This document shows, piece after piece, positions 1 to 64,000 of a stretch of DNA of 64,000 bases. The stretch lies in contig JAJFGV010000071.1 of NCBI GenBank assembly GCA_021775965.1, positions 1 to 64,000 of the forward strand, written 5' to 3'. The notes under the pieces were generated by a model. The model made no database searches. It saw nothing but the letters and a program-made list of their open reading frames with translations, and was not told the DNA's origin. This DNA comes from Alphaproteobacteria bacterium (GTDB lineage: Bacteria > Pseudomonadota > Alphaproteobacteria > Micavibrionales > Micavibrionaceae). Each line of letters starts with the position of its first letter. The first letter of the stretch is position 1. Made by a program: the position numbers and the translations under genes.

Positions 1-276
1 GACAATGACAAAAAATACAAGCGCAATGACCAGCCCCAACCCTGGAAACGTCGTGCCGCCATAAAGCGCGGCATACCAATCATCAGGCAAAATTTTGGCC
101 ACGCGGGTATCAATGAAGGTTAAAAATACCCAGGTCAGATAGATAGTGATACTGATCGGCGCCGTCACCAAAATCCCGGCCAGCAGATAGCCACGCAAGC
201 GACCACCCATACTTAGATTTGGTGCCTTGGTATTTTGGTCAACAACGGTTTCGGCGGAATTCTTCTTTTTGGTCAT
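1..276 (-). CDS. DUF502 family membrane protein, C-terminus cut off by window edge
   Basis: The reading frame opens at an ATG whose first base is 276 and runs open to the window edge, giving the first 92 residues. After a lysine-rich, polar N-terminus of about 25 residues come a GRLRGYLLAGILV segment, a first hydrophobic helix (about residues 28-52), a short periplasm-like loop with PDDWYA, and a PGLGLVIALVFFVIV stretch beginning a second helix. This arrangement, with GRLRxYLLxG and PGxGL, matches the DUF502 integral membrane family of unknown function. No function can be given. The tRNA-Lys gene lies just upstream on the same strand. Confidence 0.75.
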   Translation of the reverse strand, partial: MTKKKNSAETVVDQNTKAPNLSMGGRLRGYLLAGILVTAPISITIYLTWVFLTFIDTRVAKILPDDWYAALYGGTTFPGLGLVIALVFFVIV

Positions 277-352
277 CGCTATTCCCCTGCGGGGCTATAT
301 GCGTGACGCTCCTTCTCATAAACTCGCCAAATGGCTTGCCAACTGCGAAGGA

Positions 353-428
353 TGGTGACCGCTGAGGGATTCGAACCCTCGGCCTACTGATTAAAAGTCA
401 GTTGCTCTACCAGCTGAGCTAAGCGGTC
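353..428 (-). tRNA. tRNA-Lys (anticodon TTT)
   Basis: Read on the minus strand this folds as a complete cloverleaf: acceptor GACCGCT pairing with AGCGGTC, D arm GCTC/GAGC, anticodon stem ACTGA/TCAGT around loop CTTTTAA (anticodon TTT, lysine), T arm GAGGG TTCGAAT CCCTC. The 3' ACCA end is encoded. Total length is 76 nt including CCA. Confidence 0.97.
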
Positions 429-501
429 ATTTGTCACATAAAGCCTTACGAACGAGGCAAGATATGGCTTTGGCGACGAATCGTCAAGCTTTTCTCTCTC
501 C

Positions 502-640
502 TGTCATCCCGTTGGCGAGGCTCCTTAGCCTCGCTTAGACAAACGGGATCCATATGTCAGCCGCAAAGCGGCTGTCTTTGCTGGATCCCCGCTGTTTTAG
601 CCTGCTACGCAAAAGCTCCGCAGGCCGCGGGGATGACGGT
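502..640. repeat. multi-hairpin palindromic intergenic element, GTCATCC...GGATGAC type
   Basis: The stretch begins TGTCATCCCG (502) and closes with GCGGGGATGAC (about 627-637), so its ends are inverted. Inside are two near-perfect hairpins: CGAGGCT-CCTT-AGCCTCG and CAGCCGC-AAA-GCGGCTG, and GGGATCC/GGATCCCC arms between them. It abuts the coaD stop codon and could serve as its transcription terminator. Two other intergenic elements in this window (16632 and 61620) share the GTCATCC or GGATGAC ends but not the inner sequence. Such elements are common and usually multicopy in alphaproteobacterial genomes; copy number in this genome cannot be seen here. The rest of the 211-bp gap between the tRNA and coaD shows no gene. 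Confidence 0.65.
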
Positions 641-1146
641 CAGGAAAACTGGGATTTGAGCTTTTTTGCCACCTGCGGGGTCACGAATTCAGCCACTTCC
701 CCGCCGAGGCTGGCCACCTCCTTGACCATGCTGGCCGAGACGAACTGCCATTCATCCGAAGCCATCAAATAGACCATCTCAATAGACGGGTCGAGCTTGG
801 CATTCATGCCCGAAAGCTGGAATTCATACTCAAAATCCGATACGGCCCGCAAGCCACGGAAAATACAGGCAGCATCGGTTTCCTTGGCAAAACTGACCAG
901 CAAATTGTTAAAGGAGCGCACCTCGATCTCGCAGCCCTTCTCCGTCATGGTTTCAATATCGGCCGCCACCATCTCGCGGCGCTCCTCCAGAGAAAACATC
1001 GGATTTTTGCCGGGACTATCCGCCACAGCGACGATCAAATGATCAACCAGCCGGCTGGCCCGGCGGATCAGGTGCAAATGCCCCTTCGTCACCGGATCGA
1101 ACGTGCCGGGGTAAATGCCTATGCGGTTTTTGGAATTATTCGTCAT
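640..1146 (-). CDS. coaD: pantetheine-phosphate adenylyltransferase
   Basis: 168 residues, the normal PPAT length. It transfers AMP from ATP to 4'-phosphopantetheine, the fourth step of coenzyme A synthesis, in the cytosol. The nucleotidyltransferase signature is visible at the N-terminus ([10 protein letters not shown], residues 14-23, with the T-K-G-H form of the T/HxGH motif), and the C-terminal SASMVKEVA matches the ISSTxVKE motif. The start codon lies inside the last 11 bases of gyrA, so the two are probably translationally coupled. A hairpin-rich element follows the stop codon directly. Confidence 0.96.
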
Positions 1147-3901
1147 CCGGCGCTTCCTCCGGCGCCTCTTCTACGACGCCATCAGAAACTTCAGCCTCTA
1201 TAGCTTCGCCCTCAATATCCGCGTCATCCTCATCGCCCTCTTCCTGGACCAGCCAGGCAACGGAGACGACCTGTTCTTTTGCATCAACCTTGAAGATCGT
1301 CACGCCTTGCGCGCTGCGGCCCGTCACACGGACATTTTCGACCGGTGTGCGGATGAGCTTGCCCTGATCGGTGACCAGCATGATCTGGTGGCTGTCAGTG
1401 ACCGGGAACGTCGCAACAACTTTGCCGCCGTTTTTCTTGGTCAGCGACATATTGGCCACGCCCTGCCCGCCACGGCCGGAGATGCGGTATTCGTATGAAG
1501 AGGTCCGCTTACCGAAACCGCCATTGGAAACGGTGAGCAACAATTGTTCTTTCTCAAGCAATTCCTGGAAGCGCTCGGGTGTCAGCTCTAAATTCGTTTC
1601 TTCATATTCCTGGCTCTCGTCCTCGCTGCCGATCACCTGGCTAGCGGCCTTCATATAGGCGGCGCGCTCGTCCGGTGTCACTTCGATATGCTTCAGCACC
1701 GACATCGAAATCACCTCATCGCCCTTGGCCAGCTTAATCCCGCGCACACCCGTCGACGTCCGTCCGGCAAAAACGCGGATCGCCTCAACCGGGAAGCGGA
1801 TCGCCTTGCCCATACGTGAGGCCAGCAAAATATCTTCATCTGCCGCACAGATTTTTACCGAGACAAGCTCTTCCTTCTCCGCCAGCTTCATCGCAATCAA
1901 ACCATTGGCTCGAATGTTTTGGAAATCCGTCAGCTTGTTCCGGCGCACAGAGCCATGCGAGGTCGCGAACATAATGTCCAGCCTCTCCCATATTGCCTCA
2001 TCCTCGGGCAGGCGCATATAAACCGAAACATTCTCCTCCGGCTCCAGCGGCAGCATATTAACCATCGCTTTGCCACGCGCTTGCGGACTGCCCAGCGGCA
2101 ATTGCCAGACTTTCAACTTGTGCACGATACCACGCGAAGTGAAGAACAGGATCGGCGTGTGGGTGCTGGCGATAAACAGATCGGCAACAAAATCATCATC
2201 CTTGGTGCTCATGCCGGCGCGGCCTTTGCCACCACGGCGCTGCGCCCGGTAGGTATCAAGCGGCACGCGCTTCACATAGCCGCCATGAGTGATGGTTACA
2301 ACCATATCCTCACGCTGGATCAGGTCTTCGATGTCATGTTCAAACTCCGCATCAACCAATTCGCTCCGGCGTGGCGTGCTAAATTTCTCTTTGACCTCGA
2401 TTAATTCAGCGCGCAAAACTTCCAGCAATTTTTCACGGCTGGACAGGATCGCCAGAAATTCAGCAATTTTCTCGGTAATCTCACGCAATTCTTTACCAAT
2501 CTTTTCACGCTCAAGTCCGGTCAAACGATGCAAGCGCAAATCAAGGATTGCCTTCGCTTGCGCCTCGGACATTTTATAACCGCCCTTGGCGTCAACCGCA
2601 TGCTCGGGATCATCAACCAGCTCGATCAGCGGCGCCACCTCTGCCGCAGGCCAGGCTTTGGACAGCAGGCCTTCACGCGCTTCCGCCGGGTCTTTCGCCT
2701 TACGGATCAGCGCAATAATTTCATCAATATTGACAACGGCAACGGTCAGACCGACCAAAATATGCGCCCGCTCGCGTGCCTTGCCGAGCTCAAAGATAGT
2801 CCGGCGGGTGATAACTTCCTCGCGGAATTTTACAAACGCCGTGATCATGTCCTTGAGCAGCATCATCTGCGGCTTGCCATGGTTGAGCGCCACCATGTTG
2901 CAGGCAAAATTACTTTGTAGCGCCGTGTGCTTGAACAACTGGTTCAGCACCACATCTGTATTGGCATTCACTTTCAACTCAATTACAACGCGCACGCCAT
3001 CGCGATCCGATTCATCACGAACCTCGTGAATGTCTTCGACGATTTTCTCGCGCCCAACCTCGCCCAAACGCTCCAGCAACTTGCCCTTATTCACCTGATA
3101 GGGAACCTCATGGACGACAATCACCTCGCGTTTGCCACTTTCCTCAATCGATGTCTTGGCGCGCATCACCACCGAGCCATTGCCGGTGTGATAGGCGCTG
3201 CGAATACCCATGACGCCCAAAATCTGCGCACCGGTCGGAAAATCCGGTCCCGGTATAATCTCGTTCAGTTCATCGGTTGTAATATCGGGGTTATCGATGC
3301 TGGCCAGACAACCATCAACCACCTCACCCAGATTATGCGGCGGAATATTGGTCGCCATACCAACGGCAATACCGCCAGCCCCATTCACCAGCAAATTGGG
3401 AATACGTGACGGCAGCACATCCGGCTCAATCATTGATTCATCATAGTTGGGATGGAAATCGACAGTATCCTTGTCGATGTCTTCCAGAATTGCTTCGGCC
3501 GCTTTATCAAGACGCGCTTCGGTATAACGCATCGCCGCAGCAGAATCTCCATCCATAGAACCAAAGTTCCCCTGCCCGTCAATCAACGGCAGACGAAGGC
3601 TCCAGGGCTGCGCCATCCGCACCAGAGAGTCATAAATCGCCTGGTCGCCATGCGGGTGATATTTACCCATGACATCCCCGACGATTCGGGCAGATTTCTT
3701 ATAGGCCTTATCGGACGTATATCCGCCCTCGCGCATCGCGTACAGAATACGGCGATGAACAGGCTTTAAACCATCACGCACATCAGGCAAAGCCCGGCTC
3801 ACAATCACGCTCATCGCGTAATCGAGATAGGACTGCTTCATCTCCTCTTCGAGGGCGATGGTGGGGATATTATCGTCTTCTATTACGGTTGAATCGCTCA
3901 T
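1136..3901 (-). CDS. gyrA: DNA gyrase subunit A
   Basis: 921 residues. It is the DNA-breaking and rejoining subunit of gyrase (A2B2 with GyrB), which introduces negative supercoils. The breakage-reunion domain holds the catalytic tyrosine in AAAMRYTE (Tyr126). The C-terminal beta-pinwheel carries the GyrA box QRRGGKG, which separates it from ParC. The extreme tail is very acidic (many D/E), as in other GyrA proteins. In the quinolone-binding helix, the position of E. coli Ser83 is glutamine (Gln87 here, in [10 protein letters not shown]), while the equivalent of Asp87 is kept (Asp91). It lies between an exported DUF2059 protein and coaD on the same strand; coaD overlaps its 3' end. Confidence 0.98.
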
Positions 3902-3985
3902 AGTGCCTACTGCTTATTATGGATGGGCTTTTCTAGCAGGAATTGGGGGGGTATACAAGCAAACTATGGGAGTTTTACGGGGTTT

Positions 3986-4480
3986 TTAAGGCCCGGAACC
4001 ACCCGTCTTAACCCGCATCATCGCCTTATCCAGCATACGGACAATTTCGGGGTAAACCTTCTTGCCCCATTCATTATGCTTGTCGCGGGCTGAAATGGCT
4101 TCGGGCTTGGAATAATACGCAACCATCGCCGCAAGCTCGGCTTCGGTAAAGGTTTCCGCATAGGCATCAACAGAAATTTTCTCCAGCGCCTGATAATTCA
4201 GAATATTGCGCAAACCGGCCCGATAAACCTCGCGCTCATTTTGCGGCAGAGTGGCCACATATTTCTCGATAGCGCTATCAACCTGCTTGCGCGCCGGGTT
4301 CAGAGCCTGCATCTTTTCCGCCAAATCGAGACGACGATCAAAAGCATCTTCAGCCGGAGCACTTTCAGCGGCAACAGGCGCGCCGGGAGCAGCTTCGCCT
4401 TCCGGTGTCTGCGCGGCCACAGACCCGCCCATCACAAAAACGGCCAATAACACCAGAAAAGATGTCTTAATCAAATTCAT
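3986..4480 (-). CDS. exported DUF2059 domain protein
   Basis: 164 residues. An N-terminal signal peptide (KTSFLVLLAVFVMGGSVAAQ, cleavage likely after AAA-Q region near residue 24) is followed by an Ala/Pro/Glu-rich linker and a helical domain of about 110 residues. The C-terminal motif with YAETFTEAELAAMVAYY and KPEA is the hallmark of DUF2059 proteins, whose role is unknown. A clear AGGAG ribosome site precedes the ATG. It sits 20 bp downstream of ssb on the same strand and may be cotranscribed with ssb and gyrA. Confidence 0.8.
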   Translation of the reverse strand: MNLIKTSFLVLLAVFVMGGSVAAQTPEGEAAPGAPVAAESAPAEDAFDRRLDLAEKMQALNPARKQVDSAIEKYVATLPQNEREVYRAGLRNILNYQALEKISVDAYAETFTEAELAAMVAYYSKPEAISARDKHNEWGKKVYPEIVRMLDKAMMRVKTGGSGP

Positions 4481-4500
4481 TGAGCTCTCCTAAAAATAAC

Positions 4501-4986
4501 CTAGAACGGAATTTCGTCTTCCATCTCATCGACGGGGGCCGAAGGCGCACCACCGGCAGAAGCCGCCTGTTGCTGTGGGGCACCAGATTCATAACCACCG
4601 GCACTATTGTCCTGGAAAGATGACCCACCGCCGCCTTTTGAATCCAGCATCGTCAGCGTGCCGCCGAAATTGCGCAGCACCACTTCCGTGGAATAACGAT
4701 CCTGTCCTTCTTTATCCTGCCATTTGCGGGTTTCAAGCTGACCTTCAAGATAAACCTTTGAGCCTTTGCGCAAATAGCTTTCGGTAATCTTTACAAGACC
4801 CTGGTTGAAGATGGCCACCCGGTGCCATTCGGTCTTTTCCTTACGCTCACCACTAGCCTTGTCTTTCCAGTTCTCTGATGTCGCCACCGAAAAGCTGGCG
4901 ACGCGATCGCCCGATTGCATGCTCCGCACTTCCGGGTCCTGACCCAGATTGCCGACCAAAATAACTTTGTTGACGCTGCCTGCCAT
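4501..4986 (-). CDS. ssb: single-stranded DNA-binding protein
   Basis: 161 residues. The N-terminal OB fold (about residues 5-110) begins [17 protein letters not shown] and contains the conserved [23 protein letters not shown] and [17 protein letters not shown] segments. A Gly/Gln/Ala-rich linker leads to an acidic tip ending MEDEIPF, the peptide through which SSB recruits replication and repair enzymes. It binds ssDNA as a tetramer. An AGGAG site lies just before the ATG. A possible promoter, TTGAAT-16-TATACT, lies roughly 35-75 bp upstream on the minus strand. I found no good LexA box in that region. Confidence 0.97.
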
Positions 4987-5090
4987 ATTTACGCTCCTGC
5001 TTATCTATATAATAGGGAATCCGAGTATAGACAGAACAAACCGGGATTCAAAAGGGTTTATTGGAGAAAATTAAGAGCGCGGTGGGTATT

Positions 5091-5318
5091 TTAAGGAGTT
5101 AAATCAAATTCATTATTTATAGTTGAAGTGACCCGATCTTCAGAGCTTGTGGTAACCAGCCCCAATTTTTCTTTTAACCCCATTCTGTCTACAACTTCTA
5201 CCGCACCCCAAGCTAATGCAACCCCTAATACAGCAGCTCCCATTCTTATGCCTATTTTCCCGCGGTCTTCCCAGATTTCTTTTAAGCCGGGACCCGTATA
5301 ATGTTCATGTTCATTCAT
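5091..5318 (-). CDS. small single-pass membrane protein, unknown
   Basis: 75 residues; I do not recognise the family. The N-terminus is histidine/glutamate rich (MNEHEHYTGP), then a basic-amphipathic stretch (EIWEDRGKIGIRM) leads into one hydrophobic segment (about residues 27-45), followed by a polar C-terminal third. The layout suggests an inner-membrane anchored small protein with N-in topology. It stands alone, divergent from uvrA, with ssb about 100 bp downstream. Its reality rests on the clean ORF and the membrane segment rather than on homology. Confidence 0.55.
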   Translation of the reverse strand: MNEHEHYTGPGLKEIWEDRGKIGIRMGAAVLGVALAWGAVEVVDRMGLKEKLGLVTTSSEDRVTSTINNEFDLTP

Positions 5319-5402
5319 TTCACTCGTAACCTCACTTAACAGTAACTAACAACATACATATCTTTCTGCCACCCTTATGTCAAAGAAAAATAAAATTTGT
5401 CA

Positions 5403-5417
5403 GAACGGCGGTCCAAC
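5403..5417 (+). promoter_or_regulatory. possible imperfect LexA (SOS) box upstream of uvrA
   Basis: The sequence GAAC-GGCGGTC-CAAC lies 15-29 bp before the uvrA start codon. Alphaproteobacterial LexA recognises GAAC-N7-GAAC (or GTTC-N7-GTTC); this site has the right spacing with one mismatch in the second half-site. uvrA is a classical SOS gene, which raises the prior, but a one-mismatch match of this short motif can occur by chance. Confidence 0.35.
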
Positions 5418-5431
5418 CCATATAACTCCCT

Positions 5432-8302
5432 ATGCTTAAGACATTATCAGTGCGCGGGGCGCGGGAACATAACCTAAAAGACATTAATGTCGATATGCCA
5501 CGGGACAGCCTTGTGGTCATCACCGGCCTGTCCGGCTCAGGCAAATCCAGCCTCGCTTTTGACACGATTTACGCCGAAGGCCAGCGCCGCTACGTGGAAT
5601 CCCTAAGCGCCTATGCGCGGCAATTCCTCGAGATGATGCAAAAGCCGGATGTGGATTCCATCGAAGGCCTCTCCCCCGCCATTTCGATCGAGCAAAAAAC
5701 CACCAGCCGCAATCCCCGCTCCACCGTCGGCACAGTGACGGAAATTTACGATTATATGCGTCTGCTCTGGGCGCGGGTCGGTGTGCCCTATTCTCCGGCC
5801 ACCGGCAAACCGATCACCAGCCAGAACGCCACCGAGATTGTTGACCGGATTTTGGCGATGGGCAAAGACACAAAACTTTATCTGCTCGCCCCCATAGTGC
5901 GTGGCCGCAAAGGCGAGTACCGCAAAGAATTTAAAGAACTTCAGGCCAAAGGATTCCAGCGCGTCAAAGTCGACGGCGAACTCTACGAAATTGAAGACGT
6001 TCCGGCACTAAACAAAAAACTCAAACACGATATCGAAGTTGTCGTTGACCGCCTTGTCATTCGCGATGATTTGGGCAACCGCCTCGCCGACTCTGTCGAA
6101 ACGGCACTAAGATTATCTGACGGCCTCATCATCGCCGAGAATGCCGATAGCGGTGAACAAACATTATTCTCGGAACGCTTCGCCTGTCCTGTTTCCGGCT
6201 TTACCATTCCAGAAATTGAACCGCGTTTGTTTTCGTTTAACTCTCCGCATGGCGCTTGTCCGGTGTGCGACGGGCTCGGCAAACGCCTGTATTTCGATGA
6301 AGACATGGTCATCCCCGACCCCAGAAAATCCATTGCTGACGGAGCGGTTGAGCCATGGTCGAAACATTTCGCGCCGTTTTATATGCAAGCGATGGAAGCC
6401 GTCGCCAAACATTACAAATTCAGCACAAAAAAACCATGGAACGAACTAAAAAAAGAACACCAAGACATCATGCTGTATGGCTCCGGCGATGTTATCATCG
6501 CAACAACCTACCAAAGCAAAAATGACAGTGTCTGGAAAAGCAACAAACCATTCGAGGGCGTAATTAATAATCTAGAGCGCCGCCTGATTGAAACCGATAG
6601 CAATTCCCGCCGCGAGGAACTCTCAAAATATCAAGACAGTGCGCATTGCGAAACCTGCGAAGGCGCACGCCTAAAACCTGAAGCACTCGCCGTTAAAATT
6701 GACAAGCTGCATATCAGTGAAGTCGCAGCGATGGATATCACCAACGCTTATAACTGGTTTAACGCCCTACCAAAGAAACTTAAGAAACAGCAACTCGAAA
6801 TCGCCAAGCCGATTTTAAAAGAGATCAACGAGCGCTTAACATTTCTGGTAAATGTCGGGCTAGATTACCTCAATTTGTCCCGCTCTTCCGGCACGCTGTC
6901 CGGCGGTGAAAGCCAGCGTATCCGCCTCGCTTCGCAAATTGGCTCCGGCCTTACCGGTGTTCTCTATGTTCTAGATGAACCCTCCATCGGCCTGCACCAG
7001 CGCGACAACAACCGCCTGCTCGAAACATTAAAACGCCTGCGCGATCTCGGCAACACCGTCCTCGTGGTCGAACATGACGAAGACGCCATCCGAAACGCCG
7101 ACCATGTCATCGACATGGGCCCCGGCGCTGGAATCCATGGTGGAAAAATTGTTGCAGAAGGAAAACTAAAAGACATCCTCAAATCCAAAAACAGCCTGAC
7201 TGCCGATTACCTGACTGGCAGAAAAGAAATACCGGTGCCATCAAAACGCCGCCCCGGGAAAAAAGGTCAGTTCATCGAAGTGATCGGCGCAACAGGAAAC
7301 AATCTCCAAAATGTAAGTGCAAAGATTCCTCTGGGAACCTTTACCTGCGTCACTGGCGTATCCGGCTCCGGAAAATCAACCTTCACCATCGACACACTAT
7401 ATCGCGCTGCTTCAAAAACGCTGATGAAATCACGCCAGACACCGCTGCCGCACAAAGACATCAAAGGCCTCGAATTCGCCGACAAAGTCATCGATATCGA
7501 CCAGTCGCCAATCGGCCGTACGCCGCGCTCCAACCCGGCCACCTATACTGGCGCGTTCTCGCCCATCCGCGAATGGTTCGCCGGCCTACCCGAAGCCAAA
7601 GCCCGCGGCTATAAACCGGGACGCTTTTCTTTCAACGTCAAAGGCGGACGCTGCGAAGCCTGCTCCGGCGATGGTGTCATCAAAATCGAAATGCATTTCC
7701 TGCCCGATGTTTATGTTGAGTGCGACACCTGTAACGGCGCGCGTTACAACCGCGAAACGCTAGAGGTAAAATACAAAGACAAATCTATCGCCGACATTCT
7801 TTCTATGACCGTCGAAGAAGCCGCAGACTTTTTCAAAGCCGTACCGAGCATCCGCGACAAAATGGAAACATTAAAATCCGTTGGCCTCGGATATGTCCAC
7901 GTTGGGCAACAGGCGACAACATTATCCGGCGGCGAAGCGCAACGCGTGAAACTCTCGAAGGAACTTTCCAAACGCTCCACCGGCAAAACGCTCTACATTT
8001 TGGACGAACCAACCACCGGTTTGCATTTCGATGACGTGCGCAAATTACTCGAGGTTCTTCATACCCTCGTCGATCAGGGAAACACCGTGGTGGTGATCGA
8101 GCACAATCTAGATGTCATCAAAACCGCCGATCACATCATCGATATCGGCCCCGAAGGCGGGCACAAAGGCGGTGAAATTGTCGCATCCGGCACCCCGGAA
8201 GCGGTGTGTAAGAGCAAGAAAAGTTATACGGGGCAATTCCTTGCCCCACTTTTATCCCCAAAAAATCCAGCGAAATCAGGCACTAAGTCCCAAGCCGCAT
8301 AA
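5432..8302 (+). CDS. uvrA: excinuclease ABC subunit A
   Basis: 956 residues, full length. UvrA is the damage-sensing ATPase dimer of nucleotide excision repair and loads UvrB on lesions. Two ABC-type ATPase modules are visible: Walker [10 protein letters not shown] (residues 32-40) and [10 protein letters not shown] in the second half, with the ABC signatures [12 protein letters not shown] and [12 protein letters not shown] and Walker B regions [14 protein letters not shown] and [14 protein letters not shown]. Zinc-finger cysteine pairs occur in CPVCDG, CETCEG, CEACSG and CDTCNG. It is monocistronic by context; a candidate LexA half-site pair lies directly upstream. Confidence 0.98.
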
Positions 8303-8383
8303 AATACTTGCACAAATCATCATCGTTATGTTAAATTTCTCTCGTTTTTAGGAATTTGAACTTTTATGTAATGGAGAACAGAG

Positions 8384-9193
8384 ATGTCAGAAGAAACTGA
8401 GACTAAGGCCAAAGCTACCATCGGCGAAGTGATGGAGGGCGCCAAAAACGACGTGGAGAATCAGGTTGTTGAGAAACTGAAGCAAACAACCAAAGAGATC
8501 GTGAATCCCCCATGGTACAAAACGGCATTGCCATACACTGCTTTAGGATTACTTTTAGGATGGGGCGGAACATCTTTGGGCACCGTAGGCGTCGGTGATC
8601 ACAATAAAATTGTCAACGACCTCCAACAGAAATATACAAAAGACATTGGCGACCTTACAGCAAAAAACACAGCAGCCATGACTGCTCTCAACACAAAACA
8701 TGCGACAAATCTTAGTAACCTCAGACAACAATACACAAACACAATTAAAGTGGCACAAATAGTACCCTATGACGCCAACCGGGATGTTGTTGTTAACGAC
8801 CAAACGGATCAGATCAGCTTCCCTGCAGACCTTCTTTTAAATACGAATAGTCCGGGCGCTGAGAAAGAACTAAAACACGGTGGCGAAGTTGCCGCCTCTG
8901 GTGCGGGGCCACAGGTAGGGTGGGCAACAAATAAAAATAACATCAACGGTCGTCAAGTTATCGTACCAGATGCCACAAGCATGTTGATAGATCCTCAGAT
9001 AATCACTGCTACTGCCAAACTGCGTGATAAAATCAGAACAGACCCCGATTATCAGGATCAAGCTGGCAAGCCGCGCATTAATTATGTGGTCAAATTCAAA
9101 CAATATGCGCAAGGCGCAGAGGTTCAGCTATGGAAGGATGTCGGTGCTAAAAATCTGGGCACTATGACCTTTCTTGGTGTGCAGCCAATTTAG
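8384..9193 (+). CDS. unknown membrane-anchored coiled-coil protein
   Basis: 269 residues; no family recognised. The N-terminal 45 residues are charged and helical, then a hydrophobic segment (about residues 48-70, rich in Gly and Leu) is followed by a coiled-coil-like region from about 75 to 125 (KIVNDLQQKYTKDIGDL and LNTKHATNLSNLRQQYTNTI). The remaining 140 residues look globular and probably periplasmic, with no cysteine. A GGAG ribosome site precedes the ATG. The base composition is more A+T rich than the neighbouring uvrA, and the next gene downstream is also an unknown small membrane protein, so the pair may be a lineage-specific unit. Confidence 0.7.
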   Translation: MSEETETKAKATIGEVMEGAKNDVENQVVEKLKQTTKEIVNPPWYKTALPYTALGLLLGWGGTSLGTVGVGDHNKIVNDLQQKYTKDIGDLTAKNTAAMTALNTKHATNLSNLRQQYTNTIKVAQIVPYDANRDVVVNDQTDQISFPADLLLNTNSPGAEKELKHGGEVAASGAGPQVGWATNKNNINGRQVIVPDATSMLIDPQIITATAKLRDKIRTDPDYQDQAGKPRINYVVKFKQYAQGAEVQLWKDVGAKNLGTMTFLGVQPI

Positions 9194-9226
9194 AAGGATA
9201 TACGTAATAAACACTTGCATTAAATA

Positions 9227-9241
9227 TTAACAATGTGTTAA
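9227..9241. promoter_or_regulatory. CtrA-type box TTAA-N7-TTAA
   Basis: TTAA-CAATGTG-TTAA, an exact match to the full CtrA consensus, 60 bp before the start of the 125-residue membrane protein gene. It overlaps the -10 region of a plausible promoter (TTGCAT at 9215-9220; TAATAT at 9239-9244, spacer 18). A site over the -10 would be expected to repress rather than activate. About one exact match is expected by chance in a window this size, so its position before a gene is the main support. Confidence 0.45.
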
Positions 9242-9301
9242 TATGTGAAACATCAACAAATATTGAACACGCTTAACTTTAAGCACTTATGGAGAAAAAC
9301 T

Positions 9302-9679
9302 ATGGCAGGCGTAGAAGAAACAGCAGCAAAAGTATCAAGTCTAGCAGGCAGATTTGCCAAATTTGCAGGAAAAGCCGCCTTATATGTAGGCCTACCCCTG
9401 ACCGCCATAGCACTGGCTGTAGGATTGTCTGCAGGCACCGCAGGGGCTGCAGGCCCAGCCTTGCCATCTATTTTTAAGGGGTATAGCCTCATGGGCAACG
9501 GAGCCGTTGATCTTACGCAAGAAGCTATTAATATGTTACCTGGCAAGGCAGCGGCGGGGAATGCTGCCAGCTGCGCGGTACCTGGAGTAGAGCAAGCAGC
9601 AGCAGAAGCAGGCGGCGCACCACTGGGCGGAAACATTGACGGAGGTGTTATGAACTCTGGCCCTACCTACGATCCATAA
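9302..9679 (+). CDS. small membrane protein, unknown
   Basis: 125 residues, counted from the ATG at 9302, which has GGAGA eight to nine bases upstream; an in-frame ATG at 9245 lacks such a site. After a polar, amphipathic N-terminus of 25 residues comes one hydrophobic segment (about residues 27-50, Ala/Gly/Leu-rich), then an Ala/Gly-rich, probably extracytoplasmic tail with a single cysteine and a flexible C-terminus. No family recognised. A CtrA-type box and weak promoter lie upstream, and a strong terminator closes the unit, so it can be expressed separately from the gene before it. Confidence 0.6.
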   Translation: MAGVEETAAKVSSLAGRFAKFAGKAALYVGLPLTAIALAVGLSAGTAGAAGPALPSIFKGYSLMGNGAVDLTQEAINMLPGKAAAGNAASCAVPGVEQAAAEAGGAPLGGNIDGGVMNSGPTYDP

Positions 9680-9703
9680 ACAATTGATATCTTAAACACG
9701 ACC

Positions 9704-9730
9704 AAAGGCCGGCAACATCCCGGCCTTTTA
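9704..9730. terminator. intrinsic terminator, usable on both strands
   Basis: Nine-bp perfect stem AAAGGCCGG (9704-9712) and CCGGCCTTT (9719-9727) with a six-base loop, followed by a T-rich run on the plus strand and preceded by A's that become a U tract on the minus strand. It separates the plus-strand small membrane protein from the convergent minus-strand gene at 9741. Confidence 0.85.
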
Positions 9731-9740
9731 TTTTGCCCTC

Positions 9741-10466
9741 TTATTTTTTCTTTGAGCCGCTCCAGAACTGCAAACTGCCCAGCAAAAACGCCAGCGCGGC
9801 GCACATCCGCAGGCAATCACCGAACACGGCATGACCCGGCAAAAACCCGGCTTTCATCAAAATCCCAGCCACAAACAACCCTACAAAAACACAGCCGTAA
9901 AAGAACGCCGAATGTTTTTTGGCTTTGTGCCAAACCCCGATAATCTTCTCGCGCAGGAAAAAGGCTGAGCCCAGCCCATAGATAACCGCCAGCAACAACA
10001 TCCAGCGCATCGCCGCGATAAAACCAATCAATCTAATATCCGCCCCGTCCGGCACACCCAGCAACGAGAGCGCAATCAAATCCCGCACACTTTGCACCGC
10101 CCAGCCGTCATGCGCACCATCAACAAGAGACAGCCCCCAATTCAGCTCCTCCCCGGCCATAAACAAGGCCAGCAGCGACACAATCGCCAAAGGCCGCCAG
10201 CGCTTCCAGTTCTCAAGGTTAAGACTATAAATTTCCTTTAGGCCGTAGCCAAATGCCACGAGGTAAAACAACACCGCCGCATTCGAAAACACGCCATATT
10301 GCGACAGGAATACCTCGCGCAGCGGCGTTGCATAGGCAAGAACCGCCGTTGCAAAAGCACCGCCGATCAATACCAGAAAGAGCTGACGTTCCGGGAGCGG
10401 CAGATCATTCTTCTTCTTTTTCGGTGCTTTTTTAGCTGATTTTGATTTTGCTTTTGTTGTGGCCAT
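9741..10466 (-). CDS. polytopic membrane protein, unknown
   Basis: 241 residues. The first 20 residues are almost all Lys, Ala and Ser, then about six to seven hydrophobic helices follow. The most conserved-looking element is GEELNWG in the loop after the third helix (about residue 105); similar EExxWG motifs occur in several uncharacterised bacterial membrane proteins. No enzymatic motif is visible and I give no function. It is monocistronic, convergent with the gene at 9302, with a shared terminator; the tRNA-Leu gene lies upstream on the same strand. Confidence 0.7.
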   Translation of the reverse strand: MATTKAKSKSAKKAPKKKKNDLPLPERQLFLVLIGGAFATAVLAYATPLREVFLSQYGVFSNAAVLFYLVAFGYGLKEIYSLNLENWKRWRPLAIVSLLALFMAGEELNWGLSLVDGAHDGWAVQSVRDLIALSLLGVPDGADIRLIGFIAAMRWMLLLAVIYGLGSAFFLREKIIGVWHKAKKHSAFFYGCVFVGLFVAGILMKAGFLPGHAVFGDCLRMCAALAFLLGSLQFWSGSKKK

Positions 10467-10589
10467 GATCCTGGCTAACCTGAGGGCTATCGTGATTGAA
10501 AAACCACTTTAATTGTATCAGCCAAATCATTGATTTTCTATTGAGATTAGATGGCATTTTATGGGTTTCGTCAGGAATAACGCTAAAAA

Positions 10590-10674
10590 TGGTGCCCCCA
10601 GCGAGACTCGAACTCGCACTCCCGAAGGAACCGGATTTTGAATCCGGCGCGTCTACCAATTCCACCACAGGGGC
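10590..10674 (-). tRNA. tRNA-Leu (anticodon CAA)
   Basis: On the minus strand this forms a class II tRNA of 85 nt: acceptor GCCCCTG with TGGGGGC, anticodon stem CCGGA/TCCGG around TTCAAAA (anticodon CAA), a variable arm with CCTTCGGG, T arm GCGAG TTCGAGT CTCGC, and an encoded CCA end. Leucine tRNAs have this long variable arm. Confidence 0.96.
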
Positions 10675-10759
10675 ACTGCTATAGATATGACTTTCAAGGA
10701 TTTATCCGATCCTGTACAAATAATCAACAATAGCCTTCAACCGGAAACAATAAACCCTT

Positions 10760-11383
10760 ATGACCATACGCTCCATATCCGATGTATTTACAGATTTTCA
10801 GGTGGGCCTCAGCGGCTCTGAGGTCACTGTCGCCGATATACTGGGCGCCCTGCATGAGCGCGGCTTCGGTTTCCTTCTCTTAATCTTCGCCGCCCCGATG
10901 GCTTTGCCAATTCCGGTGCCGCCGGGGATTAATATCCTGCTGGCCTCGCCGCTGATTATTTTGACCGCGCAACAGGCAATCGGCCGCCGCACCATCTGGA
11001 TGCCGGAGACAATCAAAAAGAAAAACCTCTCCCGCGAAAAATTCGACAGCACCTTGAACGCCGTCATTCCCTGGATGAAAAAGCTGGAGGTTATTTTCCG
11101 CCCGCGTTTTAGTTTCGCCACGCAAGGGATCTTTGCAAACATCATCGGCCTGATGGGATTAATTATGGCCCTGACGGTTTGCATCCCCCTGCCCCTGACA
11201 AACACTGTACCAAGCCTTGGCATTGCCCTCATGGCCGTTGGCGTGATTATGCGTGATGGGGTTGCCGTTCTCGGCGGCGCCATCATTGGAACCTTATGGG
11301 TCTGCATGTTAGCCTATGCCGTTATCTTTTTCGGTGCCGAGGGCATTGATATGGTCAAGGAAACCATTAAGTCATTTATGTAG
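10760..11383 (+). CDS. exoD: ExoD family membrane protein
   Basis: 207 residues. The motif FGFLLLIFAAPMALPIPVPPGINILLASPLIILTAQQ is typical of ExoD (exopolysaccharide synthesis, ExoD) proteins, followed by RRxxWMPE and three further hydrophobic segments. In rhizobia exoD mutants are affected in exopolysaccharide and alkaline tolerance, but the molecular role is unknown. The gene is six bases ahead of dsbB, suggesting one transcript. The start is the first ATG after the tRNA-Leu gene; no strong ribosome site precedes it. Confidence 0.85.
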   Translation: MTIRSISDVFTDFQVGLSGSEVTVADILGALHERGFGFLLLIFAAPMALPIPVPPGINILLASPLIILTAQQAIGRRTIWMPETIKKKNLSREKFDSTLNAVIPWMKKLEVIFRPRFSFATQGIFANIIGLMGLIMALTVCIPLPLTNTVPSLGIALMAVGVIMRDGVAVLGGAIIGTLWVCMLAYAVIFFGAEGIDMVKETIKSFM

Positions 11384-11389
11384 GTTGTT

Positions 11390-11929
11390 ATGATGATGCA
11401 AATACAAAAATTACTGTCCTACCCCTTTGTCGTACTGAGCGGCATCGCGGCGATATCCGCACTGTCCCTCGCCAGCGCCCTCACCGCCGAAGTCGTCCTT
11501 GGGCTAGAGCCCTGCATTCTTTGTATTTATCAGCGCATTCCGTTTGTGCTGGCGCTACTGGTTTCCCTTTTGGGAATTGGACTGTGCAAAATCAAAAAGG
11601 AAAAAAAATCCGGCATCGCCATCACCCTCATCGGACTATGCGGTGCCCTCTTCCTAATCAACAGCGCCATCGCCCTGTATCATTCCGGCGTCGAACTACA
11701 TTGGTGGAAGTCAGCCGTCGAAGGCTGCGCTGTTCCCAATTTCGGCGATGAACCACAAAGCATTCTGGAGAATATCCTCAGCGCCCCGACCGCGCGCTGC
11801 GACGAGATCCCCTGGGCCGACCCGATCTTTGGCCTGTCCATGGCGAACTATAATGTATTGCTGTGCTTTGGTCTTTTTGCCGTGTGCCTTGCGAGCGTCT
11901 TTTGTATTAAGCGGCGCCCATCATGTTGA
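11390..11929 (+). CDS. dsbB: DsbB-type disulfide bond formation protein
   Basis: 179 residues with four membrane helices. DsbB re-oxidises periplasmic DsbA and passes electrons to quinone. The first periplasmic loop carries the redox pair in EPCILCIYQR (about residues 42-45), and the second loop has a cysteine pair in EGCAVPN and TARCDEIPW, as in the family. The start is ambiguous among three consecutive ATG/M codons. It is cotranscribed with exoD by spacing. Its 3' end overlaps a small ORF on the opposite strand. Confidence 0.9.
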   Translation: MMMQIQKLLSYPFVVLSGIAAISALSLASALTAEVVLGLEPCILCIYQRIPFVLALLVSLLGIGLCKIKKEKKSGIAITLIGLCGALFLINSAIALYHSGVELHWWKSAVEGCAVPNFGDEPQSILENILSAPTARCDEIPWADPIFGLSMANYNVLLCFGLFAVCLASVFCIKRRPSC

Positions 11930-12032
11930 GAACTGCCATAAAGGTCAGAACCAGTGCGGAGTGAAAAATAAAGAAGCCCACTGACTGTTTCAGTGTGCGT
12001 TTTTTGGCAAAATCAAATAAATCGTCAAACAT
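11907..12032 (-). CDS. 41-residue single-helix membrane protein (small ORF)
   Basis: A short ORF starting with ATG at 12032 and ending TAA at 11907. The N-terminus is acidic-aromatic then basic (MFDDLFDFAKKRTLKQ), followed by one hydrophobic helix (VGFFIFHSALVLTFMAVL) and a NMMGAA tail. An AGGGA sequence lies eight bases before the ATG. The last 23 bases overlap the dsbB 3' end in the convergent direction. The regular membrane-protein layout argues for a real gene; function unknown. Confidence 0.5.
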   Translation of the reverse strand: MFDDLFDFAKKRTLKQSVGFFIFHSALVLTFMAVLNMMGAA

Positions 12033-12212
12033 ATTGCGCGTCCCTGCTGCTAAAGTTTTATCGAAAACTGTGTATAGAAAGCATTTGGAGTGCCAGAAGT
12101 CAAGGGTTTCCGCCGATTTTTAAAAATACGGGCAGCATATAATCAAAAATTTGATTGATTTACATATTTATGATAACCTGTATCATCGTATTCAAATAAG
12201 GGAGATTGTATT

Positions 12213-12674
12213 ATGGGTTTAATACCACACTGGTTGAGTAAAGATGAAATGGTGGTTGAAGTTCCGCGCGATCTGGACAGGCTATTTGTAGAAAATTTTA
12301 ACGTTGGCGATGCTATAAAACAAGCCGCCATAAGCGCAGCCGCCCTTTCTCAATATGGTCCTGAAGCAGAACAACAGGCTGTAGCCAACCTGAAAAAATT
12401 TGTGCATTCATTTTTATCGCATAATCCCGAAACTGCGGCGCAGGAAGCTCATCTTATAGAAGATGACGTTATTCTCCCGCTCATGACAAGAATTTCAAAC
12501 ACTATAAGATCAGATTACAAGGCCGATCCGCAAACAATTGAGCTCTTTATAAACGAGCTTGAAGAACAACTACGGACAGACTTACATGAAACGGCAAAAC
12601 GACACGACCCCGATGCCGTTCAAAAAATTGAAGCTATGCAGCACGCAGAATTTATATCGCAACGGCCTATTTAA
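12213..12674 (+). CDS. unknown helical cytoplasmic protein
   Basis: 153 residues; no family recognised. It has no signal peptide or membrane segment, is rich in Ala, Glu and Gln, and is predicted mostly alpha-helical, with an acidic middle (EAHLIEDDVILPL). GGGAG lies upstream of the ATG. A short dyad TGATA-N5-TATCA is found 28 bp before the start (12171-12185) and may be a regulatory site. The gene stands alone with A+T-rich flanks, and a double hairpin terminator follows. Confidence 0.65.
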   Translation: MGLIPHWLSKDEMVVEVPRDLDRLFVENFNVGDAIKQAAISAAALSQYGPEAEQQAVANLKKFVHSFLSHNPETAAQEAHLIEDDVILPLMTRISNTIRSDYKADPQTIELFINELEEQLRTDLHETAKRHDPDAVQKIEAMQHAEFISQRPI

Positions 12675-12690
12675 TATCCCAAACAAATGA

Positions 12691-12755
12691 AAAGCCGGAC
12701 CACTTTCGCAGCCCGGCTTTCCTTCCCAAAAAGGCCCTAAGGAGGGCTCTTTTTA
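12691..12755. terminator. tandem hairpin terminator between convergent genes
   Basis: Two hairpins in a row: AAAGCCGG (12691-12698) with CCGGCTTT (12713-12720), and GCCCT (12734-12738) with AGGGC (12743-12747) followed by TCTTTTT. The second has a U tract on the plus strand and A's on its other flank, so it can end both the plus-strand gene at 12213 and the minus-strand gene at 12761. Confidence 0.8.
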
Positions 12756-12760
12756 ATTAC

Positions 12761-13087
12761 TTACTTACCTAACGTAGTCAGGTACGCTACAACAACCATT
12801 CCGATCGTTACATCCACAGTATAAGAGAGATAAACCCCTACAACCGCAATGATCACTGACATCATGTCATTGGTTAGCTTCTTTCCTGACAGGATCATGC
12901 TGGACAAAATCAGTGTCCAACCGGCTCCAACAAGTGTGACGACAGATCCGTCGACAACACTTAGCAGGCCGTTAACATCGCCAAGAAAAGTTGTTAAGCC
13001 TATAAGCAGTATTGAATAAAATAAGAAAAATCCAAAAGCCTGCGTAATAGACCTTGTGTGTGCAAGATTTGTGATATGCGTAAACAT
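12761..13087 (-). CDS. small polytopic membrane protein, unknown
   Basis: 108 residues from the ATG at 13087, which has a perfect GGAGGA site five bases upstream; the longer frame to 13108 runs through that site. A short basic/histidine N-terminus precedes three or four hydrophobic helices (about residues 18-38, 45-68, 78-104) with a conserved-looking KKLTND turn. No family recognised. The ideal ribosome site suggests high translation. It lies between the double terminator and the HNH gene. Confidence 0.65.
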   Translation of the reverse strand: MFTHITNLAHTRSITQAFGFFLFYSILLIGLTTFLGDVNGLLSVVDGSVVTLVGAGWTLILSSMILSGKKLTNDMMSVIIAVVGVYLSYTVDVTIGMVVVAYLTTLGK

Positions 13088-13144
13088 ATTGTCCTCCTTT
13101 GGTTGCACGTTATATGCAATACGCGTCCTAATGGATGCCTATTG

Positions 13145-13714
13145 CTATGAGTCCACCAATTCGGTGTCCCAATACAAAAAATCCCCCCAGCTCTGATGTA
13201 GAAAATTAGGGGGGAATCTCCGTCCCTGATCCTGGAGTTCAAAAATCGTCGGCTGTCTTGGCTCCACGACAGGATACATTTCCACTTCATGTGGCATTCG
13301 GTTCCCTTTTGTCGTGTTACACTTCTGACAAGCCGCGACAATATTGTCCCAGGCTGTTCGTCCGCCACGTGATTTCGGAATCACATGGTCAAAAGTCAGT
13401 TCGTGGGTCTTAAACCCACTCGAGCAATACTGGCAGGACCAGTGATCACGCAGAAAAACATTAAATCTTGTAAAGGCCGGGCTTCGTGCCGTCGGCACAA
13501 ACTCTTTGAGTGCGAGTACGCTGGGCAACTTTAATTCCCAGCTTGGCGAGCGAATAACGCGCTCATACTCGGAAACAACCGTAACGCTGTCTCTGAATAT
13601 GGCTTTCACCGCATCCTGCCAGGTCCATGTTGATAGGGGGAAATAGCTGAGGGGCCTGAAATCGGCATTCAATATCAAAGCCGGACATTGCTGTAATGGC
13701 GTTGTCGTCTCCAT
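13145..13714 (-). CDS. HNH endonuclease family protein
   Basis: 189 residues from the ATG at 13714; the ORF extends further upstream, but that part coincides with hairpins and has no family resemblance. The N-terminal 90 residues (PALILNADFRPLSYFPLSTWTWQDA) are typical of a widespread bacterial HNH group. The nuclease core is CQYCSSGF...LTFDHVIPKSRGGRTAWDNIVAACQKCNTTKGN: two CxxC zinc knuckles around the DH-N-N catalytic residues. It cuts DNA by inference; the biological target of this group is not known. A long hairpin-rich leader precedes it. Confidence 0.88.
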   Translation of the reverse strand: METTTPLQQCPALILNADFRPLSYFPLSTWTWQDAVKAIFRDSVTVVSEYERVIRSPSWELKLPSVLALKEFVPTARSPAFTRFNVFLRDHWSCQYCSSGFKTHELTFDHVIPKSRGGRTAWDNIVAACQKCNTTKGNRMPHEVEMYPVVEPRQPTIFELQDQGRRFPPNFLHQSWGDFLYWDTELVDS

Positions 13715-13723
13715 AAAGGCCAC

Positions 13724-13815
13724 ACTCCTTTCCTTTTTGCCGTGTATTGCCACGGCGGAGGTCTCTCTATGGTGAACCCTGTTAGGGGCAAAAGACCTCA
13801 CGAGTCTTATAATTA
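13724..13815 (-). other. structured 5' leader of the HNH gene with competing hairpins
   Basis: Reading the RNA 5' to 3' on the minus strand: AAGAC (13804-13808) can pair with GTCTT (13792-13796), a hairpin followed by T's; then CCCT/AGGG (13784-13787 with 13777-13780); then GCCGTG/CACGGC (13751-13756 with 13739-13744) directly ahead of the ribosome site. GAGGTC (13794-13799) can alternatively pair with GACCTC (13758-13763), which would destroy the first hairpin. Two mutually exclusive folds of this sort are what an attenuator needs; whether it acts as one is inference. Confidence 0.4.
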
Positions 13816-13816
13816 T

Positions 13817-13825
13817 ATTATACCA
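13817..13825 (-). promoter_or_regulatory. extended -10 promoter for the HNH gene
   Basis: On the minus strand the sequence TGG-TATAAT is an extended -10 element about 95 bases before the HNH start. No good -35 hexamer is present, which fits the extended -10 class. Upstream of it, 13826-14059 up to the esterase stop codon holds no ORF I trust and no other clear element. Confidence 0.4.
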
Positions 13826-14059
13826 CGACAATGGCGGATTCCGTGGGTTTGCGGCCTATTTTCCATGCTGCAGAGGCGTTTTTATTGCGCTGCGGCATTT
13901 ATTGCGTGTGGAAAAAACTGTGGAGTTTCTGTGCGTTAAATGAGGTCTTTTAAGAAATCACTCTAATGTTGCACTGCCATATAAACACGTGTGTTTTTTG
14001 GTGAATTAACTTGACAGGCTCTCGTTTGAAAGCCGTTTTTGGGTAATTTTCTTGCGCGG

Positions 14060-14707
14060 CTAAAAGAGGGACTTCAGAAATTCCGAACCGCTTTTGATAC
14101 CCTCTTCATCTATCCCATGCGGCAAATCCGGCACAGTATGCCCAGACACTGTAAAACCGGCCTTTTCGAGAGATTCCTGCGCAAATGCCCGCGCCTGCAC
14201 CGGCACGATGTCATCGGCCTCGCCATGGATCAGGTGAACCGGCATTTTCTGCAAAAAACCCGTATTCAGATCCTCTTCCCAGACCAGCGCACCGGAATAC
14301 CCTAAAATCCCGGCAATTGTATCCGGATAACGTGGACCGCTATACAAACTCATCATTGTGCCCTGTGAAAACCCCAGCAATGCCAGCTTATCGCCAGTTA
14401 ATCCATATTTCTCAAGCTGCTCATCAATAAACGCCTCCAGGATCGGCGCAGCTTCCTGCACGCCTTTTAAAATCGGCTCAGGTGAGCGATCCTGCAGAGA
14501 AAACCACTGATACCCCATCGGGGCCATATCGCAAGGGAATGGTGCATCAGGCGACACAAACACCGCTTCGGGCAGCTCTTGCGCAAATAACGGCGCCAGC
14601 CCCATCAAATCACGCCCGTCCGCGCCAAGCCCGTGCAGCAAGATCACCAGCTGCTTCGGCTCTACATTTTCAGGCGGTTTATGTTCGTATGTGTTGAGAG
14701 ATTGCAT
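14060..14707 (-). CDS. alpha/beta hydrolase, phospholipase/carboxylesterase family
   Basis: 215 residues, the usual length for bacterial carboxylesterases of the YpfH/EstB type. The oxyanion region LLHGLGADGRDL, the nucleophile elbow GFSQGTMM (Ser at about 119), the acidic residue in HGEADDIVPV and the histidine in PHGIDEEG make the Ser-Asp-His triad. There is no signal peptide, so it acts in the cytosol on short-chain esters; the natural substrate is unknown. It is divergent from the LpxR-like gene. Confidence 0.9.
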   Translation of the reverse strand: MQSLNTYEHKPPENVEPKQLVILLHGLGADGRDLMGLAPLFAQELPEAVFVSPDAPFPCDMAPMGYQWFSLQDRSPEPILKGVQEAAPILEAFIDEQLEKYGLTGDKLALLGFSQGTMMSLYSGPRYPDTIAGILGYSGALVWEEDLNTGFLQKMPVHLIHGEADDIVPVQARAFAQESLEKAGFTVSGHTVPDLPHGIDEEGIKSGSEFLKSLF

Positions 14708-14787
14708 CAGACAATTTTAAACCACTGGCCGTGCCAAGTCACCCGGATTTTTATTCACGGGCCGTCATATTTATGCTTATTAGGGCT

Positions 14788-15822
14788 ATGGCCAAAAAAA
14801 TCCTTTTTATTGCTCTTGCCCTCGCCGCACTCACCGGCACACAAAGCCACGCCCAAACGCTGCAAGACACCACCGCCGCCCGTGTTAAACAGGCCGAGGA
14901 TAAAAACTACATCAGCCTCGCGATTGAAAATGACTCCCTCGGCGGCGGCACCGATCGTTTTTACACCAGCGGCGTGCGCTTTAGCTGGTTCAACGTCAAC
15001 ACGCCCGTCCCCGAAGGCATCGACACACTTGCCGATATGGTGCCGACTTTCGACCTTAATGAGACCACCAGCACATTTTTCTCCCTCGGCCACAACATCT
15101 ATACACCCGAAGATATAAAAATCGCCGGACCGCAACCTGATGACCGTCCCTGGGCCGCATGGCTATACGGATCGCTCGGCATAGCGACCTTCACCGACAA
15201 TCATATTGATGAGCTTGAACTAACCCTCGGTGTCGTCGGTCCCGAAGCACTCGGCGAACAGACTCAGAAATTCATTCACACCCATATATCCAATTCCGCC
15301 ACCCCGCGCGGCTGGGACAACCAGCTTGATTTTGAACCAGGCGCTATCCTGTCATGGCAACGAAGATGGCCCGTGGCCTTTAACTACAAAATGGGCGATT
15401 ACTTTTTACGCGCCGAGCCCAATATCAATATCTCGCTCGGCAATGTCTACACCTATGCAGGCACCGGCATGACATTCGTCTTTGGACCTTATCAGGGATA
15501 CTTTCAGGACACGCCGCCGCGCGTCCGCCCCTCCATGCCCGGCACCGGATTTTTTGAAACCCCGGATCAGGACTGGAGCTGGCATGCCTTCGCCGGTTTT
15601 GACCTGCGCGCCGTCGGCCGCAATATTTTCCTCGATGGCAACACCTTCACCGACAGCCCCGATGTCGACAAAAAACCGCTGGTTGGTGATGTCAGTGCCG
15701 GGGTGGCCTTTACCTATGATGATTACCGTTTGTCCTATTCGATCAATGGCCGCTCACAGGAATTCGACGGTCAGGGCGCGGAGAGCGTCTTTGGCGCATT
15801 AACCCTCACCACCCGTTTTTAG
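14788..15822 (+). CDS. LpxR-like outer-membrane lipid A deacylase (DUF2219)
   Basis: 344 residues from the ATG at 14788, which has AGGG upstream and opens a clean signal peptide (MAKKILFIALALAALTGTQSHA). The mature part resembles LpxR/DUF2219 beta-barrels: an early IENDSLGGGTDRFYTSGVRFSW segment carrying the Asn-Asp residues of the active site, TPRGWDNQLDFEPGAILSW, and a C-terminal aromatic-ended strand (ALTLTTRF). LpxR removes the 3'-acyloxyacyl group of lipid A. The activity here is inferred from the family. The gene is alone, divergent from an esterase. Confidence 0.85.
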   Translation: MAKKILFIALALAALTGTQSHAQTLQDTTAARVKQAEDKNYISLAIENDSLGGGTDRFYTSGVRFSWFNVNTPVPEGIDTLADMVPTFDLNETTSTFFSLGHNIYTPEDIKIAGPQPDDRPWAAWLYGSLGIATFTDNHIDELELTLGVVGPEALGEQTQKFIHTHISNSATPRGWDNQLDFEPGAILSWQRRWPVAFNYKMGDYFLRAEPNINISLGNVYTYAGTGMTFVFGPYQGYFQDTPPRVRPSMPGTGFFETPDQDWSWHAFAGFDLRAVGRNIFLDGNTFTDSPDVDKKPLVGDVSAGVAFTYDDYRLSYSINGRSQEFDGQGAESVFGALTLTTRF

Positions 15823-15875
15823 GCTTTGCCTCTCAAATTCTTTGGGCTATGATGTCTCCGAAAGAGACATTGTAC

Positions 15876-16193
15876 ATGAAATACGACCTGTTACACATTC
15901 AAGGAAAACCCTATGTACTCGTGCCGCTGCATGATTACCGCAGCCTCACCAATGCGCAGGATGATGACAATCTGCCCGAAGACATTCTCGATCGTCTAAC
16001 AGCGCAAGAAGAAAGCCCGGTAAAAATTCTACGCAAACATCGCGGTATGACACAAGCCGAGCTGGCCCGCGAAGCCGGCATCTCGCGCCCGTACTTAACC
16101 GAAATTGAAACAGGCAAAAAAGACGGATCAATCCGCGCGATGAAATCCGTCGCGCAGGTTTTGGGGGTTAATGTCGGGGTTTTGGCGGCTTAG
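15876..16193 (+). CDS. XRE-family antitoxin-like transcriptional regulator
   Basis: 105 residues counted from the ATG at 15876; an upstream ATG pair at 15849 is possible but does not fit family starts. The N-terminal part (LLHIQGKPYVLVPLHDYRSL) resembles the antitoxin domain of type II systems, and residues 55-105 form a helix-turn-helix (RKHRGMTQAELAREAGISRPYLTEIETGKKDGSIRAMKSVAQVLG). No toxin gene adjoins it: the neighbours are an LpxR-like gene and a convergent gene of unknown function. It could be an orphan antitoxin or a stand-alone regulator. Confidence 0.8.
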   Translation: MKYDLLHIQGKPYVLVPLHDYRSLTNAQDDDNLPEDILDRLTAQEESPVKILRKHRGMTQAELAREAGISRPYLTEIETGKKDGSIRAMKSVAQVLGVNVGVLAA

Positions 16194-16195
16194 AA

Positions 16196-16543
16196 TTATC
16201 TACTAAGATTGCGTAACTCGTGAGCGAATTCTGCTTGTTCACAGCCGTCTGCCTTGCGGACCAAGCCCAAGATCTCGCCTTCACGGAGCTTTGAAACAGG
16301 CATATTCAACATCTCGGTTGCTATAACGCCAATGAACTCCGGATCTGGTTTCAGAAGCTTTCTTTTTGTATGCGCCTTAAGCGCTTTCTTCATTTTCTTT
16401 TGTTCTACTTGCCCAACCCAGAACTGGTGCGTTTTACCAACAATTCTCATGCCTTGGTCATTCATTTTTTCCAGGACAATTGTCCCATCTGCTTCCATGT
16501 TAAAAACGGCACCGATGCCACTAACTACTTTCGATTCACTCAT
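16196..16543 (-). CDS. unknown small basic protein
   Basis: 115 residues from the ATG at 16543, which has GGGAG seven bases upstream; an ATG eight codons earlier lacks such a site. The sequence alternates hydrophobic and charged residues and contains a lysine-rich middle (VEQKKMKKALKAHTKRKLLKPD). There is no signal peptide. It converges on the XRE regulator with two bases between the stops. I do not recognise it; a toxin partner for the regulator is possible only as speculation, because the orientation is wrong for an operon. Confidence 0.55.
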   Translation of the reverse strand: MSESKVVSGIGAVFNMEADGTIVLEKMNDQGMRIVGKTHQFWVGQVEQKKMKKALKAHTKRKLLKPDPEFIGVIATEMLNMPVSKLREGEILGLVRKADGCEQAEFAHELRNLSR

Positions 16544-16631
16544 CAAAAAACTCCCTGCTAAAAACATTAACCATGGCGCTTTCTATCTTTATAAACCCTA
16601 CATGTCAAATTATTTCGTAAACCCCTGAAAT

Positions 16632-16702
16632 TGTCATCCCACGGCTTGACCGGGGGATCCCCCGCTCTTGTGCCCCAGAGGGTATTCGCAAAGGATGACA
16701 AC
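16632..16702. repeat. palindromic intergenic element, GTCATCC...GGATGAC type
   Basis: Bounded by TTGTCATCCCACGG at the left and GGATGACAA at the right, so the ends are inverted over nine bases. Within lies CGGGGGATCCCCCG, a perfect 14-bp palindrome (about 16651-16664). It lies between the start of the gene at 16543 and the stop of the HerA-like gene and could act as the terminator of the latter. The end sequences match those of the element at 502. Confidence 0.6.
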
Positions 16703-16713
16703 ACTACGAAAAA

Positions 16714-18189
16714 TTACCGCTTCAACCCGCCCATCATCCCGCGCATGATCTCGCGCGCGATCGTACGGCCAACCGAAGAACTCACCGAACGCACCAGCGA
16801 TTTAATTGCTGCTTCGCCCACACCCTGCCGCCGTGAACCACTTTTCTTTTTGGTTTTTCCAGCGGCTTTCTCTGCCTGCTCGGATGCTTTCTCGGCGCGT
16901 TTTTGCAAAATCTCATACGCAGATTCACGATCCTGCGTTTCATCATATTTCTTACCCATGGAACTGGCCTGCATCGCCATACGTTTGGCCTCTGCTGTCG
17001 CTGGCCCCAGCCGTGACGACGGCGGCCGGATCAACGTGCGCTGAACAATCGACGGCTGGCCTTTTCCTTCCAGAGTCGACACCAGCGCTTCCCCAACACC
17101 AAGCTCCTTAATCACCACATCGACTTTAAACTCTGGATTGGCTCTATAAGTCTGCGCCGCCAACTTGATCGCCTTTTGCTGCTTCGGCGTAAAGGCGCGC
17201 AAAGCATGCTGCAACCGATTGCCCAATTGCCCCAGAACCGTATCGGGAATATCCGCCGGGTTTTGCGTCACAAAAAAAACACCAACACCTTTGGAGCGGA
17301 TCAGGCGCACCACCTGCTCAACCTTTTCCAGCAACGCCTTTGGCGCGTCGTTAAACAACAAATGCGCCTCATCAAAAAAGAACACCAGCTTCGGCTTATC
17401 GGAATCGCCTGCCTCGGGCAATTCCTCAAACAACTCCGCCAGCAACCACAATAAAAACGTTCCATACAAACGCGGCGACTGCATCAACTTATCCGCCGCC
17501 AGAATATTAACATTCCCGCGCCCGTCCATATCGGTCTTCAGGAAATCCGCAAGTTCCAACGCCGGTTCACCAAAAAACTTTTCACCGCCCTGATCTTCGA
17601 GCCGAAGCAAATTCCGCTGGATCGCGCCGAGAGATTGTGGCGCGACATTGCCGTACTCTTTTGAAATCTCCTTGCGCTGCTCATGCATGGTATTAATAAG
17701 CGCTCGCAAATCTTTCAGATCGAGCAACAACAAGCCCTGCTCATCCGCCATACGGAAGGCGATATTCAAAACCCCTTCCTGCGTATCATTCAGCTCCAAA
17801 ATCCGCGCCAGCAAAAGCGGTCCCATTTCCGATACCGTTGTGCGGATCGGGTGGCCCTGCTCACCGTACAAATCCCAGAACACCGTGCTAAAAGCCTGTG
17901 CCTTATACTCATCCGTGAAATCAATATCCGCCGCGCGTTTGACCAAAAAATCTTGCATTTCCGATCCCATACACATACCCGAGAGATCACCTTTTACATC
18001 GGCGAGAAAAACCGGCACACCAGCATTTGAAAACCCTTCCGCCAGATTTTGCAGCGTCACAGTTTTACCCGTCCCCGTCGCTCCGGCCACAAGACCGTGC
18101 CGATTGCCCCATTTCAGCGGCAAATATTGCGCCACTTCATCTTTTCCAACGCTCTTACCGATATAAACGGCGTCATCTTTTAAATTCAT
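16714..18189 (-). CDS. HerA-like ATPase, DUF853 family (YjgR type)
   Basis: 491 residues. The Walker A motif is [11 protein letters not shown] (about residues 36-46) and Walker B is [31 protein letters not shown] is the sensor region of HerA/FtsK-like motors. The last 120 residues are Lys/Ala/Glu-rich with a coiled-coil stretch, ending in a glycine-rich [18 protein letters not shown]853 ATPases are widespread and unassigned, although the fold suggests DNA or protein translocation. The gene is separated by 12 bp from the nitrilase gene upstream; spacing suggests an operon grxC-nit-DUF853. Confidence 0.9.
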
Positions 18190-18201
18190 GTTTTTCTCCG
18201 C

Positions 18202-19029
18202 TCATGCTTCTACTGTATAATCTCGGTCATGTTGCAAAGCCGGAATAGAATTCCGCGCCTTTGCCACATCTTCCAAATTCAGATCAGCGCTTATAATACC
18301 GACTTCCTCGCCCGAAGCAGCAAGAATCTCACCCCATGGACCGATAATCACCGAATGGCCATAGCTACTCTTCATGCCCATATGATCGCCGCACTGATCT
18401 GCGGCCAATACAAACGACCCGGTCTCAATCGCCCGCGCGCGCAATAGAACTTCCCAATGTGCCTTGCCCGTTGGTACGGTAAACGCCGCCGGAACGGTCA
18501 GAATATCCGCCCCTGCTTTTGCCAAATCACGATAAAGATGCGGAAAACGCACATCGTAACAAACCGTCTGTCCCAGCTTAAAACCCTTACAATCCGAAAC
18601 CACCAACCGATCCCCCGGCGTAAAGACCTTGCTTTCCCGCCAGCTCTCACCCGTTGGTAGATCAACATCATAAAGATGGATTTTATCGTAATAACTCTGC
18701 AGCTTGCCATCCGGCGCAAACAAAAACGAACGATTGGCAATCTTATCGCCGGCAGTTTGAACCATCATCGAACCGATCACAAGATGAATAGATAGCTCTT
18801 GCGCCAACTCACTGAAAAACGGAACACCCGGATGATCTTCTTGCGCAAAAGATTCTCCAACACGATCGGCCCCATGCGGCAACACCTGGTCGGTAACCTC
18901 TGGCGTCAAAATAAGCTGCGCACCAGCGCCTGCAGCCTCACGGATTAAACCTTCCGCAACTTTCAGATTGTCTTCAATAACGATCCCGCTTGTCATCTGC
19001 ACACAGGCCGCTTTCAAAACATCAGCCAT
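18202..19029 (-). CDS. carbon-nitrogen hydrolase (nitrilase superfamily, Nit/omega-amidase type)
   Basis: 275 residues. The Glu-Lys-Cys triad is visible: Glu in ILTPEVTDQ (about 44), Lys in YYDKIHLYD (about 114) and Cys in GQTVCYDVRFPHLYR (about 155). This cluster of motifs fits the Nit1/Nit2 branch, whose members hydrolyse deaminated glutathione or omega-amides. Being next to glutaredoxin suggests the deaminated glutathione role, but that is inference. Its start overlaps the grxC stop by eight bases. Confidence 0.88.
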   Translation of the reverse strand: MADVLKAACVQMTSGIVIEDNLKVAEGLIREAAGAGAQLILTPEVTDQVLPHGADRVGESFAQEDHPGVPFFSELAQELSIHLVIGSMMVQTAGDKIANRSFLFAPDGKLQSYYDKIHLYDVDLPTGESWRESKVFTPGDRLVVSDCKGFKLGQTVCYDVRFPHLYRDLAKAGADILTVPAAFTVPTGKAHWEVLLRARAIETGSFVLAADQCGDHMGMKSSYGHSVIIGPWGEILAASGEEVGIISADLNLEDVAKARNSIPALQHDRDYTVEA

Positions 19030-19282
19030 TCAGCATCTCATCCAGCTTGCCCTCATCATCAAGCTTATGCAGACCATCAGAGCCACCTTGCACCAGATTG
19101 TCATTGATAAAAATCTGCGGCACCGTCCGCGCACCACCGGCCTTTTCCACCAACTTGATCCGCGCTTCATCGTCACTGCCAACATCAATTTCCGTATATT
19201 CAACGCCTTTACGCTCCAGCAAGCCTTTGGCCTTCACACAATAAGGACAGGTCTGGGTGGTATAAATTTCTACTTTCGCCAT
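19022..19282 (-). CDS. grxC: glutaredoxin 3
   Basis: 86 residues from the ATG at 19282, preceded by AAGGAG; a longer frame exists but has no ribosome site. The dithiol active site CPYC is at residues 12-15, and TVPQIFINDNLVQGGSDGL supplies the glutathione-binding TVP and GGxDDL-like motifs. It reduces disulfides at the expense of glutathione in the cytosol. It is first in a probable operon with a nitrilase and a HerA-like ATPase, and divergent from the UbiH-type gene. Confidence 0.95.
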   Translation of the reverse strand: MAKVEIYTTQTCPYCVKAKGLLERKGVEYTEIDVGSDDEARIKLVEKAGGARTVPQIFINDNLVQGGSDGLHKLDDEGKLDEMLNG

Positions 19283-19329
19283 AAGCGCTTCTCCTTTATG
19301 AATAGCATTACAAACCATAAAGAATGTAG

Positions 19330-20544
19330 ATGACCCAGAACTCTTGTCAAACAGATATCTTAATCGCCGGCGGCGGTATCGCCGGGCTCACGCTGGCGGC
19401 CATTTTGGGCCGGGCCGGTATCAACGTCTCCGTGATTGATAATTTCCCGCCCGAGCCTTTAAACAAGACAAAACCCTCCGCCCGCACCATTGCCCTGATG
19501 CAGGGCTCCGTGAATATCATCAAGGCCACCGGAGTCTGGGATCAATGCAAAGACTTCAGCGCCGCGCTTAAAACCATGCGTATCTGCGATCATGACATCG
19601 ACATCGAATTTGAGGCGTTCGAGATTGGCCAGGAGGAATTTGGCTATAACGTACCGAATAGCATTCTTCGCGCCGCATTGTATGAGCAAGTACAATCTCT
19701 ACCATCCGTGACAACACAAATACCGAACGCACTCGAAGATTATAAAATCGAAAACAACCACGTCAAAGCCAAACTAAAGAATAGCGAAACCGTCACTGCC
19801 CGTCTTCTGGTTGGTGCCGATGGCCGCAATTCCTCCGTGCGCAAAATCGCTGGCATCAAATGCCGGGAAATTAAATACAAGCAGAGCGCCATTACCTGCG
19901 TTATCAATCACTCAAACAGCCACAACAATATCTCGACAGAGTTTCACTACCCCGGCGGACCACTGGCGCTGGTGCCCCTACCCGGCAATCAATCAAGCAT
20001 CGTCTGGGTTGAAACCCCAGAGCGCGCCAAAGAGCTGTTAGCCCTTAAAGAATCCGAATTGATCGAAACGTTGCAAACACAAACAAACGATCTTCTCGGC
20101 GGCATCACGTTAGAGACAAAGCCCGAAGCCTGGCCGCTTGGTGCCATCCGCGCCAAAACCCTGACCGCACCGCGCACAGCGCTGATCGCCGAAGCCGCCC
20201 ATGTCATGTCACCGATTACGGCACAGGGGTTAAACCTAAGCCTGCGCGATGTTGCGGCGCTGGCCGAGATCATTGCCGATTGCCTGCGCCTCGGACTTGA
20301 TCCCGGAACCCAAACCACATTAAAAAACTACGAAAGCCGCCGCCGCATCGACATCACCACGCGCGTCTTTGGCGTTGATAGTATGAACCGCATCGTCAGC
20401 AACGACATCCCGGCGCTTCAGAAATTACGCCAGAGCGGATTTAAAACCCTAGACCGCATCCCGCCGTTTAAGAAAATTGCCATGCAACACGGCCTCGCCC
20501 CACAAATCGACGACAGCCGTTTGGCAGCAGGGGAACCGCTCTAG
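19330..20544 (+). CDS. FAD-dependent ubiquinone biosynthesis hydroxylase (UbiH/UbiF/Coq6 family)
   Basis: 404 residues. The FAD-binding GxGxxG is IAGGGIAGLTLA (residues 12-23); GADGRNSSVR is the DG motif, and EAAHVMSPITAQGLNLSLRDVAAL is the second FAD motif (here EAAH in place of the usual GDAAH). Such enzymes hydroxylate the ubiquinone ring; which ring carbon this one acts on cannot be told from sequence. It is divergent from grxC and its stop overlaps comF on the opposite strand by four bases. Confidence 0.88.
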   Translation: MTQNSCQTDILIAGGGIAGLTLAAILGRAGINVSVIDNFPPEPLNKTKPSARTIALMQGSVNIIKATGVWDQCKDFSAALKTMRICDHDIDIEFEAFEIGQEEFGYNVPNSILRAALYEQVQSLPSVTTQIPNALEDYKIENNHVKAKLKNSETVTARLLVGADGRNSSVRKIAGIKCREIKYKQSAITCVINHSNSHNNISTEFHYPGGPLALVPLPGNQSSIVWVETPERAKELLALKESELIETLQTQTNDLLGGITLETKPEAWPLGAIRAKTLTAPRTALIAEAAHVMSPITAQGLNLSLRDVAALAEIIADCLRLGLDPGTQTTLKNYESRRRIDITTRVFGVDSMNRIVSNDIPALQKLRQSGFKTLDRIPPFKKIAMQHGLAPQIDDSRLAAGEPL

Positions 20545-21275
20545 GGTTCATATGAACTAACAACCCGTGCTAGCGTCAGCACATGCACCCTCTTCGCACC
20601 CGCCTTTAATAAAACCTTCGTACATTCCTGCACCGTCGCACCAGTCGTATAAACATCATCGACCAGCACAATCGTCTTGCCCTTCACCTGCGCCGCATAA
20701 CGCGGATTAAACGCAAACGCCTTGCGGACATTATCGGCCCGCTCCTTCATCGCCATATGGCCCTGGCTCTTTGTTGCCCGCACCCGCGCCAATCCATCGG
20801 GCAAACATTTCACCCCAATATCCTTGCCAAGCGCAAACGCAATCACCGCCGCCTGATTATAACGCCGCGACAACAGCCGCCAACGGTGCAGCGGCACCGG
20901 CACCAGAAAATCGGCCTCGCCGATCATCTCCGCCCCAACCCGCTTCAACCACGGCACAAAAGCCTGCACCGCATGAATTTTATCAGAATGCTTGAAACCC
21001 AAAATCAAATCACGGCTGCGATCATTATATTTCAGCGCGCTGCGAGCGCTCGCAAAAACCGGGCTATCTTTAAGACATTCGGCGCAATGGGTCTTGTCCT
21101 CGACCTCAAATTCAAAGGAAATACCACAGGACGCACAAAAAGGATTGCCAATAAAATCCAGCCCGGCCCACCCTTCCGGGGCAATCATGCCCTGGCGTTC
21201 GACCATGCCCCCCGTGATCACACAGCGCGGAGGTAGAACAATATCAATGGCTTGGGCCAATACTGAGTTCTTCAT
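20541..21275 (-). CDS. comF: ComF family phosphoribosyltransferase-like protein
   Basis: 244 residues. The N-terminal double zinc finger (LPPRCVITG, FCASCGISFEF and CAECLKD) is followed by a type I phosphoribosyltransferase fold with the PRPP loop IVLVDDVYTTGATVQECTKVL. ComF proteins are needed for DNA uptake in some naturally competent bacteria; in others the role is unclear. No other competence gene is in the window. It is divergent from the large methyltransferase gene. Confidence 0.92.
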   Translation of the reverse strand: MKNSVLAQAIDIVLPPRCVITGGMVERQGMIAPEGWAGLDFIGNPFCASCGISFEFEVEDKTHCAECLKDSPVFASARSALKYNDRSRDLILGFKHSDKIHAVQAFVPWLKRVGAEMIGEADFLVPVPLHRWRLLSRRYNQAAVIAFALGKDIGVKCLPDGLARVRATKSQGHMAMKERADNVRKAFAFNPRYAAQVKGKTIVLVDDVYTTGATVQECTKVLLKAGAKRVHVLTLARVVSSYEP

Positions 21276-21355
21276 ATTTCAATAAATCCAAAAATTTTGC
21301 ATATTTTACCCGGTTTTGTGTAGTATGCGAGGGTTTTCGAGCATAAAGGATGAAA

Positions 21356-23965
21356 ATGGCACAAGCCCAGAAAAAAGAAGCGCAAAAACAAGAGCAAAGA
21401 CCACAAGACAGCGCAGAGCAAACTCTGATGCAAAGTCTTGCGCATGAGCTCAGTGAGGAGCGCCGCGAACTGCTCAAAAACATCCCTTACGAGACCGTTC
21501 GCAAGGCCTGGTTTACCCTGTCGCACTTGCTGCTTTCCGATGGCGCGCGCGTTGCCGATATGGGCTGCGATGACGGTTCGATGGCCTACACAATGGCCGT
21601 TCTCAACCCGCAGATCAAAATTATCGGCGTTGATAAAAGCAAACGCCATATCAGCAAAGCCAGGGAAATCTACAAAAGACACAACCTTGAATTTAAGACA
21701 GGGGATGTTTCCAGCGATCCGCTTGAAGAAAATTCACTCGATGCCATCATCAATTCTTTCATCCTGCACGAGGTTTATTCCAGCTCGCGTTATAATGAGC
21801 GCATCGTCAGTGATACACTACACAAACAATTCCAGATGCTGAAAGTCGGCGGCACGATGTTCATCCGTGATTATGCCCGTCCACCACCAGAACAAATGGT
21901 CCGCATCGAAATGCCAGACACCCCCAGCACCGGTGATAATCTGGCCTCCATGTCCGAATCCGATTTGCTCGTCTGGTATTCGCAGCACGCACGGCCGCGC
22001 AACGACCCCGGCACCGGTGGTTTTTTTCTTGAAGAACTACCGGCACGTTTCCCGAAAACCCGGCTGTTCCGTCTGCCTTATAAATGGGCCTATGAATTTA
22101 TCATGCGCAAGGATGACCGCAAGAAATGGGAAATCGAGCTGCCAATGGAATACACATTCTTTACCGTGCATGAGTTTCGCAAGGAACTGCGCTCACTCGG
22201 TGCGCGCGTTCAATATTCCGGCCCTTACTGGGATGAAAACATTATTGAAGAGCGTTTCGAAGGACATTTCCGTCTTTATGAGGACAACGGCACGCCGATT
22301 GGCAATCCACCGACCAGCTTTATTTCCATTGCCCAAAAAATGAAAGAGCGCAAAAGCCTTTATATCGAAGAGCGCCGACCGTCTTCAGAGGGACACGAAA
22401 GCCCGCTTAAAATAAGCGCGATGCGCAATGACAAAACCGGCGAGCTTAGTGACATTGTAACCCGCAATATGGAGATCGGTGAAATCCTCCCCTATAAAGT
22501 CACGGAAGACGGCCGCCTTAAAATTTTCCTCCATGACGGTATTGCCCGCTCAATCATTAATGCCGTACCGCGGAGCGGCGGCAATCTGGATGGCAAACGC
22601 TGGTCTTCTCATATGGTTGAGCCCGTTTCCTTTGATATGACCGCGATCGCCCAAATTGAAAGCTTTGATGTTAAAAACACCGTGCGGTTTTCCCGCGACT
22701 ATCTGGGTTTAAAGCCCTCCAATAACGCTGTCATGGAACACGGTCCCGATTATTACCCGGCTCCCGATTATATTGATGAGCGTATCCACACCTATTACCT
22801 GCATGTCGAAAGCCCCAGCAAAGAAATTTCGCCAAAAAGTTTTGTTGGTTACGCCGCGCGTTTTCAGGCACGAGGAACCATTCGTGAACTAAGCGCCCAG
22901 GATGTGTTAAATGCTATCACGGTCGGCATTATCCCCAATGCGCGGCTGGAAATGCAGATCCTGACGCTCTATCAGCATCTCGGCATCAAGGCCGAAAACT
23001 GGACACAAAAGGAAATCTCCCTGCAACGCGGCAAAATAACCGCCAAGGCTGACATGCGCCTTCTGCTCCAGAGCCTCAATGAAACCGATAGCCGTTTTCA
23101 GGACGTTAAGGGCACCACCGGCCAACTCAGGAGCATTCACTCGATCTTTGTCGAGGAAGGGCAAAGCCAGGGCGCCATCACAGGACTGTCTTCGCAGGAT
23201 GTTGATTTTGTCATCTCCGACGAAACAACAGTGAATACCGCTGTCGTTTTGCCGCTCACCGCCAATGAAGAAGGCGATATCCATGCCGGGTTTCTGCTCA
23301 AACATCTCCCCGTACCACAGCGCCACGAAGGCAACGGCGCCACCATCAGCGCCCCAAGCTTTGATCTGCCGCCGGAAATAACCGACACCCAAATGGCCAA
23401 AAAATTCATTGCGGATAAATTCAACGTCGCACCTGAAATGGTTGTTAAACTCGGCGAAAGTTATTTCAGCCATGTCGGTATGACACCACAACGCATCCAC
23501 CCCTTTGCGATCTCGGTGCCACCGGATACGCCCGATGCACCCGACACGCAATTCATGCCGGTGCGCTGGTTTATGATGCTGTGGCACAATTTATCGCGCG
23601 AGCCGCATTTCATGCTGACCTTGGCGCGCGCCTATCGTTTTTTAAGCGATGGCGAGAATCTCGACGCAAAAATGAAAGCGCAAATTATTTTGGAAGAACG
23701 CTTTTCCGCCGCCCAGCCGGACTGGTCGATGCCGTTTTCATACGCTCCGGCTCCCGTCAAAGAAAAAACAAAGCCGCTTGAAAAGAAAAAGAGGCAAACT
23801 CCAAAAATTGTGACCCCCAAAGTACAGAAAGCTGCCAATCTGGAAAACGCACAAAGAGCAGAAAAAGAAATGGCAGCAAAACTGGAAATGGAAATCAAAG
23901 AACTCACGCAGGTTCTAAAGGAACAATCTCCAGATGAAGACAGCCCCAGCCCGCATGTCAGATGA
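21356..23965 (+). CDS. large two-part protein: class I methyltransferase plus degenerate Nudix-like C-terminal half
   Basis: 869 residues counted from the ATG at 21356, five bases after AAGGA; an ATG at 21350 is part of that site. Residues about 50-220 form a Rossmann-type SAM methyltransferase (ADMGCDDGSMAYTMAV, IIGVDKSKRHISKA, FIRDYARP). From about 360 on, two segments recall Nudix hydrolases without the catalytic box: one ending RLEMQILTLYQHLGI, and one with KLGESYFSHVGMTPQRIHPFAI, which matches the strand-loop after the Nudix helix in ADP-ribose pyrophosphatases. The C-terminal 90 residues are a Lys/Glu coiled coil. Function unknown. The next gene overlaps by 11 bases and gloB follows, so this is a coupled operon. 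Confidence 0.75.
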   Translation: MAQAQKKEAQKQEQRPQDSAEQTLMQSLAHELSEERRELLKNIPYETVRKAWFTLSHLLLSDGARVADMGCDDGSMAYTMAVLNPQIKIIGVDKSKRHISKAREIYKRHNLEFKTGDVSSDPLEENSLDAIINSFILHEVYSSSRYNERIVSDTLHKQFQMLKVGGTMFIRDYARPPPEQMVRIEMPDTPSTGDNLASMSESDLLVWYSQHARPRNDPGTGGFFLEELPARFPKTRLFRLPYKWAYEFIMRKDDRKKWEIELPMEYTFFTVHEFRKELRSLGARVQYSGPYWDENIIEERFEGHFRLYEDNGTPIGNPPTSFISIAQKMKERKSLYIEERRPSSEGHESPLKISAMRNDKTGELSDIVTRNMEIGEILPYKVTEDGRLKIFLHDGIARSIINAVPRSGGNLDGKRWSSHMVEPVSFDMTAIAQIESFDVKNTVRFSRDYLGLKPSNNAVMEHGPDYYPAPDYIDERIHTYYLHVESPSKEISPKSFVGYAARFQARGTIRELSAQDVLNAITVGIIPNARLEMQILTLYQHLGIKAENWTQKEISLQRGKITAKADMRLLLQSLNETDSRFQDVKGTTGQLRSIHSIFVEEGQSQGAITGLSSQDVDFVISDETTVNTAVVLPLTANEEGDIHAGFLLKHLPVPQRHEGNGATISAPSFDLPPEITDTQMAKKFIADKFNVAPEMVVKLGESYFSHVGMTPQRIHPFAISVPPDTPDAPDTQFMPVRWFMMLWHNLSREPHFMLTLARAYRFLSDGENLDAKMKAQIILEERFSAAQPDWSMPFSYAPAPVKEKTKPLEKKKRQTPKIVTPKVQKAANLENAQRAEKEMAAKLEMEIKELTQVLKEQSPDEDSPSPHVR

Positions 23966-24842
23966 TAACGCTCAGGATATAAAGGTCTTTGATCGTGATC
24001 GTATCCGTCACAACCGCCGCCGCGCCGCCGCTCATTTTTTCGATCATAGCTTCCTGTTTGACTGGACATCCAAACAAATCAGCGAGCGCCTGCAGGATAT
24101 AAAGCGCGAATTTCCGCTGGCACTACAAATAGGCACGCGCGGTCCGGGAGTACGCCTTCAAAATCTTATCACCATGGATATCTGTGGCGGCACGACAAAC
24201 CAAAACCCTACCCTCATCGCTGATGAAGAATTTCTTCCCTTTGCGGGTGAAAGCCTCGACCTTGTCACGAGTACCCTCAACCTCCACAGCGTCAATGACC
24301 TGCCTGGTGCGTTGCTGCAAATCCGCAAAGCTCTCAAACCCGACGGCCTTTTCCTCGCGGCCATGTTCGGCGGTGAAACTCTGCACGAGCTGCGCCAGGT
24401 TATGACGCAGGCTGAAATGAACATCAAGGGCGGCGCAAGCCCGCGCGTTTCTCCCTTCGCCGACAAACAGCAAATGGGTGCCCTGCTCCAGCGCGCAGGA
24501 TTTAATCTGCCAGTTATCGATTCAGATATTATCACCGTGACCTACGATAATATCTTCAAGCTCTTTCACGACTTACGTTTTATGGGCGAAGGCAACACCA
24601 TTCTTGCGCGCGACAAAACACCGCCGGGCAAAGCCCTTTTTTTAGAAGCGGCGCGTTTATATCAGGAGCAATTCGCAGAAAAAGATGGGAGATTGGTCGC
24701 CAGCTTTGAAGTTATATTCCTGCTGGGCTGGTCCCCGCATGAATCGCAGCAAAAACCCTTGCGCCCAGGCAGTGCTAAACATAGTCTGGCCGAAGCACTG
24801 GATACACAGGAACAAAAAACAGGGGACCTCGCCAGCTCATGA
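23955..24842 (+). CDS. NDUFAF5-like SAM-dependent methyltransferase
   Basis: 295 residues if started at the ATG at 23955 (MSDDNAQDIKVFDRDRIRHNRRRAAA), which overlaps the previous gene by 11 bases; an ATG at 23934 gives seven more residues with a weak AGGA site. The VFDRxxIRxxRxRAA opening, the SAM region around LITMDICGGT, DLVTSTLNLHSVNDLPGALLQIRKALKPDGLFLAAMFGG and the SPFADKQQMGALLQRAGF segment identify the bacterial relatives of NDUFAF5, which modifies complex I arginine in mitochondria; bacterial members are also called BioC-like. Substrate here unproven. Confidence 0.85.
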   Translation: MSDDNAQDIKVFDRDRIRHNRRRAAAHFFDHSFLFDWTSKQISERLQDIKREFPLALQIGTRGPGVRLQNLITMDICGGTTNQNPTLIADEEFLPFAGESLDLVTSTLNLHSVNDLPGALLQIRKALKPDGLFLAAMFGGETLHELRQVMTQAEMNIKGGASPRVSPFADKQQMGALLQRAGFNLPVIDSDIITVTYDNIFKLFHDLRFMGEGNTILARDKTPPGKALFLEAARLYQEQFAEKDGRLVASFEVIFLLGWSPHESQQKPLRPGSAKHSLAEALDTQEQKTGDLASS

Positions 24843-25558
24843 TCAACGTCACTATCATACCCATTCTTGAAGACAACTATGCCTATCTACTGGAATTCAA
24901 AAGCGGTGAGACCGTTATTGTTGACCCCGGTGAGGCCGGACCGATCATTGATGTTCTAAGAGAAAAGAATCTAAGCCTTGATTTTATTCTTAACACCCAT
25001 CACCACAGCGACCACATCGCCGGCAATCACGATCTTAAAAATGCCTATAATGCAAAAATTGCGGGGCCGGCGAAAGATTCATACCGCATTGCCGATATCA
25101 ATATAGAGCTGCAGGAAGGCAGTACTTTTCAATTTGGAGAAGAAGAAACTCAAATTCTTGAAACACCAGGGCACACAACCGGCGGCATATGTATTTACTT
25201 CCCGGCCAGCAAAATCATTTTTACCGGAGATACGGTTTTTTCCATGAGCTGCGGTCGCCTGTTCGAAGGAACACCAGAACAAATGTGGGAGTCATTCCAG
25301 AAAATTATGGCCTTGCCTGACAACACCAAACTCTATTGCGGCCATGAATACACGCAGGCCAACGGCCAATTTTGTCTGACGATTGAACCCGACAACCCCG
25401 ATCTCAAAGCCCGCATGGAAGAGGTCGATGCGCTCAGAATCGAGGGCAAACCAACCCTGCCCTCAACCATAGGCCTTGAAAAGCAAACCAACGCCTTCCT
25501 ACGCGCCGGCTCGGCCGAGCGTTTTGCTGAAATTCGTGTAATGAAAGATAATTTTTAG
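24839..25558 (+). CDS. gloB: hydroxyacylglutathione hydrolase (glyoxalase II)
   Basis: 239 residues. The binuclear metal motif THHHSDHIAG (about residues 50-59), followed by TPGHTTGGICIYF, TGDTVFSMSCGR and YCGHEYTQANGQF, is the glyoxalase II set. It hydrolyses S-lactoylglutathione to lactate and glutathione in methylglyoxal detoxification. The start overlaps the preceding methyltransferase stop (ATGA), so all three genes are probably translated from one message. A 142-bp palindrome follows the stop. Confidence 0.95.
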   Translation: MINVTIIPILEDNYAYLLEFKSGETVIVDPGEAGPIIDVLREKNLSLDFILNTHHHSDHIAGNHDLKNAYNAKIAGPAKDSYRIADINIELQEGSTFQFGEEETQILETPGHTTGGICIYFPASKIIFTGDTVFSMSCGRLFEGTPEQMWESFQKIMALPDNTKLYCGHEYTQANGQFCLTIEPDNPDLKARMEEVDALRIEGKPTLPSTIGLEKQTNAFLRAGSAERFAEIRVMKDNF

Positions 25559-25563
25559 CGCCT

Positions 25564-25705
25564 AATTTCATTTGATTCAAAGAGAAATACGGCGAAAAAC
25601 AAACGTTTCGAGAACCGGAAGCGTAAATGTATTCTACATACATGCGAACCGGAAGCGCAGGAACGTTTGTTTTGCAGCCTATTTATCGAAAAATGAAATG
25701 AAATT
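25564..25705. repeat. 142-bp imperfect palindrome between convergent genes
   Basis: The two ends AATTTCATTT (25564-25573) and AAATGAAATT (25696-25705), the middle arms AAAACAAACGTT (25596-25607) and AACGTTTGTTTT (25662-25673), and a near-central hairpin ATGTA-TTC-TACAT (25627-25639) share almost one centre of symmetry (about 25634). Between the middle arms a direct repeat GAACCGGAAGCG occurs twice. The element fills the whole space between the stops of gloB and the minus-strand gene at 25704, whose stop codon it includes, so it could end transcription from both sides. Confidence 0.7.
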
Positions 25706-26051
25706 AATCACTTCTTTTGGGCTTGCCACGAGTCCTTTGTGGCTTCGGTCCCGAACGCGCTGGCGGTCCGTTGCTACCCTGCACAGAATTTCCACGATTA
25801 TCATCATCGCCGCCCTGATGGCCTCTGCCTTGCGCTCTGTGCGCCGGTATGGGAATTTTCTTGAGGGCCGCTTCGTCGCGCTCGCTAATCGCCAGCTCTA
25901 TCTCCAGACGTGATGCAACTTTACGCAGCTCATGAATGGCTTCCTGCAACGTCGCACGAACATCGCTATCCTTCTTATCGGTAGCCCACTTCGCATAGGA
26001 TGCTACACATACCTCGGAGGTTTCTTTTAGACGCCCTTGAATATCTTCCAT
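25704..26051 (-). CDS. unknown small protein with basic, Gly/Arg-rich tail
   Basis: 115 residues; family not recognised. Residues 1-65 are helical and amphipathic (KETSEVCVASYAKWATDKK, ATLQEAIHELRKVASRLEIELA), and the last 45 are disordered, rich in Gly, Arg, Pro and Lys with a DDDN patch, of the kind that binds nucleic acid. It lies between guaC (upstream, same strand, 74 bp away) and the 142-bp palindrome that includes its stop codon. Confidence 0.6.
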   Translation of the reverse strand: MEDIQGRLKETSEVCVASYAKWATDKKDSDVRATLQEAIHELRKVASRLEIELAISERDEAALKKIPIPAHRAQGRGHQGGDDDNRGNSVQGSNGPPARSGPKPQRTRGKPKRSD

Positions 26052-26125
26052 GACCCGGTGTTCCCTTTTTCAATGCTCACAAGAAGGGCTACTTTAGCGG
26101 GAGATAAATTGATAAGCAAGTGCCG

Positions 26126-27184
26126 TTATGATTCGGAACCAAATATGTTATTAATCTGCTGCGTGACCCGAATAAAGGTGGTGCATTTGGAGAGTTCCTT
26201 AAGGCGTCGCGCCCCAACATAGGTGCAAGTTGAACGAATGCCACCCAGGATATCCTGTAAGGCACCCGACACATCACCGCGATAAGGAATTTTGACACTC
26301 TTGCCTTCGCTGGCGCGGTATTCGGCCACGCCGCCTTTGTGCTTTTTCATGGCCGCTTCGCTGCTCATGCCATAAAACTGCAGGTATTTCTGTCCATCTT
26401 CTTCAACGATTTCCTGATCGGATTGATCGTGCCCGGCCAGCATCCCGCCGAGCATCACAAAATCCGCGCCACCACCATAGGCCTTGGCAATATCACCTGG
26501 CACCGTGCAACCACCATCGGCACAGATGAGACCACCAAGCCCGTGCGCCGCATCGGCACACTCAATAATTGCAGAGAGCTGCGGATAACCAACCCCGGTC
26601 ATTTTGCGCGTGGTGCAGACGCTGCCCGGTCCGATGCCAACCTTGACGACATCGGCGCCACTTAAAATCAGCTCCTCAACCATTTCACCGGTGACAACAT
26701 TACCGGCCATAATCGTAATGCCCGTATCCAGATCACGAATTCTTTTGACGAAATCAACAAATTGCTCGCTATAGCCATTGGCCACATCGATGCAAAGCTT
26801 CTCAATCCCCTTACCCTGCTTCTGCACATCAGAAGCCAGAAATTCCTTGAGCTTGTCCTGATCGTCATCGGCCAAACCAATGCTGTACCAAACGCCTTTA
26901 CCACCATGCTTGCCAAAATAATCCTGAAGATCCTTCAGCGGATAATGCTTGTGCAACGCCACCGTTAAACCGTTACCATCCTTTTCAAACGCCTCGGCCA
27001 TCGCAAATGTGCCAACACCATCCATATTCGCAGCAATAATCGGCACACCGCTGAATGTGTGCTCGCTCCACTTGAATTGAAATTCACGCGCGATATCAAC
27101 ATCCTTACGACTGGCCAGCGTCGAGCGCTTCGGCCGGATCAGCACGTCTTTAAAATCTAACTTTGTACCTTCTTCTATGCGCAT
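26126..27184 (-). CDS. guaC: GMP reductase
   Basis: 352 residues. It reduces GMP to IMP with NADPH in purine salvage. The IMPDH/GMPR barrel is clear: [15 protein letters not shown] at the N-terminus, [15 protein letters not shown], the catalytic cysteine loop [23 protein letters not shown] (Cys about 186), [27 protein letters not shown] and the flap region YFYGMSSE-like. The length and the absence of CBS domains indicate GMP reductase rather than IMP dehydrogenase. The gene for DUF1192 lies 12 bp upstream on the same strand and both may share a promoter carrying a CtrA-type box. Confidence 0.96.
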
Positions 27185-27196
27185 AACAATTCCTTA

Positions 27197-27379
27197 TCAT
27201 TTAAAAACACTGGCCGCCGCTTCCTGCGAGGCTTTCTTCCTGGCAATATCGTCTTCCGCGCGCGAAATTTCAGCCTTCAACTCATCTATATAGTCCTCAA
27301 GCTCACTGACTGACATATTTTCAAAATTACGCGGAAATCCTGCCGTTTTCGGCTTTGGCAGCTCTTCATCGAACATCAT
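27197..27379 (-). CDS. DUF1192 family small protein
   Basis: 60 residues from the ATG at 27379 (the next ATG, 27376, is equally possible; AGAGG lies four and seven bases before them). The pattern MFDEELPKPK, NMSVSELEDYIDELKAEISRAEDDIARKKASQEAA is the alphaproteobacterial DUF1192 family: a short acidic start and a coiled-coil helix, unknown function. A CtrA-type box lies 14 bp upstream of the start, between it and the divergent trcR gene. Confidence 0.85.
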   Translation of the reverse strand: MMFDEELPKPKTAGFPRNFENMSVSELEDYIDELKAEISRAEDDIARKKASQEAAASVFK

Positions 27380-27392
27380 AGCACCTCTAATC

Positions 27393-27407
27393 TTAATCAA
27401 ACATTAA
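27393..27407. promoter_or_regulatory. CtrA-type box between DUF1192-guaC and trcR
   Basis: TTAA-TCAAACA-TTAA, an exact CtrA full consensus in the divergent region between DUF1192 (minus) and trcR (plus). It is 14 bp from the DUF1192 start and 142 bp from the trcR start. Since trcR products interact with the CtrA circuit in Caulobacter, a CtrA site here is plausible feedback, but the site may serve the DUF1192-guaC side. Confidence 0.5.
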
Positions 27408-27472
27408 GAGAAAAATTTCTGGCATTTTCCCTCGCAATCCCCTATATAAGGGGCGTTCCCTATACATTGCAA

Positions 27473-27531
27473 GGTTTGAAAAACCGTTGATCCAAGGAAC
27501 AGGATCGCGAAACACCCTTATTTTTCAAACC
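27473..27531 (+). other. structured 5' leader of trcR, nested stem-loop
   Basis: GGTTTGAAAAA (27473-27483) and TTTTTCAAACC (27521-27531) are perfect 11-base complements; inside them GATCC (27489-27493) pairs with GGATC (27502-27506). The outer stem ends four bases before the AAAGGAG ribosome site at 27535. A further small dyad CCCCT-ATATA-AGGGG lies at 27439-27453, in the promoter region. A structured leader just ahead of a regulator gene suggests post-transcriptional control or an mRNA stability element; this is inference. Confidence 0.5.
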
Positions 27532-27548
27532 CATAAAGGAGATTTAAG

Positions 27549-28256
27549 ATGGCACGCGCTGCAAAAACAACAACAGATAAACTCTTAATGCCCAAGGCGA
27601 CAGCCGTATGGCTTATTGAGAATACAGCCCTGACCTTTAAGCAAATCGGTGAATTCACCCTTTTGACCGAGATTGAGATTGAGGCTCTGGCCAATGAAGA
27701 TATCGGCCGCGGCCTGGTTGGTCGCCACCCAATTGAAAATGGCGAGCTTACCCCGGAAGAGCTGGAGCGCTGTGAAAAAGATGCGGATGCCAGTCTGGTT
27801 ATCGCCAAGCGCGAACTACCACCTGTCCAAGGCCGTGCCAAAGGCCCACGCTATACACCTGTATCCAAACGCGGTGACAAGCCCGATGCCATTGCTTTCA
27901 TCATCAAACAAAACCCGGAAATCAGCGACGCACAAATTTGCAAACTGGTTGGCACGACCAAGCCGACAATCGCCGCTGTACGTGACCGCACGCATCCAAA
28001 CAGCTCTAGCTTACGCCCGCGCCACCCGGCCGAACTTGGTCTGTGCAGCTATCAGGAATACGAAACATCTATGAACAAAGGCCTGAAGGCAGCCGGTAAA
28101 GACCCCGAAGCCGTTAAGGCCGAACGTGCTGCAGCGCTTGAAAAAGAGCGTCAGGAACGTGAAGACGACCAGCAAGGTGATGCCATCTCATCCGATGCGT
28201 TTGATTTCTCGAACTTCCTGACGGGCACAAGTAGCTCTTCCGAGAAAAGCGAATAA
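27549..28256 (+). CDS. trcR: DUF1013 cell-cycle regulator TrcR
   Basis: 235 residues. The N-terminus KATAVWLIENTALTFKQIGEFTLLTEIEIEALANEDIGRGLVGRHPIENGELTPEELERC and the segment GDKPDAIAFIIKQNPEISDAQICKLVGTTKPTIAAVRDRTH match DUF1013 (TrcR), which in Caulobacter is a conserved regulator acting on ctrA transcription. Two helix-turn-helix-like parts are visible (about residues 25-45 and 118-140); the C-terminal 50 residues are charged and flexible. It has a good AAAGGAG site, a structured leader and a clean terminator, so it is monocistronic. Confidence 0.9.
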   Translation: MARAAKTTTDKLLMPKATAVWLIENTALTFKQIGEFTLLTEIEIEALANEDIGRGLVGRHPIENGELTPEELERCEKDADASLVIAKRELPPVQGRAKGPRYTPVSKRGDKPDAIAFIIKQNPEISDAQICKLVGTTKPTIAAVRDRTHPNSSSLRPRHPAELGLCSYQEYETSMNKGLKAAGKDPEAVKAERAAALEKERQEREDDQQGDAISSDAFDFSNFLTGTSSSSEKSE

Positions 28257-28259
28257 AAA

Positions 28260-28292
28260 ACGGCCGGTAAAAATTTCAACCGGCCGTCTTTC
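28260..28292 (+). terminator. intrinsic terminator of trcR
   Basis: Stem ACGGCCGGT (28260-28268) with ACCGGCCGT (28279-28287), ten-base loop, followed by CTTTCT. Preceded by A's, so it may also end minus-strand transcription from the DUF465 gene. Confidence 0.85.
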
Positions 28293-28308
28293 TATCTATC
28301 AAAATCCG

Positions 28309-28509
28309 CTAGTAACCGCTGGCGGATTTTTTGATTCCTTCGATCTCCTCTTTAAGGACAAGCTTTTGCTTCTTCAATTTCTGCAGATAATAACTGGCGG
28401 AGGATGGCCTTTGTTGTTCTTTTTCAATGCGAATCGATAACTCAGAATGCTTTGATTTAAGGGCCTCAATACGAGAACTCTGTGAAGATGTCATTGCTTG
28501 CGCAGCCAT
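28309..28509 (-). CDS. DUF465 (YdcH-like) small protein
   Basis: 66 residues from the ATG at 28509, which has AGGAG seven bases upstream. The sequence RIEALKSKHSELSIRIEKEQQRPSSASYYLQKLKKQKLVLKEEIEGI is the DUF465 pattern: two helices joined by a RPxxD-like turn (here RPSS), with the LKKxKLxLKEEI ending. Function unknown. The 253 bp upstream, to the ALDH stop at 28763, hold no convincing gene; an A+T-rich hairpin with AACAAAGGAT/ATCCTTTTGTT arms (about 28606-28632), followed by T's on the minus strand, could end the ALDH transcript. Confidence 0.88.
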   Translation of the reverse strand: MAAQAMTSSQSSRIEALKSKHSELSIRIEKEQQRPSSASYYLQKLKKQKLVLKEEIEGIKKSASGY

Positions 28510-28762
28510 ATTATTCTCCTGTTCGTTTATCGTTATGTCGGTATAGATAGCCTTCACGCTACTCCATTCAGACGGCTTCTTGCAAAAAAGTTGACCCCAA
28601 TTAGAACAAACAAAGGATTCATCCTTTTGTTATAAACACTTATAATGTTTGATAATATTGTTACTCTGGATCGGTTTATGCCTCGCCACTATAATTTTAT
28701 TACACCGTGATTCGTATCTATAATTTATTATGGCATATACGAAAGGCGGACGTCAAAGAAAA

Positions 28763-30277
28763 CTAGAACTTAAATACCACACCCTGCGCCAGTGGCATTT
28801 CGTCCGAATAATTCACAGTTTGCGTCTGCCGGCGCATGTAAACCTTCCATGAATCGGAGCCACTTTCACGGCCGCCCCCGGTCTCTTTTTCACCGCCAAA
28901 CGCCCCGCCAATTTCGGCGCCACTAGTCCCTATATTCACATTGGCGATACCGCAATCACTCCCTGTGGCCGATAAAAATCTTTCCGCCTCGCGCATATTC
29001 TCAGTAAAGATGCAGGACGACAGACCTTGCGGCACGTCGTTATGCATCTGGGTCGCCTGCTCCATATCCGAATATTTAAGCGCGTACAAAATCGGCGCAA
29101 AGGTTTCATGCATCACCACATCACTTTGGTCTGACATTTCAACAATTGCCGGCGCCACATAAAAACCGCCTGGTACATTGTCGGTGACACGCTCACCACC
29201 GACCAGAACTTTACCGCCTTCGGCCTGCGCCTTCTTCAAGGTCTCCTGCATCCCGTCATAGGCCGCTTCGTCAATCAACGGCCCAACCAGCGTATTGCTA
29301 TCCAGCGGATCACCGATCCGTATCTGGCCATACGCCTTCACCAGCGAAGCCACCAACCCATCATAAATACTCTCATGCACAATCAAACGCCTGAGCGACG
29401 TACAACGCTGACCGCACGTGCCAACCGCGCCAAACAAGATCGCCCGCACAGCCATTTCCAGATCGGCCGTCGGTGAAACAACCATCGCGTTATTACCACC
29501 AAGCTCCAGCAAACTCCGCCCCAGCCGCGCGCCAACACGCGCACCGACATCACGGCCCATCATTGTGCTGCCCGTCGCACTGACCAGTGGAATATTTTTG
29601 TTATCGGCCAACGCCTCACCAACATCACGCCCACCGATTAAAACCTGTGATAAATTATCAGGGATATCATGACCGGCGGCTTTAAATTTCTCTACGGCGC
29701 GCTCAAACAAATTCTGACAGGCTAGCGCCGTGATCGGTGTTTTCTCTGATGGCTTCCAGATCAGTGCATTGCCACACACCAACGCCAGCGCCGCATTCCA
29801 CGCCCACACCGCCACTGGAAAATTAAACGCCGAAATAATCCCAATTACCCCCAGCGGATGCCAGGTTTCGCGCATGTGATGACCGGGCCGCTCCGATGCA
29901 ATCGTCAAACCGTATAATTGCCGCGACAGACCAACCGCAAAATCACATATATCGATCATCTCCTGAACTTCACCCAAGCCTTCAGATAAAACCTTACCGC
30001 ATTCAAGCGTGACCAGCTTACCAAGATCATCTTTGGATGCCCGCAATTCTTCCCCCAGCAAACGCACGAATTCACCGCGTACCGGCCCCGGCACCGCGCG
30101 CCACGTCATGAATGCCGCCTGCGCTTTATCAACGGCTGGTGCGACATCCGCCGCCTTATGCTGCTGCAACGACCCCAGCTTCGCCCCATCAACCGGTGAA
30201 TGAACGTCCAGATCACCCTTGCCCAGATCAGCAGGATCGATGCCAAGGTTATTCAAAATGTCTTCTGTTTCACTCAT
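28763..30277 (-). CDS. ALDH7 (antiquitin)-type aldehyde dehydrogenase
   Basis: 504 residues. The NAD-dependent aldehyde dehydrogenase motifs are all present: SAFNFPVAVWAWNAALALVCGN, LLELGGNNAMVV (general base Glu), FGAVGTCGQRCTSLRR (nucleophilic Cys about 300), and the C-terminal GSDSWKVYMRRQTQTVNYSDEMPLAQGVVF, which is characteristic of ALDH7 / alpha-aminoadipic semialdehyde dehydrogenases. The likely reaction is oxidation of alpha-aminoadipate semialdehyde in lysine degradation; no other lysine catabolic gene adjoins, so substrate is inferred. DUF924 gene follows upstream on the same strand (11 bp), so an operon is likely. Confidence 0.9.
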   Translation of the reverse strand: MSETEDILNNLGIDPADLGKGDLDVHSPVDGAKLGSLQQHKAADVAPAVDKAQAAFMTWRAVPGPVRGEFVRLLGEELRASKDDLGKLVTLECGKVLSEGLGEVQEMIDICDFAVGLSRQLYGLTIASERPGHHMRETWHPLGVIGIISAFNFPVAVWAWNAALALVCGNALIWKPSEKTPITALACQNLFERAVEKFKAAGHDIPDNLSQVLIGGRDVGEALADNKNIPLVSATGSTMMGRDVGARVGARLGRSLLELGGNNAMVVSPTADLEMAVRAILFGAVGTCGQRCTSLRRLIVHESIYDGLVASLVKAYGQIRIGDPLDSNTLVGPLIDEAAYDGMQETLKKAQAEGGKVLVGGERVTDNVPGGFYVAPAIVEMSDQSDVVMHETFAPILYALKYSDMEQATQMHNDVPQGLSSCIFTENMREAERFLSATGSDCGIANVNIGTSGAEIGGAFGGEKETGGGRESGSDSWKVYMRRQTQTVNYSDEMPLAQGVVFKF

Positions 30278-30288
30278 TATTATTCTTT

Positions 30289-30840
30289 CTAAAAACCCGA
30301 TGGATGTTCTTTTAAATGTTCCAATTCTTCGGTGGTGCTCGTCCGTCCCAATACTTCATTACGATGCGGGAAACGTCCAAATTTTTCAATCACAACCCTA
30401 TGCCTTAGTGCGTAATCATACCCGGCCGGGTTGTCATCACCCATCGCTTCCATCAGCTCAACGGAACGGTTTTGATCGCGCAGCTCTTCGCTATGCTGGA
30501 ACGGCACATAAAGGAAGCCACGCTTGACGGGCTCCAGGATTTGATCAAACCCCTTACTAATCGCCTCTTTTACAATCAAAAGCGCTTTGCGATCCGTTGC
30601 AAATGCCTCTGGCTTGCCACGAAACATGGAGCGCGGAAATTGATCCAGTAAAATACAAAGCGCCAAGGCTCCATCCTCGTCAGATGCCCAACTGTCGCAC
30701 AAACCATCTTTGGCCATCTCATAAGTCGCCAAAAACTTCTCAGCTATCAGCGCATCAAGATCAGGACCAGCTTGAAACCACTGCTGCGGCTGTACTTCTT
30801 CAAACCAGAAATGGAGGATTTCATATTTTGTGTCACGCAT
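30289..30840 (-). CDS. DUF924 family protein
   Basis: 183 residues from the ATG at 30840; a TTG three codons earlier is the only alternative. The motifs ILHFWFEEVQPQQWFQ at the start, LCILLDQFPRSMFRG, ALLIVKEAISKGFDQIL, GFLYVPFQHSEELRDQ and EKFGRFPHRNEVLGR are DUF924, a mostly helical family of unknown function. A ribosome site is not obvious. Its operon partners are ALDH7 (downstream) and perhaps the small membrane protein upstream. Confidence 0.9.
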   Translation of the reverse strand: MRDTKYEILHFWFEEVQPQQWFQAGPDLDALIAEKFLATYEMAKDGLCDSWASDEDGALALCILLDQFPRSMFRGKPEAFATDRKALLIVKEAISKGFDQILEPVKRGFLYVPFQHSEELRDQNRSVELMEAMGDDNPAGYDYALRHRVVIEKFGRFPHRNEVLGRTSTTEELEHLKEHPSGF

Positions 30841-30857
30841 GGCAAGCAACCATATGG

Positions 30858-31118
30858 TTAATCTTTTAAGTCTTCTATGAGTTTAACCATTTTATTCTCG
30901 GCAACACCAGCCCGCCATGTAAAAAACAACGCCGGCAGAAGAGAAGCGACAAAAAAGCCAACACTGATAGGATTCATAAAGGCTGTTTTGATATCTCCAT
31001 CGAATTTTTCGAAATAAAAATAAGAAAACATGGCCAAACCGCCAACAAGAAAAAAAATAGCCAAAACCCTGTAGATCTTGGACTTAATAAGATTTTCTTT
31101 GACCTGCTCTTTACTCAT
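30858..31118 (-). CDS. small two-helix membrane protein
   Basis: 86 residues; not recognised. Residues 19-38 and 52-70 are hydrophobic helices separated by a charged loop with KFDGDIKTAFMN; the ends are charged (MSKEQVKENLIKSK and MVKLIEDLKD), so both termini probably face the cytoplasm. It directly follows petC by 12 bp on the same strand, which suggests it is translated with the bc1 operon, but a role in the complex is only a guess. Confidence 0.6.
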   Translation of the reverse strand: MSKEQVKENLIKSKIYRVLAIFFLVGGLAMFSYFYFEKFDGDIKTAFMNPISVGFFVASLLPALFFTWRAGVAENKMVKLIEDLKD

Positions 31119-31130
31119 GGCTTTTAGGCT

Positions 31131-31892
31131 TTAGTGGACATCGCTCCAGATTTTACGCTTCACGCCATACATCACGCCAGCAAACACGAGCAGGAAGATA
31201 ATCGCTTTCATTCCCGTTCTCTTGCGTGTCTCCATATACGGATCACCCGCCCAGGTTAAAAACTCCACGACATCACTGGCATATTGATCGAGTGTGTCCG
31301 GGCTGCCGTCTTCATAAGCCACCTGCCCATCCGAAAGCGGCGGTGCCATCGCAATCACATGGCCGGGCATATATTTGTTCCAGTACTGACCTTCGAGAAG
31401 ATGCGCATCATGCGGCGCGTCTTTATAGCCCGTCAAAATAGCGTGAATATAATCCGGCCCGTGATGGCGTGCCTTGATGATCAGCGATAAATCCGGCGGC
31501 AACGCGCCGCCATTGGCATAGGCTGCAGCCTTGTCATTTTCAAACGGTGATGGAAACGCATCACTCGGCCGCGCCGGGCGCTCAAACATTTTACCCTCCT
31601 CATTCGGACCGTCCACCACGCTATATTCACCGGCAATCGCCTTCACCTGGCTATCGTCATACCCAAGATCGGTGAGATTACGAAATGACAGCTGCTTCAT
31701 TGAATGGCAAGACGCACAAACTTCGCGATACACCTTATAGCCGCGCTGCAACGCCGCCTTATCATATGTGCCGTTAACACCGCTGAAATGCCAGTGATGA
31801 TGCGGCGGCGGGACGGTTTCCCCACCCCCGGCAAAACCGGTAACAGGCACAAGAACCAAAACAGCGATAAGCAAAAGCGAACGTATCATCAT
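31131..31892 (-). CDS. petC: cytochrome c1
   Basis: 253 residues with an N-terminal signal peptide. Heme c binding is CASCHSM (about residues 60-66); the methionine ligand lies in [14 protein letters not shown]; the C-terminal hydrophobic helix ([20 protein letters not shown]) anchors the protein in the inner membrane. It passes electrons from the Rieske centre to cytochrome c in the bc1 complex. Its start overlaps the petB stop (ATGA). Confidence 0.96.
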
Positions 31893-33181
31893 GCCTTCTC
31901 TCTTTCCGCCTGCAACACCGCATCATGGATAGACTTGGGCAAATCGCGGCCCTTCTCGGTGTTATTAAGCCACGGAATAATCACGAGGAAGAACCCATAG
32001 TAATACGTCGTACACAAAATCCCCACCAGCGTCATCGGCAAACCAAAGAACATGGCATCGGCCGATTGCGACCCCACATAGCCCAGCATACAAAACACCA
32101 CGAGGAAGACGAGCAGGAAGAATTTATATTTCGGACGATACCGGCAGCTGCGGATCGGATGTGTATCCAGCCACGGCAATATGAGCAGCAACCCAATCGA
32201 GCCAAACATCGAAATCACCCCGCCGAGTTTAGCCGAAATGATCGTAATATCCGTAAAGGGAATCCCGATATCAAACGTAATCGCCCGCAAGATTGCATAG
32301 AACGGCAGGAAATACCATTCCGGAACAATATGCGCTGGCGTCACCAGCGAATTGGCTTCCTTGTAATTATCCGGATGGCCCAGATAATCCGGCGCATAAA
32401 ACACAAACACACAAAACACCACCAAAAACACCAGCAAGCCAAACGTGTCTTTCATCGTGTAATAAGGATGAAACGGCAGCGTATCCTGCTTACCCTTGGG
32501 CTCAATCCCGCTCGGATTGTTCGAGCCGCAAATATGCAGCGCCCAGACATGAAGGAAGACCACCGCTAAAATCACAAACGGCATCAGATAATGCAGGGCA
32601 AAAAACCGGTTCAGCGTCGGGTTATCAATTGCAAATCCACCCCACAGCAAGGTCACAATACTATCCCCAACGAAAGGAATAGCTGAGAACAGATTGGTAA
32701 TCACCGTCGCGCCCCAATAACTCATCTGTCCCCAGGGCAGCACATAGCCCATAAAGGCTGTGGCCATCATCAACAGAAAAATCACCACACCGAGAATCCA
32801 CAGCAATTCGCGTGGCTTTTTATACGATCCGTAATACATGCCACGGAAAATATGAACGTAAACGGCAATAAAGAAAAACGACGCGCCGTTCATATGAATG
32901 TCACGCAGCATCCAGCCCCAATTCACATCACGGTCAATCCGCTCAACGGAATCAAAAGCCATATCGACATGCGGCGTGTAATTCATCGCCAGAAAAATTC
33001 CGGTGACAATCATCGCGATCAGCATAAACATAGCAATCGCACCAAAATTCCAGAAATAATTGAAATTGCGCGGCGTTGGAAATACGCCGTATTCCTTCTG
33101 CATCAACGTGAACAGCGGCAACCGCTCGTCAATCCAGTTGACGACCTTGTTATCAAATTCTATGCGCTCACCGCTGCCCAT
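31889..33181 (-). CDS. petB: cytochrome b of the bc1 complex
   Basis: 430 residues from the ATG at 33181, with the petA stop just ahead; an in-frame TTG four codons upstream is less likely. It has eight or nine membrane helices with the heme-binding histidines, the Qo-site [13 protein letters not shown] motif and [18 protein letters not shown]. The bifurcated oxidation of ubiquinol takes place here. The single polypeptide form and the petA-petB-petC order match alphaproteobacterial fbc operons. Confidence 0.97.
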
Positions 33182-33185
33182 CGCC

Positions 33186-33758
33186 CTAACCAATCTTTAT
33201 CAATGTATCACTGAGAAACTCATAAGGCGGCACAGCCAGATTCTTCGGCGCCGGCCCCTTGCGAATGCGTCCGGATGTATCGTAATGCGAGCCATGGCAC
33301 GGGCAGAACCAACCACCAAAATCACCCTTGCTCTCACTGGTTTTCTGTCCCACCGGAACACAGCCCAGATGCGTGCAGATCCCAACCACGATTAACCATT
33401 CATCTTTGTCTTTTGTAACGCGCTCGACATCATCCTGCTTGTCGCTGAGGTCTGCAATATTCACCGCGCGCGCCTCTTCAACCTCTTTCTCCGTACGGTG
33501 GCGCACAAAAACCGGCTTGCCCTGCCACATCACCGTAATCGACTGCCCTTTGGCAATAGGCGACAAATCCACTTCTGTTGTTGAAAGCGCCAGCGTATCG
33601 GCCGCCGGATTCATCGAACTCACAAGGGGCCAAACCGCAATACCGGCACCAACCGCGCCAAAAGAGCCCGCCGTCAGGAATAGGAAATCCCGGCGTGTTT
33701 CACCGTCATCATCGTGGTCCAGACTGATCCCGTCCTGGGACTTGCTACCTGCCGTCAT
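33186..33758 (-). CDS. petA: ubiquinol-cytochrome c reductase iron-sulfur (Rieske) subunit
   Basis: 190 residues from the ATG at 33758. The N-terminal [19 protein letters not shown] is a twin-arginine export signal that also forms the membrane anchor; [10 protein letters not shown] (about residue 132) and [13 protein letters not shown] bind the 2Fe-2S cluster through two Cys and two His. First gene of the bc1 operon. The long frame upstream of the chosen start has no Rieske-like sequence. It is divergent from trmL. Confidence 0.95.
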
Positions 33759-33883
33759 TTTTATGCAATACTCGTAATTGAAAGAGGGGTAATCAGAGAA
33801 AGAATTTGTACCTTTCTCTTTATAAATCATCAACCCTGCTATATCCACATCTGTATGAGAAAAATACAATTTTCCACAGCGAA

Positions 33884-34342
33884 ATGATCAAGGTGGCCTT
33901 ATATCAGCCGGATATACCCCAGAACGTGGGCGCGATGATGCGCCTGTGTGCATGTCTTGGTGTACGGCTGGATGTTATCGGCCCTTGCGGATTCGTCTGG
34001 GATGATAAGAAAATCAGGCAAGCCGGGCTGGATTATGTCGATAAGGTGAAGCTGACCCGCTACAATTCCTGGGAACAGTTTATAGCCTCAACCCCGGACA
34101 GCCGTATCATCCTCATGACCACAAAGACCGACACCCCTTATACGTCCTTTGAATTTCAGGACGGTGATATCCTGCTGGCCGGCCGTGAAAGCGCCGGTGT
34201 ACCGGACGAAATCCACGAATCTGCTGATGCCCGCATTGCCATTACAATGCAAAATGACCTAAGGTCGCTCAATATTGTCAATGCAACGTCTATGATACTG
34301 GGCGAAGCCTTAAGGCAGACGAATAAGCACTTGACAAATTAG
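33884..34342 (+). CDS. trmL: tRNA (cytidine(34)-2'-O)-methyltransferase
   Basis: 152 residues from the ATG at 33884. The SPOUT fold is seen in [23 protein letters not shown] at the start and [27 protein letters not shown]...[19 protein letters not shown] at the end, the two SPOUT motifs of TrmL. It methylates the wobble base of tRNA-Leu (cytidine and uridine forms). The tRNA-Leu(CAA) found in this window is a predicted substrate. The hemF promoter begins inside its last codons. Confidence 0.93.
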
Positions 34343-34359
34343 GATATGTTTCCTATAAT
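34331..34359 (+). promoter_or_regulatory. perfect-consensus promoter of hemF with spacer dyad
   Basis: TTGACA (34331-34336), 17-bp spacer, TATAAT (34354-34359): the full sigma-70 consensus. The spacer holds the dyad TAGGA-N6-TCCTA, which overlaps the ends of the spacer. It lies in the last codons of trmL, so hemF has its own promoter, with a leader of about 85 nt. A second promoter at 61136 has the same sequence at 27 of 29 positions. Confidence 0.75.
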
Positions 34360-34451
34360 AGGGATGTAAATCACCCGAAATATATCAAAATAAAAGAAGG
34401 CAGGGGGCACCCCCCACTAAAATTTGCGACCGAACTAAAGGAAAAGCCATT

Positions 34452-35360
34452 ATGTCAGCCAAAACAAAACCTTACGAGGCAGAAAATCTTGGGAATCAGC
34501 AAGATATAGCCACCACCTGGTTTCGCTCGCTGCGCGATCAAATCTGCGCCGAATTTGAAAAAATCGAGGATGAACTTTCCGATGGCCCTAAAATGACCCG
34601 TGAACCGGGTCGTTTTGAGCGCAAAAACTGGGATCGCGCAGAGGGCTTGTCCGGCGAAGCCTTGGCGAAGCCGGGGGGCGGCGGTGAAATGTCGATCATG
34701 CGCGGCCGTGTCTTTGAAAAGGTTGGCGTCAATATCTCTACAGTTCACGGCAGCTTTTCCGAAGAATTCCGCGAGAGAATCCCCGGCGCCAATGATAGTG
34801 ACGGCGCCTTTTGGGCTGCCGGTATTTCGCTGGTCGCCCATATGCAAAGCCCCCTCGTTCCGGCCGTTCACATGAATACGCGCATGATCTGCACGTCCAA
34901 AACCTGGTTTGGCGGCGGTATGGATTTAACCCCGATGCTCGAGGACCCCGATGACACACAAGCCTTCCACGAAGCCCTCAAAACCTGCTGTAACCAGCAT
35001 GGAGAGGGCGCTTACGACGAATATAAAGCCTGGTGTGACCGTTATTTCTTCCTGCCTCACCGTGATGAAGCCCGCGGCGTTGGTGGTATTTTCTATGATT
35101 ATTTAGAGAATGACTGGGATTCAGATTTTGCCTTCACCAAAGATGTTGGCGAGACCTTTTTGAGCATATATCCGCAGCTCGTACGCAAATCCATGAACCG
35201 TGACTGGAGCGATGAACAACGCGAGGCCCAACTCGTCAAACGTGGCCGCTACGTTGAGTTTAACCTACTTTACGACCGCGGCACCCAGTTCGGCCTCAAA
35301 ACCGGCGGCAATACCGAAGCCATCCTCATGTCCCTCCCCCCCGAGGTAAAATGGCCCTAA
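34452..35360 (+). CDS. hemF: oxygen-dependent coproporphyrinogen III oxidase
   Basis: 302 residues. It turns coproporphyrinogen III into protoporphyrinogen IX with O2 in heme synthesis, in the cytosol. Motifs typical of Hem[89 protein letters not shown], and [39 protein letters not shown]. An AAAGGA site lies before the ATG. The aerobic form agrees with the aerobic bc1 operon nearby. The promoter is consensus with an operator-like dyad, so heme synthesis may be regulated here. Confidence 0.97.
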
Positions 35361-35382
35361 GACCTTGGCAAAGATATTTTTC

Positions 35383-35412
35383 TTGCATATAAATACCGGA
35401 TTGCGGTATAAA
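35383..35412 (+). promoter_or_regulatory. promoter of the unknown gene at 35451
   Basis: TTGCAT (35383-35388), 18-bp spacer, TATAAA (35407-35412), about 38 bp before the start codon. Good match; no known operator seen. Confidence 0.5.
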
Positions 35413-35450
35413 ACTATAAATTATTAACATAATAAACAAGGGGCGGTTTT

Positions 35451-35942
35451 ATGAACGAAACAAAAAGTACTCTGGAGCAAACACTCGAATATGTAGGTCA
35501 AAAAGACGGTAATACTATCAAGTTTGCCACGGGCAATCGCCACCCGGTTTTAGAATGTCATGGCAAAGGCTGTACACAGGTTTTTATAAAAAATGCCCTT
35601 AGTATAACGCAACCAAACGCCCAGAAAGTTTCCGCAATCCACGATAACGGACAGATTGAAAGAGAAAACGGCAATAGCTTCACCCCTCTTCCCGACAGCA
35701 TCTACAAAATTGTCACATATGATTCTCAAAGCAACGATGTATTAAAAATCCACACGAATAGCAGCCCTCGGGAAGAATTTTTTCTTTTCCTTGAAAGCGA
35801 CAGCCCCGTGAGAAGCAATGATCTACAAGACCTTCTATCGCCAACACTACAAGAACTGACAAGAAGATCAGAGCCTCAGATGGTTCCAACAAATACAGAA
35901 ACAACGCCTCTCAACCCACAACCAATACTCGTGGCTAACTAA
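35451..35942 (+). CDS. unknown cytoplasmic protein
   Basis: 163 residues; no family recognised. No signal peptide or membrane helix. It has a beta-rich look (short hydrophobic strands between polar loops), two cysteines close together in LECHGKGCTQ, and a flexible Thr/Pro/Asn tail. It has its own promoter, AGGGGC ribosome-site region, and A+T-rich flanks. It is convergent with the tRNA nucleotidyltransferase gene. Confidence 0.6.
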   Translation: MNETKSTLEQTLEYVGQKDGNTIKFATGNRHPVLECHGKGCTQVFIKNALSITQPNAQKVSAIHDNGQIERENGNSFTPLPDSIYKIVTYDSQSNDVLKIHTNSSPREEFFLFLESDSPVRSNDLQDLLSPTLQELTRRSEPQMVPTNTETTPLNPQPILVAN

Positions 35943-35981
35943 AAAGAAAACAATGAGTGACCGTAATACCTTAGACTAAAT

Positions 35982-37187
35982 CTATATTTGAGAGAGGCAA
36001 GCCTCATGATTTGGCGTAAACTCTTCACCAATCCACCACTCTTCTATCTCTGAGAGTTTTTGGCCGAGTTCCGGTCCTTCTGGGATTCCAGCTTTGATCA
36101 AATCTTCTCCCGAAATTGGCAAATTCGGAACGTCCCAGCTCTGAATAACCTCCAGAGCTTTCGGTGCAAAACCATTTACTACACGATCGAGAACAACTTC
36201 CAAAATCAACGCCTGCGCCGTTGCAACGCGACCATAACGATAAACTGCAACCTTTACGGCTTGCTCAACACCCAAATCATCCATCTCCAAAACCTTCGAA
36301 AGCGCCTCAATATCCTTGCGGAACACTTTGGGAAACAACAATATTTTCTCCATAGCACTGATGTTACTTACCTGCATTCCCGCCAGCACAAACAACCGTG
36401 ATGGCAACGCAATCAAACCATAACGCTTCTGGAATTCACAAAAATGACCCATCAATTCTGGGTCATATTCTGGATAAGAAAATCCACTCAAAATATTGTT
36501 ATAAAACATAATACCCAGAATATCCTTTGGCTTATCCACGGCCATGATCTTGAAAAACTCCTGCGTAATTCGTTCTGTCGACAATGTAGAAATCTTATCC
36601 GCTGCGGCCTTACAAGCCGCCAAAGCTTGCGCCTCAATCTCTCCTTCGCCATACATCGCGTGAAAGCGGAAAAGCCGTAGAATTCGTAAGTAATCCTCGG
36701 CAATGCGAGCGGTCGGATTACCCACAAACACAACCTTTCGGGCCCGCAGATCAGCCAATCCCTTTCCCGTCGGATCGAAGATATTACCCTCACAATCCGC
36801 GAGCAGCGTATTCATCGTAAAATCCCGGCGCTGCGCGTCCTCCGCCCAATCATCCGTAAACGCCACAACAGCGCGGCGTCCGTCGGTTTCGACATCCTTA
36901 CGCAAAGTGGTAATCTCAAAGCCTTTACCGCCTGAAACAGCCGTCACCGTGCCGTGCTCAATTCCCGTCGGAACAACCTTGATACCAGCGCTTTCAAGCT
37001 TTTCCGTCGCCTCTTCCGGCGTCCAGACCGTGGCGATATCAATATCCTCGACCTCGCGCATCAAAAGCGTATTGCGCACGCAACCGCCAACAAACAGCGC
37101 CTTACCCTCTCCAAGCGCATCCATCACCGCTACCGTTTCCGGTGCTTTCATCCACTGCTGTGGTTCTATTTTTTGTACAGATTCCAT
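35982..37187 (-). CDS. CCA-adding enzyme / poly(A) polymerase family nucleotidyltransferase
   Basis: 401 residues, the size of alphaproteobacterial CCA tRNA nucleotidyltransferases. The N-terminal catalytic head contains FVGGCVRNTLLMREVEDIDIAT (GG and the DxD metal ligands, about residues 33-52), RRDFTMNTLLAD and AEDYLRILRLFRF. The neck and body are helical. It adds or repairs the CCA end of tRNAs; poly(A) polymerase is the alternative. Both tRNA genes in this window encode CCA already, so repair is the likely main role. GGAGAGG lies before the ATG. Confidence 0.88.
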   Translation of the reverse strand: MESVQKIEPQQWMKAPETVAVMDALGEGKALFVGGCVRNTLLMREVEDIDIATVWTPEEATEKLESAGIKVVPTGIEHGTVTAVSGGKGFEITTLRKDVETDGRRAVVAFTDDWAEDAQRRDFTMNTLLADCEGNIFDPTGKGLADLRARKVVFVGNPTARIAEDYLRILRLFRFHAMYGEGEIEAQALAACKAAADKISTLSTERITQEFFKIMAVDKPKDILGIMFYNNILSGFSYPEYDPELMGHFCEFQKRYGLIALPSRLFVLAGMQVSNISAMEKILLFPKVFRKDIEALSKVLEMDDLGVEQAVKVAVYRYGRVATAQALILEVVLDRVVNGFAPKALEVIQSWDVPNLPISGEDLIKAGIPEGPELGQKLSEIEEWWIGEEFTPNHEACLSQI

Positions 37188-37203
37188 TTCGTATCCTCTC
37201 CAG

Positions 37204-37215
37204 AGTCTATAGACT
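37204..37215. promoter_or_regulatory. 12-bp perfect palindrome between divergent genes
   Basis: AGTCTATAGACT is a perfect 12-bp palindrome in the 58-bp space between the CCA enzyme gene (minus) and moxR (plus). Such a site in a divergent promoter region may be an operator for both genes or a hairpin. Confidence 0.35.
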
Positions 37216-37245
37216 AGAGGAGAACATCAGACAAGGAGACACGCA

Positions 37246-38241
37246 GTGAGCGACGCCGCAAAGAATGCAGACAACATTGAAAAAACCCTCTCCGATGCGT
37301 CTGAAAAGCTGATCAAGGCGCGCACTGAAATCAGCAAAATAATTTTTGGGCAGGATTCCGTCATCGACCAGACTTTGATTACGCTAATGTCCGGTGGCCA
37401 TGTTCTGCTAATCGGCGTTCCGGGCGTTGCCAAAACATTGCTGGTCGAAACTGTCGCGCAGGTTCTGGGGCTATCTTCCAATCGCATTCAGTGTACGCCT
37501 GATTTGATGCCCGCCGATGTTCTGGGCTCGGAAGTGCTGGAAGAAGATTCAACCGGCCACCGCTCTTTCCGTTTCATTAAGGGTCCGGTCTTTACACAAT
37601 TTCTAATGGCCGATGAAATCAACCGCGCCAGCCCGCGCACGCAATCCGCATTGTTACAGGCGATGCAGGAACACGAAGTATCCGTCAGCGGCCAGCCACA
37701 CGCGCTACCCGAACCATTCCATGTTCTGGCCACACAAAACCCGATTGAACAGGAAGGCACCTATCCTCTGCCCGAAGCACAGCTTGACCGCTTCATGATG
37801 CAAATCGATGTTGATTACCCCGGCGCCGATGCCGAGCGTGAAGTTCTGCTGGCCACCACCACCGGAAAGAAAGCGGCCGTGTCTGCGATCCTCAACAAAA
37901 ATGATGTGCTGAGCACACAGGCATTGGTACGCGACATGCCGATCGGCGAAAAAGTTGTTGATGCGATTTTAACGCTCGTGCGGCGTGGACGGCCCGGTGC
38001 GGATGCGCCGGACATCGTGAACGAATATGTGACATGGGCACCGGGGCCGCGCGGATCGCAAGGGCTGATGCTGGCCTCACGCGCCAAGGCTCTTTTGGAT
38101 GGCCGGGAATCTCCATCGATTGACGATATCATTGATCTGGCCGGTCCCATTTTGCGCCACCGCATGGCACTGAACTTTAAAGCCCGCGCCAACAGCATTG
38201 ATATAGACGACGTGATAAAAGAACTTTGTCAGGGTTTATGA
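37246..38241 (+). CDS. moxR: MoxR family AAA+ ATPase
   Basis: 331 residues with a GTG start at 37246 behind AAGGAG. Walker A is GVPGVAKTLL (about 58-66), Walker B MADEINRASPRTQSALLQAMQE, followed by the sensor VLATQNPIEQEGTYPLPEAQLDRF. MoxR ATPases are chaperones for assembly of VWA-containing complexes. The next genes encode a DUF58 protein and two large membrane proteins; this order is the Bat-type operon. It heads a run of four genes with small gaps or overlaps. Confidence 0.94.
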   Translation: MSDAAKNADNIEKTLSDASEKLIKARTEISKIIFGQDSVIDQTLITLMSGGHVLLIGVPGVAKTLLVETVAQVLGLSSNRIQCTPDLMPADVLGSEVLEEDSTGHRSFRFIKGPVFTQFLMADEINRASPRTQSALLQAMQEHEVSVSGQPHALPEPFHVLATQNPIEQEGTYPLPEAQLDRFMMQIDVDYPGADAEREVLLATTTGKKAAVSAILNKNDVLSTQALVRDMPIGEKVVDAILTLVRRGRPGADAPDIVNEYVTWAPGPRGSQGLMLASRAKALLDGRESPSIDDIIDLAGPILRHRMALNFKARANSIDIDDVIKELCQGL

Positions 38242-38263
38242 TTTTGCCAGGGTTTAACTTTAA

Positions 38264-39175
38264 ATGAACATCATCCCCGCCACCCTGAAATTACATCATA
38301 ACGCCGAAGACGCAGCGTCCAATCTGCCCGCCCTCATGCTCAAGGCAGAAAAGGCTGTGGCCAATATCATGCAGGGTGAACATACGCAAAAAAAAGTCGG
38401 ACAAGGCGAGAAATTTTGGCAGTTTCGCGACTATGTACCGGGCGACCGTCCGCAGGATATCGACTGGCGGCAATCGGCCAAGACCGATCATATCTATATC
38501 CGGCAAAAGGAATGGCAAACCACCCAAAGCGCCATTTTCTGGTGCAACGAAGCCGCCAGCATGGACTTTGCATCCGATGCGCAATACCCATCAAAAGCCG
38601 AAACGGCGCGCATACTTACGCTGGGCATGGCCCTTCTTATGACCCGCGCCGGTGAACAGGTTGGAATTTTTGGTTCTGCAAAAACAGGCCGCACGGAAAG
38701 CACCGTGCACCGTATGGGCGAAGCCCTATGCACAGGAGGGAATGGCTTTGAAAGCCTACCCGATCCTTATGCGTGCACATTGCCACGGCATTGCTCGCTG
38801 ATACAGATTGGCGACTTTCTTTTGCCGCCGGACGACATAGAAAGCACGTTTAAAAAACTCTCCGCCCATACCGATAACGGTCTTGTCATTCAAATCCTAG
38901 ACCCGGCGGAGCTGGAGCTTCCCTATTCCGGACGCTATCTATTTGAAGACGCGGGCACAAAAATTCAGGAACAGGTTAACCATGTTGATTCCATTCGTGA
39001 CGGATATAAGCAGCGTATTGAAGAACACATCAATGCCGTTCGGAATATTTGCCGCGACCGGCAATGGGTATACGTCCTGCACTCTACAGACCACGATATC
39101 AGTGACACACTCATGAGAGTTTGGGAATCCATGTCAAACAACAATGGCTTCCGATCTGCGGGGGCGGCCCCATGA
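38264..39175 (+). CDS. DUF58 domain protein
   Basis: 303 residues. Central DUF58 motif: FRDYVPGDRPQDIDWRQSAKTDHIYIRQKEWQTTQS, followed by a VWA-like region (ARILTLGMALLMTRAGEQVGIFGSAKTGR). The protein appears cytoplasmic. DUF58 proteins are regularly encoded with MoxR and VWA partners and are thought to act in envelope stress or assembly, but biochemistry is scarce. Overlaps the next gene by four bases (ATGA). Confidence 0.9.
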   Translation: MNIIPATLKLHHNAEDAASNLPALMLKAEKAVANIMQGEHTQKKVGQGEKFWQFRDYVPGDRPQDIDWRQSAKTDHIYIRQKEWQTTQSAIFWCNEAASMDFASDAQYPSKAETARILTLGMALLMTRAGEQVGIFGSAKTGRTESTVHRMGEALCTGGNGFESLPDPYACTLPRHCSLIQIGDFLLPPDDIESTFKKLSAHTDNGLVIQILDPAELELPYSGRYLFEDAGTKIQEQVNHVDSIRDGYKQRIEEHINAVRNICRDRQWVYVLHSTDHDISDTLMRVWESMSNNNGFRSAGAAP

Positions 39176-41904
39176 TAGCCCTGCTCAGCAATATTATTTT
39201 TATGAACCCCTGGATTCTTGCCGGTGCGGCGACGCTGCCACTGCTTTGGTTTCTCCTGCGTGTCATGCCGCCAACGCCACAACGCGTCGTCCTGCCAACC
39301 ACACGTTTTCTGGTCGGGCTGACACCCGAGACACAAACGCCCAGCCGCACGCCGTGGTGGATTTTACTTTTACGCATCATGATTGCCGCGCTTGTATTAC
39401 TGGCACTGGCACAGCCGGTTTACAATCCCGCCAGCAATTTACCCGGCAATGGCGCCATTCGACTAATCATCGATAATAGCTGGCCGGCGGCGCAAACCTG
39501 GAACAAACAAATACAGGCGGCTGAAGAATCCCTGACGCAGGCAGGGCGCGAAAAACGCGAAATTTATATCCTGACCACAGCACCGCCACCTGGTGAAGAA
39601 AAGCCGGTACAATACGGCCCTTTATCTTATACAGAAGGGCTCCCTATCCTACGCGGCCTGCAACCTTTGCCGTGGCCAGCCAGTTACGAAGCGGCGAAAG
39701 AGACGCTCGAAGAACACACACCGAAGAAAACAGTAACCAGCATGTGGTTTTCGCACGGGCTGAATGAAGGCGGTCTAGATAAACTGATGGGCGCACTGCA
39801 GGCACAAGGCAGGCTTCATTACATTGCGCCGACCCCCGGCAATTTGCCGCTTCTGCTCCGTATGCCGGAAAAAACCGGCTATGCTATTCAGGCTGAAATT
39901 GATGCGCCGTCCACCATGACCCCGGGGGCTCCTGTTTCTGTGCAGGCGCTGGCGGAAGATGGCCGCGTTCTTGATCGACAGAATATAGCATTAGATCCAA
40001 ACGAACTACCTGCAACCGTTACATTTGATGTGCCCGAAACCCTGCGCAACAATATCAGCCAGTTTCGTTTTACAGGCCGCGCCGGCGCGGGTGGTATTGT
40101 TCTTCTTGATGATCGCCACCGCAAACGCAGCGTTGGCATTGTCGCGCCGCCAGAAAAGGCCGAGGGCGCGCCGCTTGTCGAGGCTGGCTACTACCTCAAA
40201 CGCGCACTGGAGCCGTTTACGACGCTGCACCTAGGCGCTATAGAAGAAATTATCGAGCAAAACCCTTCGGTTATTATCCTGCCAGACATTGCCTCTATGC
40301 CTCCCGAAACACTGGGCACGCTCGAAGACTGGGTCAAACAGGGCGGATTGTTGTTACGCTTTGCCGGACCAAACATGACTCGCGATCAAAATGAAACCTA
40401 TCTTTTGCCCACGCCCATTCGCAAAGGACGGCGCGCAACGGATGGTTCGCTGGCATGGGAAGAACCGGTGAAGCTGACACCGTTTCCTGAAACCAGCCCT
40501 CTTTATGGATTGAATGTGCCAGACGACGTCATGGTGCGCCAACAAATCCTGCCCGACCCTTCGCAAGATATTGATGAAAAAACATGGGCCACCTTGTCCG
40601 ATGGAACGCCTTTGATTACAGCCGCGCCACTTGATCAGGGATTGCTGGTTTTTGTTCATACAACCGCCACGCCCGCCTGGTCAGACCTCGCCTTGTCAGG
40701 GGTATTCGTGGAAATTTTACAACGCATCGTTAGCATTTCCGGCACATCAACAAGCCAGAACACCAAGGTAGACGGCTATCTGGAGCCACGCCGCGTTCTT
40801 GATGGCATGGGAAGAATTCAGGAGCCCAACAGCTTCGTTCAGTCGATACCAGCAGCAGATTTTGAAACAACCGGGCCAAGCTCTATACACCCGCCGGGGC
40901 TCTATGGACGCGGCGGTTATCAGCAAGCGCTTAATACCGGAGAGCATATTGATAAACTAAGAGCCTCCACCAACCTTCCAGCCGGAGTCTTTACACAACA
41001 TTACGGCAGTGATTTTGAAATTGATTTAATGCCATCCCTGCTTTATGCCGCCCTAATTTTGTTGCTAACAGACTGGCTTATTATGATCCTGATTGCCGGC
41101 AGCGGAAAGCTGGCCACAAAAAAACTGCGCCGCGCAACCGGCATTGCCAGTATATCGCTTCTGCTTCTCGTTATATCTTCGCCGGCGCAGGCTCAATCCC
41201 CGCAAGGCAAAAACTATGCTGACGGCCTTTATCTAGCTTATATGCGCACCGGCGACACGGGCATTGATTCCATGAGCCATCAAGGCCTTGAATCCCTCGC
41301 GGAAGTTTTGAGCCGCCGCACATCTGTCGAACCAGACGGCGTTGTCGGCCTTAATCCAGAATTCGATGAACTGGCGTTCTTTCCGATTATCTACTGGCCA
41401 GTTACAACTGCACAAACAGCCTTGTCACCAAGAGCACATAACAATGTGCAACGTTATCTCGACCACGGCGGCACAATCTTGTTTGATACCAGAGACCGCA
41501 ATTACACTGCCGGTGCGCTAAGCGGTACCAAAAATACCGAATCCTTACGAGGCATGACAAAAGCCCTGAACCTGCCTCCACTGATGCCAATCCCGGACGG
41601 CCATGTTCTTGGCAAATCTTTCTACCTGCTCGATTCCTTTCCGGGCCGCTACACCGGCGGCACCTTATGGGTTGCACAGGAAAGCGCCAACAACCGCGAT
41701 GGTGTGTCCTCTATAATCATCGGCTCGCATGACTGGGCCAGCGCCTGGGCCGCCGGGCGCGGCGCACGTTCTTCGATGGGCGGTTCACATCAACAGGAAA
41801 TGGCCCAACGCTTCGGCGTTAATCTGGTGCTTTATGCCTTAACCGGTAATTACAAAGCCGATCAGGTACACGTCCCTTTCATACTGGAAAGGCTAGGCCA
41901 GTAA
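39172..41904 (+). CDS. membrane protein with BatA-like N-terminus and C-terminal DUF4159
   Basis: 910 residues from the ATG at 39172 that overlaps the DUF58 stop. The N-terminal 90 residues form the double-transmembrane region of aerotolerance (BatA) proteins (MNPWILAGAATLPLLWFLLRVMPP...LPTTRFLVGL...LLRIMIAALVLLALAQPVY). A VWA-like middle follows. Two more hydrophobic stretches around residues 620-680 lead into a DUF4159 domain (NYADGLYLAYMRTGDTG, HNNVQRYLDHGGTILFDTRDR, LPPLMPIPDGHVLGKSFYLLDSFPGRYTGG) found in envelope proteins; DUF4159 has a glutamine-amidotransferase-like fold. Confidence 0.85.
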   Translation: MIALLSNIIFMNPWILAGAATLPLLWFLLRVMPPTPQRVVLPTTRFLVGLTPETQTPSRTPWWILLLRIMIAALVLLALAQPVYNPASNLPGNGAIRLIIDNSWPAAQTWNKQIQAAEESLTQAGREKREIYILTTAPPPGEEKPVQYGPLSYTEGLPILRGLQPLPWPASYEAAKETLEEHTPKKTVTSMWFSHGLNEGGLDKLMGALQAQGRLHYIAPTPGNLPLLLRMPEKTGYAIQAEIDAPSTMTPGAPVSVQALAEDGRVLDRQNIALDPNELPATVTFDVPETLRNNISQFRFTGRAGAGGIVLLDDRHRKRSVGIVAPPEKAEGAPLVEAGYYLKRALEPFTTLHLGAIEEIIEQNPSVIILPDIASMPPETLGTLEDWVKQGGLLLRFAGPNMTRDQNETYLLPTPIRKGRRATDGSLAWEEPVKLTPFPETSPLYGLNVPDDVMVRQQILPDPSQDIDEKTWATLSDGTPLITAAPLDQGLLVFVHTTATPAWSDLALSGVFVEILQRIVSISGTSTSQNTKVDGYLEPRRVLDGMGRIQEPNSFVQSIPAADFETTGPSSIHPPGLYGRGGYQQALNTGEHIDKLRASTNLPAGVFTQHYGSDFEIDLMPSLLYAALILLLTDWLIMILIAGSGKLATKKLRRATGIASISLLLLVISSPAQAQSPQGKNYADGLYLAYMRTGDTGIDSMSHQGLESLAEVLSRRTSVEPDGVVGLNPEFDELAFFPIIYWPVTTAQTALSPRAHNNVQRYLDHGGTILFDTRDRNYTAGALSGTKNTESLRGMTKALNLPPLMPIPDGHVLGKSFYLLDSFPGRYTGGTLWVAQESANNRDGVSSIIIGSHDWASAWAAGRGARSSMGGSHQQEMAQRFGVNLVLYALTGNYKADQVHVPFILERLGQ

Positions 41905-41905
41905 G

Positions 41906-43999
41906 ATGGAAAATTTTAACACAGCCTTTGCCCTTCACTTCGCACCGACCCTACCCTTAAGTTGGCTTATCATAGCAGGTGTTGCGGGCGCCATTTTATT
42001 AGCCCTCGGCTCTTTGGGTAACAAGCGCGGTCTTATATTGCGTATTTTGACTTTTGGTTTGTTTATGCTGGCATTGATAAATCCCTCCTTACTTGAACAA
42101 CAACGAGAGGCAGTGAAGGACGTTGCCATTATCGTTGTCGACCAAAGTCAAAGTCAAAAAACAGGAGAAAGGGCAGAGCGAACAGAAAAAGCTCTCACCG
42201 CCATACAAAAGAAACTGGAAAAATATAAAGATCTGGAATTACGCGTTGTTAAAGCGCCCGGCAACAGGGAAATATCAAAAGACACAAGACTTTTTGATGC
42301 CCTTGACCTTGCCATGGCCGATGTGCCGCAAAAAAGAAGGGCGGGCGTAATATTTTTAACCGACGGCCAAATTCACGATATACCGCAGGACCCGGCGCTG
42401 TTTAAAAAATACGGTCCGGTTCATGGTCTTTTGACAGGCGATAAAAATGAACGTGACCGCCAGCTTGTTATCCTTAAAGCCCCGGCTTACGGCATTGTCG
42501 GACAAAAAGTTTCTATTCAGTATAAAATTGAAGACACACACAATACCGGCCAATCCACAGCCAGCGTCACATTGAAACGCCATAACGGCAAGCCCGAAGT
42601 CTTTTTTGTACCAGTGGGAGAAGAGCAAACTCTCGATGTCGACATCGAACACGCTGGGCAAAATATTATTGAGCTCAGTGTACAGGGAATCCCCGACGAA
42701 ATCACCGAAGCCAATAACCGCGCAGCGCTTCTTGTGAACGGTGTGCGCGACAGGCTACGTGTTCTACTTGTGTCCGGCCAGCCTCATGCCGGCGGGCGCA
42801 CATGGCGCGACCTTCTGACATCCGATCCAGGCGTTGATCTTGTTCACTTCACCATTCTTCGTGAACCCGACAAGCTCGACAGCACACCACAAAACGAGCT
42901 TTCCCTCATTGCCTTTCCTTTCCGTGAATTGTTTGAAATCAAGCTATACGATTTTGATTTGATTGTTTTTGACCGCTACCGCCTCAACAGAATTCTTCCT
43001 AGTAATTATTTTAACAATATCGTTCGCTATGTTGAAGAAGGGGGCGCCCTGCTGGAGGCCAGCGGTCCATCGTTCGCGTCTCAGGATTCGGTCTACTACA
43101 CCTCGCTGATGAATATCCTGCCCGGCATCCCGACCGGCGCTGTCATCCGAAAACCCTTTATTCCTGTGCTGACCGAGGGAGGCAAGAACCATCCGGTAAC
43201 CAAAGATATTTACTGGAATGGCATATTACAAAATGATACGCCCAACTGGGGGCACTGGTTACGTCAGGTTGTTATCAAGCGCGAGGACGGTGAAACATTG
43301 ATGGATGGTGCGGATGGATACCCTTTGTTGGTTCTTGACCGCGTGAAAGAAGGGCGCGTTGCGCAACTCTCCAGCGATCATATCTGGCTCTGGTCACGCG
43401 GTTACGAATCCGGTGGTCCGCATGCCGAACTTTTGCGGCGCGTTGTCCATTGGCTCATGAAAGAACCGGAACTGGATGAAAAAGCACTGGATGTTCAGGT
43501 TGATAAAAATACAATTACAGTGCGCTCAAGAAACTACGCGCAGCCCGGCCTATCCATTACAATGACAAAACCGGACGGTAAAACAGATACAATAACACTC
43601 GACAATCAAAAAGACGGCTGGCTGGAGGTAAAAATTGAAGCGGATCAACTTGGTATTTATGCCTTTGAAGACCCTGAAGGTCAGCGCCGTTTTGCAATTA
43701 TTGGCGACCTCAATCCACCGGAGCTGCGCGGGGTTAAAACGACACCCGACCTACTCTCTCCCCTAACGCAAGCGTCAAAAGGCAGCATCAAATGGCTGTC
43801 AGACAACCCGATGCCATCCATCCGCCTGCTGGCCGCTGGACGCAATTATGCTGGCCATAACTGGATTGGCCTACGCCGCAATCATGATTTTAATGTTACC
43901 GGCGTAAAAGATAGACCATTGTTACCGCCGTGGCTGGCTGCTCTTATTTTGCTTGGAATGGCGACCTTTACCTGGTGGCGCGAAGGCCGAACAAACTAA
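41906..43999 (+). CDS. large membrane protein, glutamine amidotransferase-like, Bat-operon partner
   Basis: 697 residues. It has an N-terminal helix pair (about residues 15-60), a VWA-like segment (IIVVDQSQSQKTGERAERTEKALTAIQKKLEKYKDLELRVVK...AGVIFLTDGQIHD), repeated beta-sandwich-like domains, then a class I GATase-like segment (YDFDLIVFDRYRLNRILPSNYFNNIVRYVEEGGALLEASGPSF) and a final helix (LPPWLAALILLGMATFTWWREG). The VWA part lacks a clean DxSxS site: VDQSQS is only close. Such proteins occur with MoxR and DUF58 genes in alphaproteobacteria. It is one base downstream of the preceding gene. Confidence 0.8.
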   Translation: MENFNTAFALHFAPTLPLSWLIIAGVAGAILLALGSLGNKRGLILRILTFGLFMLALINPSLLEQQREAVKDVAIIVVDQSQSQKTGERAERTEKALTAIQKKLEKYKDLELRVVKAPGNREISKDTRLFDALDLAMADVPQKRRAGVIFLTDGQIHDIPQDPALFKKYGPVHGLLTGDKNERDRQLVILKAPAYGIVGQKVSIQYKIEDTHNTGQSTASVTLKRHNGKPEVFFVPVGEEQTLDVDIEHAGQNIIELSVQGIPDEITEANNRAALLVNGVRDRLRVLLVSGQPHAGGRTWRDLLTSDPGVDLVHFTILREPDKLDSTPQNELSLIAFPFRELFEIKLYDFDLIVFDRYRLNRILPSNYFNNIVRYVEEGGALLEASGPSFASQDSVYYTSLMNILPGIPTGAVIRKPFIPVLTEGGKNHPVTKDIYWNGILQNDTPNWGHWLRQVVIKREDGETLMDGADGYPLLVLDRVKEGRVAQLSSDHIWLWSRGYESGGPHAELLRRVVHWLMKEPELDEKALDVQVDKNTITVRSRNYAQPGLSITMTKPDGKTDTITLDNQKDGWLEVKIEADQLGIYAFEDPEGQRRFAIIGDLNPPELRGVKTTPDLLSPLTQASKGSIKWLSDNPMPSIRLLAAGRNYAGHNWIGLRRNHDFNVTGVKDRPLLPPWLAALILLGMATFTWWREGRTN

Positions 44000-44012
44000 A
44001 AGCCAAACACAA

Positions 44013-45992
44013 TCAGGCTGCCATTTTTTGCCCTGACAGCACAGCCTCAATCTTTTGCGCCAAGGCATCTTTTGCGATAGGTTTGCGCAGGATCGCTTTA
44101 ATCGCCAGGTTTTCTTCCATCAAATCCCTTAATTTGTTCTCACTATAGCCTGACAAAAGAATGAAAGGGAGGTCAGGAAAATCAATATTAATCTGCTGCG
44201 CCAGTTCCAGGCCCGTCATTTTTGGCATATTATGGTCCGTCAGCACCAAATCAAATGCATCAGGATTTTCTCGCAATACATCCAGAGCCTCTAAACCTGA
44301 AACACAGGCCGCTGCTTCATATCCCAGGCGCTCAAGCATGGTCAAAAGCATATCCCTCACCGAATCCTGATCCTCAACCAACAAAACACGGCCACTCCCC
44401 GCTTTGGCCGCTCCCTCTTTCTCCTCTATAAAATCCGTCTCCATAACCACCTCGGAGACTGGAAAAAATAAATCAAACCGTGTTCCTTTCCCAAGTGTAC
44501 TATCAACCACCATGGCACCCTGGTGCCCGGCGACCACACCATGAACTGTTGCCAGCCCTAGCCCCGTACCCTTATCAACCGGCTTGGTTGTAAAAAACGG
44601 TTCAAAAATATGCTCCATGATAACCTTGCTCATCCCGCTCCCCGTATCTTCAACACTCAGACAAACATAATCATGATCTTTAACCATTTTCCCCAGGAAA
44701 AGCCGTGTGCGGCCCGGCTCAGGCTCTTCAAATCGTATCGGCGGCGCTTTCTCAAGTTGTTCCAGATCATCAATCAGGATAGCTGGCAAACCACACTCAG
44801 AAGAACCAATAATATCAAGGCTAACATTTAGTTTTCCATGTTCATCCTCAATGGCATCCTTGGCATTCACACATAAATTCATGATAGCTTGTGCAATCTG
44901 GTTGGCATTGCCGTTGATGGGTGCATTCGCAACTTTAAGCTCCTGCCGAACCTCTATCGTCTTTGGTAATGTCGCCTGAAGCATAGATAGTGTTTCATGG
45001 ACGGGGCCAACCAAATCAAAAGAATCTTTTGTGCTTTCTTTACGCCGTGAAAAGGCCAGCATCTGATCAACCAAATCACGGGCCTGACGACCGGCCTGCA
45101 AAATATTGACAGCAAACTGATGTTGGGCGGATTTTTCCTCCAGATCATCAATCAAAAACTCTGCATAGCCGTTCATCGCCGCCAAAATGTTATTAAAGTC
45201 ATGGGCAATACCGCCTGCCAAACGCCCGATAGCCTCCATTTTTTGTGCCTGGTAAAACTGATCTTCAAGACCCTTTCTTTCTGCCTCCATTTTCTTACGA
45301 TGGGATATATCACGCACCGTCCCGATAAAACCACCATCAGGCAAAAGGGTTAGGGACAGCTCCGCATTGACAACGCCGCCATCTTTCATGGCAATCGGTG
45401 ATTCACCGCGCCAATACCCCTGTTCCTGTAGTTCAGACATGGCCGCATCCTGTATCTGTTTACGGCCTTCCAGAATTTCCTCTCTACCTTCCTGGGCATA
45501 CAGCCCCTCCCAAGGACTTCCGATATATTCATGCTCTTCATCTTCAGGAATATTGTGCAACTTCATAAGGGCATTGTTCATATAGGCAAGATTGCCGTCA
45601 CTATTAATGATGCCAATACCATCACGCGATGCCTCCATAGCCGCCAGCCGGTTTCTAAGAAGCCCAAGGGTAGCCCCCTTATCTTCATTGGCTTTTTTCA
45701 GTTTTTTAAGTTTGTCCGTATTCAAAACCACCAGCAAAAATCCTGAAAACCCTATTGCCAGCACAGACCAATACAGCCAGTCCTCTCGTTTGCGCATGAG
45801 CTGCGCCATACTTTTTTTCTGCTCGGCGCTATATAAATTGGATGGGGCAGATTCCTCGTAAGCGCTAACCATGTCGCGGTTTGTTTCCATCAAGCTCACC
45901 GATGAATGCAAAGCGAGCATGCCAAAAACCAGAATCACCAATCCTGGAATATAATTAATAATGTCAGGAAAATTTTGAAGACGAAAATTCAT
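44013..45992 (-). CDS. hybrid sensor histidine kinase (membrane, PAS, HisKA, HATPase, receiver)
   Basis: 659 residues. Two N-terminal membrane helices (about 14-32 and 73-91) flank a short periplasmic loop; a PAS domain (about 115-235) follows, then the phospho-acceptor His264 in GGIAHDFNNIL, an ATPase domain with N box (MNLCVNAKDAI), G boxes (EDTGSGM, TGLGLATVHGVV), and a receiver domain with the phospho-Asp in LVLTDHNMPKMTG (about 585). It resembles the CckA type, but its own response partner is next door: a LuxR-type regulator whose stop is 15 bp upstream of this start. Confidence 0.93.
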   Translation of the reverse strand: MNFRLQNFPDIINYIPGLVILVFGMLALHSSVSLMETNRDMVSAYEESAPSNLYSAEQKKSMAQLMRKREDWLYWSVLAIGFSGFLLVVLNTDKLKKLKKANEDKGATLGLLRNRLAAMEASRDGIGIINSDGNLAYMNNALMKLHNIPEDEEHEYIGSPWEGLYAQEGREEILEGRKQIQDAAMSELQEQGYWRGESPIAMKDGGVVNAELSLTLLPDGGFIGTVRDISHRKKMEAERKGLEDQFYQAQKMEAIGRLAGGIAHDFNNILAAMNGYAEFLIDDLEEKSAQHQFAVNILQAGRQARDLVDQMLAFSRRKESTKDSFDLVGPVHETLSMLQATLPKTIEVRQELKVANAPINGNANQIAQAIMNLCVNAKDAIEDEHGKLNVSLDIIGSSECGLPAILIDDLEQLEKAPPIRFEEPEPGRTRLFLGKMVKDHDYVCLSVEDTGSGMSKVIMEHIFEPFFTTKPVDKGTGLGLATVHGVVAGHQGAMVVDSTLGKGTRFDLFFPVSEVVMETDFIEEKEGAAKAGSGRVLLVEDQDSVRDMLLTMLERLGYEAAACVSGLEALDVLRENPDAFDLVLTDHNMPKMTGLELAQQINIDFPDLPFILLSGYSENKLRDLMEENLAIKAILRKPIAKDALAQKIEAVLSGQKMAA

Positions 45993-46007
45993 ACTAACCT
46001 ATAGCTG

Positions 46008-46721
46008 TTACGAAGAGGCCGCCACTATTCCCAATTCACGCGCTCTAAGCGCCGCCTGGGTTCTGTTCTTCGCCTCCAGTTTTCTGCACACACCTCTTAC
46101 ATGCAGCTTAACTGTGACCACTTGCAAATCCAGTTCGCGTGCAATTTCCTTGTTAGAAGCACCCCGCGCAAGATACGACAACACTTCCGTTTCGCGCGGC
46201 GTCAGCTGAACCACGGCCGAGCCGTCCATCTTACTTTGCGTTTCCTGAAGGCCACCATAGCCGTTACCATTAGAGCCACCGCTCTCCCCTTTGCCTTTCC
46301 CATTATAATGAGACGGCATAATAGCGTTGGTTTCATGATCAATTGGAACAAAACGCTCACCTGTCAAAACAAGTTGAATGGCTTTTAACAAAGCCTTGCC
46401 CGACAAAGTCTTGGGGAAATAACCGACAGCGCCAAGATCCATAGCAGCGTTTACGTCCTTTGTTTCCGCCACACCAGACATAAGCGCCACAGGAATATCA
46501 GGATAGTCATCACGCATCCGTTTAAACCCTTCCATGCCGTTCATCCCCGGCATGCGCAGATCAAGTAAAATAAGATCCTGCTCAGGTTTTTCTTTCATGA
46601 GATCTACCACCTCATAAAAATCCTTGGCCAGCGTTATATCGGATTCAGGCTCAGCCCTCTCGATATATTGCACCAATGCATCACGGAATAATGTGTGGTC
46701 GTCAGCGAGTAAAAGTTTCAT
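46008..46721 (-). CDS. NarL/FixJ-family response regulator with LuxR-type HTH
   Basis: 237 residues. The receiver domain has the acidic pair LLADDH, phospho-acceptor Asp54 in LILLDLRMPGMNG, and the conserved Lys in GYFPKTLSG. A Gly/Asn-rich linker (about 140-165) leads to the DNA-binding LTPRETEVLSYLARGASNKEIARELDLQVVTVKLHVRGVCRKL. Operon with the hybrid kinase gene; together they form a two-component system with unknown signal. The 135-bp region upstream to the transglycosylase stop contains A+T-rich sequence and no clear gene. Confidence 0.93.
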   Translation of the reverse strand: MKLLLADDHTLFRDALVQYIERAEPESDITLAKDFYEVVDLMKEKPEQDLILLDLRMPGMNGMEGFKRMRDDYPDIPVALMSGVAETKDVNAAMDLGAVGYFPKTLSGKALLKAIQLVLTGERFVPIDHETNAIMPSHYNGKGKGESGGSNGNGYGGLQETQSKMDGSAVVQLTPRETEVLSYLARGASNKEIARELDLQVVTVKLHVRGVCRKLEAKNRTQAALRARELGIVAASS

Positions 46722-46856
46722 TGCCCCAATTTCAATTTTATATAAGAAAAGAAGATCACCCTATACTTTAGTGTAACCGAAGGTTGATAATTTTGTGTAA
46801 ACAAAAATGGGGTGGTTTTCTTCGTATGCAGCCAAAAAAGTTAATAACTAAAGGGT

Positions 46857-48875
46857 CTACAGCCCCTGCCGCATCGCGATATATAAAGCCTCATCAGGTT
46901 TTTTTTGAATCCCTTTAAGGCGCAGGCGATACACATAGACCCCCTCCATCACCCGTTGGACATAGTTGCGGGTTTCATAAATCGGGATTGATTCAATCCA
47001 GTCGACCATATCAACTTCGCCAGTACGCGGATCACCAAACATTTTAACCCACTTATCAACCCGGCCCGGCCCGGCATTATAGGCCGCAATCGCCATCACA
47101 TAGGAGCCGTTAAAACGCGCGAGCATCTGGTCCAGATAACCAGTGCCAAGCTTAATGTTATGTGATGGATTTTCTGTTAGCCAGCTTGTCCGATGCTTCA
47201 TTCCTTTTTTACGCGCCACTTCTTTTGCCGTTGCCGGCATCAGCTGCATCAAGCCCAGTGCACCGGCCGGGCTAGTCGCTTTATAATCAAACATACTCTC
47301 TTGCCTAATCAATGAATGAACCAAAGACCATTCAAGAGAAATGCCTTGTAGTTTATTGGTAATAACCGGATAGGATTGGGACGTCAAAAACATCCCCTGC
47401 TTCGTAGCATTCTTCGCGATACGGATCGCATCATGGTAATGCTCCATATCCGCTGCCATTTCAGCCGCAAACCTATAGGCTTTTGGTGTTGCCTCACTTT
47501 TAACAAAAGTTTGAATAAAACGGCTGGCCTCTTTGCGCATACCGGCGTCGTGAAAAAGCTCCGCAGCCTGCACAAGCTCGGCTTTGTTAAAAGCGTTTTT
47601 ATCAGCGCTCGTAATCACCGGCGGCGCAGCGCTCTGTAGCTTATTTTTAAGTGATAACTCTCCCGCTGCCAACTGCCCGTAATACGTTGTCCGAGAAGCG
47701 GCGGCCCTTTGATACCACATCGCACTGGCTTCGTTCTGGCCCAAAGCCTTTGCCGCCCGCCCGGCCCAGTACGCCGCCCGCGCCTTACTAATAGGTGTTT
47801 TCACATTGCTATATAGGGCTTCAAAGCGTTGCAGCCCTTCAGTCGGGTTATCCAGAAAACGTAGTGCCATCCACCCGGCCAGCCATTCAGCCTGCGCGTA
47901 AGCAAAGCCGCTTTTCTGCATATGCTCTGTCGCCAAAAGATATGCGCTTTTATAGCTGCCCTTTTCCATCAAACGGCGGATAATGATATGACGTTCCTGC
48001 CACCACGCAGCTGGATTGTGAATTTTTTCCAATGGCGGGGCGTTGTGTAAAAGCTCCATCGCACTGACATCCAAATTCTTCTTTCGTCGCCAGCGCAGCC
48101 GCTCATAGAGCAAGCCCGGATCACTTTGCAACCGACGCGGCACCTGCGCTATCAACTCATTCACGCCCTTCTTCTTCTCAGCCAGTGCAATCCGCGCTTC
48201 GGTCAGCTGCGGATAACCATCACCCAGCACGCCGGCAATCGCACGAGCATTTTGGTAATGGCTTGCAAACAAGAGTGCGTCCATACGCCTTCTGTGATTA
48301 CCCCCATCCAGAAGGCCGCCATATTTTCGGTAAATTTGCCGCTGCTCATCGCGTGACATTGACAAGCTACTCACCCACCAATCGCCCAAATGTTTTTTGG
48401 CCTCTGCCCTACGGCCAGTCGCAATCAAGGCTCCCATATAACGATCCATACCGTCGGCCGTCAGCGGCTTATAATCATTAAACCATGTCACGACATCCTG
48501 GGGCGGCTGGTCCTTCGGCATGACATCCTCAGCCAGCAGGCGCAAACTCCTAATCCCCGGCCATTCAGGGTTTTGACGGATAAAATGGGCCAAACGGACG
48601 AATTTGGTGCTACCCCAGTTCTTTTTCGAACCTTTTGTAAAAACCAGCCAGTAATACAGCTTTGACGCCAGCGGATCTCTGGTTTGCGCAATCTTCTGCT
48701 CAGCCAGCTCCCAGCGACCCTGATTAATCGCCTGAATCGCCTGCAGGGTCTGCGCTCTATCCGCAGCCGTTTGCAGCCGCGCCACTGGCGTTTCCTTCGC
48801 ATTGGCAAAAGAAAGACCGAGAGCACAGATAATCAAAAACACAGCCAAAACAGCAGGTTTCTTGCTTTTCTTCAT
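46857..48875 (-). CDS. slt: soluble lytic murein transglycosylase (Slt70 type)
   Basis: 672 residues from the ATG at 48875; a longer frame would run through the divergent dapA gene. It starts with a signal peptide (KKPAVLAVFLIICALGLSFANA). The middle 400 residues are helical repeats of the Slt U-type superhelix. The catalytic domain at the C-terminus begins RQESMFDYKATSPAGALGLMQLMPATA (Glu526 is the acid catalyst) and contains AIAAYNAGPGRV. It cleaves MurNAc-GlcNAc bonds with 1,6-anhydro products in the periplasm. No clear ribosome site. It is 45 bp from dapA. Confidence 0.92.
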   Translation of the reverse strand: MKKSKKPAVLAVFLIICALGLSFANAKETPVARLQTAADRAQTLQAIQAINQGRWELAEQKIAQTRDPLASKLYYWLVFTKGSKKNWGSTKFVRLAHFIRQNPEWPGIRSLRLLAEDVMPKDQPPQDVVTWFNDYKPLTADGMDRYMGALIATGRRAEAKKHLGDWWVSSLSMSRDEQRQIYRKYGGLLDGGNHRRRMDALLFASHYQNARAIAGVLGDGYPQLTEARIALAEKKKGVNELIAQVPRRLQSDPGLLYERLRWRRKKNLDVSAMELLHNAPPLEKIHNPAAWWQERHIIIRRLMEKGSYKSAYLLATEHMQKSGFAYAQAEWLAGWMALRFLDNPTEGLQRFEALYSNVKTPISKARAAYWAGRAAKALGQNEASAMWYQRAAASRTTYYGQLAAGELSLKNKLQSAAPPVITSADKNAFNKAELVQAAELFHDAGMRKEASRFIQTFVKSEATPKAYRFAAEMAADMEHYHDAIRIAKNATKQGMFLTSQSYPVITNKLQGISLEWSLVHSLIRQESMFDYKATSPAGALGLMQLMPATAKEVARKKGMKHRTSWLTENPSHNIKLGTGYLDQMLARFNGSYVMAIAAYNAGPGRVDKWVKMFGDPRTGEVDMVDWIESIPIYETRNYVQRVMEGVYVYRLRLKGIQKKPDEALYIAMRQGL

Positions 48876-48920
48876 AAATATACGTATATTCTGCCCCACT
48901 TTGAATTTACGGAGAATACT

Positions 48921-49829
48921 ATGTTTAAAGGCGCTATTACCGCTCTGATCACCCCGTTTAAAGACGGCGAAATTGACTGGCCGGCTTTTGAAAGCCTTGT
49001 CGAATGGCAGGTGGAACAAGGCATTCACGGCCTGGTCCCCACTGGCACGACGGGCGAGTGCCCTACTCTGTCTCATGATGAACATATGGCTATTGTCCAG
49101 CGCTGCGTTGATGTCGTCAAGAAAAGAGTGCCTGTAATCGCCGGAACCGGCTCAAATTCAACGCGCGAAGCGATTGAATTGACGCAGCACGCAAAGGAAG
49201 CCGGCGCCGATGGCGCCCTGATCGTTACACCTTATTATAACAAGCCTACTCAGGAAGGCTTGATTGAACACTATAAAGCCATCCACGAGGCTGTGGATAT
49301 CCCGATTGTAATTTATAATATCCCGGGAAGATGCGTGATTGATATGAACGTTGAAACCATGGCAAAACTGGCTGAATTGCCGCGGATTGTTGGGGTAAAG
49401 GATGCAACAGGTGACCTGACCCGGCCATTGGCAACGACAAGCACATGCGGCACGGATTTCTGCCAGCTTTCCGGGGATGACATTACCGCCCCGGCTTTTC
49501 TGGCACAGGGCGGCCACGGCGTAATTTCCGTGATCTCCAATATTGCCCCGGCGGAATGCGCGGCGCTACAAAATGCCTGGGTTAATGGCGACAGCAAAAC
49601 ATTTGAAAAAATACGGGATCAATTGGCGCCACTGGGCACGGCCTTGTTTGTTGAAAGTAACCCTGCGCCGGTGAAATACGCCGCCAGCGTGCTCGGCCTG
49701 TGTACCGATCAGCTCCGCCGCCCTCTTTTACCGGCCAGTGATGGTGCCCGTAAAATCGTGGACAAAGCGATGGCACATGCTGGTTTGGGCCCTGCCAACT
49801 CTAACGGCAAAGCCAGCGCTGCCGGTTAA
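48921..49829 (+). CDS. dapA: 4-hydroxy-tetrahydrodipicolinate synthase
   Basis: 302 residues from the ATG at 48921 behind CGGAGA. It condenses pyruvate and aspartate semialdehyde, the first committed step of lysine and diaminopimelate synthesis. The TIM barrel motifs are clear: GLVPTGTTGECPTLS, the catalytic Tyr in YNIPGR, the Schiff-base Lys in IVGVKDATGD, GDDITAPAFLAQGGHGVISVISN and NPAPVKYAASVLG. The last 12 residues are a Ser/Ala/Gly tail. It is divergent from a murein hydrolase. Confidence 0.97.
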   Translation: MFKGAITALITPFKDGEIDWPAFESLVEWQVEQGIHGLVPTGTTGECPTLSHDEHMAIVQRCVDVVKKRVPVIAGTGSNSTREAIELTQHAKEAGADGALIVTPYYNKPTQEGLIEHYKAIHEAVDIPIVIYNIPGRCVIDMNVETMAKLAELPRIVGVKDATGDLTRPLATTSTCGTDFCQLSGDDITAPAFLAQGGHGVISVISNIAPAECAALQNAWVNGDSKTFEKIRDQLAPLGTALFVESNPAPVKYAASVLGLCTDQLRRPLLPASDGARKIVDKAMAHAGLGPANSNGKASAAG

Positions 49830-49884
49830 AGAACTTTTATGTTATTCTATATATTGGGGACACATTGGTTTAATGTGTCCCTGT

Positions 49885-49899
49885 TTAAATTGTGGTTAA
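49885..49899. promoter_or_regulatory. CtrA-type box before smpB
   Basis: TTAA-ATTGTGG-TTAA is an exact CtrA consensus, ending six bases before the smpB start codon, so it overlaps the ribosome-site region and probably the transcribed leader. A site there would block rather than activate. Chance occurrence cannot be excluded. Confidence 0.35.
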
Positions 49900-49905
49900 G
49901 AAACA

Positions 49906-50406
49906 ATGGCTAGTAAAAAGAAAGACAAGAAATCCGGCATGATCTCGACCAACCAGACGGTGGCCGACAATAAGCGCGCACGCTTTGATTATGCTGTTGA
50001 AGACAAATTTGAGGCCGGGATTATGCTTGTCGGCACGGAAGTCAAATCCCTGCGTATGGGTCAATGCACAATTAGGGAAGCTCATGTTGGGCCCAAAGCC
50101 GGTGAGATATGGATTTTCAATCTTCATATCCCCGAATACCAACAAGCCGGGCCAAAAATGCAGCACGATCCAAAGCGCCCACGCAAATTGCTACTGCATA
50201 AACGTGAGACCGATAAATTGCTCGGGGCCGTCAATCGCGAGGGTTACACAATTGTCCCTCTGCGGCTTTTCTTTAATGGGCGGGGCCTCGCCAAAATTGA
50301 AATCGCTCTGGCCAAAGGTAAAAAAGAACACGACAAACGCGAAACCATCAAAAAACGGGACTGGGGCAAACAGAAGCAAAGATTGCTGAAAACGTCCAAG
50401 AGCTAA
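49906..50406 (+). CDS. smpB: SsrA-binding protein
   Basis: 166 residues. SmpB binds tmRNA and brings it to stalled ribosomes. Conserved parts: [104 protein letters not shown]. The tail with [12 protein letters not shown] is basic. The tmRNA gene itself is not in this window. The 3' end overlaps corA on the other strand by four bases. A CtrA-type box is just upstream. Confidence 0.97.
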
Positions 50407-51494
50407 GGTTTTTTTCTGCCGCTACCAAGCCAGCCAAGACTGCGGAAATAAAGCAACATCCCCATCCCCACCAGCGCCATCACCGAAAGGAGAATAGGAT
50501 AGCCATAGGGCGAGCTGAGCTCGGGCATATTATAGGGTGAAGAACTGTCGAAATTCATACCGTAAATCCCGGCAAGAAATCCAAGTGGCATAAAGATGGT
50601 CGCAATAATGGTAAGAACTTTCATGACCTCATTCATCTTGTTGCTGATTGAGGATAAATACAAATCAGTCAGGCCGGAAATGCGTTCGCGGTAATTCTCA
50701 AGGATATCCAAAACCTGAATAACATGATCCTGACAGTCGCGTAAAAATACCGATGTTTCTGAATTCACCAAATCATGTTCACCCGCGGTCAAATTACCAA
50801 TCGCTTCACGCAATGGCCAGATGCAATGACGCAGCAACTGTAATTCGCGCTTGATCCTATATACCTCCTCCATCATTTTTTGAGTTGGGTTGTTTAAAAT
50901 ACGCTCTTCCAGCGAATCTAGCCTGTCGCTATAAAGCTCCAGCACCGGGAAATAGCCATCGACCACCGCATCCATTAAGGCATAAACAAGATAATCGGGC
51001 CGCGCCATGCGGATGCGCGGGCGGCCCTTGCGAATACGCTCACGGACCGGCTCAAAGACATCACCCGGACGCTCCTGAAATGTCAGAACAAAGTTTTTAC
51101 CGAGGAATAAAGAAACCTGCTCTAGCGCATGAGAATCACCTTCGCATACCGCCATACGAAAAACAGCGAACAAACAGTTCTCAAACTCCTCAACTTTGGC
51201 TCGCTGGGGAATATGCACGACATCTTCGAGTGCTAGCGGGTGTATATTAAATTGCTGCCCAAGTTTCTCAATTAAATTGACATCGGCCAGCCCACTGACA
51301 TTAATCCAGACCAGCGGCCATTTATCTAAAAGCGCTGGAATATCCTCAACCGAACCAAAAGCAATCTCTTCAAGGTTCTCAGGACCGTAACAAATAATCT
51401 GTGCCTCAGGGGCAAGAGCTCCCTCCGGAGCCTCTAGCGTTCCGGGAGCACCGCCGGGTTTATAGCCCTGCCTACTGAGTAATTTGGTCTTCAA
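50403..51494 (-). CDS. corA: CorA-family magnesium/cobalt transporter
   Basis: 363 residues. The long N-terminal cytoplasmic funnel is followed by two C-terminal helices with the family signature YGMNFD between them ([15 protein letters not shown]) and a final [22 protein letters not shown]. It forms pentameric Mg2+ channels in the inner membrane. The gene lies 15 bp downstream of recA on the same strand; a joint transcript is possible. Confidence 0.95.
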
Positions 51495-51509
51495 ACAGTC
51501 CTCTGCTTA

Positions 51510-52658
51510 TTAGCTGGCCTTTTTCTTCTTAGGCGCATCATCGATCCCATCATTGGCTGTGTCTTCAGCCGCATCCTCTGCAGCCTTTTCAGCCGCCTCG
51601 GGTCCGGCAAGCAAAGCCTCGGAGAGCAACCCGGCATTGGCACGAATTTGTCCGTCAAGCTTGGCGGCCACTTCAGGGTTTTCCTTCAGGAATGCCTTGG
51701 AGTTTTCACGGCCCTGGCCAATACGTTGCCCATCGTAGGAAAACCACGACCCCGATTTTTCCACGAGATTGCCCGCAACACCAAGATCGAGAAGCTCACC
51801 CATTCTGGATATTCCTACGCCATACATAATATCAAACTCGACCTGACGGAATGGCGGCGCCATTTTGTTCTTCACGACCTTAACGCGAGTCTGGTTACCA
51901 ACCACTTCATCCTTGTCCTTGATCGCACCAATGCGGCGAATATCAAGGCGCACGGAAGAGTAAAACTTCAGCGCATTACCACCGGTTGTGGTTTCGGGCG
52001 AGCCGAACATCACACCAATTTTCATCCTGATCTGGTTGATAAAGATAACCGTTGTGCGGGATTTTGAAATCGATCCGGTAAGCTTGCGCAAAGCCTGCGA
52101 CATTAATCTCGCCTGCAGACCAACATGATGATCGCCCATCTCGCCTTCGAGCTCAGCACGCGGCACCAGCGCCGCCACAGAGTCAATCACCAGTACATCG
52201 AGCGCACCTGACCTTACAAGCGTGTCGACAATCTCCAAAGCCTGTTCCCCCGCATCGGGCTGCGAGATCAAAAGATTATCAACATCAACGCCAAGCTTTT
52301 TGGCGTAACCTGGATCGAGCGCATGTTCGGCATCGACAATGGCGCAGGTGCCACCTGTCTTTTGCGCCTCGGCAATTACATGCAACGCCAATGTCGTTTT
52401 ACCGGAACTCTCGGGCCCGTAAATTTCAACAATCCGTCCACGCGGCACACCGCCGATCCCAAGCCCGATATCGAGCCCGATCGAACCGGTGGAGATCGAC
52501 TCAACCTCCATCGGATTGTGCTCTCCATTGAGCTTCATTATTGAGCCTTTACCAAAGGCCCTTTCAATCTGTGAAAGCGCGGCATCGAGCGCCTTTTCCT
52601 TGTCGGCAGAATTTTGTGTTTTCATCTGATCACCTGCTCTGATTGGTGTGACTGACAT
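51510..52658 (-). CDS. recA: recombinase RecA
   Basis: 382 residues. It forms filaments on ssDNA for strand exchange and stimulates LexA self-cleavage. Walker A is [13 protein letters not shown] (about 79-91), Walker [15 protein letters not shown]; the L1/L2 loops include [21 protein letters not shown] and [24 protein letters not shown]. The acidic C-terminal tail ends in KKKKAS. AAGGGG lies upstream of the ATG. A perfect LexA box lies 113-127 bp upstream, so SOS control is likely. Confidence 0.98.
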
Positions 52659-52770
52659 AATATTTCCCCTTTCTTTGCATTGTTTAGGTCACCAGCGCAA
52701 ACAATTCCGCGCCTTCACAAAACCTTATACACATTACTGTACATGGTTTGTTCTCACGGTCAAGAGAAAA

Positions 52771-52785
52771 GAACAAGATAGGAAC
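52771..52785. promoter_or_regulatory. LexA (SOS) box upstream of recA
   Basis: GAAC-AAGATAG-GAAC is an exact match to the alphaproteobacterial LexA site GAAC-N7-GAAC. It is 113 bp upstream of the recA start codon and lies between recA and cckA. It supports SOS induction of recA and suggests that lexA elsewhere in the genome has the same site. Confidence 0.7.
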
Positions 52786-52789
52786 ACAC

Positions 52790-55300
52790 TTATTCCTCCA
52801 GCACTTCCTTAACCTTGGCTGCCAACTGTTTCAGGGTAAACGGCTTAGGCAGAAAATAAATATTCTCCCCCATATGATCCTTTAATTTGTCTTCGGTATA
52901 GCCGGAGATGAAGATGATTTTGAGGTCGGGGCTGTCCTGTCTGATTCGCTGCGCCAGGGTCGGCCCGTCCATATTCGGCATCACCACATCGGTAATCAAA
53001 AGATCAATCGGCTCTTTTTCTTTTTCAAGAACCGCAAGCGCTGCTTCGCCGCAATCAGCAGCCAGAACCTCATAACCTTTATTGGTCATGGCGCGCTGGG
53101 AGAACGTGCGCACAGCATCTTCATCCTCGACCAGCAATATCCGCTCAGAGCCAGTTAAATCCTGCGACTTGCTTTCGTCGGGCTCCATCTCCTCTTCAAC
53201 GTCCTCTTCTTCGGCCTCATTGGAGCGCGGTAGATAAATCGAAAAGACCGCACCTTTCTTCGGCTTGCTCTCCACATGAAGATAACCGCCGGTCTGGCGG
53301 ATAATCCCGTAAACGGTCGCCAGCCCAAGGCCAGTGCCGTGACCGACTTCCTTTGTGGTAAAGAATGGCTCGAATATCCGCTCCATCACATCTTTGGTCA
53401 TACCGCTACCGGTATCGCTGACTTTAATGACAGTCCAGTGACCGGCCGGCATTTCCTCCGGGCCCAAATCTTTAGGCTTTTTATTAGTAAAGTTCTCTGT
53501 CGCAATTGTCAGCTTGCCATTGCCATCCATCGCATCGCGCGCATTGACAGCGAGATTGATAAAAACCTGCTCCATCTGCCCTTCATCGACCTTGACCAAG
53601 CCAAGATCCTGCCCGTGAACGAGATCAAGATCGATGCTGGCACCAATCAGGCGACGCAAAAGATGCGACAGCTCGGTGATAATATCGGTAATATCCTGCA
53701 CTTTCGGCCGCAAGGTTTGCTGACGTGAAAACGCCAGAAGCTGACGCACAAGATTGGCGGCACGGTTAGAGTTCTGCTTGATCTGCATAATATCCGCAAA
53801 GGATGGGTCGCCAGGCTTGTGGCGCAAAAGAAGCAAATCAGAGAAGCCTATAATAGCAGTGAGAAGATTGTTAAAGTCGTGAGCAATACCACCGGCCAGC
53901 TGACCAATACCCTGCATTTTCTGACCCTGCACGAACTGTGCCTCCAGTGATTTTTGTTCGGTCAAATCGATAAAGTGCAATACCGTGCTGTCGCTTTCTT
54001 TAAATCGTCGCCCGTGCATCTGCGCAACAACCTCGCCACTCTTGCCTTTCAGGGTAATTTCCAGCGGCGCTTCCATCTGCTGGCCCTGTTTGATCTGATC
54101 AACAGCCGACACAAGCAATTCACTATCTTCATCCTCTCTTCCGATGAAGTTTTCAAAGTTTTTCTCTTCAACTTCAGTAATCCCCAGACCCAACATATTT
54201 GCGAATTCACTATTGCAATCTTTGATGATGCCACCCTGATCGATAAGAATAATGCCAAGCGGCGCTTCTTCGAAGAATCTCTGAAAACGATCTTCCGATG
54301 CCTTCAATGCCTTGTACATTTCGTGCTCGGACGTTAGATCATTGACCACAGCCCGGGTGCGTACCCGCCCGCCATTCTCCTGCACGACAATCTGGTTGAT
54401 CGAGGCCAAAAAACTTTTGCCGCCAGGGCCTTTCATCTTTATTTCGACCACCTGGCGGCGCCCGCCCTTTTGGATCAAATCGTAAGGCGCTGCATTTTCC
54501 GGCGGATCGAGAAGATAAGTATGCAACACCCCTTGCTTGAGGAGCGTTTGCAGATCGTCGCCAACCCAACGTGCAAAAGTGGCATTAGCAAAGACAAACC
54601 GGCCGTTTTCATCAAGAGAGAAAAACCCGACCGGCGCATTGTCGGTGAAATCAATCAGCTTTTCCCGCTCTTCGCGGATGGCCCTATCAACTGTATGCTT
54701 TTCGGTGACATCTTCGACACGCCAATGAATAAACCCGGCATGCCCGGCCACAGGCTGCGCGACAACAACATACCAACCAGTGCGGCGTTCATCATTGGAA
54801 AACAACTCAATGGAATCGGTAAGTCCACGATGCGCCTGATCTGCTAGCGTTCGGAAATGCGCCATCGCCTCTTCATTGTTTTGAAACAGCTTTATCAAAG
54901 TTTGATAATCAGGTGGCCCCATATCACCGCAGAGCTTCCTAAACTTTTCATTCGCATAGACCGTATTGTCAGCGCTGTTGGTGATAAGCCTTGCGCCACG
55001 CGAACCTGCAAGAACTTCTTTTAAAAGGCCCAGTTCTTTTTCCTGCGTAGAATGTATGGAATAGGAGCGATAAATAACAACCACAACCAGCACCAACAGT
55101 AAAACTGACATCACCATCATTTTTGCTGTCATTTCATCAATGCGGGTTATGGTCGTGATAAACAGGAAAATTCCAATATTCAGACACAGCACCATGACAG
55201 CCAGAAACCCTGCATAGCGGTTTTTGTTTTTGGTTTGATGCGAAGCCGATCCGGCTCCCTTGTGATGGCGGGCAATAAACTCCGCGTGGTCAATTTTCAT
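52790..55300 (-). CDS. cckA: CckA hybrid histidine kinase/phosphatase
   Basis: 836 residues. Two N-terminal helices (about 33-52 and 60-77) anchor it in the membrane. Three PAS-like parts follow (about 100-200, 215-325, 335-450). The HisKA domain has His474 in KMQGIGQLAGGIAHDFNNLLTAIIGFSDLLLL and KQNSNRAANLVRQLLAFSRQQTL, which is the CckA signature. ATPase motifs are N587, SDTGSGM and GTGLGLATVYGI, and the receiver Asp is D771 (LLITDVVMPNMDG). CckA passes phosphate through ChpT to CtrA and CpdR; neither gene is in the window. It lies downstream of flhB on the same strand, 62 bp apart. Confidence 0.93.
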   Translation of the reverse strand: MKIDHAEFIARHHKGAGSASHQTKNKNRYAGFLAVMVLCLNIGIFLFITTITRIDEMTAKMMVMSVLLLVLVVVVIYRSYSIHSTQEKELGLLKEVLAGSRGARLITNSADNTVYANEKFRKLCGDMGPPDYQTLIKLFQNNEEAMAHFRTLADQAHRGLTDSIELFSNDERRTGWYVVVAQPVAGHAGFIHWRVEDVTEKHTVDRAIREEREKLIDFTDNAPVGFFSLDENGRFVFANATFARWVGDDLQTLLKQGVLHTYLLDPPENAAPYDLIQKGGRRQVVEIKMKGPGGKSFLASINQIVVQENGGRVRTRAVVNDLTSEHEMYKALKASEDRFQRFFEEAPLGIILIDQGGIIKDCNSEFANMLGLGITEVEEKNFENFIGREDEDSELLVSAVDQIKQGQQMEAPLEITLKGKSGEVVAQMHGRRFKESDSTVLHFIDLTEQKSLEAQFVQGQKMQGIGQLAGGIAHDFNNLLTAIIGFSDLLLLRHKPGDPSFADIMQIKQNSNRAANLVRQLLAFSRQQTLRPKVQDITDIITELSHLLRRLIGASIDLDLVHGQDLGLVKVDEGQMEQVFINLAVNARDAMDGNGKLTIATENFTNKKPKDLGPEEMPAGHWTVIKVSDTGSGMTKDVMERIFEPFFTTKEVGHGTGLGLATVYGIIRQTGGYLHVESKPKKGAVFSIYLPRSNEAEEEDVEEEMEPDESKSQDLTGSERILLVEDEDAVRTFSQRAMTNKGYEVLAADCGEAALAVLEKEKEPIDLLITDVVMPNMDGPTLAQRIRQDSPDLKIIFISGYTEDKLKDHMGENIYFLPKPFTLKQLAAKVKEVLEE

Positions 55301-55362
55301 CCCATTAGGATGCCATAAATGGCCAAAAAATGACAGGATTTAGGGTGCCAACAGCCTAAAGC

Positions 55363-56436
55363 TTAATGGAGTTTGCCTTTGCGCTTAAAGACGTAAGATA
55401 TAACCTCAGCGACAGCCTGATAATGATCAGCTGGGATGATTTGATCGACATCCACCACATCGTATAAAGCACGCGCCAACGGCTTATTCTCGAACAATTC
55501 AACATCATTTTCCTTTGCCACTTCACGAATACGCAGCGCCAGATCATCAATCCCTTTGGCCACGCAGCGTGGCGCTTCCATGGCTTCGGGGTCATATTTA
55601 AGAGCAATGGAATAATGCGTCGGGTTGGTGATGACAACATCGGCTTCGGGCACTGCCTGCATCATGCGCTGCCTTGCACGCTCGGTCCTGAGTTGCCGCA
55701 GCCGTGCTTTAACATGCGGATCACCCTCGGTTTGTTTGTACTCGTCCTTGAGCTCCTGTTTGGTCATACGCATTTTCTTTTGATTTTCCATGCGCTGATA
55801 AACCAGGTCAATCACGGCAACAACCAGAAGAACAACCAGAATACCGGCCATCATCTTGACAATAAGACCCTGCAATTCACCCAGAACCTGAATCACAGGC
55901 ATACCGATTAAATGCTCGAGCTGTCCGTAATACGGATAGATAATGATCGCGCTAACCCCGCCGATAATGGTGATCTTCAAAATCCCCTTGGCAAATTCCA
56001 TCAGCGAGCGCGTCGAAAACAAACGCGAGAATCCTTTGATCGGTGAAATTTTACTTAAAGAAGGCTTGATTGATTCAGGCGCCCAAAGCGGCCCAACTTG
56101 TATAAACGGCCCAAGAAAAGCAGCGGTCATTAACACAATAAACGGCAGCGCCAAAATGCCGATCACCTTCATATAGGCACCACCCAAAATAACGTGCAGC
56201 CCACCCGGCGTTGGCGGAAAATCATGGGAATGTTCGATATAGGCTTTCATAAGGTTTTTTAGATCGCCCAGAACCGGGCCAGCCACAGCGGCGATCAAAA
56301 TCGTTCCGGCCAAAAGCATCACCCAGTTATTAATCTCACGCGATAAACCCACCTGCCCCTTTTTGCGCGCCTGCTCGATCTTTTTCGGGGTCGGTTCTTC
56401 GGTTTTCTGGGAATCGTCTGGTTGATCGTCGCTCAT
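55363..56436 (-). CDS. flhB: flagellar export switch protein FlhB
   Basis: 357 residues. Four membrane helices (residues about 30-220) are followed by the cytoplasmic domain with the autocleavage site NPTH (in ADVVITNPTHYSIALKY, about residue 265). Cleavage at this site switches export from rod-hook to filament substrates. The C-terminus FENKPLARALYDVVDVDQIIPADHYQAVAEVISYVFKRKG has a close partial copy elsewhere in this cluster (gene at 59214). In the flagellar set on the minus strand it is last; a plus-strand gene lies between fliR and flhB. Confidence 0.96.
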   Translation of the reverse strand: MSDDQPDDSQKTEEPTPKKIEQARKKGQVGLSREINNWVMLLAGTILIAAVAGPVLGDLKNLMKAYIEHSHDFPPTPGGLHVILGGAYMKVIGILALPFIVLMTAAFLGPFIQVGPLWAPESIKPSLSKISPIKGFSRLFSTRSLMEFAKGILKITIIGGVSAIIIYPYYGQLEHLIGMPVIQVLGELQGLIVKMMAGILVVLLVVAVIDLVYQRMENQKKMRMTKQELKDEYKQTEGDPHVKARLRQLRTERARQRMMQAVPEADVVITNPTHYSIALKYDPEAMEAPRCVAKGIDDLALRIREVAKENDVELFENKPLARALYDVVDVDQIIPADHYQAVAEVISYVFKRKGKLH

Positions 56437-56504
56437 AGATTCATGTTATCACATAAGCCTTAAACAAGAATGTGCATAAGGCGTAGATTTTTTAACATCT
56501 TTTT

Positions 56505-56534
56505 TTGACGCTCTTTGTCTGCTTATGGTATGTT
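56505..56534 (+). promoter_or_regulatory. promoter of the small exported protein gene
   Basis: TTGACG (56505-56510), 18-bp spacer, TATGTT (56529-56534), about 36 bp before the start at 56570. Good -35, fair -10. Confidence 0.45.
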
Positions 56535-56569
56535 CCATATTACCACTACAAAATTGAGAGGAGTTCCTA

Positions 56570-56869
56570 ATGAGTACATCTATGCGTACAATTGCGTTGA
56601 GTGGTCTGTTATCTATATTCCCCTTTGTCGCCAATGCAGACGAGCCCAAACCCGATCCGAACAATTCTGCACAAGAAGAGCTCTGCAAGATAATTATGAT
56701 ATCAAACACAGAGTCTTGTGGCCGCGACCCGCAAGGCGCTGAGATCGACCACTGGAAAAAGCCGGCAAAAAAAGAAGGGCCCGGCTACAAAGCCGGCGAG
56801 GACTTTAACTTATCCTTTTCTCCTGGTGGTGATAAAACTCTTATCGCGAAATCTACCCCCGCCCCTTAA
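56570..56869 (+). CDS. small exported protein, unknown, embedded in flagellar operon
   Basis: 99 residues. A signal peptide (RTIALSGLLSIFPFVANADE, cleavage likely after ANA, residue 23) is followed by a short, charged mature protein with two cysteines (ELCKII and ESCGRD, 13 apart) that could form a disulfide, and a lysine/glycine-rich tail. GAGAGGAG precedes the ATG. It is on the plus strand, between the minus-strand flhB and fliR genes, and its last four bases overlap fliR. It is not a known flagellar protein; its own promoter lies upstream. Confidence 0.65.
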   Translation: MSTSMRTIALSGLLSIFPFVANADEPKPDPNNSAQEELCKIIMISNTESCGRDPQGAEIDHWKKPAKKEGPGYKAGEDFNLSFSPGGDKTLIAKSTPAP

Positions 56870-57645
56870 GGCCCGCCAACGGTTAAGAAAAACACCATGC
56901 CGTCACGGAATTGGCCGAGCCAGTACAGCAGCCCGGCGGACAGCACAAAGGTAAACGTCACCAACGAGATTAAAATCTGCAGCGGCAGCGCCAGCAAAAA
57001 TACCTGCACCTGCGGCATAAGACGGGTCAAAACACCCATCCCGACATAGATCAGCAAAGTCACGACCACAAACGGTGCGGCAATTTTAAAACCGATGGAA
57101 AAGCTGGTCGAAACCGCCCGCGCCATTAGCTCCGCCATTGAGCCCGTATCTGGAAGCTCACCGATCGGAAAGAGCTGGTAACTCTCGAGCACACCTATAA
57201 TAAGGAGATGATGCAGATTGGTAGAAAAAAGAACTACCACCCCGGTGACCGATAAAAATGCCCCCATCAATGAGCCTTGTGACGCCAGTGACGGATTGAA
57301 AAGCTGCGCATTGGCCAGGCCCGATTGCAGTGAAATAATCATCCCGGCTGTATCCAGTGCCGTCATCAAAATCCGCGCGATGGTGCCAAAAAAGATACCA
57401 ATCAGAAACTCCATCCCGATAAGAGTAATCAAGGTAAGTGTACCGGGAATAGGACTCGGCATCAGCGGGATTAATAGCGGGAACAACGCCAGCGTCAAAG
57501 CCAAACCCATATGAAGACGTATGCGCGAAGGCACAAAGGAATCACCCAGCCCCGGCATAATCATCACCGCCGAGCCAATCCGCACAAATGTCAGGATGAA
57601 AGCAAAAACCCCGGAGACGATGAAAGCTTCGATAGCACTGGGCAT
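56866..57645 (-). CDS. fliR: flagellar export gate protein FliR
   Basis: 259 residues with six hydrophobic segments; a typical FliR opening (AFILTFVRIGSAVMIMPGLGDSFVPSRIRLHMGLALTLALFPLL) and TALDTAGMIISLQSGLANAQLFNPSLASQGSLMGAFLSVTGVVVLFSTNLHHLLIIGVLESYQLFPIG. It forms the export gate with FliP and FliQ. It comes nine bases after fliQ. Confidence 0.95.
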   Translation of the reverse strand: MPSAIEAFIVSGVFAFILTFVRIGSAVMIMPGLGDSFVPSRIRLHMGLALTLALFPLLIPLMPSPIPGTLTLITLIGMEFLIGIFFGTIARILMTALDTAGMIISLQSGLANAQLFNPSLASQGSLMGAFLSVTGVVVLFSTNLHHLLIIGVLESYQLFPIGELPDTGSMAELMARAVSTSFSIGFKIAAPFVVVTLLIYVGMGVLTRLMPQVQVFLLALPLQILISLVTFTFVLSAGLLYWLGQFRDGMVFFLTVGGP

Positions 57646-57654
57646 GGCCGCCCC

Positions 57655-57921
57655 CTACCCCAGCCCGATCATACGATCAGCCAGCGATTCCATAAAGACA
57701 ACCAAGCGGGTCATCATGAAAGGCAGGAAGAAAAACAGTGCCAGAAAAATGGCAAGGATTTTGGGAACGAAGACCAGCGTGATTTCCTGAACCTGCGTAA
57801 GGGCTTGAACAAGCGCAATGGAAACACCAACCACCAACCCTATCAATAACACAGGCGCCGCAATCTCAATGGAGATCAGCAAAGCCTGTCTGGCGGTTTC
57901 AATAACTTCGGTATCGTTCAT
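57655..57921 (-). CDS. fliQ: flagellar export gate protein FliQ
   Basis: 88 residues, the standard length. Two membrane helices with the family motif APVLLIGLVVGVSIALVQALTQVQEITLVFVPKILAIF. It belongs to the FliP5-FliQ4-FliR export gate. Between fliE and fliR on the same strand with small gaps. Confidence 0.95.
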   Translation of the reverse strand: MNDTEVIETARQALLISIEIAAPVLLIGLVVGVSIALVQALTQVQEITLVFVPKILAIFLALFFFLPFMMTRLVVFMESLADRMIGLG

Positions 57922-57961
57922 ATTAAGAATAGTCTGACGGAAAACGGGTGACTGTCAACTA

Positions 57962-58279
57962 TTATACGGGCATCCGCATAATTTCCTGATAAGCGCCGAT
58001 GAGCCTGTCACGAACAGCTACAACTGTTTGCAGCGTTAATTCAGCGGCCGTAACAGCAGCAACCACTTCGGTGATATCCGCTTCACCGGTGACGGCCTTG
58101 GCACTCATGGCCTCGCCGCCTCTTAAGGTATCAATGGAATCGCGCGCTGATTTCTTAAGGAAATCTGAAAAGGAAACACCATCATCATCGCCACCGGATA
58201 CGCCTTTGCTCCCCATACCCAGGGTCTTACCATAGGCATTGGCCGCAACATTTGGGTCTATGATTTTATCTATTGGCAT
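57962..58279 (-). CDS. fliE: flagellar hook-basal body protein FliE
   Basis: 105 residues. The C-terminal half with TEVVAAVTAAELTLQTVVAVRDRLIGAYQEIMRMPV is diagnostic for FliE, which joins the MS ring to the rod. The N-terminal half is Gly/Ser/Asp-rich and flexible. It comes 33 bp after flgC. Confidence 0.93.
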   Translation of the reverse strand: MPIDKIIDPNVAANAYGKTLGMGSKGVSGGDDDGVSFSDFLKKSARDSIDTLRGGEAMSAKAVTGEADITEVVAAVTAAELTLQTVVAVRDRLIGAYQEIMRMPV

Positions 58280-58312
58280 ATCTTACTCCTCCGCTCATTC
58301 TACTCTTATTAT

Positions 58313-58732
58313 TTAGTTCCGCAACATATCGATGGTCCGCAGGATCATTGAGCGTGATTGTTCAATCATCCCCAAATTGGCTTCATAGCTTCGTTGGGCC
58401 TCGCGCACATCCATAACCTCGATCATCATGTTCACATTGGGCATCTTTACATAGCCATTCTCATCAGCGCCCGGATGATCCGGCATATATTTGGTCGGGA
58501 ACGGCGCTTTTTTGTCCTTCGTAATATCATCCACTTCAACCAGATTGACCCCCAGCTGGCGGTCCATCTCGTTTTTAAAGGTGATGATCTGACGCGCATA
58601 CGGGTCTTCGTCCGGCGTGCCGGCCGCCGTACTGGCATTGGCAACGTTCTCGGTAATGACCCTGATCCGCTCGCCCTGAGCACGCATGCCCATGGCGGAG
58701 ATTTGCATTGCATTAAGAAGTTCTGAACCCAT
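58313..58732 (-). CDS. flgC: flagellar basal-body rod protein FlgC
   Basis: 139 residues. The N-terminal rod motif is AMQISAMGMRAQGERIRVITENVANASTA (the ANxxT-like motif region) and the C-terminal is PNVNMMIEVMDVREAQRSYEANLGMIEQSRSMILRTIDMLR. It is a proximal rod subunit. Between flgB and fliE on the same strand. Confidence 0.95.
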   Translation of the reverse strand: MGSELLNAMQISAMGMRAQGERIRVITENVANASTAAGTPDEDPYARQIITFKNEMDRQLGVNLVEVDDITKDKKAPFPTKYMPDHPGADENGYVKMPNVNMMIEVMDVREAQRSYEANLGMIEQSRSMILRTIDMLRN

Positions 58733-58749
58733 AATTTATTCCTCCTGCC

Positions 58750-59163
58750 CTATCTGGCACCGATGGCCGTACGAATCAGCCCGACATTTTTCTGGTAAAG
58801 ACTGGTCATCAGGTTGTAATCCGCGACTGTCTGGTTTGATTTGATCAATTGTTCTTCCATAATCACCGCATTGCCCACCGGAGCGACCTCATAGGTTTCC
58901 TTTTGCTTGCGTGATTTTGTCCCCGGAATTTCATTCGGCGGCGGCATATGATTGGCTCTGGTCGTATCCAGTGAAACCGAATGTGATCCTTGCTTGGTAA
59001 CGCCCTGAAGAACCTTACCAAAATCAACCGGCGTAAGGTCCTGCGGTCGATATTTCGGCGTATCTGAATTGGATATATTTTGCGAAATAATGCGCTGGCG
59101 CTGGTTCAAAAAGTCCATTTTTGCACCAATTGCTTTAAAAAGAGCTATATTTTCTGTAGTCAT
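58750..59163 (-). CDS. flgB: flagellar basal-body rod protein FlgB
   Basis: 137 residues. The opening NIALFKAIGAKMDFLNQRQRIISQNISNSDTPKYRPQDL matches FlgB, and the C-terminal VADYNLMTSLYQKNVGLIRTAIGAR is the rod-protein end. It is first in the minus-strand flgB-flgC-fliE-fliQ-fliR-flhB order and divergent from the plus-strand genes at 59214 (50-bp gap). Confidence 0.95.
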   Translation of the reverse strand: MTTENIALFKAIGAKMDFLNQRQRIISQNISNSDTPKYRPQDLTPVDFGKVLQGVTKQGSHSVSLDTTRANHMPPPNEIPGTKSRKQKETYEVAPVGNAVIMEEQLIKSNQTVADYNLMTSLYQKNVGLIRTAIGAR

Positions 59164-59213
59164 TGTATGAAACCTTGTTTTTTACTCCACCTGATTAAAC
59201 AATTGCAGGAAGC

Positions 59214-59597
59214 GTGCCAGTGGTCGATAAATACGATAATGACAGTGAAAACGACGGCAATACCGTCTTAAGTCGTTCAAATACAAGAACAATCCCCAAA
59301 CGCCAGACCGCTGTCGCCATTCAGGAATCGGGCAACAGGCCGGATATTCCCCGCATTACAGCCGCAGGACGGGGAAAAATTGCCGAGAAGATTCTGCAAC
59401 TGGCTTTTGACAATGGAATCAAGGTCCGCGAAGACGGCGAATTGGCGGAAATGCTGACTCAGTTTGAGATTGATTCCCCTATTCCCAGTGAAGCTTTTAT
59501 GGCTGTGGCGGAAGTTTTGTCTTATGTTTACCGTGCCAATGGAGCCCCAAATCCTTTTGATACTGTGTTCAAAAGTGATATTGATGAAATAGAGTAA
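59214..59597 (+). CDS. FlhB C-terminal-domain paralogue (FlhX type)
   Basis: 127 residues with a GTG start at 59214 (AGGA upstream). After a polar N-terminus of 45 residues, the part RGKIAEKILQLAFDNGIKVREDGELAEMLTQFEIDSPIPSEAFMAVAEVLSYVYRANG lines up with the end of FlhB in this window (AKGIDDLALRIREVAKENDVELFENKPLARALYDVVDVDQIIP). It has no membrane helix and no NPTH cleavage site, so it mimics only the cleaved C-terminal domain. Such proteins (FlhX, YlqH-like) can replace that domain in other bacteria. The next genes are a small acidic protein, fliO and fliP. Confidence 0.85.
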   Translation: MPVVDKYDNDSENDGNTVLSRSNTRTIPKRQTAVAIQESGNRPDIPRITAAGRGKIAEKILQLAFDNGIKVREDGELAEMLTQFEIDSPIPSEAFMAVAEVLSYVYRANGAPNPFDTVFKSDIDEIE

Positions 59598-59612
59598 AAA
59601 AGGGAATTTTAT

Positions 59613-59891
59613 ATGAGCGATGAAGATTCAGCCCAGGAATATGAAGAGCGCTTTCAGGAATTAACAGGTTTCGTAGAAGACGCCCTTACCAAAGTAAAAG
59701 GTGACGAAATGCCGGACCTTTCTAATCTTGATGAGCGCGTTTCCGGACTATGTAGTGATATCGAATCCGCCGATGATGAAACCACTGCACGCGTCCAGCC
59801 GATGATGGCCGAGATGATCGGCAAGCTGGATGAACTGGCGCTGGCTCTCACTGAATACCAAGCCAAAATCCAGAGCGATCTGGAAAGCTAA
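59613..59891 (+). CDS. small acidic helical protein in the flagellar operon
   Basis: 92 residues, strongly acidic (many Asp and Glu), all-helical, starting MSDEDSAQEYEERFQELTGFVEDALTK and ending LALALTEYQAKIQSDLES. No cysteine, no signal. AGGG lies before the ATG. It sits between the FlhB paralogue and fliO with tiny gaps, so it is part of that operon. The size and helicity resemble flagellar export chaperones (FlgN, FliT), but I see no sequence match; unknown. Confidence 0.65.
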   Translation: MSDEDSAQEYEERFQELTGFVEDALTKVKGDEMPDLSNLDERVSGLCSDIESADDETTARVQPMMAEMIGKLDELALALTEYQAKIQSDLES

Positions 59892-59893
59892 AC

Positions 59894-60202
59894 ATGGAAT
59901 CCGAACTCCCCCAAATCATCCGCCTTGTGCTTGCTCTCGCTTTTGTGCTGGCGCTGATGGGCGGATTGGCATTGCTTCTGAAACGGTTCGGCTTATCCAC
60001 AGGAATGGCGAGCTCTTCGGGGGAGAAGCGCCTCAAGGTGGTTGAAGCCTTGCCGCTCGATGCACGGCACAGAGCAATCCTTTTGCAGCGTGATGACAAA
60101 CAACATCTTGTCATTTTAGGACCGAATAGCGAGACTGTTGTCGAAAACGATATCAAACCAAAAAAGAATAATGAAAAAACAGAAAACAAAAACCGCGCGT
60201 AA
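59894..60202 (+). CDS. fliO: flagellar biosynthesis protein FliO
   Basis: 102 residues. One membrane helix (about residues 8-30) followed by a cytoplasmic part with KRLKVVEALPLDARHRAILLQRDDKQHLVILGPNSETVVE, the FliO pattern. FliO helps FliP assemble. The tail is Lys/Asn-rich, probably a translated overlap: the last 32 bases overlap the start of fliP in another frame. Confidence 0.88.
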   Translation: MESELPQIIRLVLALAFVLALMGGLALLLKRFGLSTGMASSSGEKRLKVVEALPLDARHRAILLQRDDKQHLVILGPNSETVVENDIKPKKNNEKTENKNRA

Positions 60203-60995
60203 AGATGCTCGTAGGAGCCTTACCAAAGCCTGTATAGCCTTGAGCCTCAGTGCTTTTGTAACGCTGTGCATTCTGGCCGGCCATGAGGCGCTCGCACAGA
60301 ATATCTCGATTGATCTTGGCAGTGAAGGCGATGGAACGGTTTCTGGCCGCGTAATCCAGCTGGTGGCGCTGCTCACTATTTTATCGCTGGCGCCAAGCAT
60401 CCTGATCATGATGACTAGCTTCACGCGGATCATTGTCGTGCTTTCTTTCTTACGAACCGCGATCGGTATTCAGCAAACACCACCCAATACGGTGATGATA
60501 TCGCTGGCGTTGTTCCTCACCTTTTTCATTATGGCGCCAACTTTTACGGCTGCCTATGAAACCGCGATTGTACCGCTGATCGCCGAAGAGATTGACGAGA
60601 TCGAAGCCTTTGAAAAAGGCGTCGCACCGTTCCGGACGTTTATGCTCAAACATGTGCGTGAGCAGGATCTCGAGCTGTTTGCCAATTACAGTCAGGAAGG
60701 TCCGTTTGAAAGCGTCACTGATATCCCACTGCAGGTGATTATTCCGGCGTTCATGATTACCGAGCTGCGCCGCGCGTTCGAGATTGGCTTTATGTTGTTC
60801 CTGCCGTTCCTGGTTATCGACCTCGTCACCGCGTCAATTTTGATGTCGATGGGGATGATGATGCTGCCGCCGGTGACAATTTCTCTGCCGTTCAAAATCA
60901 TCTTTTTCGTGCTGGTCGATGGCTGGTATCTAATCGCCGGATCGCTGATTCAGGGCTTTGATGTTGTGCCGCCGGTGGCCGGAACCGGGCCGTAA
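60171..60995 (+). CDS. fliP: flagellar export gate protein FliP
   Basis: 274 residues from the ATG at 60171; an upstream TTG gives 11 more residues with no support. A basic signal peptide (to about residue 43) is followed by four membrane helices with the FliP motifs IQLVALLTILSLAPSILIMMTSFTRIIVVLSFLRTAIGIQQTPPNTVMISLALFLTFFIM and PLQVIIPAFMITELRRAFEIGFMLFLPFLVIDLV. It forms the core of the export gate. Its start overlaps fliO by 32 bases. Confidence 0.96.
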   Translation: MKKQKTKTARKDARRSLTKACIALSLSAFVTLCILAGHEALAQNISIDLGSEGDGTVSGRVIQLVALLTILSLAPSILIMMTSFTRIIVVLSFLRTAIGIQQTPPNTVMISLALFLTFFIMAPTFTAAYETAIVPLIAEEIDEIEAFEKGVAPFRTFMLKHVREQDLELFANYSQEGPFESVTDIPLQVIIPAFMITELRRAFEIGFMLFLPFLVIDLVTASILMSMGMMMLPPVTISLPFKIIFFVLVDGWYLIAGSLIQGFDVVPPVAGTGP

Positions 60996-61129
60996 CGCGC
61001 AGGGCCTATGTGGGCCCACATTGCCGTTTTTCGGGCCTACATTTTGGGTCCACTTTTCCATCATATACAGGTAAGTAGCCCCGAAATGTGGCCCCACTTA
61101 CGCAATGGGTAGAGTCAGGGATATTTCTT
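60996..61129 (-). ncRNA. candidate structured small RNA downstream of fliP, read on the minus strand
   Basis: A gene-free stretch with a perfect palindrome ATGTGGGCCCACAT (61008-61021) and a near-complementary pair of 23-base arms, starting GGGCCTACATTTTGG (61033-61055) and AAGTAGCCCCGAAATG (61073-61095), with a 17-base loop. On the minus strand it lies immediately downstream of a perfect-consensus promoter (61136-61164), so a transcript from about 61129 would fold into these hairpins. There is no U-tract terminator that I can see. On the plus strand the same hairpins could end the fliP message. The RNA gene is inferred from promoter plus folding, not from homology. Confidence 0.3.
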
Positions 61130-61135
61130 ACCGAC

Positions 61136-61164
61136 ATTATAGGAAATATATCCTATTTTGTCAA
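61136..61164 (-). promoter_or_regulatory. perfect-consensus promoter with spacer dyad, minus strand
   Basis: Read on the minus strand: TTGACA (61164-61159), 17-bp spacer, TATAAT (61141-61136). The spacer carries TAGGA-N6-TCCTA, extended to ATAGGA/TCCTAT over 61139-61156. 27 of the 29 positions equal the hemF promoter at 34331. It drives no ORF; downstream on this strand lies the hairpin region up to fliP. Confidence 0.65.
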
Positions 61165-61226
61165 GGGCTTTGGGGCCTACTTCTTTATGATTGCCTTTTG
61201 TGATCAGGCTATGGCATAAGCGAAAT

Positions 61227-61616
61227 ATGATTTTAGGATTTTTCTGGCCAGAGATTGAAGACAAGAAGGAAGCAGAGTCTGTTGCCTACCGATCAATTGC
61301 TGCAGCAGGAATAATAATATTATTTCATGCCCTGGGAATTCTTACACTCTTTTTAAACAATACAGGCTACATATTTTCTGATATCGGACAAGAGCCTATC
61401 TGGCGCTATATAATCATACATCTTGGATATATTTCAGGACTTGGGTGTGCGGCAGGTTTTGTCATGCACAGTAAAAGTCTTTTGGGTGCTTCTGCTATAT
61501 TAATTTTATCCCTGTACGCAGCCTTAGGTGGACCCTATCTATTAACTTTACCAGCAGTAATATTTACTATTGCCGGCGTGAGAGGCGCTATTCAGTATCA
61601 CAAACTTGAGGATTAA
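61227..61616 (+). CDS. small polytopic membrane protein, unknown
   Basis: 129 residues from the ATG at 61227; the frame extends 12 codons to a TTG. A short charged N-terminus (FFWPEIEDKKEAESVAYRS) is followed by four hydrophobic segments (about residues 22-43, 58-78, 83-103, 105-120). No family recognised; the codon use and A+T content differ from the flagellar genes. The ribosome site is weak. It lies between the structured region and a repeat element. Confidence 0.5.
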   Translation: MILGFFWPEIEDKKEAESVAYRSIAAAGIIILFHALGILTLFLNNTGYIFSDIGQEPIWRYIIIHLGYISGLGCAAGFVMHSKSLLGASAILILSLYAALGGPYLLTLPAVIFTIAGVRGAIQYHKLED

Positions 61617-61619
61617 GAT

Positions 61620-61694
61620 CCTTCGACTTCGTGCCTTCGGCACTCCGCTCAGGATGACAGTTTTCTAAGGAGCAGAGCGCCTAAGAAAACTGTC
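61620..61694. repeat. intergenic element with GGATGAC and a 15-bp hairpin
   Basis: It opens with CCTTCGACTTCGTGCCTTCGG and GCACTCCGCTCAGGATGACA, an arrangement seen widely between alphaproteobacterial genes, and continues into an inverted repeat GACAGTTTTCTAAGG (61656-61670) / CCTAAGAAAACTGTC (61680-61694) with one mismatch and a nine-base loop. The right arm includes the stop codon of the minus-strand gene at 61693, so it can end that transcript. It resembles the elements at 502 and 16632 only in the GGATGAC part. Confidence 0.55.
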
Positions 61695-64000
61695 AATTCG
61701 ACGGGGTTTGTGAGTCTTTATAAGCATTCAGGAAACCCTCAAACATATCGACTTCGGAGACGATGCTCAGCAGCGTTTGGCGGTCGACGAGGGCGGCGTT
61801 TTGGCGTGGGCGCGTTACAACATCAAACATCCACGACTTGTCGGTTTGCGCCATCGGGTCAGCATATTTTTCGCGCATATTGGCCAGCGCAATTCTATCA
61901 CTGGCCAGGTTCAACGAAATCGCGCGGTGGAGAATGAAGGTTGCGTCTTCATCTTTTAATGGCCGCGTCAGGGAAATATCGCGGTCGAGAATGACATCCC
62001 CCAACGCCTCAGCGGCATCATCCCAATACGCCGCTTTCCATGCAATATCGGCGCGCAGACGGTTCACATCGGGAGTCAGTTTCATGCCGTTTAAAATCGC
62101 CAGCGCCTGGTCCGGTTTTTTGTCTTGCGAAAACGCGCGCGCGCGCAGCAGTGATATTTCGTTATAGCGCGCCCCATTGGCTATCTCTTCGGGCAATGTG
62201 CGCAGGATCGCCGTGGCTTTATCGAGCGCCGGCATCGCATGATCAGGCTGCGCCGCCAACAAACGGATAGCCGCCAAACGCACAGCAACACGGGCGGCAT
62301 GATCGCCCTCAAGACGGTGCTCAATCTGGTGCTTTAACAAATCTCCGGCGCGATCAAGAAGATCAGCCTGCACCAAGCGCTCGGCAAGATTTTCAACAAC
62401 CTTGTCGCCCTTTGGCCCGGCGGGCGTTAATTCGCTGAACTGCTCGTAAAGCGCGACCGCATCGAGCGGCGAAACATCTTCAAGGTGCGGGCCTATATAA
62501 AGGTCGGTAAAGGCGGCGGTCATTTCTTCGGTGATGCGTTTTCCCAGACGCGTACCGGCGGAAAATCCTGTCGCCTCGCGCATAATATTCAGACCTTTGA
62601 TATAGTCTCTGGCATCGAAATAGGTGCGCCCCAGCCAGTAAGAGATGCTGGCCTCAAGTTGATCGCCGCGCCAGGCGTAGCGTAACCTTTCAAGATTATC
62701 GATGGCGCGTTCGAGGGTGATGTCTTCCTCTTGTCTCTGTAGACGCGTGAGCGCAAGACCGGCCTTGGCGCGGTAAAGATCATCCTCACCTTTTGACAAC
62801 GCCTTCCAGAGTTTTTTGGTTTCATCGGTATTGCCGGCCTGACGGGCCGCCTCGCCTTTAAGATATTGCAGCGCTGCCTTGAACGGTGGCGCCAGTTTGT
62901 CTTCATCCTCTTCCACCAACGCCAAAAGATCTTCGCCAATATCGATATTGCCGGCGCGCAAAGAAACTTCCGCCAGCATCAGTGCCAAACGCGAACGTAC
63001 AGCTTCGGGGTAATCGTAAAGCGGCTCGATATCGGCGGGCATCACCTCATAGGCCTGTTGCCAATCCGCCAGATCAGCCAGCGCATAAGCGCGCCAGTAA
63101 TTGACCTCTTCAAACGGCTTGAGAGATTTGATTGAAAGATCTTCGAATGCCTCTTCGCTGTTCCAGCTCAGCGCATGCGCTACGCCGCGCAGTGCGAGGA
63201 ACTCGGGATTGGATTCAAGCTCGGGCAATTCTTCGCGGGCAAAACTGACAAAGCCAAGCGCTTCGGCGGCGCGACCATTTGATAAATACATCCGCGCCAA
63301 TGTGATTAAGTTTTCAACTTTTTCACCCTCGGTCGTTTCGTTCATATCGGCCAGAAGAATATTTTCGTTCTGGTCCATAACGTCAACGCCGCCCATCTGC
63401 CATTCGGAAAAGCTGTAGATACGCGGGGCGGGTTTTTTCCTTTTCGCAGGGTCCTGGCCATCGGGCGCTTTTCTATCCCGGGCCTGGGCCATCATCTGTT
63501 CCGACATCAGTGCCAGACCACCAGGGCGAGAGATCTCAACACCATCACCGGTGACCCTGACCTCGAGGTCATCAACTTTGGGACGGATAACCAGACCGAT
63601 ATGTGAGGGCAGCGTTTCAAAATCAACAAATTCGCGCCCGGGCCCGCCGAAATCTTTTGAGCTGCCCGTTGTCACAAGGATCAGCGTGTCACCGGAAATC
63701 TCATCGACAAATTCAATGACTTCTGCCGCCTCTTCAAACGGCCAGATGAGCGTGCCGCCACGCACAGCGTCGCGGCGTTCAAATTCACGGATGGGATCCA
63801 CCGGATGTTTTTTCTTGTCATCGGCGGACACCACGACGCGCCAGAGCAAGCCGCCGCCCTGCCCACGCGCATGATGGCCTTCCGGTATTTTGGTGGCATA
63901 CGCCTTATTGTCATCCTTGAGCTTTTTTTCCTTAAAGGGTGGGAAGATTTCAGGATTTGGCCCGTTAATCTGAGGCTTGAGGTAAAATGCATCCTTGTCC
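61693..64000 (-). CDS. large helical-repeat (TPR-like) protein, N-terminus beyond window
   Basis: The frame is open from the window edge (first full codon at 63999) to the TGA at 61693, about 768 residues; the start is outside. The N-terminal part visible here (about 200 residues) contains a beta-rich segment with LLWRVVVSADDKKKHPVDPIREFERRDAVRGGTLIWPFEEAAEVIEFVDEISGDTLILVTTGSSKDFG, like AMIN or secretin-type domains. From about residue 230 it is all helical with repeat-like motifs (GRAAEALGFVSFAREELPEL, NTDETKKLWKALSKGEDDLYRAKAGLALTRLQ), so it is TPR-like. Position next to the flagellar genes suggests an envelope or motility role; not proven. Confidence 0.7.
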   Translation of the reverse strand, partial: DKDAFYLKPQINGPNPEIFPPFKEKKLKDDNKAYATKIPEGHHARGQGGGLLWRVVVSADDKKKHPVDPIREFERRDAVRGGTLIWPFEEAAEVIEFVDEISGDTLILVTTGSSKDFGGPGREFVDFETLPSHIGLVIRPKVDDLEVRVTGDGVEISRPGGLALMSEQMMAQARDRKAPDGQDPAKRKKPAPRIYSFSEWQMGGVDVMDQNENILLADMNETTEGEKVENLITLARMYLSNGRAAEALGFVSFAREELPELESNPEFLALRGVAHALSWNSEEAFEDLSIKSLKPFEEVNYWRAYALADLADWQQAYEVMPADIEPLYDYPEAVRSRLALMLAEVSLRAGNIDIGEDLLALVEEDEDKLAPPFKAALQYLKGEAARQAGNTDETKKLWKALSKGEDDLYRAKAGLALTRLQRQEEDITLERAIDNLERLRYAWRGDQLEASISYWLGRTYFDARDYIKGLNIMREATGFSAGTRLGKRITEEMTAAFTDLYIGPHLEDVSPLDAVALYEQFSELTPAGPKGDKVVENLAERLVQADLLDRAGDLLKHQIEHRLEGDHAARVAVRLAAIRLLAAQPDHAMPALDKATAILRTLPEEIANGARYNEISLLRARAFSQDKKPDQALAILNGMKLTPDVNRLRADIAWKAAYWDDAAEALGDVILDRDISLTRPLKDEDATFILHRAISLNLASDRIALANMREKYADPMAQTDKSWMFDVVTRPRQNAALVDRQTLLSIVSEVDMFEGFLNAYKDSQTPSN

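Follow-up and report, generated by a model that had tools for sequence, protein, structure and literature searches.

A conserved promoter with an internal operator faces fliP in a Micavibrio-type bacterium and is probably under a RogA/CI-like repressor

We report that the minus-strand promoter at 61136-61164 of the window (the whole stretch of 64,000 nucleotides analysed here) is probably a member of a vertically conserved promoter family repressed by a RogA/CI-like protein, with a transcript that would converge on fliP. The promoter and its operator, the copies and their synteny, and the linkage of the same box to HTH and capsid genes of relatives are features of the genomes themselves; from these we infer the binder, the sign of control, transcription and any effect on fliP. 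A previous reading of the window (the initial annotation) had proposed at this place a candidate regulated small RNA, for instance a metal-sparing one, under joint control with hemF.

A perfect promoter with an internal operator converges on fliP

The features of the window that are used below are the following.

34331-34359, plus strand: other promoter/operator copy of the window, 5' of hemF (sequence scan, synteny)
34452-35360, plus strand: hemF, oxygen-dependent coproporphyrinogen oxidase (Pfam PF01218, 8.9e-92; NCBIfam PRK05330, 386 bits, cut-off 297)
60138-60995, plus strand: fliP, start codon uncertain (Pfam FliP, 2e-81), convergent with the promoter
61008-61021, no strand: 14-bp perfect palindrome ATGTGGGCCCACAT (from the sequence)
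61033-61095, minus strand: leader hairpin, arms 61095-61075 and 61053-61033
61121-61129, minus strand: position at which many other copies have the +1 ATG; this copy reads AAGAAATAT and lacks the start codon (comparison with other copies)
61136-61164, minus strand: sigma-70 promoter, -35 TTGACA at 61164-61159, -10 TATAAT at 61141-61136
61140-61155, no strand: operator palindrome TAGGAAATATATCCTA, a GGA-N6-TCC box between -35 and -10
61191-61616, plus strand: orphan ORF, reading away from the promoter and without a Pfam match

A sequence scan of the window revealed, from 61164 to 61136 on the minus strand, a perfect sigma-70 promoter (TTGACA-17-TATAAT, 12/12 bases matched) with a predicted +1 at 61129. 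When one mismatch is allowed, the window holds two such sites against 0.24 expected, the other one being the copy 5' of hemF. The promoter noted by the initial annotation and the operator that it took as shared with hemF are genuine (12/12 promoter match and the TAGGAAATATATCCTA box), both elements are common to the fliP-facing site and hemF, and the joint control with hemF is well supported by the conservation of both elements. It had also described the promoter as pointing away from any ORF. Instead, the promoter converges on fliP, whose stop at 60995 lies 134 nt from the +1, and read-through would be antisense to the 3' end of fliP.

No metal theme is apparent among the genes found by eye 3' of other copies (lpxC, pheS, dus, ubiE, rnhB, mazG and suhB), and the operator comes nearest to the RogA/CI type. 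It appears unlike the metal-regulator boxes of Fur, Zur and RirA, and does not read like the alphaproteobacterial LexA (SOS) box, GTTC-N7-GTTC. The suggested metal-sparing RNA found support neither in these downstream genes, nor in an Rfam search, nor in the syntenic comparison. A search of IMG/VR for a viral origin of the promoter gave no exact match.

The promoter recurs across the genome, often with an ATG at +1

The genome of the window (G000; 2.93 Mb, 122 contigs) contains 28 matches to the pattern TTGACANNNTAGGANNNNTTTCCTATAAT with up to three mismatches, and none to the reversed control. At up to two mismatches, the promoter pattern was held by 12 of 38 genomes, G000 included: it was present in 8 of 21 further genomes of the family (Micavibrionaceae) and in none of 13 genomes outside it, and G000 and the three sister species of the same genus (G001, G002 and G003) had 22, 9, 6 and 19 sites, respectively. 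Public species genomes, scanned for exact matches, returned 37 stretches, of which 28 were titled Alphaproteobacteria (10 of those Micavibrio sp. DHS20C02); the remaining nine, from other phyla, may be chance matches. The bare palindrome TAGGA-W6-TCCTA was found in 25 of 41 family genomes and, in other genera, also at other genes.

A search that ignored the operator (TTGACA-N17-TATAAT) found 15 G000 sites and 12 G003 sites. In all 27 of these perfect promoters (15/15 and 12/12) TCC adjoins the -10; the left half is GGA in 21 of the 27 and TGA (five) or AGA (one) in the other six, which make up 4 of the 15 in G000 and 2 of the 12 in G003. Across copies, conservation centres on the promoter, the base that precedes it and an ATG at +1, and the positions from the -10 to the ATG are weakly conserved. 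An ATG stands exactly at the predicted +1 in 47 of 85 promoter copies compared, 39 of them in the four genus members (16/28 in G000, 13/19 in G003, 6/9 in G001 and 4/6 in G002); the window copy has AAG.

The window copy could accordingly be read as a decayed leaderless small-protein gene, which would have lost the +1 ATG present in many sister copies. This reading, which we consider rather unlikely, gains from the 39 copies of G000-G003 that do have the +1 ATG: the median open length is 72 codons in this frame and 28 codons in frame +2 (p = 1.3e-5; frame +1, mostly closed at once by ATGA, was left out). However, many of the translated leaders appear by eye to be dispersed repeats that are read through in one frame or another, and the promoter of the window copy is still perfect. 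The initial annotation had described the region as without coding potential; this potential is low, with a mechanical 55-aa GTG ORF and the AAG in place of the +1 ATG.

Database searches with small proteins encoded under other copies returned nothing in PADLOC (four proteins) or PHROGs (four), and in Pfam (seven) gave chance-level hits plus two to Phd/YefM (3.1e-6 and 0.029), neither of which reached the gathering score. By eye, Phd/YefM-like antitoxin sequences lie right behind the operator promoter at L021, L023, L038 and L092 (the two sub-gathering Pfam hits come from these loci), and the same promoters precede Lys/Arg-rich proteins with an STGPRTxEGK-like stretch at L014, L018, L062, L027, L039, L169 and L176. 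The L014 and L027 proteins had no match in Pfam or PHROGs, and that of L014 none in PADLOC. The motif AACGAACTNAAGGA is often found behind promoters (L008, L009, L026, L027, L028, L052, L053, L057, L069 and L072) in pairs about 75 nt apart in G000 and G003 or 61 nt apart in G001; the signal lies in the pairs, since the number of single hits in G001 and G002 is close to that of the control. The leaders behind CGAACTAAAGGA at 34429-34500 of the window, L015, L057, L060 and L071 encode in several cases M-x-x-KTK-x-Y or similar (by eye), and HemF seems, also by eye, to have gained an N-terminal extension of this type.

Promoter copies are syntenic in sister species

A sister-species copy was found at the syntenic place for 18 of the 28 G000 copies, not counting the match of L014, which looks like a paralogue; no counterpart was found for the other 10 in searches of the sisters at up to two mismatches only. 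The hemF copy is syntenic in all four genus members and the fliP copy in three (G000, G001 and G003), the counterparts of the fliP-facing promoter being identical at 28 of 30 bases in G003 and 29 of 30 in G001. In G002 no site is present at fliP, and by eye the end of the next gene comes within about 10 nt of the fliP stop. Nor was such a promoter seen in the examined flanks of 21 fliP loci from other genera.

In 19 syntenic pairs (the 18 G000 copies, with the window's copy used twice), mean identity was 88% for the 30-bp promoter and 84% for the spacer, both averages being inflated because the sister sites were located by pattern. It was 60% for the 80 bp upstream and 61% for the 80-bp leader, against 58% for shuffled leaders. 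Promoter identity fell below 80% in three of the 19 pairs (L017, L022 and L004); the leaders clearly above the shuffled level were those of L016 (85%), L015 (72%), L018 (71%) and L010 (65%). At the fliP-facing site, selection seems to act on the promoter, and the RNA body seems to turn over.

A promoter cassette that spreads with no regulatory meaning, MITE-like or the remains of a mobile unit, would also produce many copies, and the likeness of their spacers would then reflect copying. The copy number does vary among the four genus members (22, 9, 6 and 19 sites, as above), many copies are followed by recurrent leader motifs and repeats, and the fliP copy is absent from G002. Nevertheless, we regard a cassette of this kind as unlikely: conservation is centred on the promoter, the preceding base and the +1 ATG, 18 of the 28 copies are sufficiently old to be syntenic, and in other genera the palindrome is also found at other genes.

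In relatives the same box stands at HTH and capsid genes

Candidates for the protein that reads the operator were found in relatives. An HTH-like domain was present at nine loci, spread over 8 of the 10 genomes tested; the HTH call comes from the annotation of homologues (plasmid homologues of L193 are annotated as helix-turn-helix regulators) and from a Pfam match that is below threshold (HTH_26, E 0.082). At six of the nine loci, L190 (G003), L189 (G002), L188 and L195 (G001), L192 (G004) and L194 (G008), the domain forms the N-terminus of a 303-307-aa protein with a PyrE-like remainder (HTH-PyrE). The G003 protein was family-tested and clears the orotate phosphoribosyltransferase cut-off (318 bits, cut-off 245), those of G001 and G002 match it over the full length, and those of G004 and G008 were assigned by eye. 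In L193 (G011) the HTH-like N-terminal domain is followed by an S24 domain (Pfam, 9.8e-26), and in G014 and G023 it occurs alone or with a short tail.

In the 140 nt upstream, each of the nine loci carries at least one exact GGA-N6-TCC, and the total of 14 boxes compares with 0.12 expected. With one mismatch allowed, two boxes precede each of the six HTH-PyrE genes, and box pairs occur at eight of the nine HTH loci, with a separation of 30 bp in L193 and 36 bp in the other seven. In G014 (L172/L187) a box begins 50 nt ahead of a small HTH-like gene that adjoins a pyrE recognized by eye. Among Rhizobiales homologues (54 plasmid records matched), an upstream box was seen in one of six examined.

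The box is likewise linked to capsid genes. The G003 capsid protein belongs to Phage_capsid_2 (Pfam, 1.8e-79), and about 8 kb at most separates a capsid gene from HTH-PyrE in G002, G003 and the two islands of G001. An operator promoter stands upstream of all four capsid loci of G001-G003 that were fetched by protein, one of the boxes with one mismatch; the capsid loci of G004, G046, G051, G052 and G054 were found via the promoter or palindrome and are not independent of it. By eye, a gene at L172 (G014, C320), close to the HTH gene and the palindrome, resembles a phage portal or head-tail connector.

The G000 assembly yielded no HTH domain, HTH-PyrE, capsid gene or recognisable pyrE. Because pyrE, which is usually needed, is missing as well, the absence of repressor, capsid gene and pyrE is more likely due to a gap in assembly or binning. 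It is possible that the repressor was lost from G000, and if this were truly so, the operator promoters would be constitutive. A literature search found nothing on an orotate phosphoribosyltransferase-helix-turn-helix fusion in alphaproteobacteria, and the accessible portions of the literature on Micavibrio small RNAs, gene transfer agents and promoter regulons held nothing on the present subject.

The operator resembles that of RogA

In Caulobacter crescentus, RogA combines an S24-like domain with an HTH at its N-terminus and binds the gafYZ core promoter, a region with two GGAA-N4-TTCC repeats; ChIP placed it at two promoters only (PMC9632790). The present operator is alike in half-sites, in spacing and in being an inverted repeat of the core promoter: the window box, GGAA-ATAT-ATCC, matches 7 of the 8 bases of the RogA repeat. 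The regulator of L193 also combines an N-terminal HTH with an S24-type domain, RogA being set alongside it by description (PMC9632790). RogA is tied to phage-like particle genes, as is the box of the sister species to capsid genes. In contrast to the two ChIP targets given there for RogA, 28 copies exist here, hemF included, 15 of them with perfect -35 and -10. Moreover, in comparison with the RogA system as described (PMC9632790), the sister-species box stands directly at the capsid gene, the regulator of the sisters is fused to PyrE, and no regulator was found in the G000 assembly. We take the operator as RogA-type because of the boxes at HTH and capsid genes in relatives and the 7/8 match. 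By analogy, the site would work like a RogA-type regulon; we do not file it as a member, as no HTH repressor was found in G000.

In regulators of the lambda CI/LexA type, a palindrome lies between -35 and -10 and paired boxes stand at the regulator's own gene. The present system shares both traits, as well as the HTH (and S24) in the case of L193, but the operator sequence is different and the HTH-PyrE form shows no Pfam S24 domain; self-cleavage is therefore not expected of it. Bacillus subtilis PurR and HTH-PyrE are alike in joining a DNA-binding domain to a phosphoribosyltransferase fold, whereas the G003 HTH-PyrE passes the orotate phosphoribosyltransferase cut-off and has another DNA-binding domain.

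Transcription towards fliP

Upon derepression, the promoter might lower the expression of fliP from its 3' end through antisense transcription or transcriptional interference. Consistent with such an effect, the convergent layout is found in G000, G001 and G003 despite differing distance, leader and neighbour ORF, and no intrinsic terminator was found ahead of fliP in the window. However, at least 8 of the 27 other G000 copies also face an oppositely oriented gene (by reading), so that this layout is not peculiar to fliP, and the promoter is absent from G002 and from the examined flanks of the 21 fliP loci of other genera. We consider interference with fliP an improbable explanation for the site.

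The interval between fliP and a TPR-like gene contains, by eye, a different extra ORF in each of G000, G001 and G003 and none in G002, and is perhaps a small insertion hot spot. In the window, a 19-nt inverted repeat with a 3-nt loop (61655-61695, 89% complementary) lies 3' of the orphan ORF.

The leader hairpin is a repeat that belongs with the promoter family

The initial annotation had based its small RNA on the promoter, the operator and stable folding. Both structures that it named are present, the 14-bp palindrome ATGTGGGCCCACAT (61008-61021) and the hairpin (arms 61033-61053 and 61075-61095). The folding itself is unremarkable: 12 of 200 dinucleotide shuffles fold equally well (z -1.62), the weaker mononucleotide control giving z -3.9. 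On the minus strand, no intrinsic terminator was found from the +1 to 60000 and no 3' end is predicted. No known RNA family was recognized in the Rfam search, in which the best match (E 0.47) was under the gathering score.

The stretch 60985-61115 has two more significant copies in G000, at 89% (contig C60) and 77% (C22), and there the hairpin copies begin 41 and 45 nt, respectively, behind the -10 of another promoter copy. The motif GGNCCCGAAATGTGGGGCCAC stands behind a promoter copy in four of its five G000 hits, the window's own included, and in its one hit in G003; G001 and G002 have no hit. Because hairpin copies and GGNCCCGAAATGTGGGGCCAC lie behind promoter copies, the hairpin belongs with the promoter family. 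The initial annotation had named, as an observation that would speak against a small RNA, hairpins that are copies of a dispersed repeat with no conserved promoter. The hairpin is indeed a repeat, but its copies sit behind promoter copies, and what the sisters retain at fliP is the promoter without the hairpin: in G001 and G003, CGTCATTGCGAG-type palindromes occur in its stead. Such palindromes, found in several leaders, are candidates for a likeness to the CGTC-1 repeats, which one study reports in Micavibrio aeruginosavorus (PMC3733652); the window hairpin differs in sequence from the CGTC-tagged REP repeats described there.

At the syntenic loci L010 (G000) and L047 (G003) the hairpin is retained, and the leaders of the window copy and of L004 differ from those of their syntenic counterparts. 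The 15-pair main stem has no compensatory change among the four sequences, and some of its pairs are broken (four in L010, one in L007 and one in L047). RNAalifold, run on the same number of sequences (n = 4), gave two pairs with two-sided changes, both within one 2-bp helix.

Of the regulatory small RNA, what stands is a promoter of its own, as judged by sequence; an intrinsic terminator and an Rfam match were not found. A transcript from the fliP-facing promoter is predicted, and its identity as a small RNA is unproven. A dedicated trans-acting small RNA that would regulate other mRNAs together with hemF is very unlikely: the three significant matches of the hairpin stretch in G000 (itself and two behind promoter copies), the hairpin kept at L010 and L047 and the position of GGNCCCGAAATGTGGGGCCAC behind promoter copies argue for it, but against it stand the other repeats at the fliP place in G001 and G003, the lack of GGNCCCGAAATGTGGGGCCAC hits in G001 and G002, the main stem, broken and uncompensated among the four sequences, the two-sided changes confined to one short helix, the Rfam result, the lack of an intrinsic terminator and the ordinary folding.

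Discussion

In the mechanism that we propose for the fliP-facing promoter, a RogA/CI-like repressor (HTH-PyrE in three sisters) would bind GGA-N6-TCC between -35 and -10. Once bound, the repressor would shut the promoter, and its release would lead to strong transcription. Similar boxes at the repressor's own gene and at the phage-like capsid gene of the sisters would tie the promoters to that programme: hemF and the fliP-facing transcript would respond in step with it, as would the remaining 26 copies. The product at fliP would be a short, apparently non-coding leader that converges on the gene. Because the promoter is conserved and the RNA body is not, a function, if there is one, is probably exerted by transcription that approaches or enters fliP and not by the hairpin.

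Tentatively, and still somewhat against the odds, HTH-PyrE may be a moonlighting master repressor of Micavibrio-type bacteria, which would hold down the capsid programme and some two dozen promoters and so couple the supply of nucleotides, or perhaps the state of the prey, to the making of capsids, to haem synthesis through hemF and to a transcript antisense to fliP. If the proposed mechanism is right, a single operator would join domesticated phage-type control to housekeeping and motility genes in Micavibrio relatives, and HTH-PyrE would be a testable regulator, with a signal hinted at by its enzyme half. Hairpins behind a strong promoter need not mean a small-RNA gene.
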